A stretch of DNA of 64,000 nucleotides. Origin: Desulfomicrobium macestii. Lineage in GTDB: Bacteria; Desulfobacterota; Desulfovibrionia; Desulfovibrionales; Desulfomicrobiaceae. Shown here piece after piece: positions 1 through 64,000 of the stretch. The translations under genes and the position numbers were made by a program. Under the pieces are notes generated by a model, which saw nothing but the letters and a program-made list of their open reading frames with translations, searched no databases and was not told where the DNA came from. The stretch's first letter is position 1. Every line of letters begins with the position of its first letter. Location of the stretch: positions 1 to 64,000 of the forward strand of contig NZ_JADBGG010000012.1 of the NCBI RefSeq assembly GCF_014873765.1, read 5' to 3'.

Positions 1-1
1 G

Positions 2-100
2 CATCTGGCAGGAAAAGGTCGCTGGCTTGAACTAAATCCGACAGACCTGCACCCCGTTAAAAGGGCGACTGTCAGATCAAGTATGAACTACTACATTTAA
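2..100 (+). CDS. Possible 3' end of an unrecognised gene entering from the left edge
   Basis: An open frame runs from the window edge to a TAA at 98-100, giving about 32 residues that include GKGRWLELNPTDLHPVK. I do not recognise it. The residue mix looks protein-like, but the frame is short and the surrounding 600 bases are clearly degraded, so it may be a fragment or chance. The true start, if there is one, lies outside the window. Confidence 0.2.
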   Translation, partial: HLAGKGRWLELNPTDLHPVKRATVRSSMNYYI

Positions 101-134
101 GCATTGTTCGATTATTTAGACGGAGCTGAAATAA

Positions 135-296
135 TTGGGGATTCCCTATTCCATCCGGTACGCGGAAGATGACGTCGAGTTCCAGAATAAACACAACATA
201 AAGGGGGCGCCAAATATCCTGGTGGACGGTGAAATGATCTTCAGGGGAATGCATACTATTTCCGATCTGAGGGCGTACTTCAAGAAGAATACTTGA
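135..296 (+). pseudogene. C-terminal half of a thioredoxin-fold protein
   Basis: A 53-codon frame that can begin at TTG 135, nine bases after a GGAG at 122-125, contains GAPNILVDGE. This resembles the cis-proline loop and following strand of thioredoxin or glutaredoxin-like folds, and the frame then ends in a helix-like tail. The CxxC half of the fold is absent and an in-frame stop lies directly before the TTG. I therefore read it as a remnant, although translation of the short form cannot be excluded. It sits among other fragments in a less GC-rich stretch. Confidence 0.35.
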
Positions 297-306
297 ACAT
301 CTTACC

Positions 307-348
307 GACAGTGCATGCAACCTCTCGGCGAAAGGTTGCAGCACTGTC
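307..348. repeat. Strong inverted repeat / hairpin
   Basis: GACAGTGC at 307-314 pairs with GCACTGTC at 341-348, and inside it GCAACCT (317-323) pairs with AGGTTGC (333-339) around a nine-base loop. The hairpin lies between the thioredoxin-fold fragment and the EamA fragment. No T-run follows on the plus strand, so it is not a classic terminator. It could be the end of a decayed mobile element or a terminator for the fragment upstream. Confidence 0.6.
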
Positions 349-363
349 AGGACGTTTAAACTG

Positions 364-612
364 ATGTCATGGTTCTTATGTTTAAAATCGTTTAATGTCA
401 GAATTACGTCAGGATTCATGGGAATTATGCCGCTAAGTGGTCTGCTTGCATCGTATTTTTGGCTTGGAAATCAATTTTACTGGATACATCACGTTGGTTT
501 TGCGTTGGTCCTTGGGGGCATTGTGATGGTAAACTGGGCTCACTGGATTCGTAAGGAAGAGGCTAAGCGCACGCAGCAAGAATATACTCAATTCCACGCT
601 TGCCCTTGCTGA
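364..612 (+). pseudogene. C-terminal fragment of an EamA/DMT-family exporter
   Basis: The 82-residue translation shows two hydrophobic segments (roughly residues 15-33 and 40-58). The pattern MPLSGLLASYFWLG followed by HHVGFALVLGGIVMV matches the last two helices of EamA-family drug/metabolite transporters. A normal family member has about ten helices in 280-300 residues; everything upstream is missing and replaced by the hairpin at 307-348. I infer a 5'-truncated pseudogene. The ATG at 364 is an in-frame methionine of the remnant and has no convincing ribosome binding site. Confidence 0.5.
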
Positions 613-760
613 TGACACATATGGCCGCCATCAATATCGTCATTACGGAAAAACTGATCAATTAAAATATTCGATAATAATGATATAGTTGCTTGCTTCA
701 AGGCGGAGGTCAACCAATCGGAAGAACGAAAAAGGCCAGAACGGCAAGGGGATAAAAACC

Positions 761-2296
761 ATGAACAGCAATTCCGGACAAACCACATCGATCTGGATGG
801 CAACAGGGCAAGAGCCTGAATCAACTCCGCTGAGCGAGAATATGCATGCTGATGTGTGCATTGTTGGCGCCGGGATAGCGGGAATGACGACCGCATACTT
901 ACTGTCACGCACGGGCAGGACAGTGATTGTCCTGGATGATGGGCACATTGGGGGAGGGATGACGGAGCGTACGACGGTGCATCTTTGCAATGCGATTGAC
1001 GATCGCTACTTCGAGATTGAGCATCTTCACGGCGAAAAGGGGGCGATATTGGCGGCCGAGAGTCACACTGCGGCGATCGATTGCATTGAGGCCATTGTCG
1101 TTGAAGAAGGAATTGACTGTGAATTCGAACGCCTCGATGGTTACCTCTTTGTCCCGCCGAATGGCTCTAAAGATGTGCTCGAACGTGAACTTAACGCAGC
1201 ACATCGCGCCGGACTCACGGATATTGACCGCGTCGGGCGGGCACCAATCGATGACTTCGACACCGGTATGTGCTTGTGCTTTCCGAGGCAGGCCCAGTTT
1301 CATCCCATGAAGTATCTGGAAGGGCTAAAGCACGCTATTGAGCGCAACGGTGGGCGCATCTTCACTGGGACGCATGCCGGAAAAATTGAAGATGGAGCGC
1401 GGATTGAAACAGACAGTGGGTTCGCTGTTACTGCCGATGCGATTGTCATGGCTACCAATACTCCAGTCAATGATATTGTTACAATTCACACCAAGCAGTA
1501 TTCTTATACAACATATGTTATTGCAGCGAGGATTCCCCGTGGATCTGTTACAAGAGCGCTCTACTGGGATACGGACGATCCGTATCATTATATCAGGGTG
1601 CAGAGTGTTTCAGCCCAGGATGGAGACGATTACGATCTTCTGATCGTCGGCGGCGAAGATCACAAATCGGGACAGGCTGACGACGGCGACCAGCGCTACG
1701 AAAATCTTGAAGGCTGGGCACGGGAGCGATTCCCGATGATTGAGAATATAGAAATGCGCTGGTCAGGTCAGGTCATGGAGCCTGTTGATGGCCTGGCTTT
1801 CATCGGGCGCAACCCCGGAGACCAAAACGTCTACATCATAACGGGTGATTCGGGGATGGGCATGACGCATGGCACCATTGGCGGAATTCTTGTCACGGAA
1901 TTGATTGTGGGGGACCCGTGCCCTTGGGAGTCGCTTTACGATCCTTCACGAATCACTCTGCGCACTTCTCTTCAATATGCCCGGGAGAATATCAATGTCG
2001 CCGTGCAGTATTTCGAGGGCTATTTGAGCGGTGGTGACGTTGACTCGCCCGAAGAGATTGCTCCCGGAGAAGGCGCGATCGTTCGTCGGGGAATTGCGAA
2101 GGTTGCTGTCTACCGTGATGAGGAAGGAACCCTGCATGAACGCTCGGCCGTGTGCCCACATCTCGGAGGTATCGTCAGTTGGAACACTTCGGAGAAAACC
2201 TGGGATTGTCCGTGTCACGGTTCACAATTCGACAGCTATGGCAGGGTCATTACCGGGCCGGCGAACAGTGACCTTGGGAGTGCGAAGGACGAGTAG
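761..2296 (+). CDS. FAD-dependent oxidoreductase with C-terminal Rieske [2Fe-2S] domain
   Basis: The 511-residue protein begins with a dinucleotide-binding motif ([17 protein letters not shown], about residues 28-44) typical of DadA/glycine-oxidase-like flavoproteins. It ends with a Rieske centre: CPHLGG and CPCHGSQF supply the C-x-H and C-x-x-H ligands. This architecture is that of YhfW-type FAD/Rieske proteins, probably soluble, with no known substrate. I chose ATG 761 because AAGGGG lies 9-10 bases upstream; an earlier TTG at 689 in the same frame has no conserved sequence. The base composition is lower in GC than the genes after 2.8 kb, which together with the neighbouring fragments suggests acquisition. 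Confidence 0.85.
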
Positions 2297-2300
2297 GAGA

Positions 2301-2540
2301 TTGAGCGGAAAACACACACGGGCTTTTCAGGAATCGGGAGTTTTGCTGCCGGACGAGGCTCGCGAAGTCACCTTCCCTCACGGGGTGCCTGTTCGCATGA
2401 TAGAAAGCGAAGAGGCTGCGGAATCAGCCGAACCAGTCCTGAAAAAGCCGGCCGCCGAGCCCGAAAAAGAACAGGCGCGTAAATCCTGGACCCCTGGGGA
2501 AAATCTCTTAACTTCATCGTCGTCCGCGGATACCAGTTGA
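2301..2540 (+). CDS. Hypothetical protein, possible
   Basis: An open frame of about 79 codons can start at TTG 2301, just after the oxidoreductase stop, and continues to TGA 2538-2540. It includes HGVPVRMIESEEAAES followed by an acidic/lysine-rich low-complexity tail. The AGGAG at 2295-2299 is too close to the TTG to be an ideal ribosome binding site. I recognise no family. It may be a fragment or a short acidic protein co-transcribed with the oxidoreductase. Confidence 0.25.
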   Translation: MSGKHTRAFQESGVLLPDEAREVTFPHGVPVRMIESEEAAESAEPVLKKPAAEPEKEQARKSWTPGENLLTSSSSADTS

Positions 2541-2782
2541 AGGCGCGCGGGAGCCTATCAAAAGGGGGGATCGTGGATCAGGCCGATATCGAAAGGTTAT
2601 TGCATGAAAACGCTTGAAACTGTGCTTTCGCAGCTGAGTAATCTGTATGAATTCAACAAAAAGTTGAAGTCATGTACATTACAAAGTTTGAGTCGGATCA
2701 GAACCGAAAATCATCCTCGCCCGATAATGACGATCCGGCCCCTGCTTCATCCCGGCACGTCACTGTCGAGTAGTCACATGAA
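2541..2782. other. Non-coding or degraded stretch between oxidoreductase and ECF operon
   Basis: I see no supported gene. A 33-codon frame (ATG 2672 to TAG 2773; MYITKFESDQNRKSSS...) and a 14-codon frame starting at GTG 2574 are present, but neither has a recognisable family. The ECF operon on the minus strand ends at 2783, so any terminator for it must lie here; no clear hairpin with a T-run was found. Confidence 0.4.
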
Positions 2783-3280
2783 TCAGATCATTCCCGTCTT
2801 TCTGAGCGCCGTGGCCGCGAACACGCCGCCTATCGCGCCGCCCACGGCCTGGATCACGTTGGGCAGGATCTCCGCCACCGCGCCCTGCAGGCCAATGTTG
2901 GGCATCAGCGTCTCTCCGATGAAATAGGCTCCGACCATGGCCAGTCCGCCCAGCCCGAGCATGATGTAGCGGGCGGTTCCGGTCCTGCTTGCGGCCACCG
3001 CCGCCAGCGCTCCTTCCGCGCCCTTGGCGACAAGCGTCAGGGGCGCGAAGACCGCGAACCCGCCCAGGATGTCGGCCAGGGCCGAACCGATGCCGCAGGC
3101 GCCCAGCGCCCAGATCACGCCCTGTCTCGGGTTCATGAAACCAAGGACCAGTCCGCCGAATACCACGGCCACGTCTCCCACGTTGAAATACCCCCGGCTT
3201 GGCAGCGGGATGCGCACGAAGAGGGTGGTCAGGCAGGTCAGGGCCACGATGGACAGGGCGGCGATCTTGATGTTTTTCAT
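2783..3280 (-). CDS. ECF transporter substrate-binding (S) component
   Basis: The 165-residue, almost wholly hydrophobic protein has five to six membrane segments. Its opening pattern, VRIPLPSRGYFNVGDVAVVF then a GFMNPRQG loop and SALADILGG, is that of ECF S components of the riboflavin/HMP-like group (Pfam ECF-ribofla_trS type). The S component binds the vitamin or precursor in the membrane; which one cannot be told from sequence. Its ATG overlaps the stop of the T component by four bases, and it is the last gene of the operon S-T-ATPase-ATPase read leftwards. No riboswitch was recognised upstream of the operon. Confidence 0.75.
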   Translation of the reverse strand: MKNIKIAALSIVALTCLTTLFVRIPLPSRGYFNVGDVAVVFGGLVLGFMNPRQGVIWALGACGIGSALADILGGFAVFAPLTLVAKGAEGALAAVAASRTGTARYIMLGLGGLAMVGAYFIGETLMPNIGLQGAVAEILPNVIQAVGGAIGGVFAATALRKTGMI

Positions 3281-3873
3281 CTCTCTTTCCTCAGGTATCT
3301 GGTGCGGTGGTCAAACAGGGCCTGGGTCTTTTCGGCCTGGTCGTAAATGCTGATGTAGGCGGCCACGATGACCGCGCAGAGCCGCTGGAACCTGCTCCAG
3401 CGTCGGCCGTCGAAATGCGGGGTCAGGTCCATGAAAAAGCGGTAACGGTGCAAGAGGGGAGTACATTTTTCCATCACGGCCTTCAAGACGATGGCGTTGC
3501 GTCGCCCTCCCGCGCCAAGGGGGAGATGGACGAGGTCGCGAAAGGTGATGGCTTCAAGGCCGATCTTCACCGCCAGGAAGGAGTTGGGAAAGACCACGGC
3601 TTTTATGAGTGAATCATGAATCCAGTCATTGCGGCCGAGCAGCTCGGCCCACTGAAAAATCGCGCCGAAAAGGATCAGGGACAGCACGAACGGCAGAATG
3701 AACCACACGGCCTGCATGGTTCCCTTAAGGCCATTCCTCCAGACGCTGACAGCCAGGAATGCAAGCAGCAACCCGGCCTGCAAGTCCACCTGCTCATATC
3801 CGGCGCCGAAGACGAAAAAGCGGAAATAGGCCCCGAGCAGACCGAAGATGGCGAGCAGTTTCAACGTGGCCAT
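3277..3873 (-). CDS. ECF transporter transmembrane coupling (T) component
   Basis: About 198 residues when started at ATG 3873 (MATLKLLAIFG), which follows the ATPase gene with a 13-base overlap. A longer frame to 3954 would run deep into that gene and is rejected. Several membrane helices occupy the first half (LLLAFLAVSVW, WFILPFVLSLILFGAIF). The second half is a charged, helical stretch with AVMEKCTPLLHRYRFFMD, as expected for the coupling helices of EcfT that contact the ATPases. It is divergent from canonical EcfT, so the assignment leans on position between S and ATPase genes. Confidence 0.6.
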   Translation of the reverse strand: MATLKLLAIFGLLGAYFRFFVFGAGYEQVDLQAGLLLAFLAVSVWRNGLKGTMQAVWFILPFVLSLILFGAIFQWAELLGRNDWIHDSLIKAVVFPNSFLAVKIGLEAITFRDLVHLPLGAGGRRNAIVLKAVMEKCTPLLHRYRFFMDLTPHFDGRRWSRFQRLCAVIVAAYISIYDQAEKTQALFDHRTRYLRKER

Positions 3874-4379
3874 AGCTGTGTGATCCTCAGGTTGACGTCC
3901 GTTCCCTGCTGCCTGTCGAAGCGCAGTTCGAAGCCGTGGGAAAATTCGGCGCATCTCTCGCGACGCGGCAGATGTGAGACCTGCACGACCCAGTCGAATC
4001 CGGGCAGGTTCAGGGCCTGCATTTGCTCATCGCTGACATATTTATCGAACTCATCGAGAATGATGAGCTCCCGGCACCCGCTGGTCCTGACCCAGGCCAC
4101 GGCCATGTCCGCCAGGGTTTCGGGGACATCGTGCCCCAGCAGCGCAAGCGTGGTGCGGATGGTGTTTTGCTGCAGATCCATGTCCTGGGCCAGATAGAGC
4201 AGGCTGTGCTTCCCGCGCAGGCTTGGGATGAGGACATGCTCCACAAAGGTGCTCTTGCCCGCGCCGTTGTCGCCGCTCAGATACAGGCAACTGTGCCTCG
4301 GCAGCGCAAGCGCGCGGTCCAGGATGAAGCTGAGCCCCGCGTGCGGGACGGAATATGTCTGGGCGGCAAGTTCAAGCAT
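3861..4379 (-). CDS. Small ABC-type ATPase with Walker A and B but no signature motif
   Basis: The 172-residue protein carries a Walker A motif (SGDNGAGKST, about residues 35-44), a Q-loop-like YLAQDMDLQQ, and a Walker B (ELIILDEFDKY). No LSGGQ-type signature lies between the Q-loop and Walker B, and the protein is shorter than the usual 220-280 residues of an ECF ATPase. The preceding gene supplies an SGGE signature but lacks Walker A, so the pair looks like one ABC ATPase function divided between two polypeptides. The start ATG overlaps the upstream stop by eight bases, implying translational coupling. The likely role is powering the ECF transporter encoded downstream. Confidence 0.65.
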   Translation of the reverse strand: MLELAAQTYSVPHAGLSFILDRALALPRHSCLYLSGDNGAGKSTFVEHVLIPSLRGKHSLLYLAQDMDLQQNTIRTTLALLGHDVPETLADMAVAWVRTSGCRELIILDEFDKYVSDEQMQALNLPGFDWVVQVSHLPRRERCAEFSHGFELRFDRQQGTDVNLRITQLWPR

Positions 4380-4773
4380 GATCGGCCACGGGTTTGGGTC
4401 CTTCTTCGGTCAGGAAAAATAGCGAGGCGTCCGGAATAAGGGCGGCGAACCTGTCCAGAAGCAGTTCGCGGTTGCGCGGGGACAGGGTCTCAAGCACACG
4501 GACCAGCAGGATGGAGAGCCTTTCTTTTGGGAGCAGGTGCATGAGCAGCAGGCAGCAGATGATGCTCTGCTCGCCGCCCGAATAGGACGAAAGCTTGCGG
4601 CCGCGCTCCAGTTGCAAGCCAAAAAGCGCGCACTCCCGGGAGATGTCGGAAAACAGTCCGTCGTCCGCTCCGAGGAGCAGGATTTCATCCTCCAACGTGG
4701 TGCCCACGAAGAGATTGTGCGTGTCGATGACGCAATGGTCATGGCCATATTCCGTCAGGATCGCGAAGCTCAT
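4372..4773 (-). CDS. ABC ATPase-like partner with signature motif but no Walker A
   Basis: This 133-residue protein has GTTLEDEILLLG, similar to the TVEDE segment after the Q-loop of ECF ATPases. It then has SYSGGEQSIICCLLLM, a clear signature motif, and ILLVRVLETLSPRNRELLL in the place of Walker B/D-loop, with the catalytic Asp-Glu pair missing. There is no GxxGxGKS/T. It is the first gene of the minus-strand operon; AGGA lies seven bases before ATG 4773. I infer a non-hydrolysing half that completes the ATP site of the Walker-bearing protein encoded next. A stand-alone degenerate ATPase is the alternative. Confidence 0.55.
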   Translation of the reverse strand: MSFAILTEYGHDHCVIDTHNLFVGTTLEDEILLLGADDGLFSDISRECALFGLQLERGRKLSSYSGGEQSIICCLLLMHLLPKERLSILLVRVLETLSPRNRELLLDRFAALIPDASLFFLTEEGPKPVADHA

Positions 4774-4844
4774 GGGCGTTCCTGTGGCCAGGCGGGCCTT
4801 GTTTTGCTTGACTGGGGCAGGCGGTGGTGCAAAAGAGTTGTCCC

Positions 4845-5261
4845 ATGATAAAATACAGTATCGAATGCTGGCTCTACAATGATCTGGAAGATAGGTTTCT
4901 GTTGCTGCGCTGCCCCGTGACCCATCGCCACGACGAATACTGGCAACCCGTCACCGGGGGCCGTGGCCCTGACGAACCCTGTGTCGAGGCCTGTCTGCGT
5001 GAAGTCCTGGAAGAGACGGGCGTCACGCTGAGCGAGGAGCAGCTTGAAGTCGTCATTCCGGAATTTTCTTTTTGCATCCCCGACGCGCGCATCGAGCTGC
5101 GCAAGCCCATCTATCTGGCTCGCGTCAGGATCGAGCAGGTGGTCCTCTCCGCGGAACATATCGGTTATTACTGGTTTGACGCCCGGGATGTCGATTCCCA
5201 GCTGCACTGGGATTCCAACCGGGAATCGTTTCGTCAGGTTTTGGCCCACACCCGTTCCTAA
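4845..5261 (+). CDS. Nudix hydrolase
   Basis: The 138-residue protein holds a perfect Nudix box: G, five residues, E, seven residues, then REVLEETGV, preceded by YWQPVTGG. Nudix enzymes cleave nucleoside diphosphates linked to another moiety; the YWQxVTG lead-in resembles NudB-type dihydroneopterin triphosphate hydrolases, but the substrate is uncertain. ATG 4845 was chosen (MIKYSIECWLYND); an in-frame GTG at 4824 would add seven residues. It is divergent from the ECF operon and its stop overlaps the end of the convergent thioredoxin gene by four bases. Confidence 0.85.
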   Translation: MIKYSIECWLYNDLEDRFLLLRCPVTHRHDEYWQPVTGGRGPDEPCVEACLREVLEETGVTLSEEQLEVVIPEFSFCIPDARIELRKPIYLARVRIEQVVLSAEHIGYYWFDARDVDSQLHWDSNRESFRQVLAHTRS

Positions 5262-5824
5262 TCGACCTTCGCTTTGGACAGGGCTTCCAGATAGGTTACG
5301 ATCTCAGGCGCATCCCACTGGGCCATGCCCGTATGTCCGAAGACCACCCGGCCTGTGCGGTCGAAGATATATGTCGTCGGCAATCCTTCAGGATCCAGCT
5401 CCGGCGGCACGGACGAGGTGAAGACGTAGAGGGGCATGGTCAGGGATTTTGCCAGCGGGTCCCGGCGCACTTCCTCCAGGGTTTCCTTGCTGATGCAGAG
5501 CACTTGAACCCTGTCGTCGTCCTGAAATTTCTTCCACAGATTCTCCAGAAAAGGCATCTCCGCCCGGCACGGCGGGCACCAGGTGGCCCACAGATTGATG
5601 ACCACGACCTTGTCGCGCAAGTCTTCGAGGGCAAAGCTTTTTCCCTCAAGATCGGTAAAAGTTCCGCGCAGGTCGCCCAGGAGTGTCATGCGCGGCAGGG
5701 CTGGGGCCTCCTCGGCCGAGTTGACGCCGCTCACCAGCAGCAGGGCCGCTCCGGCCTCCAGAAGCAACAACAGCAGGACCGAGCACAAAAATCCGGCAAT
5801 GGGTTTGCTTGCGATGCTATTCAT
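5258..5824 (-). CDS. TlpA/ResA-like thiol:disulfide oxidoreductase
   Basis: The 188-residue protein starts with a hydrophobic signal or anchor (residues about 9-32). It then has an AhpC/TSA-Redoxin-like domain with the active site WATWCPPCRAEMPFL and the cis-proline segment EGLPTTYIF. Such periplasmic thioredoxins reduce protein disulfides or serve cytochrome c maturation. GGAG lies just upstream of ATG 5824. It follows the pseudouridine synthase gene by 12 bases and is probably its co-transcribed neighbour. Confidence 0.85.
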   Translation of the reverse strand: MNSIASKPIAGFLCSVLLLLLLEAGAALLLVSGVNSAEEAPALPRMTLLGDLRGTFTDLEGKSFALEDLRDKVVVINLWATWCPPCRAEMPFLENLWKKFQDDDRVQVLCISKETLEEVRRDPLAKSLTMPLYVFTSSVPPELDPEGLPTTYIFDRTGRVVFGHTGMAQWDAPEIVTYLEALSKAKVD

Positions 5825-5836
5825 GCGTCTCCGGGG

Positions 5837-6589
5837 TCAGCCAAGACCACGGCTTGATTTCAGGATCTGGATTTCGGCGTCGGTCAGTGCGCGCCATTTT
5901 CCGGGTTCAAGGCTCCCCAGGTGCAACGGTCCGAGTTCGACGCGGCGCAGGCGCAGGATGGTCAGCCCCAGATCGCGGCACATGCGGCGGATCTGGCGGT
6001 TTACTCCCTGGCGCAGGGTCATGCGCATGAGCGTTGCCCCATTGGCGTCGGGGGCCGTATCGACCTCCACCGGAGCCAGCCGTTCCCCTTCCTGCAGACG
6101 CATGCCCTGGCGCATGATGTTCAGGGATTTTTCCGTCACCGCCTCGCGCACCAGGACCTCGTATTTCTTGGCGTGCTCGTAGCTGGGGTGTGTCAGGCGC
6201 AGGGTCACCTCACCGTCATTGGTCAGGAGCAGCAGGCCCTCGGACATGTAATCGAGCCGTCCCACGGGAAAGAGCCGCTGCGTGCGCAGCTCTTCAGGCA
6301 GCAGATCGACGACGGTCTTGCGGCCCTGGGGATCGTTGACCGTGGTCACGGTGTGCACGGGCTTGTGCAGCATGATGTAGGAACAGGAAGCGTCCTGCTT
6401 GGCCATGACCACGGCTCCGTCAAGGAGCACCGTGTCCTGGCCGGGTACGACCCTGGTTCCGGGTTCGCGCTGGATGAGTCCGTTCACGCAGACTCGTCCA
6501 CTCTGGATCAGGGCGTCGGCTCCACGGCGGGAGGCCAAGCCGGCATCGGCAATATATTTGTTCAAACGAACGGGGCTGTTTTCTGGCAT
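5837..6589 (-). CDS. rluB: RluB/RsuA-family rRNA pseudouridine synthase
   Basis: The protein has an N-terminal S4 RNA-binding domain (LNKYIADAGLASRRGADALI) and the catalytic motif GRLDYMSEGLLLLTNDGE, whose Asp is the nucleophile. It ends with RQGVNRQIRRMCRDLG, typical of the RsuA/RluB/RluE/RluF family. About 250 residues from ATG 6589 fits the family. An earlier in-frame ATG at 6664 adds 25 residues without family similarity. RluB, which acts on 23S rRNA, is the likeliest member, but RluE/F-type specificity cannot be excluded. Confidence 0.85.
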   Translation of the reverse strand: MPENSPVRLNKYIADAGLASRRGADALIQSGRVCVNGLIQREPGTRVVPGQDTVLLDGAVVMAKQDASCSYIMLHKPVHTVTTVNDPQGRKTVVDLLPEELRTQRLFPVGRLDYMSEGLLLLTNDGEVTLRLTHPSYEHAKKYEVLVREAVTEKSLNIMRQGMRLQEGERLAPVEVDTAPDANGATLMRMTLRQGVNRQIRRMCRDLGLTILRLRRVELGPLHLGSLEPGKWRALTDAEIQILKSSRGLG

Positions 6590-6687
6590 GGGCGAACAAA
6601 TAGGAAGATCGTGAGCACAGGGCAAGCAAAAAGGCGCGTCGGCACTAAAAACCAGGGGCTCCATGCGGAGCCCGCGTCTTCGGTGTG

Positions 6688-7443
6688 TCAGGGAACAGCC
6701 ATGAATCTGGCCAAGGGAGCCATGCGGGCCTTGTGCAGGGCAAGAGTTTTCCCATCGCAGGCGAAATTGTCCGTCATGGCCAGCATCTCGAAAAACTCCT
6801 GCTCCATATCCATGTCCGGACAGGCCATCATGGTGCTGGCCAGGTTCGTGAAACGGATACGGTTGCCGGCCTTCAGTTCATAGGGGCCGCTGATGCTGTT
6901 GCAGCCGCCGAAACCCGAGATGCGTCCCTCCTTGGAATGAAGGTGGATGAACGGAACACGTTCATTCTCCGTCACGGGCTTCCCAAAGAGTTCCACCAAT
7001 CTCCAGCGGGTATCGAGAATGCATTTTCCCGTCAGGTCCAAAGCCGTGGCGGCCTGCTTGCGCAGCTGGTAGTTTTCGGCCAGGTCGCCGGTGATGACTC
7101 CGCCGGTCATGTCGAGATGGAACAGGACGTTTTCGCCGACCTTGTAGGCGGGGGACTTGTCGTCGTCCAGAATGATGGCAGCTCCGTCGGGGCTCCAGGA
7201 AAAAACGCCCTTTTGTTCAAAGGTCCCGTCCTTTTTGTCCTCGTAACGGGTCACGAGTACATAGGTCTGGTCCGGGTTCAGGGTCATGGTGGTGTGGATG
7301 CCGGGGCAATCGGCGCAGGGCAGGGTGCCAACGTAAATTCCGGCCCAATCAAGTGAATCGCGGCTGGAATGCTCTCCGCGCGCATGCATGCAACCGAGCA
7401 GCGCCGTGCAGGCGAAAATTGCCAACAGGATCATTTTTTTCAT
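6688..7443 (-). CDS. NlpE-META (HslJ) envelope lipoprotein
   Basis: A lipoprotein signal (MKKMILLAIFACTALLGC, lipobox LLGC) is followed by an NlpE-like domain with LPCADCPGIHTTMTL and DQTYVLVTRY. The second half is a META/HslJ domain (ISGFGGCNSISGPYEL, STMMACPDMDMEQEFF). NlpE proteins sense envelope stress or copper; META domains occur in heat- or antibiotic-stress lipoproteins, and the NlpE-META combination is known. It starts nine bases after the carbonic anhydrase stop with a good AGGA site, so the two form one operon. Confidence 0.85.
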   Translation of the reverse strand: MKKMILLAIFACTALLGCMHARGEHSSRDSLDWAGIYVGTLPCADCPGIHTTMTLNPDQTYVLVTRYEDKKDGTFEQKGVFSWSPDGAAIILDDDKSPAYKVGENVLFHLDMTGGVITGDLAENYQLRKQAATALDLTGKCILDTRWRLVELFGKPVTENERVPFIHLHSKEGRISGFGGCNSISGPYELKAGNRIRFTNLASTMMACPDMDMEQEFFEMLAMTDNFACDGKTLALHKARMAPLARFMAVP

Positions 7444-7452
7444 TGTATTTTC

Positions 7453-8070
7453 CTATAGTTTTGGCTGCAATGCGGCTGCAATGCCTTCCTCTTCCTGCCT
7501 GTCCGGGCCGCGCGTGATGCACAGGTCATGGATCAGGCCGTTCGAAACGGAGTAGATCCAGCCGTGCAGATAGAGGTTGCGGCCACGCTGCCACGCCTTG
7601 CGCACGATGCTGTTCAGGGCCAGGTTGCGGATCTGCAGCTTGACGTTGAGTTCGCACATGTCGTCGAGGTTCGGCCGACCCTTGCGTTCCATCAGGTCAT
7701 GCACGTTCTCCAGCCAATGGGCCAAAAGGCCCGGGGTCTGGTCTTTCATGACCGCCTCGATGCCGCCGCAGCCGTAATGGCCGCAGACGATGATGTGCTT
7801 CACCTTGAGCACGTCGATGGCGTATTGCAGGACGCACATCAGGTTTATGTCGGTATTTATGACCTGGTTGGAGATGTTGCGGTGCACGAAGACCTCGCCG
7901 GGCATGACCCCGATGAGCTGGTCGGCGGGCACCCGGCTGTCGGAACAGCCTATCCACAGAAATTTGGGCCTGTGCTGGTTCTCCAGCTTGCGGAAGAAGC
8001 CGGGAATGTTCTTTTCGACATTCTGGGCCCATATCTTGTTGTTATCAAGCAGTTTGCTGATTTCTTTCAT
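7453..8070 (-). CDS. can: Beta-class carbonic anhydrase
   Basis: The 205-residue protein has the beta-carbonic anhydrase zinc ligands: CSDSRVPADQL (Cys-x-Asp-x-Arg dyad) and HIIVCGHYGCGG (His and Cys ligands). It interconverts CO2 and bicarbonate in the cytoplasm. Length and motif order match bacterial Can/CynT, and Can is preferred because no cyanase gene lies nearby. ATG 8070 has AGGA seven bases upstream. It heads a two-gene operon with the NlpE-META lipoprotein. Confidence 0.93.
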   Translation of the reverse strand: MKEISKLLDNNKIWAQNVEKNIPGFFRKLENQHRPKFLWIGCSDSRVPADQLIGVMPGEVFVHRNISNQVINTDINLMCVLQYAIDVLKVKHIIVCGHYGCGGIEAVMKDQTPGLLAHWLENVHDLMERKGRPNLDDMCELNVKLQIRNLALNSIVRKAWQRGRNLYLHGWIYSVSNGLIHDLCITRGPDRQEEEGIAAALQPKL

Positions 8071-8364
8071 TTTCGTCCTGTCATGAGGGTTTGGGTGTCA
8101 CATGTAACTACCCATTTAGGACCCGAGGCGCAACGCTTCGTGTCGGGGGTGAAACATGAGGCCGTGCGGGTGGACCGGATGGTCCGGATGGTGTAGACAA
8201 AAAACAGGATCAATTTTCGGAGAAGTCCGGCTCCCGCGCCGGCACACCCTGCCTGCCCCGTTCCGGGGTCGGCGGTCCCGCCACTCCCCGCGCCGTTCCA
8301 TCAAGCTCCCGCTCCACCGGAACAGGCGTGGTTTGTTTGTTTCCGACATACCTGCGAGGTGGAC
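8071..8364. other. Divergent intergenic region between carbonic anhydrase and KamA-family gene
   Basis: About 290 bases must hold the promoters of both divergent units. No gene, strong hairpin or recognisable operator was seen. The right half is very GC-rich (around 8220-8320) with short G/C runs only. Confidence 0.4.
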
Positions 8365-10155
8365 ATGATCATGAACAGCTCTCGATGGTGCGCTGACGTT
8401 TTTCGGGAGGACCACCGACGAGTCCTCGCTTCCGTGCAGAACGCCGCCGATCTGGATGCCGCGCGCAAGGCTTTTTACCACTACGTGACCGAGCGTCAGT
8501 ACGAGATTCATTTCGACGAGCCGGAACACTCCTGCTTCGAGATGGCCGTGGCCCGCGATTGTGCCCGGGTCCTGCGTTCCGTTCTGGCCGGGAGTTCCGA
8601 TGCCCGGGTCGGCTTCAGCGTGACCCAGGCCCTCTGGGACCTCTCGCGGGGGATCGCGCGCCCGGATCTGTCCCGGGCCTTCTTCGCCGAATTCTCCCAC
8701 CTGCTGCACGGGTTGAACGGGACTCCCGAAGGTATCGGGCTCGACGCTTCGGCCTTGGGCGACATCAGCGGCCGCGAGGCGGCTCTGATCAGGTCCCGGG
8801 AGCTCGATCGAATATGGGAGGGCATCGAGGCGGCCATGGCGCGCTACCAGAGCGGATTGGAGCCCGAGGCCATGAAACGTCGGGACCAGCGACGCAGGCG
8901 GGTCCAGGAGGCCTTGGGCGCCACCGATCAGCAGTGGGGGGACTGGCGCTGGCAGGTTCGCGCCATCATCGAGGATTCCGAACGCCTGGCGGCGGCAGTG
9001 ACCCTGCGGGAACACGAGCGCGCGGCCGTTGAGCGGGCGGTGGGCTCCGGACAGCCCTTCGGCATCACGCCCTATTACGCCTCCCTCATGGACGATGATC
9101 CCGAATCCGGACGCGATCGGGCCGTGCGCGCCCAAGTCATCCCTCCCGTTTCCTATGTGGACTGCATGGCCTTTCACGGTGACAGGCGCGCCGAGGCCTT
9201 CGATTTCATGCGCGAGGCCGACACCTCCCCCGTGGATCTCGTCACGCGCCGCTATCCGGCCATAGCCATACTGAAGCCCTTCAACACCTGTCCACAGATC
9301 TGCGTGTACTGCCAGCGCAACTGGGAGATCGAACGGGCCATGGCTCCCGGTGCCATGGCCTCCAGGGCGGATCTGGAAAAGGCCCTGGGCTGGATCAGGG
9401 AGCATCCGGCCATCAAGGAAGTACTGGTCACGGGCGGAGATCCCCTGGCCATGGGCGACGGTCCCCTGGAGCGTATCATGAGGGGGGTCGCCGACATCCC
9501 GCATGTGGAGCTCATCCGTATCGGCACGCGTACGCCCGTGACCCTGCCCATGCGCATCACTTCCGCTCTGGCCCGTATGCTCGGCTCCTTCCGCGAGCCC
9601 GGTGTGCGCGAGGTCTGCCTGGTGACCCATGTGGAGCACGTCTCCGAGGTCACGCCCGAGTTCGTGGCGGCCGTGGATCGCCTCAGGCGAAGGGGACTGA
9701 GCGTCTACAACCAGCTCGTCTTCACGTTTTACGTCTCCAGGCGCTTCGAATCCGCGGCCCTGCGGCGACTGCTGCGCAAATGCGGGGTGGAGCCCTATTA
9801 CACCTTCGCGCCCAAGGCCAAGGAGGAGATGGACGAATACCGCGTGCCCATCGCGCGCATCATGCAGGAACAGCAGGAGGAGGCACGGCTCTTGCCCGGC
9901 ATGCGTCGCACCGACGCGCCCGTGTACAACGTGCCGGGTCTGGGCAAGAACCATCTGCGCGCGGCCCAGAACCGCGACGTGGTTTCCATTCTCCCGGACG
10001 GCTCGCGGGTCTACGAGTTCCACCCCTGGGAGAAGAACATCGTCGAACGCGACTCCTACATCGGGCAAGACGTGCCGATTCTTACATATCTGGAGCGTCT
10101 GGCTGCCATCGGTGAGGATCCGGCGGAGTATTCGAGCATCTGGTATTATTACTAG
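8365..10155 (+). CDS. KamA-family radical SAM protein (lysine 2,3-aminomutase-like)
   Basis: The 596-residue protein contains the radical SAM cluster motif CPQICVYC (C-x3-C-x2-C) after KPFNT. It then has VTGGDPLAMGDGPLERI, RIGTRTPVTLPMRI and VCLVTHVEH, the layout of lysine 2,3-aminomutase. VPGLGKNHL near the C-terminus corresponds to the PLP-lysine loop of LAM. It is about 180 residues longer than LAM because of an N-terminal helical extension before the core. AGGTGG just before ATG 8365 supports that start over GTG 8359. Substrate unknown: the family includes lysine and glutamate aminomutases and EpmB-like enzymes. No acetyltransferase (AblB) or elongation factor P gene is adjacent. Confidence 0.8.
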   Translation: MIMNSSRWCADVFREDHRRVLASVQNAADLDAARKAFYHYVTERQYEIHFDEPEHSCFEMAVARDCARVLRSVLAGSSDARVGFSVTQALWDLSRGIARPDLSRAFFAEFSHLLHGLNGTPEGIGLDASALGDISGREAALIRSRELDRIWEGIEAAMARYQSGLEPEAMKRRDQRRRRVQEALGATDQQWGDWRWQVRAIIEDSERLAAAVTLREHERAAVERAVGSGQPFGITPYYASLMDDDPESGRDRAVRAQVIPPVSYVDCMAFHGDRRAEAFDFMREADTSPVDLVTRRYPAIAILKPFNTCPQICVYCQRNWEIERAMAPGAMASRADLEKALGWIREHPAIKEVLVTGGDPLAMGDGPLERIMRGVADIPHVELIRIGTRTPVTLPMRITSALARMLGSFREPGVREVCLVTHVEHVSEVTPEFVAAVDRLRRRGLSVYNQLVFTFYVSRRFESAALRRLLRKCGVEPYYTFAPKAKEEMDEYRVPIARIMQEQQEEARLLPGMRRTDAPVYNVPGLGKNHLRAAQNRDVVSILPDGSRVYEFHPWEKNIVERDSYIGQDVPILTYLERLAAIGEDPAEYSSIWYYY

Positions 10156-10163
10156 GCCGAAAA

Positions 10164-10189
10164 AAGCCTCCCCTGGAAAGAGGAGGCTT
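10164..10189. terminator. Bidirectional hairpin terminator after the KamA-family gene
   Basis: AAGCCTCC (10164-10171) pairs with GGAGGCTT (10182-10189) around a ten-base loop. A run of A before the left arm becomes a T-run on the minus strand, so the hairpin is a textbook terminator for leftward transcription arriving from the liv operon. For the rightward KamA-family gene it lies eight bases after the stop, but with only a weak T-tract. Confidence 0.7.
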
Positions 10190-10240
10190 CATGTGCCTGC
10201 GGGAGGCCGTGCCGATGATGGGCCGTGGTGTGAAGTCAGA

Positions 10241-10434
10241 AAGGCATGGATTCCCGCCTTCGCGGGAATGACGCTGATGCGGGGCGCTCCGCCTGTGCAT
10301 CATCCCGCGAAACAGGGTCCATCAGGATCAGCGGGGCCCCTGCCTTTTGTGAGACCTTGGAACGGCTGTTCACGTTTCGCACGTTGAACGCGAAACAACG
10401 ATGTCATCCCCGCGAAGGCGGGGATCCATGCCTT
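10241..10434. repeat. Inverted pair of REP-like palindromes
   Basis: A 33-bp unit at about 10241-10273 (core TTCCCGCCTTCGCGGGAA) recurs in inverted orientation at about 10402-10434 (core TCCCCGCGAAGGCGGGGA). Each unit is itself a hairpin, and the two also pair with each other. The differences between copies are compensated, so both stems remain intact. A further small hairpin (GTTTCGC 10374-10380 with GCGAAAC 10390-10396) lies between them. The right unit sits 47 bases after the end of the liv operon and may also end its transcripts. No gene is present in 10156-10480. Confidence 0.75.
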
Positions 10435-10480
10435 TCAACCGCGCCTTCTCTTCGGCAGGATGCCTTTTAGCCCATCCGCA

Positions 10481-11632
10481 TCAATCCGCCAGGACGAACT
10501 TGCCGTCCCTGACCTGGACCATGACCATGGAGTCCACGTCCAGGCCGTTGTGATCCTCGGGGGTCAGGTTGTAGATGCCCGAGATGCCGACATAATTCTG
10601 AGTGCTCTCGATGGCTGCGCGCAGGGCTTCGGGTTCGGTGCCGGCCTTTTCGATGCCCTTGGCGATGAGCATGATGGCGTCCCAAGCGTAGCCCGAGTGG
10701 GTGTTGATGGGGAACTGTTTGTCGTAGCCCTTCTCAATGTACAGCTTCACGAATTCCTGGATACCGGCCTTCTGCGGATCCGTGTCCGGCAGCTCGTCCA
10801 CGACCATGAGCTTGGTGGCGGGCATGCGGTTGCCTTCGCTCGCGGGCCCGGCCAGCTCGATGTACTTGGGATCGGGCAGGCCGTGGCACTGGAAGAGGGG
10901 CAGGTCGATGCCAAGCTGAGCCACGTTCTTGGCGCTGATGGCGCCGGCCGGGCCGGTGGTCCAGACCACGAGGGCCAGGGGGCCTGCGTTCTTGGCCTTG
11001 GTCAGCTGGGCAGTCATGTCGGTGTCGCGGGCGCCGAAGGATTCCTTGATGAGGATCTCGATGCCGAATTCCGGGGCAAGCTGCTCCATCCAGCGCATGC
11101 CGTCCTTTCCGAAGCCGTCGTCAGCCGAGAGCAGGGCGATCTTGGTCAGACCCTTGTCTTTGAGATAGGTGAAGAGGCGCTCAACCGCGATCTTGGAACG
11201 CTGGGGCGATTTGAAGACCCAGTCGAAGGGGCCGAACTTGCCGCCCATGATGACCGGATCACCACCGACGGTCATGACGATGGGGATCTTGGCGGAGTGG
11301 ATGATTTTCTTCACGTTCATGCCCGTGTCGGTCAGGGTCGGTCCGACCAGAGCCACGACCTTGTCCTTGTAGATGAACTTGGTGGCGATATTGGCGGATT
11401 TGGCCGGATCTCCCTCGGTGTCGGCGATGATCAGCTCGATCTGCTTGCCGCCGACCCCGCCCTCGGCGTTGATCTTGTCGACCAGCATCTCGGCGACCAG
11501 CTTGCTGGGTGTGCCTATGAACGACGCCCGACCCGACAGGTCGAAAAAAGCGCCCAGCTTGATGGTGTCCTCGGCCAGGGCCGGGGAAGCCAGCAGCATG
11601 AGACAGCTCAGAAAACCGAAAATCTTGCGCAT
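10481..11632 (-). CDS. Branched-chain-amino-acid-type ABC substrate-binding protein
   Basis: The 383-residue protein has a signal peptide (cleavage after ASPALA, about residue 20). It then shows the LivJ/LivK fold signatures IKLGAFFDLSGRASFIG, LVDKINAEGGVGGKQIEL and VVALVGPTLTDTGMNV. It would capture the ligand in the periplasm for the LivHMGF-type transporter encoded upstream in the same operon. Because a phenylacetate-CoA ligase is fused into that operon, an aryl acid is at least as likely a ligand as leucine; this is inference from context. A GC-rich imperfect hairpin lies in the 108-base gap before it (about 11708-11735), possibly setting a different expression level for the binding protein. 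Confidence 0.85.
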   Translation of the reverse strand: MRKIFGFLSCLMLLASPALAEDTIKLGAFFDLSGRASFIGTPSKLVAEMLVDKINAEGGVGGKQIELIIADTEGDPAKSANIATKFIYKDKVVALVGPTLTDTGMNVKKIIHSAKIPIVMTVGGDPVIMGGKFGPFDWVFKSPQRSKIAVERLFTYLKDKGLTKIALLSADDGFGKDGMRWMEQLAPEFGIEILIKESFGARDTDMTAQLTKAKNAGPLALVVWTTGPAGAISAKNVAQLGIDLPLFQCHGLPDPKYIELAGPASEGNRMPATKLMVVDELPDTDPQKAGIQEFVKLYIEKGYDKQFPINTHSGYAWDAIMLIAKGIEKAGTEPEALRAAIESTQNYVGISGIYNLTPEDHNGLDVDSMVMVQVRDGKFVLAD

Positions 11633-11740
11633 GTCATTTTCTCCTCTTCAGATTGATTGATGCCGTGATGGCCCGGTCTTGGCTGACTGTTGAAATATTC
11701 AAAATCCGCAGGCCGCTGTTTTTTGAGCGACCTGCTGAAA

Positions 11741-13825
11741 TCAAACGATCTCGTCCTGAATCCGGCTGTCGAAAACCCGTTGGCTCTTGCGTTCCGAGCG
11801 GGGCAGGCTGCCGTAGTCCACCAGCTCCAGGTCCACCGTGACCATGAGCTGTTTCTTTATCTGATGTCCAGCCTCATGCGCCAGTTCCGGTCCGCGGCCC
11901 GCGGGGACGCCCTCGGCGCGCTCGATCACAAGGCGCAGACTGTCGCGGCCCCCGTCGTCTCGGGTCAGGTGGATCTGGTATTCGGAACCAAGGCCGGGCA
12001 CCCCCGAAAGGATTGTGTCGATGGAGCTGGGGTAGATGTTCACGCCCCTGAACTTGATGGTGTCGTCGGAGCGGCCCTTGATGCGCGAATGCCGTGGCAT
12101 GATGCTGCCGCAGGTGCACGGCTCGGGGATGATGCGCGTGATGTCGCGGGTGCGGTAGCGGATGAGCGGCGCGCCCTCCTTGCACAGGGTGGTGATGACC
12201 ATCTCGCCCCATTCGCCGTCGGGCAGGGGCCTTAGCGTTTCAGGGTCGAGGATCTCCATCAGGTAGTAGTCGCTCCAGTAATGGATGCAGTCGTGATCGG
12301 AGCATTCGATGCCCGCGCCCGGCCCGTAGAGCTCGGTCAGGCCGGTGATGTCGAAAAGCTCGGCCCCGCCGAAGAGTTCGGAGATCTTCTTGCGCATGGA
12401 GCGGCTGGAGCGCTCGGAGCCGTAGATGATCTTCCTGACCGCGATCCTGTCCGCGATGCCGCGCTTGTGGATCTCCTCGGCCATGAGCAGCGCCATGGAT
12501 GCCGTGGAGCAGAAGACCGTGGACTGAAAGTCGAGCAGGAACTGGATGTGCATGTCGATGTTGCCGGGCCCTACCGGCACGGCCATGGCACCGACCTTCT
12601 CGCAGCCGAGTTGAAAGCCCATGCCCGCCGTCCAGACTCCGTAGCCTACGGCGATCTGGACCCGGTCCAGGGTATTGACTCCCGCGCTCTGGTAGCAGCG
12701 GGCGAACATGTCGGTCCAGTCGTCCAGATCCTTTTGCGTGTAGCAGAGTACCTTGCGCTTGCCCGTGGTCCCGGAACTGGCATGCACGCGCACAAGCTGC
12801 TCGAAGGGCACGCTTTTGAGCGGGAAGGGATAGCCGTCGCGCAGATCGTCGGTGGTCGTGAAGGGCAGGCGCTGCAGGTCGTCGAGGCTCTGGATCGAAT
12901 CGGGCGTGATCCCGGCCGCCTCAAGCTTGGCGCGGTAGGCCGGAGAGCCTTCGAAGGCATGGCGCACCGTCCATTTGAGGCCCTTGAGCTGATGGGCCTT
13001 GAGTTCGTCCGTAGAGTTGAAGGAGGGCATGAAGTTTTTGTGCATGGGAGGTTTCTCCAGACGGATATTGGTCAGCCCGGCCGCACCCAGGCGGCTGGCG
13101 GAAGGGTTGTCGTGACTGGCCGCGCCCAGGAAGGCGGCGCGCAGGGACGGGTCCAGGAGCAGGTCGCGACTCTTGCCCTGCTCGACAATGCTGCCCCCGG
13201 CCAGAAGATAGGCCGTGTCGGAGGCGGACAGGGCGCGGGCGGCGTTCTGTTCGACAATGAAGATGGTCGTGCCCGCGCGGGCCAGCTGGTGGATGATGGA
13301 AAAAATTTCGTCGGTGATGAGCGGGGCCAGGCCCAGACTCGGCTCGTCCAGAAGCAGCAGGCGCGGCGCGGCCATCAGCGCCCGGCCCATGGCCAGCATC
13401 TGCTGTTCGCCGCCGGACAGGGTTCCAGCAAGCTGTTGCCGCCGCTCCTTGAGCTTTGGAAAACGGGCGAAAATCTCTTCCATACGCCTGGTTTCCTCGG
13501 CCCTGGCCAGATTCAGGGGGATGGCTCCGAGTTGCAGGTTTTCAAGCACCGAGAGCTGGGCGAACACTTCGCGCCCTTCGGGGGACAGGGCCAGACCGTG
13601 GCGGACCATGCGCGCCGGGCTTGAGCCGGTCACGGTCTTGCCGTCGAGGAGGATCTCTCCGCCCGTGGGCCTCACCAGACCCATCACGCATTTGAGCAGG
13701 GTGCTCTTGCCCGCTCCGTTGGCCCCGACCAGGGCCACGGTCTGACCGGCCGCGACCTCCATGTCGATGCCAAACAGGGCCTGGGCCGCGCCGTAGTGCG
13801 CCGTCAGATTCTTTATGGTCAGCAT
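11741..13825 (-). CDS. LivF-type ABC ATPase fused to phenylacetate-CoA ligase
   Basis: A single 694-codon frame. Residues 1-235 are a LivF ATPase: Walker A VGANGAGKST, signature LSGGEQQMLAMGRAL, Walker B LLLLDEPSLGLAP. After a linker, residues from about 261 (internal Met at 13045) are a full-length 434-residue PaaK-type ligase with ASSGTTGKRK (ATP loop), FDITGLTELYGPG, YRTRDIT and C-terminal RSERKSQRV holding the catalytic Lys. The ligase converts phenylacetate or a related aryl acid, CoA and ATP to the aryl-CoA. GGAG lies nine bases before the internal ATG, so a separate ligase could also be made. It shares one base with the livG stop. The fusion suggests uptake coupled to CoA activation. 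Confidence 0.85.
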   Translation of the reverse strand: MLTIKNLTAHYGAAQALFGIDMEVAAGQTVALVGANGAGKSTLLKCVMGLVRPTGGEILLDGKTVTGSSPARMVRHGLALSPEGREVFAQLSVLENLQLGAIPLNLARAEETRRMEEIFARFPKLKERRQQLAGTLSGGEQQMLAMGRALMAAPRLLLLDEPSLGLAPLITDEIFSIIHQLARAGTTIFIVEQNAARALSASDTAYLLAGGSIVEQGKSRDLLLDPSLRAAFLGAASHDNPSASRLGAAGLTNIRLEKPPMHKNFMPSFNSTDELKAHQLKGLKWTVRHAFEGSPAYRAKLEAAGITPDSIQSLDDLQRLPFTTTDDLRDGYPFPLKSVPFEQLVRVHASSGTTGKRKVLCYTQKDLDDWTDMFARCYQSAGVNTLDRVQIAVGYGVWTAGMGFQLGCEKVGAMAVPVGPGNIDMHIQFLLDFQSTVFCSTASMALLMAEEIHKRGIADRIAVRKIIYGSERSSRSMRKKISELFGGAELFDITGLTELYGPGAGIECSDHDCIHYWSDYYLMEILDPETLRPLPDGEWGEMVITTLCKEGAPLIRYRTRDITRIIPEPCTCGSIMPRHSRIKGRSDDTIKFRGVNIYPSSIDTILSGVPGLGSEYQIHLTRDDGGRDSLRLVIERAEGVPAGRGPELAHEAGHQIKKQLMVTVDLELVDYGSLPRSERKSQRVFDSRIQDEIV

Positions 13826-14589
13826 CAGGCCGTGGCCTCCATTCTTCCAAGATAGGCTTCAAGCACCAGCGGATTGCGGCGGACTTCGTCGGCCGTGCCC
13901 GTGGCGATGCAGCATCCGCTGTCCAGGACCACCACCAGATCGGCTATGTTCATGACCAGATCCATGTCGTGTTCGACCAGTAAAATGGTGTGGCCCGCGC
14001 GGCGCAGGTTTCGAAGCTGCTCGCCCACGGCAGCGGTTTCCTCGGCGTTGAGCCCGGCCACGGGCTCGTCCAGGAGCAGCAGCTTAGGCCTGCCTACAAT
14101 GGCCCGGGCCAGTTCGACCCGCTTCTTGTCGCCGTAGGCAAGCACTCCGGCAGGCCAGCCGGCCTTGTCGGCCAGTCCGAACTGGTCCATCGCCTCAAGG
14201 GCCCTGAGCCGCAGCCGACGCTCGCGGTGTCGCAGATAGGGCAGGCGCAGCATGGCCATGAACATGGACTCACCCCCTTCTCGGGTCAGGCCGGTCAGCA
14301 CGTTGTCCAGCACCGAAAGACGCGGAAAAAGACGCAGGTTCTGGAAGGTGCGATGAATGCCCAGGCGCGTGATGCGGTGCGCCGGAAGCCCCGCGATTTC
14401 CTGATCCATGAAGCGGATGGACCCGCTCGTGGGGGAGAGCACGCCGGTCATGCAGTTGATGAGCGTGCTCTTGCCCGCGCCGTTGGGACCGATGAGCGCG
14501 GTCAGCTGTCCGGCGGGCACGCTCATGCACACGTCCTGCAGGGCGGGCAGCCCTCCGAAAAATTTGTTCAAACCGTCAAGCCGCAGCAT
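13825..14589 (-). CDS. livG: LivG-type ABC transporter ATPase
   Basis: The 254-residue protein has Walker A IGPNGAGKSTLINCMTG, the LivG-typical Q-loop region IHRTFQNLRLF, and signature LAYGDKKRVELARAI. It also has Walker B LLLLDEPVAGLN and the C-terminal VEHDMDLVM with YLG ending. It energises the permease formed by the LivH and LivM proteins together with the LivF domain encoded next. Its start lies 14 bases inside the end of livM, indicating coupled translation. Confidence 0.92.
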   Translation of the reverse strand: MLRLDGLNKFFGGLPALQDVCMSVPAGQLTALIGPNGAGKSTLINCMTGVLSPTSGSIRFMDQEIAGLPAHRITRLGIHRTFQNLRLFPRLSVLDNVLTGLTREGGESMFMAMLRLPYLRHRERRLRLRALEAMDQFGLADKAGWPAGVLAYGDKKRVELARAIVGRPKLLLLDEPVAGLNAEETAAVGEQLRNLRRAGHTILLVEHDMDLVMNIADLVVVLDSGCCIATGTADEVRRNPLVLEAYLGRMEATA

Positions 14590-15574
14590 GGTCGCGCCTC
14601 CACAGGGCCATCCGCACCCGGATCATGTCAGTCAGGCCCGTGATCAGGCCCTGGGGCAAAAACATGAGCACCAGCACGAGAATGCCGCCGTGCACGAAGT
14701 CCTTGTAGGTGTCGAAGATCTCCATCCATTCCGGCAGCAAGGTCAAAAAGGCCGCGCCGAAAACCGAACCCCAAATGGAGCCCATCCCGCCGACTACGAC
14801 CATGATGACCATGTCCGTGGAGGTGAAGATGCCGAAGGTGTCCGGGCTCACGTAGGAATAGCAGTGCGCGAAGAGGCTTCCGGCCAGGGATGCGAGCACG
14901 GCCGAGAGCACAAAGACCTTGACCTTGGCGGAGCGGGTGTCGACGCCCAGGCTGGCCGCCGCCGTCTCGTCTCCGGCCAGGGCGGCCAGGCCCCGCCCCA
15001 CGCCGCTGCGCACCAGATTGAGGCACAGCAGCAGGCAGACCATGGTGAAGCCCCACAGCAGATAGTGCAGGCTGACCGGGTCATCGAAGACCACGTCGGC
15101 CACGGACAGGCTGGGGATGCCGGCGAATCCGCTGGGTCCGCCGGTGACCTCGTCCCACTGCAACAGGACGGTGTGCACGACGTAGTTCAGTCCGAGGGTG
15201 GCCATGGCCAGATAGTGGCCGGAGAGGCGCAGGACAGGGATGCCCACGGCCAGGGCGACAAGGCCCACCAGCGCCGCGACCAGAAACATGGACGGCCAGG
15301 GGGGCAGGCCGAAGGTGACGGTGGCGATGGCCGAACCGTAGGCGCCAAGACCGAAGAACGCGGCATGCCCAAGGGAGATCTGTCCGGCATAGCCGATGAA
15401 CAGGTTCAGGCCCAGCACGATGATGGCGTTGATGGCGATGAGATTGGTCAGGCCCAGGGTGTAGGGGTTGTCCTCGATGTAGGGGAAGAGGATCAGAGCC
15501 GCGGCCATGAGGGTTGCGAATAGGCCTGTCCGGTGCAGGGAGAGGAAGTAGAGAAGGTTTTGTCTGCCGGTCAT
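14576..15574 (-). CDS. livM: LivM-type ABC transporter permease
   Basis: The 332-residue membrane protein has roughly eight to ten hydrophobic helices. It carries LivM hallmarks such as NLFIGYAGQISLGHAAFFGLGAY (shown here in part: GYAGQISLGHAAFFG) and VVGGMGSIWGSVFGA, the latter near the EAA-type coupling segment. It forms the membrane channel with LivH. It is separated from livH by a 290-base gap holding a large inverted repeat, which is unusual because these genes normally abut. Confidence 0.92.
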   Translation of the reverse strand: MTGRQNLLYFLSLHRTGLFATLMAAALILFPYIEDNPYTLGLTNLIAINAIIVLGLNLFIGYAGQISLGHAAFFGLGAYGSAIATVTFGLPPWPSMFLVAALVGLVALAVGIPVLRLSGHYLAMATLGLNYVVHTVLLQWDEVTGGPSGFAGIPSLSVADVVFDDPVSLHYLLWGFTMVCLLLCLNLVRSGVGRGLAALAGDETAAASLGVDTRSAKVKVFVLSAVLASLAGSLFAHCYSYVSPDTFGIFTSTDMVIMVVVGGMGSIWGSVFGAAFLTLLPEWMEIFDTYKDFVHGGILVLVLMFLPQGLITGLTDMIRVRMALWRRDHAAA

Positions 15575-15665
15575 GAGCGTCCTTGAAGAATGGTGTCGTC
15601 TGGGCCGGGAAAGTATAATCGATTTGGCCGGGGGTAAAGTCCGAAGTATAGAGCTGATGGTGAGC

Positions 15666-15834
15666 GGCTTGCCGGGATGGGTTTTCCGGCGGCCGAAACT
15701 CCCTCGCGGGCCTCGTAACGTTCAACCGTTGCGTGCAGGGCCTGAAATTGGTGCAGTTCGCTCGGCAACGGTTCAACGAACGATGCCTGGCTCGGTCAGA
15801 CAGTCGGCCACCGGAAAACCCATCCCGGCAAGCC
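15666..15834. repeat. 169-nt palindromic element between livH and livM
   Basis: A 31-bp left arm (15666-15696) is the reverse complement of 15804-15834 with one mismatch. An inner pair, 15719-15732 and 15765-15778, also matches over 14 bases with one mismatch. The whole unit can fold into a long cruciform or RNA hairpin with an internal bulge. It fills most of the 15575-15864 gap, in which I see no gene. No flanking target duplication was recognised. It may be a miniature inverted-repeat element, or a structured RNA that modulates expression of the downstream liv genes. Confidence 0.8.
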
Positions 15835-15864
15835 TTGGACATGCGCCACGAATTGGAAAAAAAA

Positions 15865-16797
15865 CTATTTCCCCAAAAAACCCTTGGGGCGGACGAAGAG
15901 GACCAGGAGCAGGACCACGAAGGCGACGACATCCTTGTAGGCGCTGGAAAGATAGCCCGCCGAGAGGGATTCCAGCAGTCCAAGGCCCAGGCCGCCGAGG
16001 ATGGCTCCGGGGAAGGAGCCGAAGCCGCCGAGAATGGCGGCGGCGAAGCCCTTGAGGCCCAGCAGCACCCCCACGTCGTAATTGAGGGTGGTTATGGGCG
16101 TGACCAGCACTCCGGCCAGGCCGCCCAGGGCCCCGGCGATGGCGTAGCTGGTCAGGCGGATGCGGCCCGAGGCTATGCCGACCACGGCCGCGGCCGTAGG
16201 ATTGGAGGCCACGGCGCGCATGCACAGGCCCAACGACGTCTTGTGGAAGAACCACGTCAGAATGGCGATGGCCACGACGGTCAGGCCCAGAATCCACAAG
16301 GCCTGCGGCAGCACGCTCGCGCCCAGGATCTGGACCGGGACGTCCGGGGTCAGCGGGGGGAGCGCCATGCGGTTCTTGCCCCATACGATCTTTATGATGC
16401 CGCGCAGGATGATGGACAGACCCACGGTCAAAAAGATGAGCACCAGATGGTTGTCCGATCTGGCCGGACGCAATCCCACCCGTTCGACGACCATCGCCAC
16501 AAGGGCCACCAGACAGACTGCCAGGACGAGCGCCGGGACGGTCGGCAGGCCGAGGGCGAAGAGCGCCGAGAACATGAACATTCCGCCCAGGGTGACGAAA
16601 TCGACCTGGATGAAGTTGACGATGCCCATGGTGTTGCTGACCACGCAGAAGCCCAGCGCAATGAGCGCATAGATGGCTCCGCCCGTCAGGCCGCTGAAAA
16701 TATACTGCAGGAGATCCGTGTACAAAATTGTTTCCAACTGCTTGAAATGTGAAGGTGAGGCAACGTAGTCGAGAAGCAGCCGAATTTCAAGGATCAT
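15865..16797 (-). CDS. livH: LivH-type ABC transporter permease
   Basis: A polytopic permease with YIFSGLTGGAIYALIALGF at its first helix and IVNFIQVDFVTLGG, both typical of LivH. VASNPTAAAVVGI and GGFGSFPGAILGG mark the coupling region. It pairs with LivM. The start is uncertain: ATG 16797 gives 310 residues with a non-conserved 20-30 residue leader, whereas a TTG at 16725 would begin just before the first helix, as in most LivH proteins. It is the first gene of the operon, and its promoter should lie in 16800-17150. Confidence 0.88.
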   Translation of the reverse strand: MILEIRLLLDYVASPSHFKQLETILYTDLLQYIFSGLTGGAIYALIALGFCVVSNTMGIVNFIQVDFVTLGGMFMFSALFALGLPTVPALVLAVCLVALVAMVVERVGLRPARSDNHLVLIFLTVGLSIILRGIIKIVWGKNRMALPPLTPDVPVQILGASVLPQALWILGLTVVAIAILTWFFHKTSLGLCMRAVASNPTAAAVVGIASGRIRLTSYAIAGALGGLAGVLVTPITTLNYDVGVLLGLKGFAAAILGGFGSFPGAILGGLGLGLLESLSAGYLSSAYKDVVAFVVLLLVLFVRPKGFLGK

Positions 16798-16818
16798 CGC
16801 CTGCCTGAAACTGCGCAA

Positions 16819-17515
16819 CTTCGCCGGGTTCCACAGGTCCGAATCGACTTGCCGGGCCTGATCCGGAAATTGGCGACACGAGAGTCATGGTTCCGAGACG
16901 ATGCAGGGCGATGATAATGCGCATTTTTTTTGTCCTACATATAATGTATGACACTGCCGTGGATGAATTTTTGGGTTATCAAAAGTTGCTATTGAGGTTT
17001 TTCTGAGAGCAACGCTAATTTGTCCTGAAGAAATGGCCCTGAAAAAAGTTCTCTAGGATAAATGTTTTGACTTCCCGAGCATCCTGGGAAAAAATGTCAT
17101 ACATAAAATGCTTGCCCGCAAAAAGTCGGCTACTATAAAATAGTCATAGGCGTTTTTCGGTTTTAAATCATGCTGTTCGTCTGTTTGACATCGTTATTCA
17201 AGACGTCACTGCAAAAAGTCGTCATTCCCTTGAACAAAGGGAGCCAAGTCTTTTTAACTCTTTGAAAAGAATGGATTTTCCTCTTTGAGGCGAATGGCAC
17301 TCAGGTTCTCGTGTGACTTTTGCAGTGTCGTCATTCGAGCTTGGAGTCGAGGGGTAGGACAAGAAAGCGGCCATCAGTGATTTCTATCTGGGGTTCTTGT
17401 CGCAGGTTCATTTTTTTACAGCGAGGCGTGTTTGGAACCATTCTCTGTTTTTTGCCGAAAAACTTCTAATATTTGGAGCCCATGATGGTGATGTCGCAGC
17501 TTTGCGGAGCCTTCC
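16819..17515. other. Long AT-richer intergenic region with operator-like repeats
   Basis: About 700 bases with no supported gene between the divergent livH operon and the hybrid kinase at 17516. It holds a perfect 13-bp palindrome TACATATAATGTA (16936-16948). ATGTATGAC at 16944-16952 has its exact reverse complement GTCATACAT at 17096-17104, and both are candidate operator sites for the liv operon. A separate short-inverted-repeat element lies at 17207-17327. The base composition is clearly less GC-rich than the flanking genes. Confidence 0.5.
17207..17327. repeat. Small element bounded by CACTGCAAAA(A)GTC inverted repeats
   Basis: CACTGCAAAAAGTC at 17207-17220 is matched by GACTTTTGCAGTG at 17315-17327, differing by one A in the run. 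The interior of about 95 bases has a small hairpin (TCCCTT/AAAGGGA near 17226-17243) and no coding potential. Both ends are followed by TCGTCATTC. The layout suggests a miniature inverted-repeat element or the remnant of one. It lies upstream of the kinase at 17516. Confidence 0.5.
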
Positions 17516-19855
<2,340 letters not shown>

Positions 19856-19916
19856 CACTACCGTTTATCCGGCTTCCTTGAAGCCCATCGTATAATCTTT
19901 TGCACGAGGTCACTTG

Positions 19917-22900
19917 ATGCCCAGAAAATATTCCCCCAAGCCGAAAATGCCCGCATCAGCCAATTCCTCTGCCATGCGGCCCGTGATCAGGCCATCGCTG
20001 TATGTGGCGGTGGGAGCCTCGGCGGGGGGCCTTGAGGCCATCGAGGCCTTTTTTACGGGCATGGCCTCGGACAGCGGCATGGCCTTCATCGTCATCCAGC
20101 ACCTTTCCCCTGACTACAAGAGCCTGATGGTCGAGATCCTGTCCAAGAAAACCAGGATGAAGGTGCACCGGGCCGAAGAGGGCATGCCCGTCATGCCGGA
20201 TAACGTCTATCTGATCCCGCCCAAGAAGAACCTGACCATATTTCACGGCAAGCTGCTCCTGAACGATCAGGAGCACGTCAAAGGCACCATCAATCTGCCC
20301 ATCGACATTTTCCTGCGCTCCCTGGCCGAGGATCAGGGGGACAAGGCCGTGGCGGTCATCCTCTCGGGATCGGGCAGCGACGGCATGCGCGGGGTCCGGG
20401 CAATCAAGGAATTCGGCGGCATGGTCATGGTCCAGAGCGAAAGCACGGCAAAATTCGACAGCATGCCCCGGGCCTCCATCTCCACGGGCCTTGTGGACTT
20501 CATCCTGCCGCCCGAGGAAATGCCCGAACGACTGCTGTCCTATGCCAAGCATCCCTTCGTCATAAAAGCCGAGCGCTCGGAGACCGTCATCAGCGACGAG
20601 GACGCCCTGACCCGCATCTTCGCCATCCTGCGCGACAAGTTCAAGGCGGACTTCACCTATTACAAGCCCAGCACCGTGACCCGGCGCATCGAACGCCGCA
20701 TGTCCATCAATCGCATCGACGAGATTCGCGATTACGTGGCCTTCATGCAGAATTATCCCGGCGAGGCGGGTACGCTCTTTCGCGAGTTTCTGATCGGCGT
20801 GACCAGATTCTTTCGCGATCGTGAGGTGTTTGATCTGCTCAAAGAGAACTGGCTGCCCGATATTCTGGACCGCGCCTCCGGAAAGGAGAGCCGGTTCTGG
20901 ATCGCCGGGTGTTCCACGGGCGAAGAGGCCTACACCCTGGCCATCCTGGCCAAGGAGTACATGCTGCAATCGGGAATCAACCGCGACCTGAAAATCTTCG
21001 CCACGGACATCGACCGCGACGCCGTCCTGTTCGCCGCCAACGGTGTCTACCCCGACAGCATCGCCGCCGATGTGCCCCAGGAACTGCTGAGCAAGTATTT
21101 CTACCGCAAGCAGGACAGCTACCAGATTTCGCGCAACATCCGCGAGATGGTCGTCTTTGCGCAGCACAACCTTATAAAGGATCCGCCGTTCACCAATATC
21201 GACCTCGTCTCCTGCCGCAACCTGCTCATTTATCTCCAGCCTGTCTTGCAGCGCAAGGTGCTTGAGTTTTTCAATTTTTCGCTCAATGCCCAGGGCGTTC
21301 TGCTGCTCGGCACCAGCGAGACCATCGGCGAGATGGGCGATTGCTTCGAGAGCCTCGATCACAAAAACAAGATCTACCGCACCAGGGGACGCTTCAAGCA
21401 CAGCATCGATGCCCGCGAACTGCCCCAGGCACCGAATTCGACCTACCGCGAGCTGGAAACCCGTTTTCCGGTGGCGCGCAGGGATCTTCACGTCGGCGAC
21501 GAGCGCATTCTGGAGCGTTTCCTGGAAGCCCTGAGCGCGGACAATTTTCCGCTGGCGGTTGTCGTCAACGAGCAAATGGAAGTGCTGCACATCTTCGGGG
21601 ATACACAAGGGTATTTCAAGCTGCCCTCCGGCAAGCTTTCGCGGGACATTTCCAAGATGGCTGCCAAGGATCTGGCCATTCCCCTTTCCACTGGCATTCA
21701 GAAGGTTTTCCGCAAGAACGAGGCGCTTCGTTTTTCCAACATAAAGCTGCGCGACATGGAAACGCTCAAGATCGTGGACCTGCGAATTTTGCCCCTGCCC
21801 CGCAAGAAAGGTCAGGAGCCCCTGGTGGCCGTCTTTCTGGAAGAGGTCGAAAGGCCCGACATTCTGGACAAGACCCAGGGCATCCAGGCCTACGACCTGT
21901 CTCTTGAGGCCGAGCAGCGGATCACCGACCTGGAGCAGGAACTGCAGTTCACCCGCGAGAATCTGCAAGCCACGGTGGAGGAGCTGGAAACAGCCAACGA
22001 GGAATTGCAGGCCACCAACGAAGAGCTTCTGGCCAGTAACGAGGAGCTGCAATCGACCAACGAAGAGTTGCAATCCACCAATGAGGAGCTTTACTCCGTC
22101 AACTCCGAATATCAGTCCAAGATCGTGGAACTGAGCGAGCTGCACAATGACGTGGACAACCTCCTGAACGTCAGCCAGATCGGGCAGCTTCTGCTGGACG
22201 AGAACATGGAGATCAGGCGCTTTTCGCCCAAGGTCGCCGATGTGTTCAAGGTGCTCGCCTCGGATGTGGGGCGGTCCCTGTCGGACATTTCGCATCAGCT
22301 GGAAAATATCGATCCGGTCCGGATCATCGAGACGGTGCACAAGGCAGGCAGAATGGCCGAGCACGAGGTTCGCGCCAAGGATGGCCGCTGGTATCTGATG
22401 CGGGTAATTCCTTACTCCGTGGGGCCAAAGGTTTTCTCTGGCACCCTGGTCTCCTTTGTGGACATCACCCGCATCAAGCTCGGGGAGGAAGCCCTGCGCG
22501 CGAGTGAGGAAGAATTCCGGGCCCTCTTTGAAACCCTCCCGCTTGGCGTGGTCTACCATGAGGCCGATGGTTCCATTATCTCCGCCAACAACGCGGCGGC
22601 TCGCATACTTGGCCTCTCCCTGGATCAGATAATGGGCAAGACAACCATGGACCCGCGCTGGAAGATGATCCGCGAGGACGGCTCCAGCGTGTCCGGAGAG
22701 CACCATCCGGCCATGATCGCCCTTCGCACAGGACACAGGGAAGGGCCGGTGGTGCGCGGGGTTTTTCACCCCGAAAAGAACGCCTACATCTGGCTCTCCA
22801 TAACAGCCATCCCCCTGTTCCAATCCGGCGCGAGCATGCCTACGCAGGTCTATGCGACATTCGAGGACATAACCGAGAAACGTCAGACGGAGCAGGACTA

Positions 22901-23282
22901 TCAGGCCCTTTTCCGGGAAATGTTCAACGGATTTTCGTTGCATGAAATCATCTGCGACGAAAGCGGCAAGCCCGTTGATTACCGCTTCCTGGCCGTCAAT
23001 CCGGCTTTCGAGAGGATGACGGGCCTTAAAAGCGAACAGATCTTGGGCAAGACGGTTCTTGAAGTCATGCCGGACACGGAAAAGTTCTGGATCGAATCTT
23101 TTGGAGAGGTGGCGTTGAGCGGCAAGCCCACAAGGTTTGAAAAACATTCCTCGCAACTCGGCAAGAGTTTTCAGGTCACCGCCTTCAGACCGGCGCGCAA
23201 TCAATTTGCCTGTGTTTTTGCCGAAGTCACGGGTGGTGATGAGGCCGGAAAATCAGCTCATCCGGATGACAGGGACTCTTGA
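19917..23282 (+). CDS. CheB-CheR-PAS fusion signalling protein
   Basis: The 1121-residue protein starts with a CheB methylesterase domain without receiver: VGASAGG (S35), QHLSPDY (H62) and [10 protein letters not shown] CheR methyltransferase follows ([36 protein letters not shown]). Next comes a long coiled coil around residues 660-730 built of repeated NEEL units ([20 protein letters not shown]), then three PAS domains. Such fusions usually act with hybrid kinases rather than flagellar receptors. GAGG seven bases upstream supports ATG 19917 over TTG 19914. The last PAS ([20 protein letters not shown]) is closely similar to one in the kinase at 42887. Confidence 0.9.
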
Positions 23283-23321
23283 CCGCCGCTTTGGGCTGAG
23301 CATTTCTTCAGTTGTCTGAAC

Positions 23322-25382
23322 ATGATAACCGCCAATCAGGATATGCCGGATATGACAGATACTTTTGAAGCCAAGAAGAGGATTCTACGCGAGCAGGCCG
23401 AGGCACGCCTGGCGCATTCCGTGAGCAAGGTCGAAAATCTTTCCCTGGAAGAGATCAAGACCCTGTTCCATGAATATCAGGTGCACCAGATCGAGCTTGA
23501 GCTTCAGAACGAGGAGTTGCGCGACACCCAGAAGCAGTATGAAATCGCGCGGGACCGCTTTGCGCGTCTCTTCAACGACGCCCCGGTCGGATATCTGACC
23601 ATCGACCAAAGCGGGATCATCGCTCAGACCAACCAGACCTTTGCCGAGATGGTCGAGAGGGACTCGCACCTGCTTGGCGGCAAGGCGCTGGTCGATTTCA
23701 TAGCCACGGCGGACCGTTCAGCTTTTCTGGGGCGGTTCAAGGCCTTTTTCAAGAGTCCCGAGGGCAAGCAATTGAGCTTTACCTTGCAGGGCAGCCATCG
23801 CCGGGTGCGCTGCGTGGGCAAAATCGAGAATCAGCGTCAGGAACCGGCCCAAAAGCGTCGCCTGCTCCTGGTTCTGAGCGACATCACTGATCAGGCCAGG
23901 GCGGAAAAGGCCTTGCTGGAGCGGGAGCGCTTCCTGACTTCCATTTTGGAAACCACCCAGGACGGGTTCTGGGTCATTGATGCGGACGGGCTCCTGACCG
24001 ATGTCAATGACGCCTATTGCCGCATGACAGGTTACACGAAAGAGGAACTCGAAGGACTGAACATCAGTGAACTGGATGCCGTGGAAGATGACGCCATGAC
24101 CGGCGAGCGAATTGCGCGCATCGTCGAAAACGGTTCCGAACTTTTTGAAACCAGACACCGCAGAAAGGACGGCAGCGTTTTCGATGTGGAAATCTCAGTG
24201 TCCTTTCTCAGCCAGCACGGGGGCATGTTTGTCTGTTTCTGCCGCGACATTTCCGGCCGCAAATCAGCGGAATTGGCCTGCCGCGAGAACGAAATGCGCT
24301 ACCGGCTGCTTTCCGACCTGACCATGGAAGGCATCGTCATCCACAAAATGGGCGTCGCCGTTGACTTGAACGCTTCCCTGGCCAGACTGCTGGGATATGA
24401 ACCGTACGAGATACTCGGGCGGAACATGCTGGAACTGATTGTTCATGAACGCGACCGACACATTGTGCGCGAGAACGTGGTCAAGGATTACGCACGGCCG
24501 TACGTGGTCAGGTTTGTGAAGAAAAACGGCGAGGTCATTTTTGTCGAGCTTGAGGCCCGAAACTTCGAGATCAACGGCGAAACCATGCGTGTGGCCTCGG
24601 TGCGCGACATCACCGAGCGCAAGAAATCCGAGGAGGAAATTGCGCGGGTCAACGCCGAACTTCGAAATGCGCTCGCCGAAAAGGACAGATTTTTTTCCAT
24701 CATCGCCCACGATCTCAAATCGCCCATATCCGGTTTTCTTTCACTGACCAAGATCCTGGTCGAGGATTTCGAGGGTTTGACCATGAAAGAAGTCAACATC
24801 TCGTTGAATGCATTGTACAAAAGTTCCGTGCGTGTGTTTGCGCTGCTGGAGAATCTTCTGGAGTGGGCAAAATTGCAGCAGGGCATGCTGACCTGTTCGC
24901 GCGGCCCATTTCTTTTGCAGGAGCTCATAAAGTCGAGCATCGATTTCAAGCATTCCATCGCAGAGCAGAAGGAAATCACCCTGCTCTACGATGTCCCGGA
25001 CGGACTGATTGCCGATATCGATCCGCCCATGATCGGCACCGTGCTGCGCAATCTTCTGTCCAATGCCCTGAAATTTTCGAACCGGGGCGGGCAGGTACTC
25101 ATCACGGCCACGCAAAGCGCAGACACGATCACCGTCGCGGTGCGGGATGACGGAGTGGGCATGGACCAAGCTACCTTGTCGAAGCTGTTTTCCCTGGACA
25201 ACAAGATCACGCGACTCGGCACCGAGGATGAGGCCAGTACGGGCCTTGGACTCATCCTGTGCAAGGAATTCGTCGAAAAGCACGGCGGCAGAATCTGGGC
25301 GGAAAGCAGTCCGGGGCAGGGGGCGACATTTTATTTCACCCTCCCGGTCGGGGACAGAAATGGCGGCACTTCAACCTGTTGA
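23322..25382 (+). CDS. PAS-PAS-PAS sensor histidine kinase
   Basis: The 686-residue soluble protein opens with a helical segment containing FHEYQVHQIELELQNEEL, common in kinases that accompany CheB-CheR fusions. PAS domains follow at about 78-195, 205-320 and 325-440. Its HisKA has IIAHDLKSPISGF (H463), and the HATPase has LLSNALKF, DDGVGM and STGLGLILCKEFVEKHGG. There is no receiver, so it would phosphorylate a separate regulator. It begins 39 bases after the CheB-CheR fusion and is probably its partner in one operon. Confidence 0.88.
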   Translation: MITANQDMPDMTDTFEAKKRILREQAEARLAHSVSKVENLSLEEIKTLFHEYQVHQIELELQNEELRDTQKQYEIARDRFARLFNDAPVGYLTIDQSGIIAQTNQTFAEMVERDSHLLGGKALVDFIATADRSAFLGRFKAFFKSPEGKQLSFTLQGSHRRVRCVGKIENQRQEPAQKRRLLLVLSDITDQARAEKALLERERFLTSILETTQDGFWVIDADGLLTDVNDAYCRMTGYTKEELEGLNISELDAVEDDAMTGERIARIVENGSELFETRHRRKDGSVFDVEISVSFLSQHGGMFVCFCRDISGRKSAELACRENEMRYRLLSDLTMEGIVIHKMGVAVDLNASLARLLGYEPYEILGRNMLELIVHERDRHIVRENVVKDYARPYVVRFVKKNGEVIFVELEARNFEINGETMRVASVRDITERKKSEEEIARVNAELRNALAEKDRFFSIIAHDLKSPISGFLSLTKILVEDFEGLTMKEVNISLNALYKSSVRVFALLENLLEWAKLQQGMLTCSRGPFLLQELIKSSIDFKHSIAEQKEITLLYDVPDGLIADIDPPMIGTVLRNLLSNALKFSNRGGQVLITATQSADTITVAVRDDGVGMDQATLSKLFSLDNKITRLGTEDEASTGLGLILCKEFVEKHGGRIWAESSPGQGATFYFTLPVGDRNGGTSTC

Positions 25383-25493
25383 CGGGGCTTCCGCAAGCAT
25401 GTGGCGGAATTGGAACAAACACTTCTGAAGTATTCGCTGATCTGAAAGTGCAGTGACTTTTCACACCAACACTCCTTACATAAACGGATATAA

Positions 25494-26645
25494 ATGAACA
25501 AAGAATGTGAAACCCTGTGCGCTCCCGGCGAGCGCATGCCCCTGACCGATGTCCTGGCGCAGAATGCCCGAATCGGGAGTCATCTGTGTTCGCAGTATTT
25601 CAATTTCTTTCCTCTGCCGCTTCTGGTGCTCAACTCCTTTCGTCAGATCATCTTCAGCAATAACGCCTTTACCGACCTTCTGGGGACCAGTGATGTGAGC
25701 TCGTTTCTGGCCAGGCGTCCTGGCGAGGCCATGGCTTGCGTCTATTCCGAAGCCGGAAAAAACGGCTGTGGAACGTCCCTGCACTGCCGTGAATGCGGAG
25801 CGCTGCGGGCCATGATTGAGGCCATGGGCACCAGGGAAAAGGCCGAGCACGAGTGCCAGCTGCTGTGCAAGGATAAGCACGGTGCCACCGTGGCCCGGGA
25901 CCTGCGAATTTTTGCCTCGCCCTGGGAAACCGGGGAAGGAACATACTACGTCCTGACTCTCCTTGACATCAGTGATGAAAAACGCCGCCAGGCCCTGGAG
26001 CGCATTTTCTTTCACGACATTTTGAATTCCGCCGGCGGGGCCAGAAACCTGGTCGACATTCTCATGGACGAAGTTCCCGAGGAAGCCCGCGAGATTGCGC
26101 ACATGGCGCGGTCCTCGCTCTTTGCCCTGGTCGATGAGATCCAGAAGCAGAAACAGCTCTTGTCCCTGGAGAGAAAAGAATACGCGATCTCCAGGATCAC
26201 GTTGCAGGGACTTGAGATCATGCATTCACTGGTCGATGAATTTCGAGCGCACCCCAAGGCCATCGACAAGCACATCCATCTTGAAGCGGACAGCGTCAAC
26301 GTGCCCGTGTTTTCGGATTTCTCGCTATTGCGCAGGATTCTGGTCAACATGCTCATCAATGCCCTTGAAGCCACACCTTCGGGCGGGATCGTCACTGCCG
26401 GCCTGCGGCGCGACGAGGGGGCGGCCGTGTTTTGGATCTCGAATGCGGCCGTCATGCCCGAATCGGTCAAGCTTCAGGTGTTCAAACGATCTTTTTCGAC
26501 CAAGGGGAGCGATCGGGGGCTTGGCACGTATTCCATCAAGCTGCTGACGGAGAATTATCTCGGCGGGGAGGTCGGGTTTTCCTCGGAGGAAGGGGCGGGC
26601 ACGACCTTCTGGGTGAAGTTGCCCGCCCGGGAAGACCAGCCCTGA
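25494..26645 (+). CDS. Sensor histidine kinase with cysteine-rich PAS domain
   Basis: The 383-residue protein has one N-terminal PAS domain (about 30-160) carrying four cysteines in CVYSEAGKNGCGTSLHCREC. A phosphoacceptor helix FFHDILNSAGGARNL follows (H174), with a compact HATPase containing NMLINALEATPSGG and GLGTYSIKLL. The cysteines suggest a redox, metal or cofactor-binding sensor; this is inference. There is no membrane segment and no receiver. It converges on cheR: the two stops lie ten bases apart within a short CTGACC/GGTCAG hairpin at 26642-26658. Confidence 0.85.
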   Translation: MNKECETLCAPGERMPLTDVLAQNARIGSHLCSQYFNFFPLPLLVLNSFRQIIFSNNAFTDLLGTSDVSSFLARRPGEAMACVYSEAGKNGCGTSLHCRECGALRAMIEAMGTREKAEHECQLLCKDKHGATVARDLRIFASPWETGEGTYYVLTLLDISDEKRRQALERIFFHDILNSAGGARNLVDILMDEVPEEAREIAHMARSSLFALVDEIQKQKQLLSLERKEYAISRITLQGLEIMHSLVDEFRAHPKAIDKHIHLEADSVNVPVFSDFSLLRRILVNMLINALEATPSGGIVTAGLRRDEGAAVFWISNAAVMPESVKLQVFKRSFSTKGSDRGLGTYSIKLLTENYLGGEVGFSSEEGAGTTFWVKLPAREDQP

Positions 26646-26654
26646 CCTGGGCGG

Positions 26655-27500
26655 TCAGATGCGCATGTAGGTGGCCGGGGCCAACTGCTTAAGCGGCAGG
26701 TCGGCGCCGGCCAGACTCTCGGAATGGCCGATGAACAGGTGCCCGCCGGGTTCAAGGTGGTTACAGAACTTCATGACCAGTTCATGCTGGGTCTTCTTGT
26801 CGAAATAGATCATGACGTTGCGGCAGAAGATCAGGTCCATTTTTTCGCGGAACTGAAAGTCATCCATGAAATTGAGCCGCCGGAAGCTGACCGTCTCGCG
26901 CAGTTCCGGGATGATGCGCACGACCCGTTTGCTCCTGTCCTTGCTGCGCAGCAGATACTTGCGCCTGAACTCCACCGGAATTGTCCCAATTTTTTCATCT
27001 TCGTAAACGGCGCGCGCTGCCTTCCTGAGAATGTCCGAGGAGATGTCCGTGGCCACTATGGTGAAGCGCAACGGGTTTACCCGCTCATGGTAATCCATGA
27101 GCGTCATGGCCGTGGTGTAGGGCTCTTCCCCTGAAGAACAGCCCGCGTTCCAGACCGCGAAGGTCTGGCCGGGATGTTTTTTCTGCCACTGCGGCAGGAT
27201 GTTCTGAGACAAGTACTCGAAATGCTTCGGTTCCCGGAAGAAGCTGGTCGTGTTGGTGGTCACCGCGTCCACCATCTGGGGCAACTCGACCTCCAGTCCC
27301 TTGAGGGTCTGCAGATACTCAAGATACTGTCCGTAGGACCTCATGCTCAGGGTGCGCAGCCTGCGCTGCAGACGCGCCTGCAACATGGTCTTCTTGGTCT
27401 GGGTGATCTTGATGCCCAGTTCCGAATAGATGAACTCGCTGAACTGCTTGAGTTCCTTGTCGGTCATGAGCGGAGCGGCCTGGCCGTTTGCGTCGTACAT
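26655..27500 (-). CDS. cheR: Chemotaxis receptor methyltransferase CheR
   Basis: The 281-residue protein has the CheR N-terminal helical domain (FSEFIYSELGIKI, MVDAVTTNTTSFFRE). A SAM-dependent methyltransferase domain follows with NAGCSSGEEPYTTAM, DISSDILRKA, FCRNVMIYFDK and FIGHSESL. It methylates glutamates of chemoreceptors using SAM. It is the last gene of the minus-strand che operon, three bases after cheA. A possible partner tether, EFERF, is the C-terminus of the membrane receptor encoded at the head of the operon. Confidence 0.93.
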   Translation of the reverse strand: MYDANGQAAPLMTDKELKQFSEFIYSELGIKITQTKKTMLQARLQRRLRTLSMRSYGQYLEYLQTLKGLEVELPQMVDAVTTNTTSFFREPKHFEYLSQNILPQWQKKHPGQTFAVWNAGCSSGEEPYTTAMTLMDYHERVNPLRFTIVATDISSDILRKAARAVYEDEKIGTIPVEFRRKYLLRSKDRSKRVVRIIPELRETVSFRRLNFMDDFQFREKMDLIFCRNVMIYFDKKTQHELVMKFCNHLEPGGHLFIGHSESLAGADLPLKQLAPATYMRI

Positions 27501-27503
27501 GGA

Positions 27504-29564
27504 TCAGGCCACCAGCGCCGCGATGTCGAGGATGAGCGCCATGCTGCCGTCGCCCTTGATGGTGGCTCCGGAAATCCCGCGTATGTCCTGATAGACCTTG
27601 CCCAGGCTCTTGATGACGGTCTGGTGCTCGCCGATGACTCTGTCCACGACGATGCCGACGCGCCGCCCCTGGGAGTTGCAGACCACGACCTGCTCGATCT
27701 CCGGGGTCTGCCCCGGAATCTCGAAACCGGCGCGCAGGCTGATGTAGGGCACCATCTGGCCGCGCAGGTTGATGAGATCGGCGCGGTCCTTGTCCTTGCG
27801 GATGAGTTCCACGCATTCCTCCACGGCCGACAGGGGCATGATGAAGTAGCTGTCCTCGACCTGAACCTGCAAACCGTCGATGATGGCCAGGGTCAGGGGG
27901 ATGCGCACGGAGATGGTCGTGCCCTGGCCGGGAACGCTCTCCAGGGAGATGCGGCCGCGCAGGGCGTCGATGTTGCGCTTGACCACGTCCATGCCCACGC
28001 CGCGCCCGGACACGCTGGTGACCTTGTCGGCCGTGGAGAAGCCCGGCGCGAAGATGAGCATCAGCGCGTCCTTGTCCGTCATGAGCGTGTCCGCGGCGAT
28101 GATACCTTTTTCCACGGCCTTGGCCCGGATGCGTTCGGGGTCGATGCCCGCGCCGTCGTCGATGATGCGGATGAGCACCTCGCCACCGGAATGCTCGGCC
28201 GAAAGCTCTATCCGGCCCTCGGGATTCTTGCCCTGGGCCATGCGCTCCTCGGGGCTCTCGATGCCGTGGTCGATGCTGTTTCTGAGCAGGTGCACCAACG
28301 GGTCGTTCAGGCGCTCGATGACGGTCTTGTCCAGCTCGGTGTCCTCGCCGTGGGTTTCAAGCACGATGCGTTTGCCGAGTTCCTGGGAGAGGTCCCGCAC
28401 CAGGCGCTTGAAGCGGCTGAAGGTCGACCCGATGGGCAGCATGCGGATGCCGAGCGTATTGTCGCGCAGCTCGTCGGAGAGCCGTTCGATCTCTTCGGAA
28501 ATGGCTTGCAGCCTTGCGTCGCTCTGCTCGCTGGCGAATTGGGTCAGGCGCGCCTGGGCCGTGACCAGTTCGCCGACCAGGTCAACCAGAAAGTCCAGTT
28601 TCTGGGCCGGAACCCGGATGCTCGACGCCTGTGCCTCGGTGCTGGCCGTCTGGCGCAGGCGTTTGACCTCCTGCTGTTCGACCAATGCCGCCTCGACCTG
28701 ACTTGCGCTGACCAGTCCCGCCTCTGACAAAAGCTGGCCGATGGGTTTGCGCTCCAGCAGAATACGCTCCAGGGCGTCCTTGGTGATGTCGTTTTTTTCG
28801 ACCAGGATCTGGCCGATAAGCTTGTAGGATTCCTCGTCGATGCCCTGGCAGCTTCCGACCATCTGGATGGTCAGGTCGCTGTCTTCCTCCACGAAGATGA
28901 AGACGTCACGGATTTCGTCCTCGCTGCCGGCCGTGGTCAGGATGATGTCCCACCAGACCAGACAGTCCTCGGGATTGAGTTCGGGCAGGGCGGGGATGTC
29001 CTTTGTGTGCATGATGACGTGATGCTCGCCCATCTCGCACAGCTCTTCCAGCAGGGAGGCGGGGTTGGTCCCGCTCATGAACAGGTTTTTGGGCGGGGCG
29101 AAGCGGATGCGCCAGGTGTTCATTTTCGAATTCGTGGCGCAGTTCGTCGCGGTTTCCATGCCCGCAGGGGCGGCTTCGGGCTCCTTCCGGCTTGGAGTCA
29201 GTGCCTTGAGTCCCTGGATGACTTCCGCGGCGCGTGCGCCCAGGCCCTGTTCCTCGCCTTCGAGCATGGATAGGATGTGGTCCCGGGCCAGAAGCGTGAG
29301 ATCGAGAAGTTCCTTGGATACGGAAATCTGGCCGTTACGCGCCAGATCAAAGACCGTCTCGACCTCGTGGGTGAAGGAGGCGATATCCTCGAAGCCGAAC
29401 ATGGCCCCCGAGCCCTTGATGGTATGCATGGCTCTAAAGACCCGGTTGATGACATCGTCATTGGCCGGATCTTCTTCGAGCTCAAGCAGGGAGGTTTCCA
29501 GTTCGCCCAAAAGTTCCAGGGCTTCTTCTTTAAATGCCTGACGGTTCAGTTCTTCTCTGGACAT
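27504..29564 (-). CDS. cheA: Chemotaxis histidine kinase CheA
   Basis: The 686-residue kinase has an HPt domain with AMHTIKGSGAMFGF (H47) and a variable middle region. It then has a dimerisation helix pair (LDFLVDLVGELVTAQARL), a HATPase (DPLVHLLRNSIDHGIE, DDGAGIDPERI, GRGVGMDVV) and a C-terminal CheW-like domain (INLRGQMVPYISLR). Around residues 255-305 two consecutive segments (IGQILVEKNDITKDAL and IGQLLSEAGLVSASQV) form an internal repeat resembling MshEN/T2SSE-N units. GGAG precedes ATG 29564. CheA transfers phosphate from H47 to CheY and CheB. Confidence 0.95.
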   Translation of the reverse strand: MSREELNRQAFKEEALELLGELETSLLELEEDPANDDVINRVFRAMHTIKGSGAMFGFEDIASFTHEVETVFDLARNGQISVSKELLDLTLLARDHILSMLEGEEQGLGARAAEVIQGLKALTPSRKEPEAAPAGMETATNCATNSKMNTWRIRFAPPKNLFMSGTNPASLLEELCEMGEHHVIMHTKDIPALPELNPEDCLVWWDIILTTAGSEDEIRDVFIFVEEDSDLTIQMVGSCQGIDEESYKLIGQILVEKNDITKDALERILLERKPIGQLLSEAGLVSASQVEAALVEQQEVKRLRQTASTEAQASSIRVPAQKLDFLVDLVGELVTAQARLTQFASEQSDARLQAISEEIERLSDELRDNTLGIRMLPIGSTFSRFKRLVRDLSQELGKRIVLETHGEDTELDKTVIERLNDPLVHLLRNSIDHGIESPEERMAQGKNPEGRIELSAEHSGGEVLIRIIDDGAGIDPERIRAKAVEKGIIAADTLMTDKDALMLIFAPGFSTADKVTSVSGRGVGMDVVKRNIDALRGRISLESVPGQGTTISVRIPLTLAIIDGLQVQVEDSYFIMPLSAVEECVELIRKDKDRADLINLRGQMVPYISLRAGFEIPGQTPEIEQVVVCNSQGRRVGIVVDRVIGEHQTVIKSLGKVYQDIRGISGATIKGDGSMALILDIAALVA

Positions 29565-29585
29565 TTTTGCTCCAAGGGTGGCGGG

Positions 29586-29948
29586 TTAGCGCAGCAGTTT
29601 CTTGGCAACCGCCAGGAGCTGATCCGGTTTGAAGGGTTTGACGATCCAACCGGTGGCTCCGGCCGCCTTGCCTTCTTCTTTGGTGGATGCCTGGGATTCC
29701 GTGGTCAGCATGATTATGGGCACGAACTTGTATTGAGGCGTGGCGCGCACGGCGCGGATAAGTTCGATGCCGTTCATGTTGGGCATATTCAGATCGGTCA
29801 CGATCATGTCCACCGGTCCGGACAGCTTGGCCAGGGCATCCTTGCCGTCGCAGGCCTCGATGACCGTGTACCCCGCGTCCTTCAAGGTCAGGCTGACCAT
29901 CTGACGGACGCTGGCTGAGTCATCAACCGTCATTATGGTTTTACTCAT
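29586..29948 (-). CDS. cheY: CheY-type response regulator
   Basis: The 120-residue single receiver domain has TVDDSASVRQM (acidic pair), MIVTDLNMPNMNG (phosphoacceptor Asp), MLTTES (Thr) and VKPFKPDQL (Lys). It is the likely motor or pathway output of the CheA encoded next. The ATG overlaps the stop of the STAS gene by four bases with GAGG upstream, so synthesis is coupled. Confidence 0.93.
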   Translation of the reverse strand: MSKTIMTVDDSASVRQMVSLTLKDAGYTVIEACDGKDALAKLSGPVDMIVTDLNMPNMNGIELIRAVRATPQYKFVPIIMLTTESQASTKEEGKAAGATGWIVKPFKPDQLLAVAKKLLR

Positions 29949-30262
29949 GGGTTATCCTCTGTGCGATTCGTTATTTCCTTGATGAGACTGTCCGCCCCAA
30001 GGCTCGCCGCGTTTTCGAGCAGGTGAGGGGGCAGACTCGTGAAACTGATTGTCTTGTCCTGCTCCTTCAAGAGGGAGCAGAGGATCTGGACAAAAGAGAG
30101 GTCCGATTTTTCCGAATCACCCAGATCAAGGGTAATGACAGCGGCCTTTGGCAAACGGGCCAGCAGCTCGGCGTGAATTTCCCTGGAATGTTCAAGAGTG
30201 AGACTGCCGGAAAGTTTTATGACCGGATGTTCCGGGGGGCCCTGGACGGTACATGAAAACAT
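29945..30262 (-). CDS. STAS-domain protein
   Basis: The 105-residue protein fits a STAS (anti-sigma-factor antagonist-like) fold: VIKLSGSLTLEHSREIHAEL, then AAVITLDLGDSEKSDLSFVQ and a C-terminal helix with LENAASLGADSL. The position normally holding the phosphorylatable Ser in SpoIIAA (DLSFVQ) has Ser next to the strand end, as in many MCP-operon STAS proteins. Its role in chemotaxis operons is not established. It lies between the soluble receptor-like gene (16-base gap) and cheY (four-base overlap). Confidence 0.8.
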   Translation of the reverse strand: MFSCTVQGPPEHPVIKLSGSLTLEHSREIHAELLARLPKAAVITLDLGDSEKSDLSFVQILCSLLKEQDKTISFTSLPPHLLENAASLGADSLIKEITNRTEDNP

Positions 30263-30277
30263 GAAAGGCTCCTGGTT

Positions 30278-32308
30278 TTAGAAAAGTTCCACATTGTCGC
30301 CGAGATCATCTTCAGGCTCAGCCTTCTTGGCGGTAGCGGCTTTTGACGATGGCTTCGCGTTGGCCGCCGTCGGCTGCTCTTCGAAAATTTCCACGTTGTC
30401 GTCGGTAAAAAGTTCGACATTGTCATCGCCGAAAAGTTCCACATTGTCGTCGGAAAAAAGTGTGACATTGCCGTCGTCGAAGAGTTCCACGTTGTCATCG
30501 GAAAAGAATTCCACATTGTCGTCGCCGAAAAGCTCGACGTCATTGTCGTCGAACAGATCCGCCTCGCCACCGTCGTGAGCGTCCCCGTGATGTCCGAGAA
30601 CGGACAGGTGGACCAGGCGTTCGCTGTCCATGGTGTATCGGGAAAGCTGTTCGCGCAGTTTCTCGGGTTGTCTGGCCGCGTCGAGTTCCGCCGAGAAGGG
30701 GGCGAATCTGTCTTTCAACACCGTGATTTCCTTTTCCAAACTCAATAATTGATCCGATACCAGTTCATGGAAATGGATGGAAGAGGTCACGGCGCTGATT
30801 TGTGAGACAAGTCCCGTGCCGAGGTCCGAGAGGTGCGCGATGTTTGCCGCCAGTTCAGCGTCAAGGGTGGCCAGCTGGTCGAGCACGGTTTCAAAGCGAC
30901 CCTGGATGCCGTCCACCATTTCAGATACGTCCGAGGTACGGGCCAAGGTTGAGAGGCGGTCGGCCACGGTGGAAATATTGTTCAGGATTTCGGCTACGGT
31001 TCCCGTACGGGTGCGGGCGTCCACGGAGAGGTTCTGGATTTCCATGGCGATGACCCCGAGGGTGCGGCCCTGATCGCCGGTGTGGGCGGCCTTGACCCGG
31101 GCGTTCAGCGCGATGAGTTCGATCTCTGCTCCGATGTCCTCGATGCCATGCACGAAGGTGCTGACCGTGGAGATGGTTTCCGCCATGTGCGACATGGTCT
31201 TCGATGTCTCGGAGATGTGCCCGCTGGTGGTGCGCATGGCGTTCATGACGTCGCCGATGTGGTGACGGATGGCGTCGAGAATGGACATTCCGCCCTTGCG
31301 GTCCGCATAGGCCACGGCAGTGATCTTGCCGTGCAGGTCCTCGATGCCGTGTCCGATGGAGCGCAAATTGTCGATCAGTTCGTCCACGGCTCCGGAAAAC
31401 ATTTCCTGCGCCTGGCGCAGTTGCGGTGCCTGGAGTTTGAGCACGTCCCGCACCCAGGCTCCAAGGCCGAGCTCTCCGCCTTCCTTTTCCGGCGCGCTGA
31501 TTTCCCGGACAGCCTGGTCCAAAATTTCCTCGACATGCTCGACCTGCTGGCGGGTGATGTCGTGAAATTGCACCGAGGCGATGACCTGTCCCATGCTCTC
31601 GGTCACTTGGCGGGATCCTTTGGCCAAATCCTGCACCAGGGCGGCCGAATGGTTGCGCATGTCCTCAAGCTCGGAAATTCCGGCAAAGAGTTCCGTGAAC
31701 ATGTCCTCGACGATGCGATTCTGCGAGGCGAGCTGCTTTTTGCTGCGCTCGCTGGCCGACGCCACCTGATTCATGAGCAGGTGCGAATGTTCGCTGATTT
31801 TTTCAGTGTGCTCGTCGATGATCGTGCCCAGGGCCCTGACGTCGTCGGCCAGGGTGGTGAATCCGGCACCGGCGCTGCCCAGACGGGCGCTCTCGATGCG
31901 CGTGGTGATTTCGAGCACCTTCAGAGTCTGAACCATGTTGAAAAATTGGGCCATGGCCTGGTCCAGGCCGCGGATGAGTCCGAGCACCTCGGACATTCCT
32001 TCCTGCTGCTCCGTGGAGGAGACGGAGGAAAACACGGCCTTTGCCTCGTCGGCCCGGGTCTGCAGTTCCCCGATGGCCGCGAGCAGGGCTCCTTCGCCAA
32101 CGGAGGAGGCCATGGCCGAGGCCGTGGCCGAAAACGTGTTAGCCTGCGAGTTGATGCCGAAAATCGTGGCTCCCAGTCCGAGAAAATCCTCTTCTCTATC
32201 CTTGATGACACCGGCAAGGCGGGACAGAAGCGCGGGCAGGCTGCTGGCGCATTCCTCCATCACGGACACAATTTCCTGGAGAGAAGGCGCTATTTCGTCT
32301 TGAGGCAT
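30278..32308 (-). CDS. Soluble double-hairpin receptor-like protein with octapeptide array
   Basis: The 676-residue protein has no membrane helix and is predicted mostly alpha-helical. Two segments resemble the signalling tip of methyl-accepting proteins: LEITTRIESARLGSAGAGF (about residues 130-150) and IALNARVKAAHTGDQGRTLG (about 390-410). Both are divergent from the canonical [15 protein letters not shown] seen in the neighbouring receptor. After a short linker come seven tandem octapeptides of DDNVELF type, and the last six residues repeat DNVELF. The N-terminus, MPQDEIAPSLQEIV, resembles the CheY-binding start of FliM. ATG 32308 was chosen because AAGGA lies eight bases upstream; a TTG at 32368 is the alternative. 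It sits between cheW and the STAS gene. Confidence 0.8.
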   Translation of the reverse strand: MPQDEIAPSLQEIVSVMEECASSLPALLSRLAGVIKDREEDFLGLGATIFGINSQANTFSATASAMASSVGEGALLAAIGELQTRADEAKAVFSSVSSTEQQEGMSEVLGLIRGLDQAMAQFFNMVQTLKVLEITTRIESARLGSAGAGFTTLADDVRALGTIIDEHTEKISEHSHLLMNQVASASERSKKQLASQNRIVEDMFTELFAGISELEDMRNHSAALVQDLAKGSRQVTESMGQVIASVQFHDITRQQVEHVEEILDQAVREISAPEKEGGELGLGAWVRDVLKLQAPQLRQAQEMFSGAVDELIDNLRSIGHGIEDLHGKITAVAYADRKGGMSILDAIRHHIGDVMNAMRTTSGHISETSKTMSHMAETISTVSTFVHGIEDIGAEIELIALNARVKAAHTGDQGRTLGVIAMEIQNLSVDARTRTGTVAEILNNISTVADRLSTLARTSDVSEMVDGIQGRFETVLDQLATLDAELAANIAHLSDLGTGLVSQISAVTSSIHFHELVSDQLLSLEKEITVLKDRFAPFSAELDAARQPEKLREQLSRYTMDSERLVHLSVLGHHGDAHDGGEADLFDDNDVELFGDDNVEFFSDDNVELFDDGNVTLFSDDNVELFGDDNVELFTDDNVEIFEEQPTAANAKPSSKAATAKKAEPEDDLGDNVELF
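30383..30550 (-). repeat. Seven 24-bp tandem repeats encoding DDNVELF-type octapeptides
   Basis: Read on the minus strand the units are DDNDVELF, GDDNVEFF, SDDNVELF, DDGNVTLF, SDDNVELF, GDDNVELF and TDDNVEIF. The aspartates, Asn, Val and final Phe are nearly invariant, and the first residue varies. An eighth copy, LGDNVELF, is the extreme C-terminus of the protein (codons at 30281-30304). The 24-bp period preserves the frame if units are gained or lost. Confidence 0.9.
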
Positions 32309-32370
32309 GGACCGGTCCTTGTTCGTGATGCGGGCCGGAGCTGATGTTCCGGCCCGCTTTGGTTCCAATT

Positions 32371-32856
32371 TTATGCTTCCAGTTCTTCCGTGCTGCGCAA
32401 GACCTGCAATTCTTCGGGTGAGAAGACCTTGCCGATATCGAGGATCATGATGAACTCCTCGTTTTGCTTGCCCATGCCCCGGATGAAGTCCGCCCTGATG
32501 GACGTACCCATGCGCGGCGGCGGGTTGATCTGGTCGCTTGTCATTTCAAAGACTTCACGTACCGAATCGACTATCGCCCCCATGTAGCAGTTTTCTCCTT
32601 CGACTTCCACATCAACTATTATGATGCACGTGTTGACCGTGTCCTGGGCCTTGGGCATGTCGAACTTGATGCGCAGATCGACCACGGGCACGGCGTGGCC
32701 GCGCAGATTGATGACCCCGCGCATGTAGGGCGGCGTCTTCGGGATGCGGGTCACGGACACGAGTTCGATGACCTCGCGCACGGAACCCGTCTCCAGGGCA
32801 AAGACCTCCTCGCCGAGACCGAAGGTCAGGTACTGCAGGGTAGTGTTGTCACTCAT
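32371..32856 (-). CDS. cheW: Chemotaxis coupling protein CheW
   Basis: The 161-residue protein is a single CheW domain: LTFGLGEEVFALETGSVREV, the MRGVINLRGHAVPVVDLR core and MGAIVDSVREVFEM. It links the receptors to CheA. It lies 19 bases after the membrane receptor gene and 62 bases before the receptor-like gene at 32308. GAGGTG precedes ATG 32856. Confidence 0.94.
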   Translation of the reverse strand: MSDNTTLQYLTFGLGEEVFALETGSVREVIELVSVTRIPKTPPYMRGVINLRGHAVPVVDLRIKFDMPKAQDTVNTCIIIVDVEVEGENCYMGAIVDSVREVFEMTSDQINPPPRMGTSIRADFIRGMGKQNEEFIMILDIGKVFSPEELQVLRSTEELEA

Positions 32857-32875
32857 GAGTCACCTCGACCTTTGG

Positions 32876-34909
32876 TTAGAAACGTTCGAATTCATCATCT
32901 TCTTCGTCGCGCCCCATATCAAGGGCCAAGCCGCTGGTCGAGCCCTTGGCGGCCAGGGCCTTGGGGGCCTTGCGCGCGGGCTGCGGCCTGCTGCTGCCCC
33001 GATGGGCGGTCTGCCGGGTGACGCGGGCCGCCGTGGCGCCCAAATGGAAGAAGGAGATGGAGGACTGCAACTGTTCGGCCTGGCTGGACAGTTCCTCGGA
33101 TGTGGAGGCCATTTCCTCGGAAGCCGAGGCGTTCTGCTGAATGACCTGATCAAGCTGCTGCAGGGCCTTGTTGATCTGCTCGGCGCCGGCGTTCTGTTCG
33201 TTGGATGCGGCGGAGATCTCCTGCACCAGTTCGGCGGTGCGCTGGATGTCCGGGACGAGCTTGGTCAGCATCTGACCGGCTTGGTCGGCCACGCTCACGG
33301 TGGAGGAGGACAGCTCGCTGATTTCGGCCGCGGCGGTGCCGCTGCGTTCGGCCAGCTTGCGCACTTCGGCCGCGACCACTGCGAAGCCCTTGCCATGCTC
33401 GCCGGCGCGGGCGGCCTCGATGGCGGCATTGAGGGCCAGCAGGTTGGTCTGGCGGGCGATCTCCTCGACGATGGAGATCTTCTCGGCGATGTTCTTCATG
33501 GCACCCACGGCCTGGACCACGGCCTGACCGCCGGCCTCGGCGTCCTGCGCGGCCTTCAGCGCGATCTTTTCGGTCTGGGAGGCGTTGTCGGCGTTCTGGC
33601 GGATGTTGGAACCCATCTCTTCCATGCTCGACGAGACCTCTTCAACGGAGGCGGCCTGCTCGGTGGCGCCCTGGGAGAGCTGCTCGGCGGAGGCGCTCAG
33701 TTCCTCGGAGCCCGAGGCCACGTTGTCGGAAGCCGACTGCACTTCGGTCACGATCTCGCGCAGCTTGGCGACCATGTCGCGCAGTGCCTGGGCCAGGATG
33801 CCGACTTCGTCCTTCTGATCCACATCCAGTTTGGCGGTCAGGTCGCCCTGGGACAGCTTGCGGGCAAATTCCACGCCCTGCTGCACCGGGCCGGTGATAC
33901 CCTTGGTCAGGAATATGGCGACAAGAATGCCGATGATGACACTAAAGCTCAAGCCGCCGATCATGACCGTGGAAGCCGAGTTGAGGTTCAGCACGGCTTC
34001 GTCGGCGATATTCTGGGTGCCTTCCATGCCCGCCACGGCCGTATCTTGCGCGACGGCGAGGACATCTTCGCCGGTTTTCGTACGTTGGGTGTTGAGGTCT
34101 GCAAGCTCTTTCCAGTGTCCGTTCAGACTGGTCATGGCCGTCTTGTACTGCATGGCCGCATCTTTTGTGGCTGCGATCTGCCTGAGGTTAGCCTCCTGTC
34201 TCGTGACCGCTTTGAGCTTGTCGAAAAATTCGTCCATTTTCGGGAAGTTCTTGAGGGCGTCCTCGATAATCTTCGGATCCCGTTCCGCCTGGGCGCGCCA
34301 AACCTTTATGCGGGTATCATTACCGAGGTCGATGATTTCATTGACCCAGGTGATCTTGTCGAGACGCTCGGTCAGCGCCTCGGGGGTGGCTCCTGCGGTG
34401 AACTCGCGCTTCATGGCCACGTTCTGGCTATCGAGAAAATCCACGCAGTTTTTCATGTAGGCGGCCGCGCCCTGGTCCAAGGCCTTGCGGTCCCCATTCA
34501 TCGCTTCGATCAGCTCAACGGTCTGGTCGGACTGGGCGGCGTATGAGGCGACCACTGCCTTGGCCTGCACCAGCTGCTCTTTGAGTTTGACCAGGGAAGG
34601 ATAGGCCAGGGAATGCTTTTCAGCATCGGTCAAAACATCCTGCACCGCGGCAAGCTGCTTGCGCCCTTCGTCCAGGAAGGACTGTTGTTCCGTGAAGGCA
34701 TAGCCGCGCCATGCGTACATGGTCAGCAGGGAGGAGCGTTCCAGTTCATTGGCTATGCCCACTTCAGGCACATACTCCTTGGCCAGCCGGATGGAATCCG
34801 TTTCCACGGCTTTCATGTTGAATACGGCCAGACCACCCAAAGCGCAGGCGATAATAATCAGAACTCCGAAACCTCCGCCGATCTTGATCCCCAACTTGAT
34901 GTTTTTCAT
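32876..34909 (-). CDS. Methyl-accepting chemotaxis protein
   Basis: The 677-residue receptor has an N-terminal membrane helix (about 10-30), a helical periplasmic sensor of about 285 residues and a second helix (about 318-338). A HAMP domain follows, then a cytoplasmic signalling domain with the canonical tip [20 protein letters not shown]. Its C-terminus, EFERF, fits the x-aromatic-x-x-aromatic pentapeptide that tethers CheR/CheB in other bacteria, reached through a flexible linker rich in Ala, Arg and Pro. A strong AGGAGG lies before ATG 34909. It heads the che operon. The ligand is unknown. Confidence 0.93.
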
Positions 34910-35065
34910 TCCCCCCTCCTTGTGAGTGAAACGGCGAAAATTCGCCTGTGAGGCTTTGCCACGCTCCGGGTGGATGGACTTGAACGTCTGGATAGACCCA
35001 GGACGGTCCTGCCCTTCCTACACGGATTTATTCATCAAAAGCCAGAAAAAAAATGAATCGGGAAC

Positions 35066-37024
35066 TCATTTTGGGGCCCCCGTGAGCAGTTCGAGAGTCT
35101 TTCTGGCTTCGATATCCTCGACAAAAACATCATAATGCAAAAGCTGGCCCCGGGCGTCGCGGACCACCCGGACGGTGCGCGACGTCCAGATCGTTGATCC
35201 GTCGGGGCGTCGGATGCGGCATTCGAACCCGAAGATCTCGTCCTGCGTACCGATCAACGCGCGCAGCCGTTCCCAATCTTCGGGTGACTCGAAAAGCTCG
35301 GAAGCCGAGCGCACCGAATTCATCAACGCGCCCGGCGAGGCGTATCCGTACAGTCGGGCATAACTGGGGTTCATGGACACGAAGCGGCCGTGGGCGTCTA
35401 GCGTGCACATGCCGATGGGCGCGCCTTGGTAGATGGTGTGATACTTGTCCTCAATTTCAGTCAGGGCCTGCTGGATCTGCCTCTTTGATGTGATGTCGCG
35501 CACAAAGACGATGACCCCGGTGACCTGGCCGCTTTGCGCATCCCTGATCGGATATGCGTTGAATTCGATGGCGCGGGAGGCGGTGGAGGACATGATCTCG
35601 AGTATTTCGAATTCGTTGCGACCAGTGCGCAGGGTCCGGACCGCCGGACAGCGGGAACAGCATTCGCCCAGACGATGGAATGCTTCATGGCATTTCCTGC
35701 CCACGACCGGCATTTCCTCGGCATACCAGCGTGTCATGGTCGGGTTGGCGTAGCGCACGGTCATGTCCGGGGCGAGCACGCTGATGCCTTCCTCGATGCT
35801 CCCGAGCAGATTTTCCAGGAAAGCCTCGTTGGCGAGAATCTGTTCTTCGGCCGCCTTGCGTTCGCTCATGTCGTAGTGCGTGCCGATGATGCGCATGGGT
35901 GTCCCGATGCTGCTCTTTTCCATGAGCTTGCCCCGGGAGTGGATCCATTTGTAGGAGCCGTCGCTGCAGCGCAGACGGTATTCAAAATCATAAAAATCCG
36001 TTTCCCCCCGAAAGTGGGCCGAGAGCATGCTCAGGGCCGGAACACGGTCTTCGGGATGCAGCAGGGCTTCCCACTGCGTGATGGTCGGATCGAGGTCGCC
36101 ATCCCTGTAGCCGAGCATCGTGTACCACGTGGGCGAACATTGCAGCCTTCCCGAGGGCACATCATAATCCCATACAGCCTCCTGGGCACCCTCAAGGGCG
36201 AACTTCCAGCGCTGTTCGCTGGCTTCCAGGGCCTGTTTGGCATGCATGAGTTCCGTAACCTCGAACTGCATGTGCACGATCTGGGTGACGGCGTCATTGG
36301 CATCGAGCACCGGAGCGCTGCGCACCAGCCAGTGCTTGCCGTCCGGGGATCTGTAGGTTCCGTTTTGTACCGTGCGGGTCTTCATGGCCCGCCAGGCCGT
36401 GGAAAAAGCTCCGGATTCGGGTTCGCTACGCCCGTTTGCGGACGCGGCGCCGCTGGTCTTGTGATCATGCTGATTGAGATAATGCGCGGGGCTCTCGGTC
36501 ACCGGAGAGTTCGACCACAGGATGCGGAACTGGGAGTCCAGAAGAGTCACGGAGACGTCCTGCAGGTTCTCAAGGATGGTGCGCTGCACCCGCTGCTGTT
36601 CACGCAGCTGGGACTCAAGGACCTGGCGTTCCCGTATTTCGTCGCGCAGCAGCCGGGTCAGTTCCTCAAGTTCGTTCTTGCGTTGATCCTGGCGCATGGG
36701 CGCGGTGTCCGAGGAGCTTGCACCCTGCTTTTCGAGAGTCTCAAGGCTGCCGAGGAAGAGCAGGGGATTGGAGCGGATGAGTCCGGTGATGCGGTCGGAC
36801 AATTTGCCAGACAGGGCCATGAGCAGGTCGGGATCCTCTCCCAGGAGGCGGGCCAGGGCGTGGATGCGCTCTTCGGTCAGGGGCGCGTTCTCGCCACGCT
36901 CCAGTTTGCTCAGATAGGAATGATGGATGCCGATACGCTTGGCCACGCTCCGGATTGAATAGCCCGAATGCTTGGCGGCGAGTGCTTTTCTGCGCTCGGT
37001 GAGATAACTTCCTAGTGCGCTCAT
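35066..37024 (-). CDS. XRE-family DNA-binding protein with four PAS domains
   Basis: The 652-residue protein starts with a helix-turn-helix of the XRE/Cro type (YSIRSVAKRIGIHHSYLSKL, residues about 22-41). After a coiled-coil linker come four PAS domains (about 140-275, 280-395, 400-515, 525-645). There is no kinase, cyclase or sigma-54 domain, so PAS sensing would act directly on DNA binding. One PAS carries a Cys cluster (RLGECCSRCPAVRTLRTG). TGTCGGAC-type repeats upstream may be its own operator. It is a single gene, 156 bases upstream of the che operon on the same strand. The signal and targets are unknown. Confidence 0.85.
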   Translation of the reverse strand: MSALGSYLTERRKALAAKHSGYSIRSVAKRIGIHHSYLSKLERGENAPLTEERIHALARLLGEDPDLLMALSGKLSDRITGLIRSNPLLFLGSLETLEKQGASSSDTAPMRQDQRKNELEELTRLLRDEIRERQVLESQLREQQRVQRTILENLQDVSVTLLDSQFRILWSNSPVTESPAHYLNQHDHKTSGAASANGRSEPESGAFSTAWRAMKTRTVQNGTYRSPDGKHWLVRSAPVLDANDAVTQIVHMQFEVTELMHAKQALEASEQRWKFALEGAQEAVWDYDVPSGRLQCSPTWYTMLGYRDGDLDPTITQWEALLHPEDRVPALSMLSAHFRGETDFYDFEYRLRCSDGSYKWIHSRGKLMEKSSIGTPMRIIGTHYDMSERKAAEEQILANEAFLENLLGSIEEGISVLAPDMTVRYANPTMTRWYAEEMPVVGRKCHEAFHRLGECCSRCPAVRTLRTGRNEFEILEIMSSTASRAIEFNAYPIRDAQSGQVTGVIVFVRDITSKRQIQQALTEIEDKYHTIYQGAPIGMCTLDAHGRFVSMNPSYARLYGYASPGALMNSVRSASELFESPEDWERLRALIGTQDEIFGFECRIRRPDGSTIWTSRTVRVVRDARGQLLHYDVFVEDIEARKTLELLTGAPK

Positions 37025-37588
37025 GTGTCTATGATATGGTAGTCAGTTTTTTTGGTGCAAGCATTTTATGTCGGACACGCATAATATTTTTTCTGCGCTT
37101 AAAAATGCACTCTTGCAACAAAATCGGAATTCCCATGGGCGCATGAGTGTCGGACGGACGAAAAAAAATGCTTTCAACCCATTGGTTTGCCGGGCCGCAG
37201 TGTCCTGGGGAGCGGCTCATACCTCAAATAGTCTTTGTGTCGAACGTGTTGCGTATGTCCGGAAAAAAGTGTTGACCATAAAAGCGTGGCTATTTCATAC
37301 TCGCCATGTGAGTCCTCGAATTTTTGAGTCCGCGTGCGGCCGAGTTCAAAAATGATGTGCCGGATGACGTGCCGAGGAATAACCCCGAAAAGGCCCGCAG
37401 CCGGTTCAAACCGGAAGAAACTTTGGAGGGAAGGTTTGGAATTTGTTTGAAATCGTTCTTGCGTAAGGCATCGATATTATGTTTGAATAAAAAATTATTG
37501 TCTACAGGCGGCGCTTGCTCGGACAGAATTCACGGTGATTGCAAAAATTCATGCGGCGACGAGGAACTCAAGTAAGGAAGCAGGCCCA
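37025..37588. other. Divergent regulatory region between XRE-PAS gene and kinase operon
   Basis: About 560 bases with no supported gene, AT-richer than the flanks. TGTCGGACA (37069-37077), TGTCGGAC (37148-37155) and TGTCGAAC (37238-37245) form a spaced set of similar sites, candidate operators for the XRE-PAS protein. A CCGGTT/AACCGG palindrome lies at 37401-37414. Promoters for both directions should be here; none could be assigned with confidence. Confidence 0.45.
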
Positions 37589-39706
37589 ATGACGAGACGA
37601 CAAATTTCCACTCTTTGTTCAGCCTTCGCTTTAATTTTAGTCCTTTTTTTCGGGCACTGCTATTTGAGCATCCTTGTGGACAATACCCGGCAAAGCGAGC
37701 GCCTGGCCCTGACCCACAGGATTTCACAGCAACTCAGCGCCATCCAGGCCGCGCTCCACAACGCCGAATCCCCGCTTTTCACCCTGTCCGACATTCTGGC
37801 TGTCGATCGCGGGGAATTCGATGATTTCGAAAAGCATGCCGAACATCTGTTGCACGAAAATCCTTTTGTCGGCGGCCTGTTCCTGGTCCCGGACGGCGTG
37901 GTCGCCACGGCCTATCCCCTGGCAGGCAATGAAGCCGCCATCGGTCACGACCTGCTCAAAGACCCGGCACGCAAGACCGAGGTCCTTGAAGCCATAAACA
38001 CCAATCAGGTGGTCCTGGCCGGGCCGGTGCAGATGCGTCAGGGCGGAGTCGGGCTTTTCGCCCGCAAGCCCGTGTTCTGGAATGACAACGGGGAGCGGCA
38101 TTTCTGGGGGCTGGTCGTGGCCCTGATCCATTGGGGAACCGTGCTTGAAACCTTTGATTTCAAGTCCCTGGACGCGGATGGCTATTCCTACGCTCTTTCC
38201 CGAAAGCTGAGCACGGACAAGGACGCCACGCTCATTGTCCGATCCGAGGCGGACATTGTCGAGGATCTTGCCCTGACACGGGCCCTGGCCATTCCGGGCG
38301 GGGAGTGGCTACTGACCGTCTCGCCCCGGGAAGATCGTCTCTGGGGCGTGGCCCTTGGTGGATACGTTCTTGTCGCCATGTTCGGAATGGTTGTCGCGGG
38401 GTTGTGTTTTCATCTCTTGCGCGGACGGGAAAAAATCCTGATCCAGGCCGAAGAGCTTGGGCGCATGAACGCGGAAATGGAGCGCGACATCGCCCGGCGC
38501 GAAAAGGCCGAGGCGGATCTGCTCAAGGCCAAGGATGCCGCCCTGTCGGCCACAAAGGCCAAGTCGCAGTTCCTGGCGACCATGAGCCATGAGATCCGCA
38601 CCCCCATGAACGGGGTGCACGGGATGCTGCAATTGCTCGAAGGCACGAAGCTGGACGCGGAGCAAGAGGAGTATGTCCAGATTGGTTCCTCGGCCCTGCA
38701 GAGTCTTTTGACCCTCATCAACGATATCCTGGATTTCTCCAAGATCGAGGCCGGAAAGCTCGAAATCGCCCGGACTCCTTTTGCCCTGGATGAACTCTGC
38801 CGCTCCATTCCGGCCATTTTCAAGGAACAGAGCCTGGCCAGAAACCTTGAACTTTCCATTGAAATGGCGTCGGATGTCCCACATATGGTCGTGGGCGATC
38901 CGAGCCGTATCCGGCAGGTGCTGCTCAACGTTGTCGGCAATGCGGTCAAGTTCACGCGCGAGGGCGGCGTCTCGATCAGGATATCCGCGACGACGGAAGG
39001 ACTTCCCCCCGATGCGGCGCGACTTGATTTCGAGGTCACGGACACCGGGATCGGCATCGGCGCGGAGCAGTTGCCGAATCTTTTCAATCCGTTCATCCAG
39101 GGCGGGGAAGGGCTGGTTCGCACCTGCCAGGGCACGGGTCTGGGGCTGACCATCGTCAAGCGCCTGGTTCATCTCATGGGCGGAGATGTCGAGATTGAGA
39201 GTTCCCTGGGCAAGGGAACAACGGTGCGCTTTCACGTGCTGGTCCATTTGCCGCCGACGGTGCAGGAGCAGGGCGAAGGCTGTGCCCGAAACATCGGGAA
39301 CAGGGCGCGCGGGGCGGAGCGGAATCTGAGCATCCTGCTCGCCGAGGACGACGTGACGAACATGGCCATGCTGACCCGCCTGCTGGAAAAGCTCGGTTGT
39401 GAGGTCACCCAGGCCGTCAACGGCCTTGAAGCGGTGCGGATCCTGGAAAACGAGGACCTGGATCTTGTCCTCATGGACATCCAGATGCCACTCATGGACG
39501 GGGTCGAGGCGACCCGGCGCATTCGGGCGAACCGGTCCCTTGGCAACAAGTCCCGGATTCCGATCATCGCCGTGACCGCTTTCGCCATGACCGGAGACAG
39601 AGAGCGCTTTCTGGACGCGGGCATGGACGACTACATTCCAAAACCCGTGAACATGAATTCACTTCTCGAAGCCATGGACAGGGTGGCGGAATTCAAGACG
39701 ATGTGA
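37589..39706 (+). CDS. CHASE-domain hybrid sensor histidine kinase
   Basis: The 705-residue protein has two membrane helices (about 7-27 and 250-275) flanking a periplasmic CHASE sensor with FVGGLFLVPDGVV, AINTNQVVLAGPVQ and GLFARKPVF. HisKA has SHEIRTPMNG (H334), the HATPase has NVVGNAVKF and GTGLGLTIVKRL, and the receiver has LVLMDIQMPLMDG (D630). CHASE domains bind small extracellular ligands. ATG 37589 with AAGGA ten bases upstream was chosen over the earlier in-frame ATG 37535. It is the first of five genes running to 49991. No HPt is present. Confidence 0.9.
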   Translation: MTRRQISTLCSAFALILVLFFGHCYLSILVDNTRQSERLALTHRISQQLSAIQAALHNAESPLFTLSDILAVDRGEFDDFEKHAEHLLHENPFVGGLFLVPDGVVATAYPLAGNEAAIGHDLLKDPARKTEVLEAINTNQVVLAGPVQMRQGGVGLFARKPVFWNDNGERHFWGLVVALIHWGTVLETFDFKSLDADGYSYALSRKLSTDKDATLIVRSEADIVEDLALTRALAIPGGEWLLTVSPREDRLWGVALGGYVLVAMFGMVVAGLCFHLLRGREKILIQAEELGRMNAEMERDIARREKAEADLLKAKDAALSATKAKSQFLATMSHEIRTPMNGVHGMLQLLEGTKLDAEQEEYVQIGSSALQSLLTLINDILDFSKIEAGKLEIARTPFALDELCRSIPAIFKEQSLARNLELSIEMASDVPHMVVGDPSRIRQVLLNVVGNAVKFTREGGVSIRISATTEGLPPDAARLDFEVTDTGIGIGAEQLPNLFNPFIQGGEGLVRTCQGTGLGLTIVKRLVHLMGGDVEIESSLGKGTTVRFHVLVHLPPTVQEQGEGCARNIGNRARGAERNLSILLAEDDVTNMAMLTRLLEKLGCEVTQAVNGLEAVRILENEDLDLVLMDIQMPLMDGVEATRRIRANRSLGNKSRIPIIAVTAFAMTGDRERFLDAGMDDYIPKPVNMNSLLEAMDRVAEFKTM

Positions 39707-39731
39707 AGGCAGCTTTTTTTGGGGGGATGAA

Positions 39732-42886
<3,155 letters not shown>

Positions 42887-42890
<4 letters not shown>

Positions 42891-45800
42891 TGTCCACAAA
42901 AGAAAAAGCTGAAGCACTCAGTCAGGAGCAGGGGCAAAAATCCGCCGAGCAGCCCTGCGAGCTCGAAACGCTGCGTCGCCGGGTGGCCGAACTGGAGGGC
43001 AGGGCCGACGCGGCTGCGAGGGCCGAGGAGAGGCTGGCTCGTCAGGACGCGTTGATGCAGGCCATTCTTCGCAACCTGCCTTTTGATTTCTGGGCGCGGG
43101 ATCTCGATGGAAAGATCATCATGCAAAGCGACGCTTCCGTGCGCCTTTGGGGGGATATGGCCGCGAGCCGTGTCGAGGAAAGAGATGTTCCAGATGAAAT
43201 CCGGAACGCATGGGAGGACATCAATGCCCGGGTCTACGCAGGTGAAGTGGTGGAGGGCGAAAAGAAGTATGTCCTCTCCTCCGGCGAGACGCGCTTCTAT
43301 CGCGACATAGTCGCGCCGATCCGCATGGGAGAAGGGCTGCTTGGAATTCTGGGGACCAATGTCGACATCACGGAGCAGGTTCAAAGCATCCGCGCCCTGC
43401 ATGCCAGCCAGGCCAACCTGGCCTCGCTGTTCGATTCCATCGATGAATCCGCCGCGCTTCTGGAGCTGGACGGCACGGTCATAACGGCCAACCGGACCTT
43501 TGCCAGCCGTGTCGGCAAGACGGTGAAACAATGCCTGGGCCGCTCCATCTACGAGTTTATTCCCACCGAGGTGGCCCTGTCACGCAAGCGCCTGGTCGAG
43601 GATCTGGTGCGCAACGCGCAGCCCCTGGTTTTCGAAGATGAGCGGGAGGGTCTGTGGATGCGGCACAGCCTGAGTCCGGTGCTCGCGCCGGACGGGTCGG
43701 TGGTGGCCATAGCCACCTTTGCGGTGGACATAACCGAGCGCAAGCGGCGCGAGAATCTGCTCGTCGCGCGTCAGCGGATTGTCGAGTACGCCATCAACCA
43801 TTCCTTGAGCGATTTGCTGCGCATGGCTCTCGACGAGACCGAGAGCCTGACCGGAAGCACCTTGAGTTTTCTGCACTTCTTGAACGAGGATCAGGGAATT
43901 CTATCCATGCAGGCCTGGTCCACAATGACCTTGCAAACCGGTTTTTCGATCCCGCGCGACAATCCGGATCTGGAAATAACGCAATTCGGAATCTGGGCGG
44001 AATGCCTGCGCACCCGCAAGGCCGTCATTCTGAACGATCAGGCCACGCTCGATCGCGAAAATGGGCTGCCAAAAGGGCATCCTCCCCTGAAACGCCTGGT
44101 GCTTCTGCCCATCGTGCGCGCCAAAATAATCGTGGCCATTCTGGCAGTGGCCAACAAGAAAACAGATTACACCGATGAGGATGTGCAGGTCCTCATTGAG
44201 CTTGGCAACCTGCTGTGGGACATTCTGGAGCACAAACGCGCCCAGGAAGAGCTGGCCAAGAGCGAAGCCCTGCTCAACATGGTCCAGCGTCTGAGCGGAA
44301 TGGGTGGATGGCTGTGGGATGTCCGCCAGAACAGCATGATCTGGACCCGGGAACTCTATCGTCTGCACGGATTCACTCCCGATCAGGTCGAGCCGGGATC
44401 ATCCGAGCACATCCGGCTCAGCCTGGCCTGCTATGAGCCCGATGACAGGGACAGGATACTCGCCGCTTTCGACAACTGTGTCGAACATGGCGTTTCTTTC
44501 GATTTGGAGATGCCATTCGTTTCGGCCACGGAAAAACGGATGCGGATTCGCACCAGGGCGGAGGCGATCCTGGAAGGGGGCGAGGTGTCCAAGGTGGTCG
44601 GCATCTTCGAGGATGTTACCGAACGCAGGATTCTCGAACAGCGTTACGAAACCCTTTTTTGGCACATGCTGGACGGTTTTGCCCTGCACGAGATCATCTG
44701 CGACGCAGAAGGTCATCCTGTGGATTACCGTTTTCTGGAGGTCAATCCGGCCTTTGAACGGCACACCGGCCTCATGGCTTCGGACATCAAGGGCAGAACG
44801 GCGCGGGAAGTCATGCCCGCCATCGAGCAGGTCTGGATCGACACGTATGGCCGGGTGGCCCTGACGGGTGAACCGGTGCTGTTCGAGGAATACGCGGCAG
44901 CCCAGGACAAGTATTTTCACGTTACCGCCTTCCGCCCGGCGCCCATGCAATTCGCCTGCATTTTCTCCGATGTTTCGGAACGCAAGCGTCACGAGCGGGA
45001 TCTGCGCCATGCCAAGGAAGCCGCCGAAGCCGCCAACGTGGCCAAATCGGAATTTCTGGCCAACATGAGCCATGAGATCCGCACACCGCTGAACGGCATC
45101 ATAGGCATCCTGCAACTGCTTGACTCCATGGAACTTTCCGAAGAACATAAAAATCTGGTCGAACTGGCCGGGACCTCGGCCGATCGCCTGAACGTTCTTT
45201 TGTCGGATATCCTGGATCTGGCCAGAATCGAATCCGGCAAGCTGGCCATCAAGGCCATGCCTTTCAAGCCCGAGGAGCTGCGGGCATCCACGCTGGGACT
45301 TTTTACCCCGACCTCCCGAAGCAAGGGACTGCGGCTTGAGTTTGTCCTTGATCCTGCTCTGCCCACCATGGTTGTCGGGGACGAATCCAGGTTGAGGCAG
45401 GTGCTTTTCAATCTGGTGGGCAACTCCGTCAAGTTCACCCGGACAGGTTTCGTGCGCGTCGATGTCAGCCCCGTGCCGGGTTGCACGTCATCCAAGGTTC
45501 TCTTTTGCGTCAGCGATTCCGGGCCGGGCATTCCCGACCATCAGCTGGATGGAATCTTTTCCCCATTCGTGCAGGGCGAGGATTCCTATGTGCGCAACCA
45601 CCAGGGTGCCGGGCTTGGCCTTGCCATCGTCAAACGCATCGTGACCCTGATGGGTGGCTCTCTTTGCGTGGACAGTTCGGAAAAGGGCACCGTCATGTGC
45701 TTCTCCATCGTCATGCCCGTGGCCTCCGATGCCAGGACGCCCAGTGTTCACAAGGCGACTGCTGCGCCAGGCGTCCGCGAAGGGCTTAACATTCTTCTCG

Positions 45801-46171
45801 TGGAGGATGACGCCGTGAGCATGTTCGCGGCCCGGCGCGTGCTTGAAAACGCAGGACACACGGTCACCGGAGTCGGCGACGGCAGCGAAGTTGTACCGAC
45901 CCTCAGGGAGGGCGACTTCGATCTTGTCATCATGGACGTGCAACTGCCGGTCATGGACGGCTTACAGGCCACGGCCCTGGTGCGCGGCGATGCTTCCCTC
46001 GGGGACAAATCCCGCATCCCCATCGTGGCCATGACGGCCTACGCCATGGGCGGCGACCGGGAAAAATTTCTGGCAGCGGGCATGGACGACTATATTGCCA
46101 AGCCCATCAACGCCAAGGAACTGCTTGCCGTGCTGGACAGGCTTGGAGCCCTTTCGGCGGGAAAACAATGA
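42887..46171 (+). CDS. PAS/GAF multi-sensor hybrid histidine kinase
   Basis: The 1094-residue soluble protein has an N-terminal coiled coil and two PAS domains (about 55-170, 178-285). A GAF domain follows (about 295-450, LLPIVRAKIIVAILAVANK), then two more PAS domains (about 460-580, 590-700). HisKA (H729), HATPase (LVGNSVKF, GAGLGLAIVKRI) and a receiver (LVIMDVQLPVMDG, D1017) end the protein. Its last PAS (GFALHEIICDAEGHPVDYRF) nearly duplicates one in the CheB-CheR fusion at 19917. ATG ATG at 42887 overlaps the previous stop. No HPt is present. Confidence 0.88.
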
Positions 46172-46211
46172 ATCAACACTCTCATCAATCAATTTCGGGA
46201 ATGACCCGCCC

Positions 46212-49200
46212 ATGACCAAAACCACGCGCCTGAAAAACAACGCGGACCTGCGTTTCGAGGATTTCTTCGACCTGCAGGAGGTCCAGAGTATCCAAGACAG
46301 CTTTGCCTTGGCCACGGGCGTCGCATCCCTCATAACCTCCCCGGAAGGGGTTCCTTTGACTCGGCCCAGCAATTTCACCCGCCTCTGCGGCGAAGTCATC
46401 CGGGCTTCCCGGACGGGACGTGAAAACTGCATGCGCTCCGACACCCTGCTAGGCGCATACAACCCCGCCGGTCCGAACATAAGGCGTTGCATGAGCGGCG
46501 GATTGTGGGACGCAGGGGTCAGCATCACCGTGGGCGGCAGGCATGTCGCCAACTGGCTCATCGGACAGGTGCGCTCCAGCCTTGCGGACGAGGAGGCCAT
46601 GCTCGGCTATGCGCGGACCATCGGCGTCGACCCTCTGGAATACCGCGAGGCCATGGAACAGGTCCCCTTCATGGAGGAGGAGCAATTCCGCCGCATCGCG
46701 GACGCTCTCTTCGTCATCGCCAACTCCCTGTCCGAAAAGGCCTATCAGCAGGCCATGCTTCTGGAGGAAAAGAGGCAGCGGCAGAAGATGGACGCCATGC
46801 GCAAGATGCTCATGGACCGCAGTCTGGACGCCATAGTCATCATTGATCAGAACCATCGCGTGATTGAAGCCAACAGACGATTTGCGGAGCTGCTCGGCTA
46901 TTCCGACAGCGAAGTGCTCGAATTGCGGACCTGGGATTTTGAAGCGAACATGACGGAGACGATGATCAGGGAGCTTTTTTCCGATCTGTCCAAAGTCAAC
47001 TCCGTTTTCGAATCCAGACATCGCCGAAAGGACGGCTCGGTCTTTGATGTCGAGGTCAGCACGGCTGGAGCCGACATCGACGGCCACTGCTGTATCATCG
47101 CCTTCAGCCGTGACATCACCGAGCGCAAGCAGGCCGAGAGAAGGCTCCGTCAAAGCGAACAGCATTTCCGGGCGCTTTTCGAGCTGAGCCGCGACGGGTT
47201 CATCCTGGCCGACTCCGAAGGCCGGTTTCTGGATGCGAACAAGGCGTACTGCGACATGACGGGCTATTCGCTGCCGGAACTGCGCACTCTTGGCGATTTC
47301 TACGCCATCACACCCCAAAAATGGCATGAATGGCAACACGGCGAGATATGGCCGAGGCTGTTCAAGACCGGCGACACCGGGGTTTACCAGAAGGAGTACA
47401 TCCACAGGGACGGACATGTCTTTCCGGTGGAAATACGCGATTTCGCGGTCCATGAGGAGAACGGCGCCGTCAAATACGCCTGGGGCATCGTGCGGGACAT
47501 CTCCGAGCGCGCCTGGACCGAAGAGAAGATGCACACCCTGATGCAGATGGTCGAGCAGAGCCCGGCCTGCATCGTCATGACCGATCCGCAGGGAAACATC
47601 GAATACGTCAATCCCAAGTTCACGGAGCTTTCAGGGTATTCCTTCGACGAAGTCAGAGGGGAAAATCCCCGGATTCTCGGTTCGGGCTACAAATCGCGCG
47701 AGGAGTATCAGGAGCTGTGGAGCACCATCGAGTCCGGCAGACAGTGGCGGGGCGAGTTCCGCAATCGCCACAAGGACGGCAGCCTGTACTGGGAGTCCGC
47801 CCTCATAGCGCCCATCCTCGATACCGAAGGGCGAATCACCCATTATGTGGCAATCAAGGAAGACATCACCCAACGCCGCCATGCCGAAGAGGAGTTGCGC
47901 AAGCGCGACATCAACTTCAAGAAGATCGTGGACATCCTGCCGCAGCTGGTTTCCTATATCGACAAGGATCTTTGCTACCGTTTTGTCAATGCTGCGTATT
48001 CCAGCTTTTTTTCGGACAGAAATCTCATCGGGCTTACCGTCCCGGAGGTCATCGGCGAGAAGGCATTCGAGGCCACACGGGGGCATATAGAGCAGGTTTT
48101 TCAGGGCAAGACGGTGCATTACGGCGCCACCCTGACGTATCCGATCATGGGCGAGCGCTTTGTCGATGTCTATCTCATCCCGTATTATTCGAGCCATGGG
48201 GTCGTGGGCGGCTATTACGCGATCCTGAACGATCTCACCCATCTGAAGAAAATCGAGGATTCCCTGCGCCGGGCCAAGGACGAGGCGGAAGCCGCGAGCA
48301 AGCTCAAGTCCGAATTTCTGGCCAACATGAGCCACGAAATCCGCACGCCCCTGAACGGCATCCTCGGCATGTTGCAGCTCATGCAGTCCACTACGCTGGA
48401 TACGGAGCAGCGCCTGTGCCTGCACACGGCCATCAAATCATCCAGGCGACTGACCCGGCTCTTGAGCGACATCCTCGACATCTCGAAAATCGAGGCCGAC
48501 AAGCTGGTTTTTCGCGAACACGCCTTCGACATCATGGATGTGGACAAAGCGCTCGCGGAATTGTTCGGGCAGGCGGTGAAGGAAAAGAACGTTGCCTACG
48601 ACTTCAGGGTCGACCCCCGTCTTCCCAAACAGGTCATGGGCGACGAGGCGAGGCTGGTGCAGGTGCTTTTCAATCTGGTCGGCAACTCTCTCAAGTTTAC
48701 TGATCAAGGCCATGTGCGTGTGGAGATCTCGGTCCTGCCATTCACGGCCGGGGCACCTCTTCGGCTGCTTTTTTCGGTCAGCGACACGGGGCTGGGCATG
48801 TCTGAACAGACCCAGAAGGACATTTTCGAGCCCTTCATTCAGAGCGACGGATCCTACACGAGGAGGCATCAGGGTGTGGGACTGGGGCTGACCATAGTGC
48901 GCAAGCTGGTGCAGCGCATGGGCGGAAGCCTTTGTCTGGATTCAGCGTCCGGGCAGGGGACGGCCATTTATGTTTCCCTTCCCTTTGGACTGCCGCCGCA
49001 GCGCACAGGGCAGGAACTTTCCTCTCGCGGACAGTTTGACGGATTGCCCGGCCTGCGACTGCTCATGGTCGAGGACGACGCGGTCAATCTGCTCTGCGGT
49101 CAGCGCCTTTTGGAGAAAGCCGGCTATGTGGTCACTGCGGCCCGCGATGGCCAGGAGGCTCTTGAAGCGCTCCTGAGCAAGGATTTCGATCTGGTGCTGA

Positions 49201-49451
49201 TGGACATCCAGATGCCCGTGCTCGACGGAATCCAGACCACCCGAGCCATCCGGCACGCGGCTTCCTTCGCGCACGTGTCGGACATTCCCATCATCGCCCT
49301 GACCGCTCACGCCATGGCCGGGGATCAGGAAAAATTCCTGGATGCCGAGATGGATGGCTATTTGAGCAAGCCTTTTGACCTTTGCAAGATCAACCAGGAG
49401 ATTGCCAGGGTCATCTCCCTGCCGCGCAGGGGGGCGCGGCAGGAAGATTGA
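46212..49451 (+). CDS. PocR-domain multi-PAS hybrid histidine kinase
   Basis: The 1079-residue soluble protein begins with a PocR-type ligand-binding domain (about 10-165; RENCMRSD, RRCMSGGLWDAGVSITVGG, VANWLIGQVR). Four PAS domains follow (about 195-310, 318-435, 440-560, 568-685), then HisKA (H708), HATPase (LVGNSLKF, GVGLGLTIVRKL) and a receiver (LVLMDIQMPVLDG, D998). PocR domains are known from the propanediol regulator and are thought to bind small organic molecules, perhaps through the conserved cysteines. ATG 46212 was chosen because the domain begins there; an earlier frame overlaps the previous kinase. Confidence 0.87.
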   Translation: MTKTTRLKNNADLRFEDFFDLQEVQSIQDSFALATGVASLITSPEGVPLTRPSNFTRLCGEVIRASRTGRENCMRSDTLLGAYNPAGPNIRRCMSGGLWDAGVSITVGGRHVANWLIGQVRSSLADEEAMLGYARTIGVDPLEYREAMEQVPFMEEEQFRRIADALFVIANSLSEKAYQQAMLLEEKRQRQKMDAMRKMLMDRSLDAIVIIDQNHRVIEANRRFAELLGYSDSEVLELRTWDFEANMTETMIRELFSDLSKVNSVFESRHRRKDGSVFDVEVSTAGADIDGHCCIIAFSRDITERKQAERRLRQSEQHFRALFELSRDGFILADSEGRFLDANKAYCDMTGYSLPELRTLGDFYAITPQKWHEWQHGEIWPRLFKTGDTGVYQKEYIHRDGHVFPVEIRDFAVHEENGAVKYAWGIVRDISERAWTEEKMHTLMQMVEQSPACIVMTDPQGNIEYVNPKFTELSGYSFDEVRGENPRILGSGYKSREEYQELWSTIESGRQWRGEFRNRHKDGSLYWESALIAPILDTEGRITHYVAIKEDITQRRHAEEELRKRDINFKKIVDILPQLVSYIDKDLCYRFVNAAYSSFFSDRNLIGLTVPEVIGEKAFEATRGHIEQVFQGKTVHYGATLTYPIMGERFVDVYLIPYYSSHGVVGGYYAILNDLTHLKKIEDSLRRAKDEAEAASKLKSEFLANMSHEIRTPLNGILGMLQLMQSTTLDTEQRLCLHTAIKSSRRLTRLLSDILDISKIEADKLVFREHAFDIMDVDKALAELFGQAVKEKNVAYDFRVDPRLPKQVMGDEARLVQVLFNLVGNSLKFTDQGHVRVEISVLPFTAGAPLRLLFSVSDTGLGMSEQTQKDIFEPFIQSDGSYTRRHQGVGLGLTIVRKLVQRMGGSLCLDSASGQGTAIYVSLPFGLPPQRTGQELSSRGQFDGLPGLRLLMVEDDAVNLLCGQRLLEKAGYVVTAARDGQEALEALLSKDFDLVLMDIQMPVLDGIQTTRAIRHAASFAHVSDIPIIALTAHAMAGDQEKFLDAEMDGYLSKPFDLCKINQEIARVISLPRRGARQED

Positions 49452-49595
49452 AATGCAAGGATTCTGGGATGTTGAGTTGGGCCCCGGTTCTTTTCAGACG
49501 GGTTCACCCATGCTAGAAGAGCCGACCGGTGATCGAGGGGCGAAGAACAACATGAATAAAAGCAATGACATACAGCACGATACAGAGAGGTTTGC

Positions 49596-49991
49596 ATGCG
49601 AATACTGATAGTGGAAGATGATTTTGTCGGCCGCAAGGTGATGCACCAGTTGCTGCTCGAGTACGGAGAGTGCGATGTCGCCGTGGATGGAGTCGAGGCC
49701 GTGAAGGCTTTTGATCTGGCCTGGGAGGCGAATCAGCCCTATGATGTCATGTTTCTGGACATAATGATGCCGAACATGAGCGGGCACGAAGCCCTGAAGA
49801 TCATCAGGGACAAGGAAAAGGAGCGCGGCGTGACGCCGCAGAACGAAGTGAGGGTCATCATGACCAGCGCCCTGGACGACGTGAAGAACGTGACCCAGTC
49901 CTTTTTTCAGGGCGGCGCGTCGGCTTATCTGGTCAAGCCCATCGAGCGGCGCAAGGTCATTGAAGAGCTTCGAAAACTGGGCCTGGTGTGA
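49596..49991 (+). CDS. Stand-alone receiver-domain response regulator
   Basis: The 131-residue protein is one receiver: IVEDDFVGRKVM (acidic pair), YDVMFLDIMMPNMSG (phosphoacceptor Asp), VIMTSALDD and YLVKPIERRKV (Lys). It has no output domain. It follows the PocR kinase by 144 bases with GAGG before ATG 49596 and closes the kinase operon. It is a plausible shared phosphate acceptor or sink for the hybrid kinases, or a second CheY-like protein since cheB and cheD lie next door. Confidence 0.88.
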   Translation: MRILIVEDDFVGRKVMHQLLLEYGECDVAVDGVEAVKAFDLAWEANQPYDVMFLDIMMPNMSGHEALKIIRDKEKERGVTPQNEVRVIMTSALDDVKNVTQSFFQGGASAYLVKPIERRKVIEELRKLGLV

Positions 49992-49998
49992 TGTGTTT

Positions 49999-50026
49999 GT
50001 GCCGATCCGGCAATCAGGATCGGCAC
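49999..50026. terminator. Bidirectional terminator overlapping the end of cheB
   Basis: GTGCCGATCC (49999-50008) pairs perfectly with GGATCGGCAC (50017-50026) around an eight-base loop. The hairpin lies between the convergent receiver gene and cheB and includes the cheB stop at 50014-50016. T-runs are weak on both sides, so termination strength is uncertain. Confidence 0.6.
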
Positions 50027-51084
50027 AACTGCAAGACCAGCGGGGTGATCTGGGTCAGCGGCACTATCTTGTCCACGCCGCCCAGCTTGATGGCCTCGCC
50101 GGGCATGCCGAAGACGACACAGGACTGTTCGTCCTGGGCCACGGTCACCGCTCCCGCCTGATGCATTTCAAGCATGGCCTTGGCGCCGTCGTCGCCCATG
50201 CCCGTCATGATCACTCCCACCGCGTTCTTGCCCGCATACCGGGCGGCCGAACGGAAAAGCACGTCCACCGAGGGACGGTGCCGTGAGACCAGCGGCCCTT
50301 CCTTGACCTGCACGTAATATCTGGCGCCGCTGCGTTTGAGGAGCATGTGCAGGTTGCCCGGAGCGATGAGGGCCTGGCCGCGCAGCACGGTGTCGTTGTC
50401 GACGGCTTCCTTGACCACGATGTCGCACAGGGTGTTCAACCGCTGGGCAAAGGCGGCCGTGAATTTTTCCGGCATGTGCTGGACGATGACGATGCCCGGG
50501 CAATCCACCGGCATGGACTGGAGCAGGGTCAGGAGAGCCTCGGTGCCACCCGTGGAGGCCCCGACCACGATGACCTTCTCCGTGGTCTGGATCATCGCGT
50601 TGGACGCGGCCCGCGGCAGCACGGCGTCGGCCGTCAGTTTCTGGCTGATCTTGAGGGTCCGGGGCACGTACTGCTTCACCTTGGCCTTGGCCGCAGCCTT
50701 GACCTCGTCGCAGAGCATTATTCGCGACTCTTCCATGAACTGCTTCGTGCCCACCTTGGGCTTCTGGATGATGGAGACGGCCCCGTATTCCAGGGCCTTC
50801 ATGGTCGTCTCGGCGTTTTTCTCGGTCAGGGTGGAGCAGATGATGGTCGGGATGGGGTGCTGGGTCATGATCTTCTTGAGAAACGTGATCCCGTCCATGC
50901 GCGGCATTTCCACATCCAGGGACAGGACGTCCGGCGTCTGGTCGCGCATGATCTCGGCCGCCGCGAAAGGGTCTCCCGCCGCGCCGATGACTTCGATTTC
51001 CGGATCCGAGGAATAGATGGAGGTCAGAGTCTGGCGAACGAGGGCCGAATCATCCACAATGAGGATGCGAATTTTATCTTTCAT
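50014..51084 (-). CDS. cheB: Chemotaxis methylesterase/deamidase CheB
   Basis: The 356-residue protein has a receiver ([26 protein letters not shown] with the phosphoacceptor Asp) and a CheB_methylest domain with [11 protein letters not shown] (Ser), VQHMPEKFT (His) and GMGDDGA (Asp). CheA-P activates it to demethylate receptors. AGGAG about ten bases upstream fixes the start at ATG 51084; the in-frame ATG at 51111 lacks a ribosome binding site. It follows the CheR-like gene by 94 bases on the same strand. Confidence 0.93.
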
Positions 51085-51178
51085 GCACGCGGACTCCTGA
51101 TTTGCATTCAATAACGTGAATTTTTTGGCTATATACCGTCAGGATCAGAGAGTAAATCAGGAAGTGGAGGTAAAGCGA

Positions 51179-51844
51179 CTAGACCGCCTGATACAGTGCA
51201 TGGTCCAGATGCCTGAAACCCGGCATGCGCGGCATGCGTGCCCCCAGGACCAGGATGCCGCCCGGGGTCAGATATTGCCGCAGACGTCCGGCCAGAGCCT
51301 GCGCCAGGGCAGGGTGAAAATGGTGCAGCACCTGGCGGCAGACGATGACATCCATGGGTTCGCGCAGGGAAAAGGAATCGAAAATGTCCTGACACCTGAA
51401 ATTGACCATTTCGCGCACTCCGGGCCGCAGCCGCACCAGGTTCTTGCCGGTGTCGCGGCTGCGCAGGAAATAGCGTTTGACCAGGGCCGGCGACAGACTG
51501 CGAACGCTGGCTGAAGGGTACACGCCGCGTTTGGCCTGATCCAGGTTGGCCGGCAGAAAGTCCGTGGCCAGAATGGAAAACTCGAGTCCGGAGCGCTCCC
51601 TGGCTTCTTCCAGCAGGGTGATGCACAGGCTGTATGCGTCGAGCCCGCGATCGCATCCGGCCACCAGAAACGAGGAGAGCCGGGCTGAGCCGTGGTGATG
51701 ATGATCGGCGACGATTTCCGCCAGGAACTCAAATTGCCGGGCGTCGTGCAAAAAACCGTGGTCCTTGCCAAGTGCATCGACAAGATAGGGGAGTTCCAGG
51801 CGCAGGCCCGAGCGAAAGGTGTTTTCTTCTGATGACATCTGCAT
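51179..51844 (-). CDS. Truncated, divergent CheR-like methyltransferase
   Basis: The 221-residue protein matches only the catalytic half of CheR. The N-terminal CheR helical domain is missing, and the motifs are altered: AGCDRGLDAYSL instead of [12 protein letters not shown], and VCRQVLHHFHPAL instead of the CRNVLIYF type. FSILATDFLPANLDQA and KRYFLRS still mark the family. It may be a methyltransferase with a different target or a non-catalytic regulator next to cheB. A true CheR is encoded at 26655-27500. It starts 70 bases from divergent cheD. Confidence 0.7.
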   Translation of the reverse strand: MQMSSEENTFRSGLRLELPYLVDALGKDHGFLHDARQFEFLAEIVADHHHHGSARLSSFLVAGCDRGLDAYSLCITLLEEARERSGLEFSILATDFLPANLDQAKRGVYPSASVRSLSPALVKRYFLRSRDTGKNLVRLRPGVREMVNFRCQDIFDSFSLREPMDVIVCRQVLHHFHPALAQALAGRLRQYLTPGGILVLGARMPRMPGFRHLDHALYQAV

Positions 51845-51914
51845 GGAGAAAGGTTACTTTTACTTACAACGTGGATAATTTCTGCAACTTACACACAAGG
51901 TTCACAAGTCGGCA

Positions 51915-52475
51915 ATGCAAAGAATCGCAAAAAACAGGATGATCATTCCGGCACAGGCCATCGACGGTCTCGAAGATTGCCGGGAATTGCCTCATGACTA
52001 CCTTCTGGTAGGCCAGGGAGGGATATATTCCACCCCGACGCTGGTGCAGACGGTGCTCGGTTCGTGCGTTTCCGTGACCATGTATTGCGCAAAATATCGC
52101 TGGGGCGGAATTTTTCACGCGTTGCTTCCGCGCATCGGCGATTTCTCGGGGGGCAGGACAAGCGGCGATCAGTACCGCTACGTCGATTCTTCGATCTGGA
52201 GTCTGCTCCGGGAATTCGCGAAAGCGGGGATTTCAGCAAAAAGCATTGAATGCAAGGTTTTTGGTGGGGCCTCGCCGCTACATCAGAACTGCGACGCCTC
52301 GGCCGGAAACCGCAACGTCAAGGTCGCCATGGAAGTCCTGGCCGAGGAGGGGGTGACGGTCAGCGCCTCCAGCGTCGGCGGCAACGGCGGCCGCAAGCTG
52401 TTCTTCAGAACGGACACGGGATTGGTGCTGCAAAAGCGTTTCATCGTCACCACCTGCAAAGAATGCAAGAGTTGA
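51915..52475 (+). CDS. cheD: Chemoreceptor glutamine deamidase CheD
   Basis: The 186-residue protein carries the CheD catalytic pair in TVLGSCVSVTMY (Cys) and GGIFHALLP (His), with KVFGGASPL and VGGNGGRKLFF further on. CheD deamidates receptor glutamines and in some bacteria cooperates with a CheC phosphatase, not seen here. ATG 51915 is used; an alternative ATG at 51939 would shorten it by eight residues. It is divergent from the cheR-like/cheB pair. Confidence 0.93.
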   Translation: MQRIAKNRMIIPAQAIDGLEDCRELPHDYLLVGQGGIYSTPTLVQTVLGSCVSVTMYCAKYRWGGIFHALLPRIGDFSGGRTSGDQYRYVDSSIWSLLREFAKAGISAKSIECKVFGGASPLHQNCDASAGNRNVKVAMEVLAEEGVTVSASSVGGNGGRKLFFRTDTGLVLQKRFIVTTCKECKS

Positions 52476-52483
52476 CACCGTAG

Positions 52484-52503
52484 GGGCAAAAAATTTTTTG
52501 CCC
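52484..52503. terminator. Perfect 20-bp palindromic terminator
   Basis: GGGC plus six A followed by six T plus GCCC forms a perfect palindrome at 52484-52503, nine bases after cheD. The hairpin and its A/T tracts fit a terminator for cheD, and possibly for glpK arriving from the right (glpK stop at 52568). Confidence 0.65.
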
Positions 52504-52567
52504 TCCCCATGCGCCACCCACGCGCCATTCCCAACGCCCGCCCCCTCCATACTGATCCCACAAAATC

Positions 52568-54079
52568 CTAATCCACCCAATCGAACGTCCTGGTCACGGC
52601 CTTTTGCCAGCCCGCGAACAATTCGGTGCGTTTTTCTTCGGCCATGTCCGGAATCCAACGTTTGTCCTCTTCCCAGTTGTTGTACAATTCCTCGCGCCCG
52701 GACCAGAAACCAGATGCGATGCCCGCCGCGTAGGCTGCTCCGAGGCAGGTGGTTTCGGCCACTTTGGGGCGGATGACCGGAACGTTCAGGATGTCGGCCT
52801 GGAACTGCATCAGCAGTTCGTTGTAGACCATCCCGCCGTCGGCCTTGAGTGTTTTAAGCTCCACTCCGGAATCCTTGTTCATGGCCAGCACGATGTCCTT
52901 GGCCTGGTAGGCGGTGGCTTCAAGCACGGCCCGGGCGAAATGGTTGCGGTTGATGTAGCGGGTCAGGCCGACCATGACGCCGCGCGCGTCGGGACGCCAG
53001 TAGGGGGCGTAGAGGCCGGAGAAGGCCGGAACGATGTACATGCCGCCCGTGTCCTCGACCTTTCTGGCCAGGGTCTCTATCTCCGGGGCCGAGGAGAACA
53101 TCTGCAGGTTGTCGCGCAACCACTGCACCAGGGCCCCGGCGATGGCGATGGAGCCCTCCAGGCAGTAGGACGGCTTGCGACCGCTGAACTGGTAGGCCAG
53201 GGTGGTGATGAGTCCATGCTTGGACGGAATGGGCTCGTGACCCGTGTGCATGAGCAGGAAGCAGCCCGTGCCGTAGGTGTTCTTGGCCTCGCCGGGGGCA
53301 AAACAGGTCTGGCCCACCAGGGCCGCCTGCTGGTCGCCGACGGCTCCGCAGACCGGGACGCGCGCGCCGATGGGCCCGTCCTCGCTGGTGGGGCCCCAGG
53401 TGTCGCTGTCCGAGGACGGCACGATGCGCGGCAGGCCCTGGAGCGGAATGTCCATGATCCTCAGGATTTCTTCGTCCCAGGCCAGGGTTTTGAGGTCCAT
53501 GAGCATGGTCCGGCTGGCGTTGGTCACGTCGGTCACGTGCGCGCCGCCCCTTGGACCGCCGGTCAGCCACCAGATGATCCAGGTCTCGATGGTGCCGAAA
53601 AGGGCGTTGCCCTTGTCTGCGGCGGCCCTGGCCTCGGGCACGTTGTCCAGAATCCAGCGCATCTTGGGGCCGGAAAAATACGTCGCGACCGGCAGCCCCG
53701 TCACGGGCCGGAAACGGTCCTGGCCGCCGTCGGCGATGAGCTGCTTGCACAGTTCGTGGGTGCGGGTGCACTGCCAGACGATGGCGTTGTAGTACGGCTT
53801 GCCCGTGAAGCGGTCCCAGACCACGGTGGTTTCGCGCTGATTGGTGATGCCGATGGACGAGAGCTCCGAGCCCTTGATCCCGGATTTGGCCAGCGCGCCC
53901 CGGATGACATCCTGGGTGTTGTTCCAGATTTCCATGGGATCGTGTTCGACCCAGCCGGGCTTCGGATAGATCTGCTCGTGCTCCTTCTGGTCCATGCCGA
54001 CGATGCGGCCCCGTTCGTCAAAGATGATGAAGCGACTGCTGGTGGTCCCCTGATCGACTGCGCCTACGTAGCGGGCCAT
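52568..54079 (-). CDS. glpK: Glycerol kinase
   Basis: The 503-residue protein has FGGY-kinase motifs: [17 protein letters not shown] at the N-terminus, [23 protein letters not shown] and the C-terminal [20 protein letters not shown] region (in part: [10 protein letters not shown]). It phosphorylates glycerol to glycerol-3-phosphate in the cytoplasm. GGAGGAG lies just before ATG 54079; a longer frame to 54283 has no family match. It is the last gene of the glpAB operon, 53 bases after the HdrB-like gene. Confidence 0.96.
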
Positions 54080-54132
54080 GTGCTCTCCTCCTGCTGGGTG
54101 TTTCACTCTTCCTACAGAATTTTCATGCGTTC

Positions 54133-54963
54133 TCAAACCACGAAGCGGGTCAGTACGTCGCCGGGCTTTATGCCGACCTCGTCCGGACTCAGTCCCAGGG
54201 CCAGGCCCAGAATTGTGGAAAAGAGGACGGCCGGTATGGTCTGGGGTCTTTTTTGATTCTCGCTGCCGAACTGCAATTGGCAATAGGTGCAGGCCGTGGC
54301 CAGCAGATCCGCGCCGGACGAGCTGGCGCCGGCCATTTTTTTGGCCACCAGCAGATCCGCGATGTTTTCGTCACGGCCGCGAAGCGGATACCCGCAGCAC
54401 TCCAGGCGCAGTTCCCAGGGCAGGGGAGCGGCGCCGGTGGCGGCGACCAGGCGTTCGAAGATCGTCGGCGCCAGCGGGTCGTCGAAGTGGGTGATGTTCT
54501 CGGGACGCAGGGCATGGCAGCCGTAATGACAGGCAATTTTCAGCCCCTTGAGCGGGCGGCTCACGGCGCTCACCACACCGCCGGGCAGATCGTCGAGGAT
54601 CTGCAGAAAATGACGGACGCGGGCTTTTTCCGGGAATTCGAGCCCTTCTTCATGAAGCAAATCCTTCATGCGTTGCTTTAGCTTTTCGTCCTGACCAGCC
54701 TGATGCCGCGCCTGCTGAAGGTTGCCGAAGCAGCATTTGCAGGGGGTCATCAGATCGAGACCGATGTTTTCCGCCAGGGCCAGGTTGCGCAGGGCGGAAT
54801 AGACGGATGCGTCCCGGCTCTCGTGGCGCACGGGATAGCCGCAGCAGTTGAACTCGGGCCTTAGCAGCTCCACTCCGAGGCGGGTACAGACGGCCTCTAC
54901 GCTCCGGCCGTGGATCGGCAGATGATGGGCGATCTTGCAGCCCGGAAAATAGGCGTATTTCAT
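54133..54963 (-). CDS. HdrB/GlpC C-terminal-like subunit with two CCG domains
   Basis: The 276-residue protein contains two cysteine-rich CCG domains: [19 protein letters not shown] and PCKCCFG for the first, and [20 protein letters not shown] and ACTYCQLQF for the second. These match the C-terminal half of GlpC and HdrB-type subunits, which bind a noncubane [4Fe-4S] cluster. ATG 54963 overlaps the stop of the membrane Fe-S gene by four bases. Together they probably take the place of GlpC for the GlpAB dehydrogenase. A longer frame to 55887 is an overprint of the upstream gene. Confidence 0.85.
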
Positions 54964-56567
54964 GACCGGCCCTCTTTCTTGCGCAGGATTTCCGCTCCCA
55001 GTTGCCTCAGCTCGTACAGGATGTCGGCCACGGGCACGCCCTGGGGGCAGTGTTCCTGGCATTTGTAGCAGGTGGTGCAGCTCCAGACCATTCGTGCGCC
55101 AAGGGTCTGGGCTTTGAGGCCCATGCGCAGCAGGTTCATGATCTGTTGCGGAGCGAGATCCAGATCCCGGGACGGGTCCTCGCTGACCGCGACCACCGGG
55201 CAGACGCCCGTGCAGGTGGTGCACTGCACGCAGCCCCAGAAGGATTCGGCCCGGTCCGCCAGACCGGCCCCCGTACCGCCGACCCTGCCCAGATCGCGCG
55301 AGGCAAGCTCCCTGGCCCATTCTCCGGCCGTGCGCTTGCGGATTTCCCCGTCCACTCCGGCCCGGCCCGCCTCGGTCAGGGCCTTTTTCGAGGCCATCCA
55401 CAGGTCTTGCAGATCGATGCCGGCGGAACACACCTGCGTGCAGCGCAGGCATTCGGTGCAGATGTGGCTGCCTTCGACCAGCGCGGCGGAACGGTCGGGC
55501 GGGAGCCTGTCGTCCAGATGGCGGCGCAGGTCGGCCAGCTTGTCCATGGGCAGGATGTCCGGGTTGCCAAGCACCCGGTGCGCCTGGGCCACGCTGCAAT
55601 GCAGGCTGCATTGCCCGCAGCGGGTGCAGGCGTCCAGGGCCAGCCCCCGGGCCAGGGTATGTTTGGGTGTGTCCGTGGCTCGTGATCCGCCGCGCGAGAG
55701 CAGATTGATGCCGGTCGCGACAGGATGAAAGAATTTGCCCCAGGGCAGAAGGGCAAGGCCCAGAAAGGCGAGGCCGACATGCACATGCCAGAAGAGGTCG
55801 CGTCCCTGATCGGCGATGTGCAGGGACGCGGGCACAAGCGCGGTCATGGAGCGCGAAACGAAGGCCGAGGACGTGGGGGAATGACATCCGGCGCAGCGAT
55901 CCTCGTGCAGTTCGGCGCCGAGTTCGAGCATTTCGGGGGCCGTCGGCAGAAACTCCCGGAAGCGCACGCCGTTTTCCCTGGCCCAGTACGCCTTGAGGGA
56001 AATCAGCTCTTCTGGTTCGGCATCGACGAAATAATCATCCGTCATGCGCTTGAAATCTCCGGCGGACATGATCTTGAACGATTCCAGGAAAAAGCCGGAG
56101 ACGAGCACGCCAAAGACCACGGCAAGGAGAGTCCAATCCTGCAACCTGCTGAACTTCTTGAGTGCCATGTAGCGATTCAGGAACAGGAGCGGCAGGCCGA
56201 GGACGGAGAACAGTCCGAAGAGATTGCGCAGGAATTGCCAGGGATCGAGGGTCGGTTCGTATCCGGCAAAGAGCGGGCGGGTGACGACCCCGTCCATGGC
56301 ATGCAGGACGATGAGGGGCACGAAGCCAAGGATCAGGAGCGTGTGGCCGGTCCATCGCAAGGGGCTGCGCAGGGTGCGGCGGAGCAGGACGAGATCCGCA
56401 AGCCCTCCGCCGAGCATGCCAAGGAACCCAAGGATGCCGGGGCGCGGCCTGCCTTGCTCCGGCCGTCCCATGGCCGCGCCGCGCCTGAACCATCCCCGCA
56501 TGCGCCAAAGAGCGCCGAGGCCCGCGCTTGCGCAGGCAAGAACGAGACCGATGGAAAAAAAGTCCAT
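54960..56567 (-). CDS. Membrane-bound cytochrome b/c and [4Fe-4S] electron-transfer subunit
   Basis: The 535-residue protein starts with five membrane helices and NarI-like histidines (WTGHTLLILGF, IVLHAMDG, LFWHVHVGLAFLG, KFFHP). Before the fifth helix lies one CAGCH haem-c motif. The C-terminal half has four [4Fe-4S] motifs: CTRCGQCSLHC, CTECLRCTQVC, CVQCTTCTGVC and CTTCYKCQEHCP. E. coli GlpC has only two such motifs and no membrane helices or haem. I infer that this protein and the HdrB-like product carry electrons from GlpAB to menaquinone or to periplasmic cytochromes. It starts 21 bases after glpB. Confidence 0.8.
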   Translation of the reverse strand: MDFFSIGLVLACASAGLGALWRMRGWFRRGAAMGRPEQGRPRPGILGFLGMLGGGLADLVLLRRTLRSPLRWTGHTLLILGFVPLIVLHAMDGVVTRPLFAGYEPTLDPWQFLRNLFGLFSVLGLPLLFLNRYMALKKFSRLQDWTLLAVVFGVLVSGFFLESFKIMSAGDFKRMTDDYFVDAEPEELISLKAYWARENGVRFREFLPTAPEMLELGAELHEDRCAGCHSPTSSAFVSRSMTALVPASLHIADQGRDLFWHVHVGLAFLGLALLPWGKFFHPVATGINLLSRGGSRATDTPKHTLARGLALDACTRCGQCSLHCSVAQAHRVLGNPDILPMDKLADLRRHLDDRLPPDRSAALVEGSHICTECLRCTQVCSAGIDLQDLWMASKKALTEAGRAGVDGEIRKRTAGEWARELASRDLGRVGGTGAGLADRAESFWGCVQCTTCTGVCPVVAVSEDPSRDLDLAPQQIMNLLRMGLKAQTLGARMVWSCTTCYKCQEHCPQGVPVADILYELRQLGAEILRKKEGRS

Positions 56568-56588
56568 GCAGGCTCCTGTGGTTGAAAA

Positions 56589-57836
56589 TTACAGGGAGGC
56601 CACCGCCTTGTAGGCCGTGGCTATGGCCAGCCCGGCTCCGCACTTCATGCGCATCCAGTCCTGGTGGGCCAGGATCGCTCCGGCGGCGTGCAGGCGGGGA
56701 TGAAACACCCGGCCCTGCGCGTCAAGAGGGCGCAGGTTCTCGTCGGTCTCGATTCCGGCCTGATTGACCTCGTGTCCCTGTGGGTCGAAAAATTCGGGCC
56801 GATGCCACAGGGCCCGGTTTTCGGGCTGGCTGACGGGCAGATCGAAGACCGCCTCGAAAATGCGGTGGCGGTTCGCCTTCAGACCCTTGCCGAAGAAGCG
56901 GCCGCTGGCCAGGATCGCGCTCTTCGCGAAAATCTCCACGGATGTCGAACCGCTTCCGGCGGTGAATGAAAATCCCTCTTCGGAACACGCGGCTTTCGTG
57001 ATCAGCTTCTGCGTATAGGTGCGCACCCCGAGGGCCGGAAGGCCACGGTCGAAGGCGGCGCGCAGCCGGGGACCGGCAATGGACGGTGGCAGGGTGGGGA
57101 TCTCAAAGACCGGCCTGCCGAGCAGCTCTTCCAGATGACTGAGCACGGCCGTGGTGTCGGTCATGCCCAGAATGGCCGGAAAACCAACATATTCGGCGTC
57201 GGCGACGAACGGTGCGACGGTCTGGGCAAGCTCCGCCCGGCGTGCCGGGTCGGCCATGCTCCAGGCCATGTGTTCGGGATAGAGTTCGCCGCCCATGCCG
57301 GGAAATTTGATTCGCGCCACCTTCAGGTTCGGCCAGGAATCTTTCCGCACTTCCGCGATCTGTCTGGCGCTCAGGCCTTTGAGTCCGCTGAAATCGACGA
57401 GCAGCGTGGGCGCCTTCGTTTCCCAGGCCTTGACCCCGTTCCAGGCCGTGCAGGGCAAGAGATAGGTCGGCTTCATGGTCCCGGCGGCGGTCAGGGTCAG
57501 GGTGTTTTTGCCCGTGCGGCCACGGTAGCACAGGCCGTGGCGGCCCAGGAAGGTGGTGAATTGCTCCAGGGCTCGGCATATTTCATCGTCGCTGACACGG
57601 CAGTAGGGATGATCGGGGAGATCCCGGCGCAGGGCGACCAGGGCCGCGAAGGGGTCCTCCCAGACCTTTTGCTCGGCGATGGGGTGCACGGCTAGAAGGT
57701 CGATGAAGCCGGTGCTGAAATCGATGCCGCCCGTGGCTCCGGTCTGGGCCACGGACAGCCCCCGCTCGGCGGCGAACAGCGTCGCGGCCATGCCGGCAAA
57801 GCCCGAGCCGATGACCATGACATCATAGGTTTTCAT
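56589..57836 (-). CDS. glpB: Anaerobic glycerol-3-phosphate dehydrogenase subunit B
   Basis: The 415-residue flavoprotein has VMVIGSGFAGMAATLFAAER at the N-terminus and GlpB-typical segments: GGIDFSTGFIDLL, TYLLPCTAWNG, ILASGRFFGKGL and RLHAAGAILAHQDWMRMKCG (ends of the motif only are diagnostic). It works with GlpA to oxidise glycerol-3-phosphate to dihydroxyacetone phosphate. The start overlaps the glpA stop by four bases, and it lies 21 bases before the membrane Fe-S gene. Confidence 0.9.
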   Translation of the reverse strand: MKTYDVMVIGSGFAGMAATLFAAERGLSVAQTGATGGIDFSTGFIDLLAVHPIAEQKVWEDPFAALVALRRDLPDHPYCRVSDDEICRALEQFTTFLGRHGLCYRGRTGKNTLTLTAAGTMKPTYLLPCTAWNGVKAWETKAPTLLVDFSGLKGLSARQIAEVRKDSWPNLKVARIKFPGMGGELYPEHMAWSMADPARRAELAQTVAPFVADAEYVGFPAILGMTDTTAVLSHLEELLGRPVFEIPTLPPSIAGPRLRAAFDRGLPALGVRTYTQKLITKAACSEEGFSFTAGSGSTSVEIFAKSAILASGRFFGKGLKANRHRIFEAVFDLPVSQPENRALWHRPEFFDPQGHEVNQAGIETDENLRPLDAQGRVFHPRLHAAGAILAHQDWMRMKCGAGLAIATAYKAVASL

Positions 57837-59452
57837 GACGGCTCCTTGAAGGCGGTGGCGGGACAGTTCTCGCTCTCTTCGTCTCTGGTCGAGGGGGCGG
57901 GGCCGAACTCCAGGTCCATGGCTCCGCAGTGCAGGGCCTCCTGCAGGTCGGCCTGCATGAGCGGCACGCCCCAGAGTATCGGCGAAAAGCCTCGCCAGCG
58001 GCGCTCGGTGAAAGTCTTGAGCTCCGCCAGGCCCTGGGTGCCAGTGGAGACTTCGCGATCATAGAGGTGGCCGGTGATGCGCGGTCCGCAAAAACCGCCC
58101 TGGCAGGGGCCCTTGCCGACCCGGCTGCGCATGCCGATGGCCTTGAGCATGGAGCGGCCGCGCATGTCCTTGGCCTCGTCCACGATGGCGTCGATGACGC
58201 TTCGCGAGACCATCTCGCACTCGCACAGCACGATGTCGTCTTCGGCCCGGTTCTCCACCCAGCTTTTCGGCCCCCGGCCGGGCTCGGTCCATTTGCCCAT
58301 GCTGGAAGGCGGGAGCGGTTCCGTGCGGGTCAGGCAGGGCGCGGCGACGCCAAGTTTGGCGCAGGCCAGATCCGCCGCCTTTTCGGCCATGAGCCGATAT
58401 GTGGTGAGCTTGCCGCCGGTGATGGTCATGAAATTTTCCACGCCCTCGCCCGCGTGGTCGATGAGCGAGAAGCCCCGGCTGACCGCGCGGTCGTCACCGG
58501 CCGGGCCCAGGGAGACCAGCGGCCGCACTCCGGCGTAGGCCCGGATGTAGCGGGTGCGATCCAGGATGGGCAGCATGTCCCTGGCGTCGTCGATGATGCG
58601 GTCGGTTTCCGCCACGCTCGGGCGGCATCCGTCGGGCGTGGGCACGCGGATGGAGGTGGTGCCGAGGATGGACACGGTTCCGCCGGGCACGAGGATATCC
58701 GCGTCCGAGGGTGGACGCAGGCGGTTGATGACCCGGGTGGCGATGCGGTCCTGGGTGATGATGAGGCTGCCCATGGAATAGAGGATGTTGATGTGCGCCC
58801 CGGCCAGGGCCGCGATCCGTCCCGCCCAGGCCCCGGAGGCGTTGATGACCAGCTCGGCCTCGATCAGGACTTCGCCGCCGGTGGTTATGTCCCGGCAGCG
58901 CACGAGGGTGACGCGGCCGTCCGTGACTTCCATGGACACGGCAGCGAGGTTGCGGCGCATGGAGCAGCCAAGACTCATGGCCTGGGCGATGTTGTCCAGC
59001 GAGAGCATGAACGGGTCCACCGCGCCGTCCTGCACCGCGAAGGCGGCGATGAGATTCTCCGACAGGGCGGGCTCCATGGCGCGGGCGGTGCGCAGCTCAA
59101 GGCCCCGGCAGGGCACGCCGCTCTTGGCGCAGAGCCCGGAAAAATCGGAGACGTAGCGTTCGTCGTCTCCGCGCACGGCGACAAAAAGTCCCCCCGTATC
59201 CTCGATGCACTGCGGAGCGAGGCGGCGCAGGATGTCGCCTTCCTCCCGGCATTCCACAGCGGCCTCCACATCCGAGGCCACATAGCGCGCGCCGCTGTGC
59301 AGCAGGCCGTGATTTCCCCCGGAAGCGCCGGAATTGACGTCGCGCTGCTCGATCAGGAGCGCCTGCACCCCGCGCAAGGCCAGGTCGCGCAGCAAGCCCG
59401 CGCCGGTGACGCCGGCGCCGATAATGAGAACCCGGGTTGTGAGTATGGTCAT
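57833..59452 (-). CDS. glpA: Anaerobic glycerol-3-phosphate dehydrogenase subunit A
   Basis: The 539-residue protein begins with VLIIGAGVTGAGLLRDLALR and SGASGGNHGLLHSGARYV, typical of FAD-dependent GlpA/GlpD. It ends with a BFD-like [2Fe-2S] domain (CECEMVSRSVIDAIVDEA, GKGPCQGGFCGPRI) found in GlpA but not GlpD. It oxidises glycerol-3-phosphate in the anaerobic GlpAB complex. AAGGA lies seven bases before ATG 59452; the longer frame to 59593 would run through the operator region. It is the first gene of glpAB, two Fe-S genes and glpK, divergent from glpR. Confidence 0.93.
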   Translation of the reverse strand: MTILTTRVLIIGAGVTGAGLLRDLALRGVQALLIEQRDVNSGASGGNHGLLHSGARYVASDVEAAVECREEGDILRRLAPQCIEDTGGLFVAVRGDDERYVSDFSGLCAKSGVPCRGLELRTARAMEPALSENLIAAFAVQDGAVDPFMLSLDNIAQAMSLGCSMRRNLAAVSMEVTDGRVTLVRCRDITTGGEVLIEAELVINASGAWAGRIAALAGAHINILYSMGSLIITQDRIATRVINRLRPPSDADILVPGGTVSILGTTSIRVPTPDGCRPSVAETDRIIDDARDMLPILDRTRYIRAYAGVRPLVSLGPAGDDRAVSRGFSLIDHAGEGVENFMTITGGKLTTYRLMAEKAADLACAKLGVAAPCLTRTEPLPPSSMGKWTEPGRGPKSWVENRAEDDIVLCECEMVSRSVIDAIVDEAKDMRGRSMLKAIGMRSRVGKGPCQGGFCGPRITGHLYDREVSTGTQGLAELKTFTERRWRGFSPILWGVPLMQADLQEALHCGAMDLEFGPAPSTRDEESENCPATAFKEPS

Positions 59453-59701
59453 GGGTGTCCTTGCAGCGTCAACAAAAACGAAAGGAAACGAAAAAGTGAA
59501 CTTTTCCGCGCGCACTTTTGTCGTACAGCCGGAGGCGGGTGAAATCATGCTGGCAATGAGGAGCAAGCCATGGTAACAGCTTTCGCGGAGCATGCCGCCT
59601 TCTGGGGAGTTTTTTTATCATGAGCCGTTACATTCCACCAGAATTTTTTTCTTAAAACGACACATAGCGCAATTTTTTTTTCGAAAACGAAAGGAGAATC
59701 T
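59453..59701. promoter_or_regulatory. glpA-glpR divergent regulatory region with AACGAAA repeats
   Basis: AACGAAA occurs at 59477-59483 and again exactly ten bases on at 59487-59493, and a third copy lies at 59687-59693 next to the glpR start, within a TTTTTCGAAAACGAAA context. An AACGA variant lies near 59657. The first pair is close to glpA, the last to glpR. DeoR-family GlpR proteins use AACGAA-containing half-sites in other bacteria, so these are candidate GlpR operators repressing both directions. AT-rich tracts at 59610-59690 could hold the promoters. Confidence 0.6.
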
Positions 59702-60529
59702 ATGGATGACGCTCGCACCGGCAAAGCCGAAGCCCAGGACACGGGGGCCCGGCATGTCACGGTCCGGCAACGCCATGCCGAAATGATCCGCATGGTCCGG
59801 GAGACGGGATTCGCGACCATCCAGTCCCTGGCCGACCATTTCGGCATCACCCCCCAGTCCGTGCGCCGGGACATCAACACCCTGAACGCCAAGGGCCTCC
59901 TGCAACGCTATCACGGCGGCGCGGGGCCATGCCTGAGCACCGAAAACCTGGACTATCTGGACCGCAAGGTACTCTGCCTGGCCGAAAAGAGAGTCATCGG
60001 CCAGATGGTGGCCCGGGCCATTCCCAACAAGTCGTCGCTTTTCATCAACATCGGCACCACCACCGAAGAGGTGGCCCGGGCCCTGGGCGGACACAAGAAT
60101 CTGCGCGTCATCACCAACAGCCTCAACGTCGCCTCCATCCTGACCGGAAATCCGGAGGTGGAGATCATTGTGGCCGGCGGCCTGATCCGTCATCACGACG
60201 GGGGCATCGTCGGCGAGGCGGCCATCGACTTCATCCGCCAGTTCAAGGTCGATTTCGGCATCATCGGCATCAGCGGCATCGACATGGACGGCACGCTTCT
60301 CGACTTCGACTACAGGGAGGTGCGCGCCGCCCGGGCCATCATGGAAAATTCCAGGCAGGTCTTCCTGGTCACGGACCACACCAAGTTCGGGCGCAACGCC
60401 ATGGTGCGTCTGGGCAACATCGAGGAAATCGACGCCCTGTTCACGGACAAGACCCCGCCGGTCGGCGTTCTCGACCAGATGAAGCGCGGGAACGTCAAAC
60501 TGCACGTCGATGAAGGGACGAAAGATTGA
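59702..60529 (+). CDS. glpR: DeoR-family glycerol regulon repressor
   Basis: The 275-residue protein has an N-terminal DeoR helix-turn-helix (IQSLADHFGITPQSVRRDIN, about residues 40-59). A DeoRC sugar-phosphate sensor domain follows (INIGTTTEEVARAL, RVITNSLNVASIL, GIIGISGIDMDGTLLDFD). By position and family it represses the glp genes and is released by glycerol-3-phosphate. It is divergent from glpA and stands 138 bases before glpS. AAGGAG precedes ATG 59702. Confidence 0.9.
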   Translation: MDDARTGKAEAQDTGARHVTVRQRHAEMIRMVRETGFATIQSLADHFGITPQSVRRDINTLNAKGLLQRYHGGAGPCLSTENLDYLDRKVLCLAEKRVIGQMVARAIPNKSSLFINIGTTTEEVARALGGHKNLRVITNSLNVASILTGNPEVEIIVAGGLIRHHDGGIVGEAAIDFIRQFKVDFGIIGISGIDMDGTLLDFDYREVRAARAIMENSRQVFLVTDHTKFGRNAMVRLGNIEEIDALFTDKTPPVGVLDQMKRGNVKLHVDEGTKD

Positions 60530-60667
60530 GCGTTTACGAACAAAATAGGTTGGCTGACCAATTTTCTTTTTCAGTTGAGAAAAAAGATTTCGTCTGCTAT
60601 GGGCTTTTGAACACGATCCGGCCCTCATCCAGATGCCGGAATTCATATCCTGCCATGGAGGAGCCGC
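60530..60667. promoter_or_regulatory. Intergenic region upstream of glpS
   Basis: ACGAACA at 60536-60542 resembles a GlpR half-site. A weak TTGG/CCAA hairpin followed by T-rich sequence (60550-60575) may end glpR transcripts. A GGAGGAG ribosome site lies just before glpS. No promoter boxes could be fixed. Confidence 0.35.
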
Positions 60668-61771
60668 ATGGGGCTTCAGCTTGATTTCATTGACAGAATA
60701 GTGGACGGCGAAACGCACCTCAAGGACATTTCGCTCAATTTCGAAACCGGCCGGCGTTATGTGCTGCTGGGTCGCACCCAGGCCGGCAAGACCTCGCTCC
60801 TGCGCATCATGGCCGGACTCGACCGTCCGTCAAAGGGCAAGGTCCTGGCCGACGGCAAGGACGTGACCGGCATGTCGGTGCGCCGCCGCAGCATTGCCAT
60901 GGTCTACCAGCAATTCATCAACTATCCATCCCAGACGATTTTCGAAAACATCGCCTCGCCCCTGCGCATCGCGGGGATGCCCAAGGCCGAGATCGAACGG
61001 CGGGTCATGGAGACAGCCCGGATGCTGCATCTGGAGCCCCTGCTTTCGCGCCTGCCTGCCGAGCTTTCCGGCGGACAGCAGCAGCGCACGGCCATTGCCC
61101 GGGCCCTGGTCAAGGAGGCCCAGCTCCTGCTCCTCGATGAACCCCTGGTCAACCTGGACTACAAGCTGCGCGAGGAGCTGCGCGACGAACTGCAACAGAT
61201 CTTCGGCCAGCGCGAGTCCGTCGTGGTCTACACCACGACCGAACCCACCGAGGCCCTCATGCTCGGCGGCAACATCATCATCATGCACGAGGGCAGGGTG
61301 CTGCAGACCGGCCCCACGGCCGACGTCTATCATCATCCGGCCACGACGCAGGTCGCCGAAGTCTTCAGCGACCCGCCGATCAACTTCATCACCGCCGAGG
61401 TCGACACCGAAAAGGCGCATCTGCGCATCGGCATCGATCTGCCCCTGACCGGACATCTGTGTGATCTGCCGCCTGGCGCCTACAAATTCGGCATCCGCTC
61501 GCACCACTTCAATCTGAACCGCAAGACTCCCGATGACGTGGAGATCCGCACCATTGTCGAGCTGGCAGAAATCAACGGTTCCGAAACCTTTGTGCATTTT
61601 CACTATCGAAACAGGTCCCTGGTCCTGCAGGAACAGGGGGTCAGGACCTTCAAGGCCGGGCAGGAGATTTCGGTCTTCGTGCGGCCCTGCGATGTCTACG
61701 TGTTCGGAGAGGACGACCGCCTGGTCAAGGCGCCTGCATGTCCCGCCACTTGCGCCCATAGCGTCAACTAA
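60668..61771 (+). CDS. glpS: Glycerol ABC transporter ATPase GlpS-like
   Basis: The 367-residue ATPase has Walker A LLGRTQAGKTSLLRIMAGL (an unusual GRTQAGKT loop typical of this subfamily). It also has Q-loop MVYQQFINYPS, signature LSGGQQQRTAIARAL, Walker B LLLLDEPLVNLD and a C-terminal TOBE/OB domain. It matches GlpS of the rhizobial glpSTPQV glycerol importer. It is first in the uptake operon and lies 11 bases before glpT. Confidence 0.88.
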   Translation: MGLQLDFIDRIVDGETHLKDISLNFETGRRYVLLGRTQAGKTSLLRIMAGLDRPSKGKVLADGKDVTGMSVRRRSIAMVYQQFINYPSQTIFENIASPLRIAGMPKAEIERRVMETARMLHLEPLLSRLPAELSGGQQQRTAIARALVKEAQLLLLDEPLVNLDYKLREELRDELQQIFGQRESVVVYTTTEPTEALMLGGNIIIMHEGRVLQTGPTADVYHHPATTQVAEVFSDPPINFITAEVDTEKAHLRIGIDLPLTGHLCDLPPGAYKFGIRSHHFNLNRKTPDDVEIRTIVELAEINGSETFVHFHYRNRSLVLQEQGVRTFKAGQEISVFVRPCDVYVFGEDDRLVKAPACPATCAHSVN

Positions 61772-61782
61772 AGGATTTTTTC

Positions 61783-62862
61783 ATGGCCAAAATTGAACTT
61801 GAGAACATCGCCCACAGCTATCGGGCCAAGCCCGCGAGCGATGACGATTTCGCACTCAAGAAAGTGCAGACGGTCTGGGAAGACGGCGGCGCCTACGCGC
61901 TTCTGGGGTCCAGTGGCTGCGGCAAGACCACCATGCTCAACATCATCTCGGGCCTTCTGACCCCAAGCCAGGGGCGCGTGCTCTTCGACGGCAAGGACGT
62001 GACCAAGCTGCCGCCGGAAAAGCGCAACATCGCGCAGGTCTTCCAGTTTCCGGTGCTCTACGACACCATGACGGTTTTCGACAACCTGGCCTTTCCGCTG
62101 CGCAACCGCAAGGTGGAGGAGAGCGAGGTGCGTTCGCGTGTGCACGAGATCGCAGAGATCCTGGACCTGAGTCCCTACCTGAACAAGCGCGCCAGCGGCC
62201 TGGCCGCGGACGCCAAGCAGAAGATCTCGCTGGGGCGGGGCCTTGTGCGCAAGGACGTCGCCGCCATTCTTTTCGACGAGCCCCTGACCGTCATCGACCC
62301 GCATCTCAAATGGCAGCTGCGCCGCAAATTGAAGGAAATCCACCACCAGTTCGGCCTGACCCTCATCTACGTGACCCACGATCAGACCGAGGCCATGACC
62401 TTTGCCGACAAGATCGTCATCATGTACGATGGCGCGCTCCTGCAAATCGGTTCCCCGGATGAACTTTTCGAGGACCCGGCGCACACCTTTGTCGGGTATT
62501 TCATCGGCAGTCCGGGCATGAACCTCCTGCCGTGCAAGGTGGACGGGAACCAGGCCGTGCTCGACTGCGGCAGCATCCCCCTTGATCCGGCCGTGGCCGC
62601 CAGGGCGGGGCAGGGCGAATTTCAGATCGGCATCCGTCCGCTGTACCTCGAACTGACGGACGAACCCCGTGACGGAGCAGTGCCCGGACGCATCGTCTCC
62701 GTGGAGTTCGAAGGCAGCAGCCGCATCGTGACCGTGGAATCGGGTTCATCCAAGCTCAAGGTCAGAGTCCCCGAAGGGCGGCCCATCCCGGCCGACAGCT
62801 GCTGGGTTGTCTTTCCGCCTCGGCGGACCAAGCTTTTTCGCGACCAGTATCTGGTCAAGTAG
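61783..62862 (+). CDS. glpT: Glycerol ABC transporter ATPase GlpT-like
   Basis: The 359-residue ATPase has Walker A LLGSSGCGKTTMLNIISGL, Q-loop VFQFPVLYDTM, Walker B AAILFDEPLTVIDP and a VTHDQTEAM switch. The place of the LSGGQ signature is taken by LAADAKQKISLGRGL, without the Ser-Gly-Gly core, as in the GlpT subfamily. It pairs with GlpS, so the transporter probably has one standard and one altered ATP site. The name follows the glycerol ABC system and is not the G3P antiporter GlpT. Confidence 0.87.
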   Translation: MAKIELENIAHSYRAKPASDDDFALKKVQTVWEDGGAYALLGSSGCGKTTMLNIISGLLTPSQGRVLFDGKDVTKLPPEKRNIAQVFQFPVLYDTMTVFDNLAFPLRNRKVEESEVRSRVHEIAEILDLSPYLNKRASGLAADAKQKISLGRGLVRKDVAAILFDEPLTVIDPHLKWQLRRKLKEIHHQFGLTLIYVTHDQTEAMTFADKIVIMYDGALLQIGSPDELFEDPAHTFVGYFIGSPGMNLLPCKVDGNQAVLDCGSIPLDPAVAARAGQGEFQIGIRPLYLELTDEPRDGAVPGRIVSVEFEGSSRIVTVESGSSKLKVRVPEGRPIPADSCWVVFPPRRTKLFRDQYLVK

Positions 62863-62871
62863 GAGGTGGGC

Positions 62872-63741
62872 GTGGAAAAATGGGAGAACAACAGGGCCTG
62901 GTTTCTTATCCTGCCCGTCTTTGTCATCGTGGCCTTCAGCGCCATCATCCCGCTTATGACCGTGGTCAACTACTCGGTCCAGGACATCCTCGGACCGGGG
63001 CAGAGCGTCTTTGTCGGCACGGAATGGTTTCGCGAAATGCTGACCAATTCCCGCCTGCATGACGCACTCGTGAAGCAGCTCATCTTTTCCGGTCTGGTGC
63101 TCCTGATCGAGATCCCGCTCGGCATCGCCATCGCCCTGACCATGCCCCACAAGGGCTGGACCGCTTCGGCCTGTCTGGTGCTCCTGGCCTTGCCGCTGCT
63201 CATCCCCTGGAACGTCATCGGGACCATCTGGATCATCTTCACCCGGCCCGACATCGGCCTCTTCGGAGCGGCCATCAACAGTCTGGGACTGGGCTTCGAT
63301 CACACCGCCAACCCCCTGCATGCCTGGATCACGGTCATGCTCATGGAGGTCTGGCACTGGACGCCGCTGGTGGTCCTGCTGGCCTACGCGGGCCTGCGCT
63401 CCATCCCCGACGCATACTACCAGGCCGCCAAGATCGACGGGGCCAGCCGCTGGGCCGTGTTCCGCTACATCCAGCTGCCGAAGATGCGCGGGGTGCTGAC
63501 CATCGCGGTGCTGCTCAGGTTCATGGACAGCTTCCTGATCTACGCGGAGCCCTTCGTGCTGACCGGAGGCGGTCCCGGCAACGCCACGACCTTCCTGTCC
63601 ATCTATCTGGTCAAGCTCTCGACGGCCATGGATCTTGGGCCCGCCGCGGCCTTTTCCATCATCTACTTCCTCATCGTCCTGCTTTTCTGCTGGCTTTTCT
63701 ATCAGGCTCTGCAGGCTGTGGGCACGGGGGACAAATCATGA
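62872..63741 (+). CDS. glpP: Glycerol ABC transporter permease GlpP-like
   Basis: The 289-residue protein has six membrane helices and the sugar-permease coupling segment AAKIDGASRWAVFRYIQLP. PFVLTGGGPGNATTFLS is typical of MalF-like partners. AGGAGG six bases before GTG 62872 makes that the likely start, giving MEKWENNRAWFLI; a GTG at 62866 lies inside the ribosome site. It overlaps the start of the next permease by four bases. Confidence 0.88.
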   Translation: MEKWENNRAWFLILPVFVIVAFSAIIPLMTVVNYSVQDILGPGQSVFVGTEWFREMLTNSRLHDALVKQLIFSGLVLLIEIPLGIAIALTMPHKGWTASACLVLLALPLLIPWNVIGTIWIIFTRPDIGLFGAAINSLGLGFDHTANPLHAWITVMLMEVWHWTPLVVLLAYAGLRSIPDAYYQAAKIDGASRWAVFRYIQLPKMRGVLTIAVLLRFMDSFLIYAEPFVLTGGGPGNATTFLSIYLVKLSTAMDLGPAAAFSIIYFLIVLLFCWLFYQALQAVGTGDKS

Positions 63742-64000
63742 GAAAACGTCATTTCATCCTGGTTTTCTATCTCGTCCTGCTGCTGCTTCCCATTTACTGG
63801 ATGCTGAACATGTCCCTGCGCACCAACGCGGACATCATGCGCTCCTTCGAGCTCTTCCCGAGTTCCATGACCCTGGACAATTATGCCAAGATCTTCTCGG
63901 ATCCGTCCTGGTATTCGGGCTACATCAACACCATGATCTACGTCAGCATCAACACGGTCATCTCCCTGGTCACGGCGCTTCCCGCCGCCTATGCCTTCTC
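63738..64000 (+). CDS. glpQ: Glycerol ABC transporter permease GlpQ-like, partial
   Basis: The first 87 codons of a MalG-like permease: MRKRHFILVFYLVLLLLPIY (first helix), then MSLRTNADIMRS and TLDNYAKIF, typical of carbohydrate permeases of this branch, and the start of a second helix. It is cut off by the window edge. A glpV-type solute-binding gene would be expected next. Confidence 0.85.
   Translation, partial: MRKRHFILVFYLVLLLLPIYWMLNMSLRTNADIMRSFELFPSSMTLDNYAKIFSDPSWYSGYINTMIYVSINTVISLVTALPAAYAF

Follow-up and report, generated by a model that had tools for sequence, protein, structure and literature searches.

Systems that terminate the CheY signal include CheZ, CheC/CheX/FliY and CheT, and chemoreceptors tether the adaptation enzymes CheR and CheB by a C-terminal peptide of the pattern x-[HFYW]-x-x-[HFYW]-COOH. 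In the receptor tether W at position 2 and F at position 5 predominate, and the tether of class 34H reads xF/YxxF/Y, as given in the accessible text of the two reports (PMC7390727, PMC2577667). The motif given for CheZ in the available part of PMC7750401 is AXXFQ-DXXXQ. S. meliloti CheT is described as a DXXXQ phosphatase from a che cluster that includes the STAS protein CheS; it dephosphorylates one of two CheYs, has a CheZ-like predicted structure and binds CheR (PMC12654446, accessible text). Here we describe the family of P0001, a protein encoded in the 64,000-nucleotide stretch of DNA that we analysed (the window), and we tentatively favour, at somewhat short of an even chance, the reading that in P0001 a receptor has given rise to a soluble CheY phosphatase-like protein, with a docking tail that has been multiplied here.

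A receptor-like protein in a che operon

The P0001 reading frame opens with an ATG at 32308, a start that agrees with that of the nearest homologue (L002), and closes with a stop at 30278. By Pfam assignment the operon has the order MCP-CheW-P0001-STAS-CheY-CheA-CheR:

32876..34909, minus strand: receptor (MCP) with a HAMP domain, ending DEFERF (Pfam)
32371..32856, minus strand: CheW, with a single CheW domain (Pfam)
30278..32308, minus strand: P0001 gene, receptor-like DxxxQ protein of 676 aa (open reading frame and Pfam)
29945..30262, minus strand: STAS-domain protein (STAS_2), to be compared with CheS (Pfam)
29586..29948, minus strand: CheY (Pfam)
27504..29564, minus strand: CheA (Pfam)
26655..27500, minus strand: CheR (Pfam; its beta-subdomain loop is compared below)

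The first-pass annotation of this DNA had placed P0001 in a normal che operon; the gene order stands, but "normal" needs qualifying since no gene for CheB or CheD was seen in the operon. Its description of a membrane-free protein was correct, the highest 19-residue Kyte-Doolittle mean being 1.23. As for a ligand-binding domain, no Pfam domain besides MCPsignal scored above cut-off in P0001, and known soluble receptors are likewise without both a membrane span and a ligand-binding domain. The STAS gene (29945-30262) lies 15 bases past P0001 in the same frame, and CheT-bearing rhizobial clusters are described as having a STAS protein, CheS (PMC12654446, accessible text). Translations read by eye place a CheB-CheR-PAS hybrid and several hybrid histidine kinases near the operon (19914-23282, 17516-19855 and 37535-46171). 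We also considered a link to the CheA3 cluster of Desulfovibrio vulgaris, where the motility-linked cheA3 is described as the last gene of an operon that has a parA homologue (PMC3944678, in the part accessible); here CheR follows CheA, and the two are probably different clusters.

The body of the protein carries the following features, with conservation counted over the 100 family members described in the next section:

31814..31927, minus strand: first degenerate receptor-tip segment, residues 128-165 (E139 in 99, G149 in 94 and F150 in 100 of 100)
31535..31576, minus strand: D-x-x-x-Q motif SVQFHDITRQQVEH, residues 245-258 (invariant residues; in register with CheZ FQDLTGQ; AF2 helix break at 246-247)
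31019..31153, minus strand: second degenerate receptor-tip segment, residues 386-430 (MCPsignal match 363-498; N402 in 100 and G411 in 99 of 100)
30749..30778, minus strand: decayed second motif copy IHFHELVSDQ, residues 511-520 (half-half alignment; AF2 helix break at 511-512)
30608..30637, minus strand: YTMxSERxxH box, residues 558-567 (Y, T, M, E, R and H conserved in 93-100 of 100)

Pfam MCPsignal matches P0001 in two stretches at 66.8 bits (cut-off 34.6), in agreement with the two degenerate receptor-tip segments of the first-pass annotation. The canonical MCP tip is absent from P0001, with EIELIALNARVKAAHTG at the position of the tip in the operon's own MCP; we judged the P0001 tip non-canonical by the residues that presumably matter for contact with CheA and CheW. 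Since the tip-like segments differ from the tip of the operon's receptor, the usual coupling to CheA/CheW is doubtful. The protein is internally duplicated: an alignment pairs residues 120-290 with residues 380-580 (probability 95, E 4e-8), placing FHDITRQ opposite FHELVSD, and the motif is retained in the first half while its second copy is poorly conserved across the family. In an AF2 model built from 11 sequences (mean pLDDT 75, pTM 0.49) helices extend from residue 10 to 571 and break just ahead of both motif copies. The top Foldseek rows for this model are chemoreceptors (8c5v_I, E 2.1e-4), with only two rows reaching E 0.001, and among the VIA rows ranked by Z generic helical bundles (toxins, TTYH) stand above receptors, so the fold search supports a receptor-like helical bundle and no more. 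CheZ does not appear among the 50 Foldseek and 50 VIA matches listed for P0001, an absence that excludes nothing. Between body and tail sits the YTMxSERxxH box, for which no Pfam domain accounts.

The family, its D-x-x-x-Q motif and its gene linkage

A contig search with P0001 gave 14 loci, 13 of which are family members and some of which are genomes sampled again later (e.g. L008 and L112). A family profile (A1) built from 11 members found the family in 71 of 297 class genomes (E up to 1e-25) and in 34 of 297 phylum genomes (E up to 1e-30). The gap within the class is wide: full-length matches have E 9.9e-99 or better and the next match is a fragment at 6.9e-26 (G083:C7), which was left out of the family reading. 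The 100 members read comprise P0001 with 72 further class proteins, plus 27 from the rest of the phylum, drawn from P0001, L066-L138 and L191-L217 only; nine of the 39 phylum matches are without a locus in this set and lie outside the count, and two of them, L223 and L226, end in DNVDLF and DNVELF. The L013 and L014 proteins are identical and come from assemblies labelled Bacteroidota and Deltaproteobacteria, one of which labels is probably wrong through metagenome binning. The open-licence literature that we searched does not name the family, and the strings DNVELF, DNIELF and VQFHDITRQ brought up no papers there. The family is real, distinct, conserved and widespread.

Residues Q247, D250, R253, Q254 and H258 are present in 100 of 100 members, the motif in P0001 being FHDITRQ. 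At position 249 seven of the 100 have Q in place of H, and the FQDITRQ of five members closely matches the AXXFQ-DXXXQ given for CheZ (PMC7750401, accessible part). Of 73 class sequences, 7 have S for F at position 248, and at least 6 of these belong to L085-L096. By hhalign, FHDITRQ falls in register with CheZ FQDLTGQ (probability 13, E 0.0023; the C-terminal half of P0001, as control, gives probability 4 and E 0.011), and Pfam CheZ (PF04344) scores 13.1 bits over residues 178-265, below its cut-off of 30.7. Profile homology to CheZ is thus weak, and on such scores our claim stops at a shared motif: judged by sequence, the D-x-x-x-Q of the family is the one that marks two CheY phosphatases, CheZ and CheT, and the family most likely works like these proteins, with membership claimed in neither. 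The source genome encodes its own CheZ besides P0001; this CheZ ends in DVDDLLSQLGL, and the DNVELF tail of P0001 is without the VDDLL stretch of that CheY-binding helix. We rejected the idea that the family replaces CheZ, since CheZ co-occurs with it in 64 of the 71 class genomes that carry the family (overlap counted by hand).

The family gene is linked to one type of CheY, and 83 of 98 loci encode it no more than 1.3 kb downstream; of the 31 loci that have wide flanks, all 31 carry CheA downstream and 30 carry CheY. Among the linked CheYs (84 rows), T82, E84 and W101 are kept by 100% and N54 by 96%, and these CheYs are without lysine at the position that we take to be the site of E. coli CheY K92. 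Twelve loci of one genus (L085-L096) keep motif and tail with no CheY within 1.3 kb downstream, and CheY was not seen in the 16-kb stretch of L173, the one stretch read for this genus. CheA went undetected around five of 20 phylum loci (L218, L219, L223, L224 and L226). At L218 and L219 there are no che genes nearby and the family gene stands alone; two similar small genes (about 200 and 216 aa) precede it there (L218 10232-13744, L219 1836-5599). Near L226, which has no CheA, the sole receiver protein is of another kind. The usual CheY is present at L223 and L224, both without CheA or CheR, and we considered such orphan pairs as proof of a CheY client. That argument is weakened by a transposase gene directly after the CheY of L224 (6443-8292, Pfam), where the operon may thus be truncated, and by the neighbourhood of L223, where a receptor and kinases accompany two CheB-type genes.

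The presence of CheA in every wide-flank locus and the receptor-like fold would also suit a non-enzymatic scaffold, in which D-x-x-x-Q is structural and the tail serves to dock CheA, the STAS protein or a pole or array component; the tandem receptor hairpins recall DosM, described as a scaffold receptor (PMC9321776, accessible text). We regard this as quite improbable given the phylum loci where no CheA was detected (L224 of these beside a transposase), the detection of STAS in 48 of 98 downstream stretches, probably an undercount because phmmer with one reference detects it weakly, and the invariance of D and Q, which suits catalysis better. The STAS protein as a universal client is weakened by that same count.

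The C-terminal peptide and its multiplication

The tail of P0001 runs in the order ADLF, seven octapeptides, linker, DNVELF-COOH:

30551..30562, minus strand: degenerate array unit ADLF, residues 583-586, the ninth, immediately before the array
30383..30550, minus strand: array of seven octapeptides, residues 587-642 (direct reading and TRF)
30281..30298, minus strand: terminal DNVELF, residues 671-676, most likely the ancestral copy (C-terminal equivalent in 100 of 100 members)

The octapeptides are, in order, DDNDVELF, GDDNVEFF, SDDNVELF, DDGNVTLF, SDDNVELF, GDDNVELF and TDDNVEIF, and TRF finds a 24-base period over 30384-30532. The 119-aa tail holds nine loose-core matches, a number reached in 0 of 100,000 shuffles (shuffle maximum 4), and residues 573-676 are predicted to be disordered (AF2 pLDDT about 30-40). 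All 100 family members close with the pentapeptide [NGD][VI][ED][LF]F, flush with the C-terminus (N in 96; V in 89 and I in 11; E in 94 and D in 6; L in 97 and F in 3; F in 100). The DNA pattern DN[VIM]E[LF]F-stop gave 62 matches, spread over 61 of 297 class genomes, and the reversed control gave none. Family members account for 61 of these matches, and the remaining one (G098, L123), which ends a short unrelated frame, was taken as chance. Since the terminal peptide is found in every member, the last copy is most likely ancestral.

The number of copies varies. By a loose pattern that also matches 18 times in 59,748 body residues, so that a few of the two-copy cases may be chance, 69 of 100 members have one docking copy, 13 have two and 18 have three to nine, and throughout the family internal copies retain a [VIAL]-[EDTN]-[LIMF]-F core. 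On a quick tree with some long branches, three or more copies need 3 changes and two or more need 8. The larger arrays belong to the genus of the window itself (f1 g1) and to f4 g19, and near relatives differ in copies (L138 8, L129 6, L127 6, L132 7, L131 4). Genome G138 has two family copies, L111 and L132, with 3 and 7 docking units. We read the array as a lineage-specific multiplication of a widespread, putative docking peptide. Such differences between near relatives, together with the looser internal copies (VTLF, VEFF, ADLF), could also arise if only the terminal copy were functional and the rest came from neutral slippage in an acidic tail prone to repeats. This is very unlikely: the internal copies hold the hydrophobic-E/D-hydrophobic-F core, the extra copies changed repeatedly on the tree, and the codon differences among the eight units comprise 61 synonymous and 47 non-synonymous ones, whereas neutral change predicts an excess of the latter.

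The first-pass annotation likened this tail to the peptides by which receptors tether CheR or CheB. Not one of the 100 family tails fits x-[HFYW]-x-x-[HFYW], all having V/I at position 2 and L/F at position 4, whereas 21 of 26 receptor frames in these loci end tether-like, with F at 2 in all 21 and R/K at 4 in 19. The tail could nevertheless be a variant CheR (or CheB) tether that gathers adaptation enzymes, with the array multiplying the tether. It occupies the same C-terminal place after a disordered linker, F676 being present in 100 of 100 members, and has the same hydrophobic-E-x-F-COOH spacing (NWETF, EFERF, NVELF); receptor pentapeptides are described as mostly acidic (PMC7390727), and E3 and F5 have been modelled as CheB contacts (PMC8609364), in the accessible parts of these reports. 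The downstream CheRs keep two arginines ten residues apart in a basic setting in 23 of 24 rows (24 of 31 loci gave a CheR and seven none; the L169 row is misaligned, in the wrong frame). The two match R187 and R197 in the list of tether-binding CheR residues (PMC2577667, accessible text), and by their spaced arginines the CheRs of family operons look tether-binding. There are also the CheB-type genes near L223, the binding of CheR by S. meliloti CheT (PMC12654446, in part) and the prospect that a CheT-like phosphatase-CheR complex would combine both roles. Agreement in spacing, E3 and F5, and the CheT precedent, make CheR/CheB a serious rival; we nonetheless think it doubtful, given the misfit of every tail and array-bearing L176, which has CheY and CheA and in which neither CheR nor CheB was detected in 16 kb. 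The coexistence of two C-terminal codes in these loci favours different clients, and the CheZ-like plan and gene linkage favour CheY as client of the tail. A resemblance of NVELF to what we take to be the sliding-clamp motif, QLxLF, was set aside as showing no link.

The earlier interpretation thus survives in part. Seven contiguous octapeptides and a terminal DNVELF are read directly, and the peptide behaves as a conserved docking motif would, its terminal copy fixed and its internal copies variable in number; the family profile search finds arrays in homologues, which disposes of the objection that they might belong to one strain. Likeness to the CheR/CheB tether was not supported in the form proposed. 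Missing from that account were the invariant D-x-x-x-Q, the internal duplication and the origin of the array in a single ancestral C-terminal peptide that was multiplied.

A candidate CheY phosphatase and its known counterparts

On the phosphatase reading, two tandem receptor-like hairpins would form the helical body; the N-terminal hairpin would bear the CheZ/CheT-type D-x-x-x-Q site and the C-terminal hairpin would have lost it, so that a single P0001 chain may be comparable to a CheZ dimer in which one site is dead. The disordered tail would end in a docking peptide, [V/I]-E-L-F, whose likeliest client is a response regulator, the CheY whose gene lies second downstream of P0001, which it would dock by analogy with the C-terminal peptide of CheZ. 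Multiplied to eight copies in the window lineage, the peptide could let one phosphatase hold or buffer several CheY. This reading draws on the D-x-x-x-Q in 100 of 100 members, the hhalign register with CheZ, the plan of bundle, linker and C-terminal peptide in the AF2 model, the CheY linkage in 83 of 98 loci, the non-tether tail, L176 with no CheR or CheB detected and the CheT precedent. We count against it the weak CheZ scores, the missing VDDLL, L085-L096 without a nearby CheY, the stand-alone L218 and L219, the co-presence of CheZ in 64 of 71 genomes and the linked CheYs without a lysine equivalent to K92. An extended version seems unlikely to us: duplication of a receptor hairpin would have produced a single-chain CheY phosphatase, one of its two sites live and the other dead, and a tail array, multiplied more than once, would sequester as many as eight CheY~P (or adaptation enzymes) as a copy-number-encoded sink in chemotaxis-like signalling across the phylum, with Desulfomicrobium, Nitratidesulfovibrio and Geomesophilobacter as its named relatives.

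If the phosphatase reading is true, the family joins the few CheY-terminating systems as a widespread addition and a receptor fold is shown to be able to become a phosphatase. The family offers a natural series of 1 to 9 docking peptides for studying multivalent docking in a response, and its strict short tail motif, named here, is a candidate handle for its partner.

Set beside receptor pentapeptides (NWETF, EFEKF), the P0001 tail is likewise C-terminal, in an acidic context, with E at 3 and F at 5; it differs in V/I at 2, L/F at 4, internal arrayed copies and its place on a protein other than a transmembrane receptor. DosM, the double-signalling-domain receptor of F9 arrays, is described as having two signalling segments in tandem, as P0001 has tandem halves; in P0001, however, the tips are degenerate, and the operon CheW has one CheW domain where that of F9 has three, so the triple-CheW partner is absent (PMC9321776, accessible text). 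CheT has in common with P0001 the D-x-x-x-Q and a STAS gene in the che cluster; compared by description, tandem receptor-like hairpins and a docking array of the P0001 kind go unmentioned in the accessible text on CheT (PMC12654446). Unlike CheZ, P0001 has a receptor-like duplicated body and a tail of DNVELF in place of VDDLLxxLG, and it shares with CheZ the D-x-x-x-Q after F-[QH] and the plan of helical body, flexible linker and C-terminal peptide.
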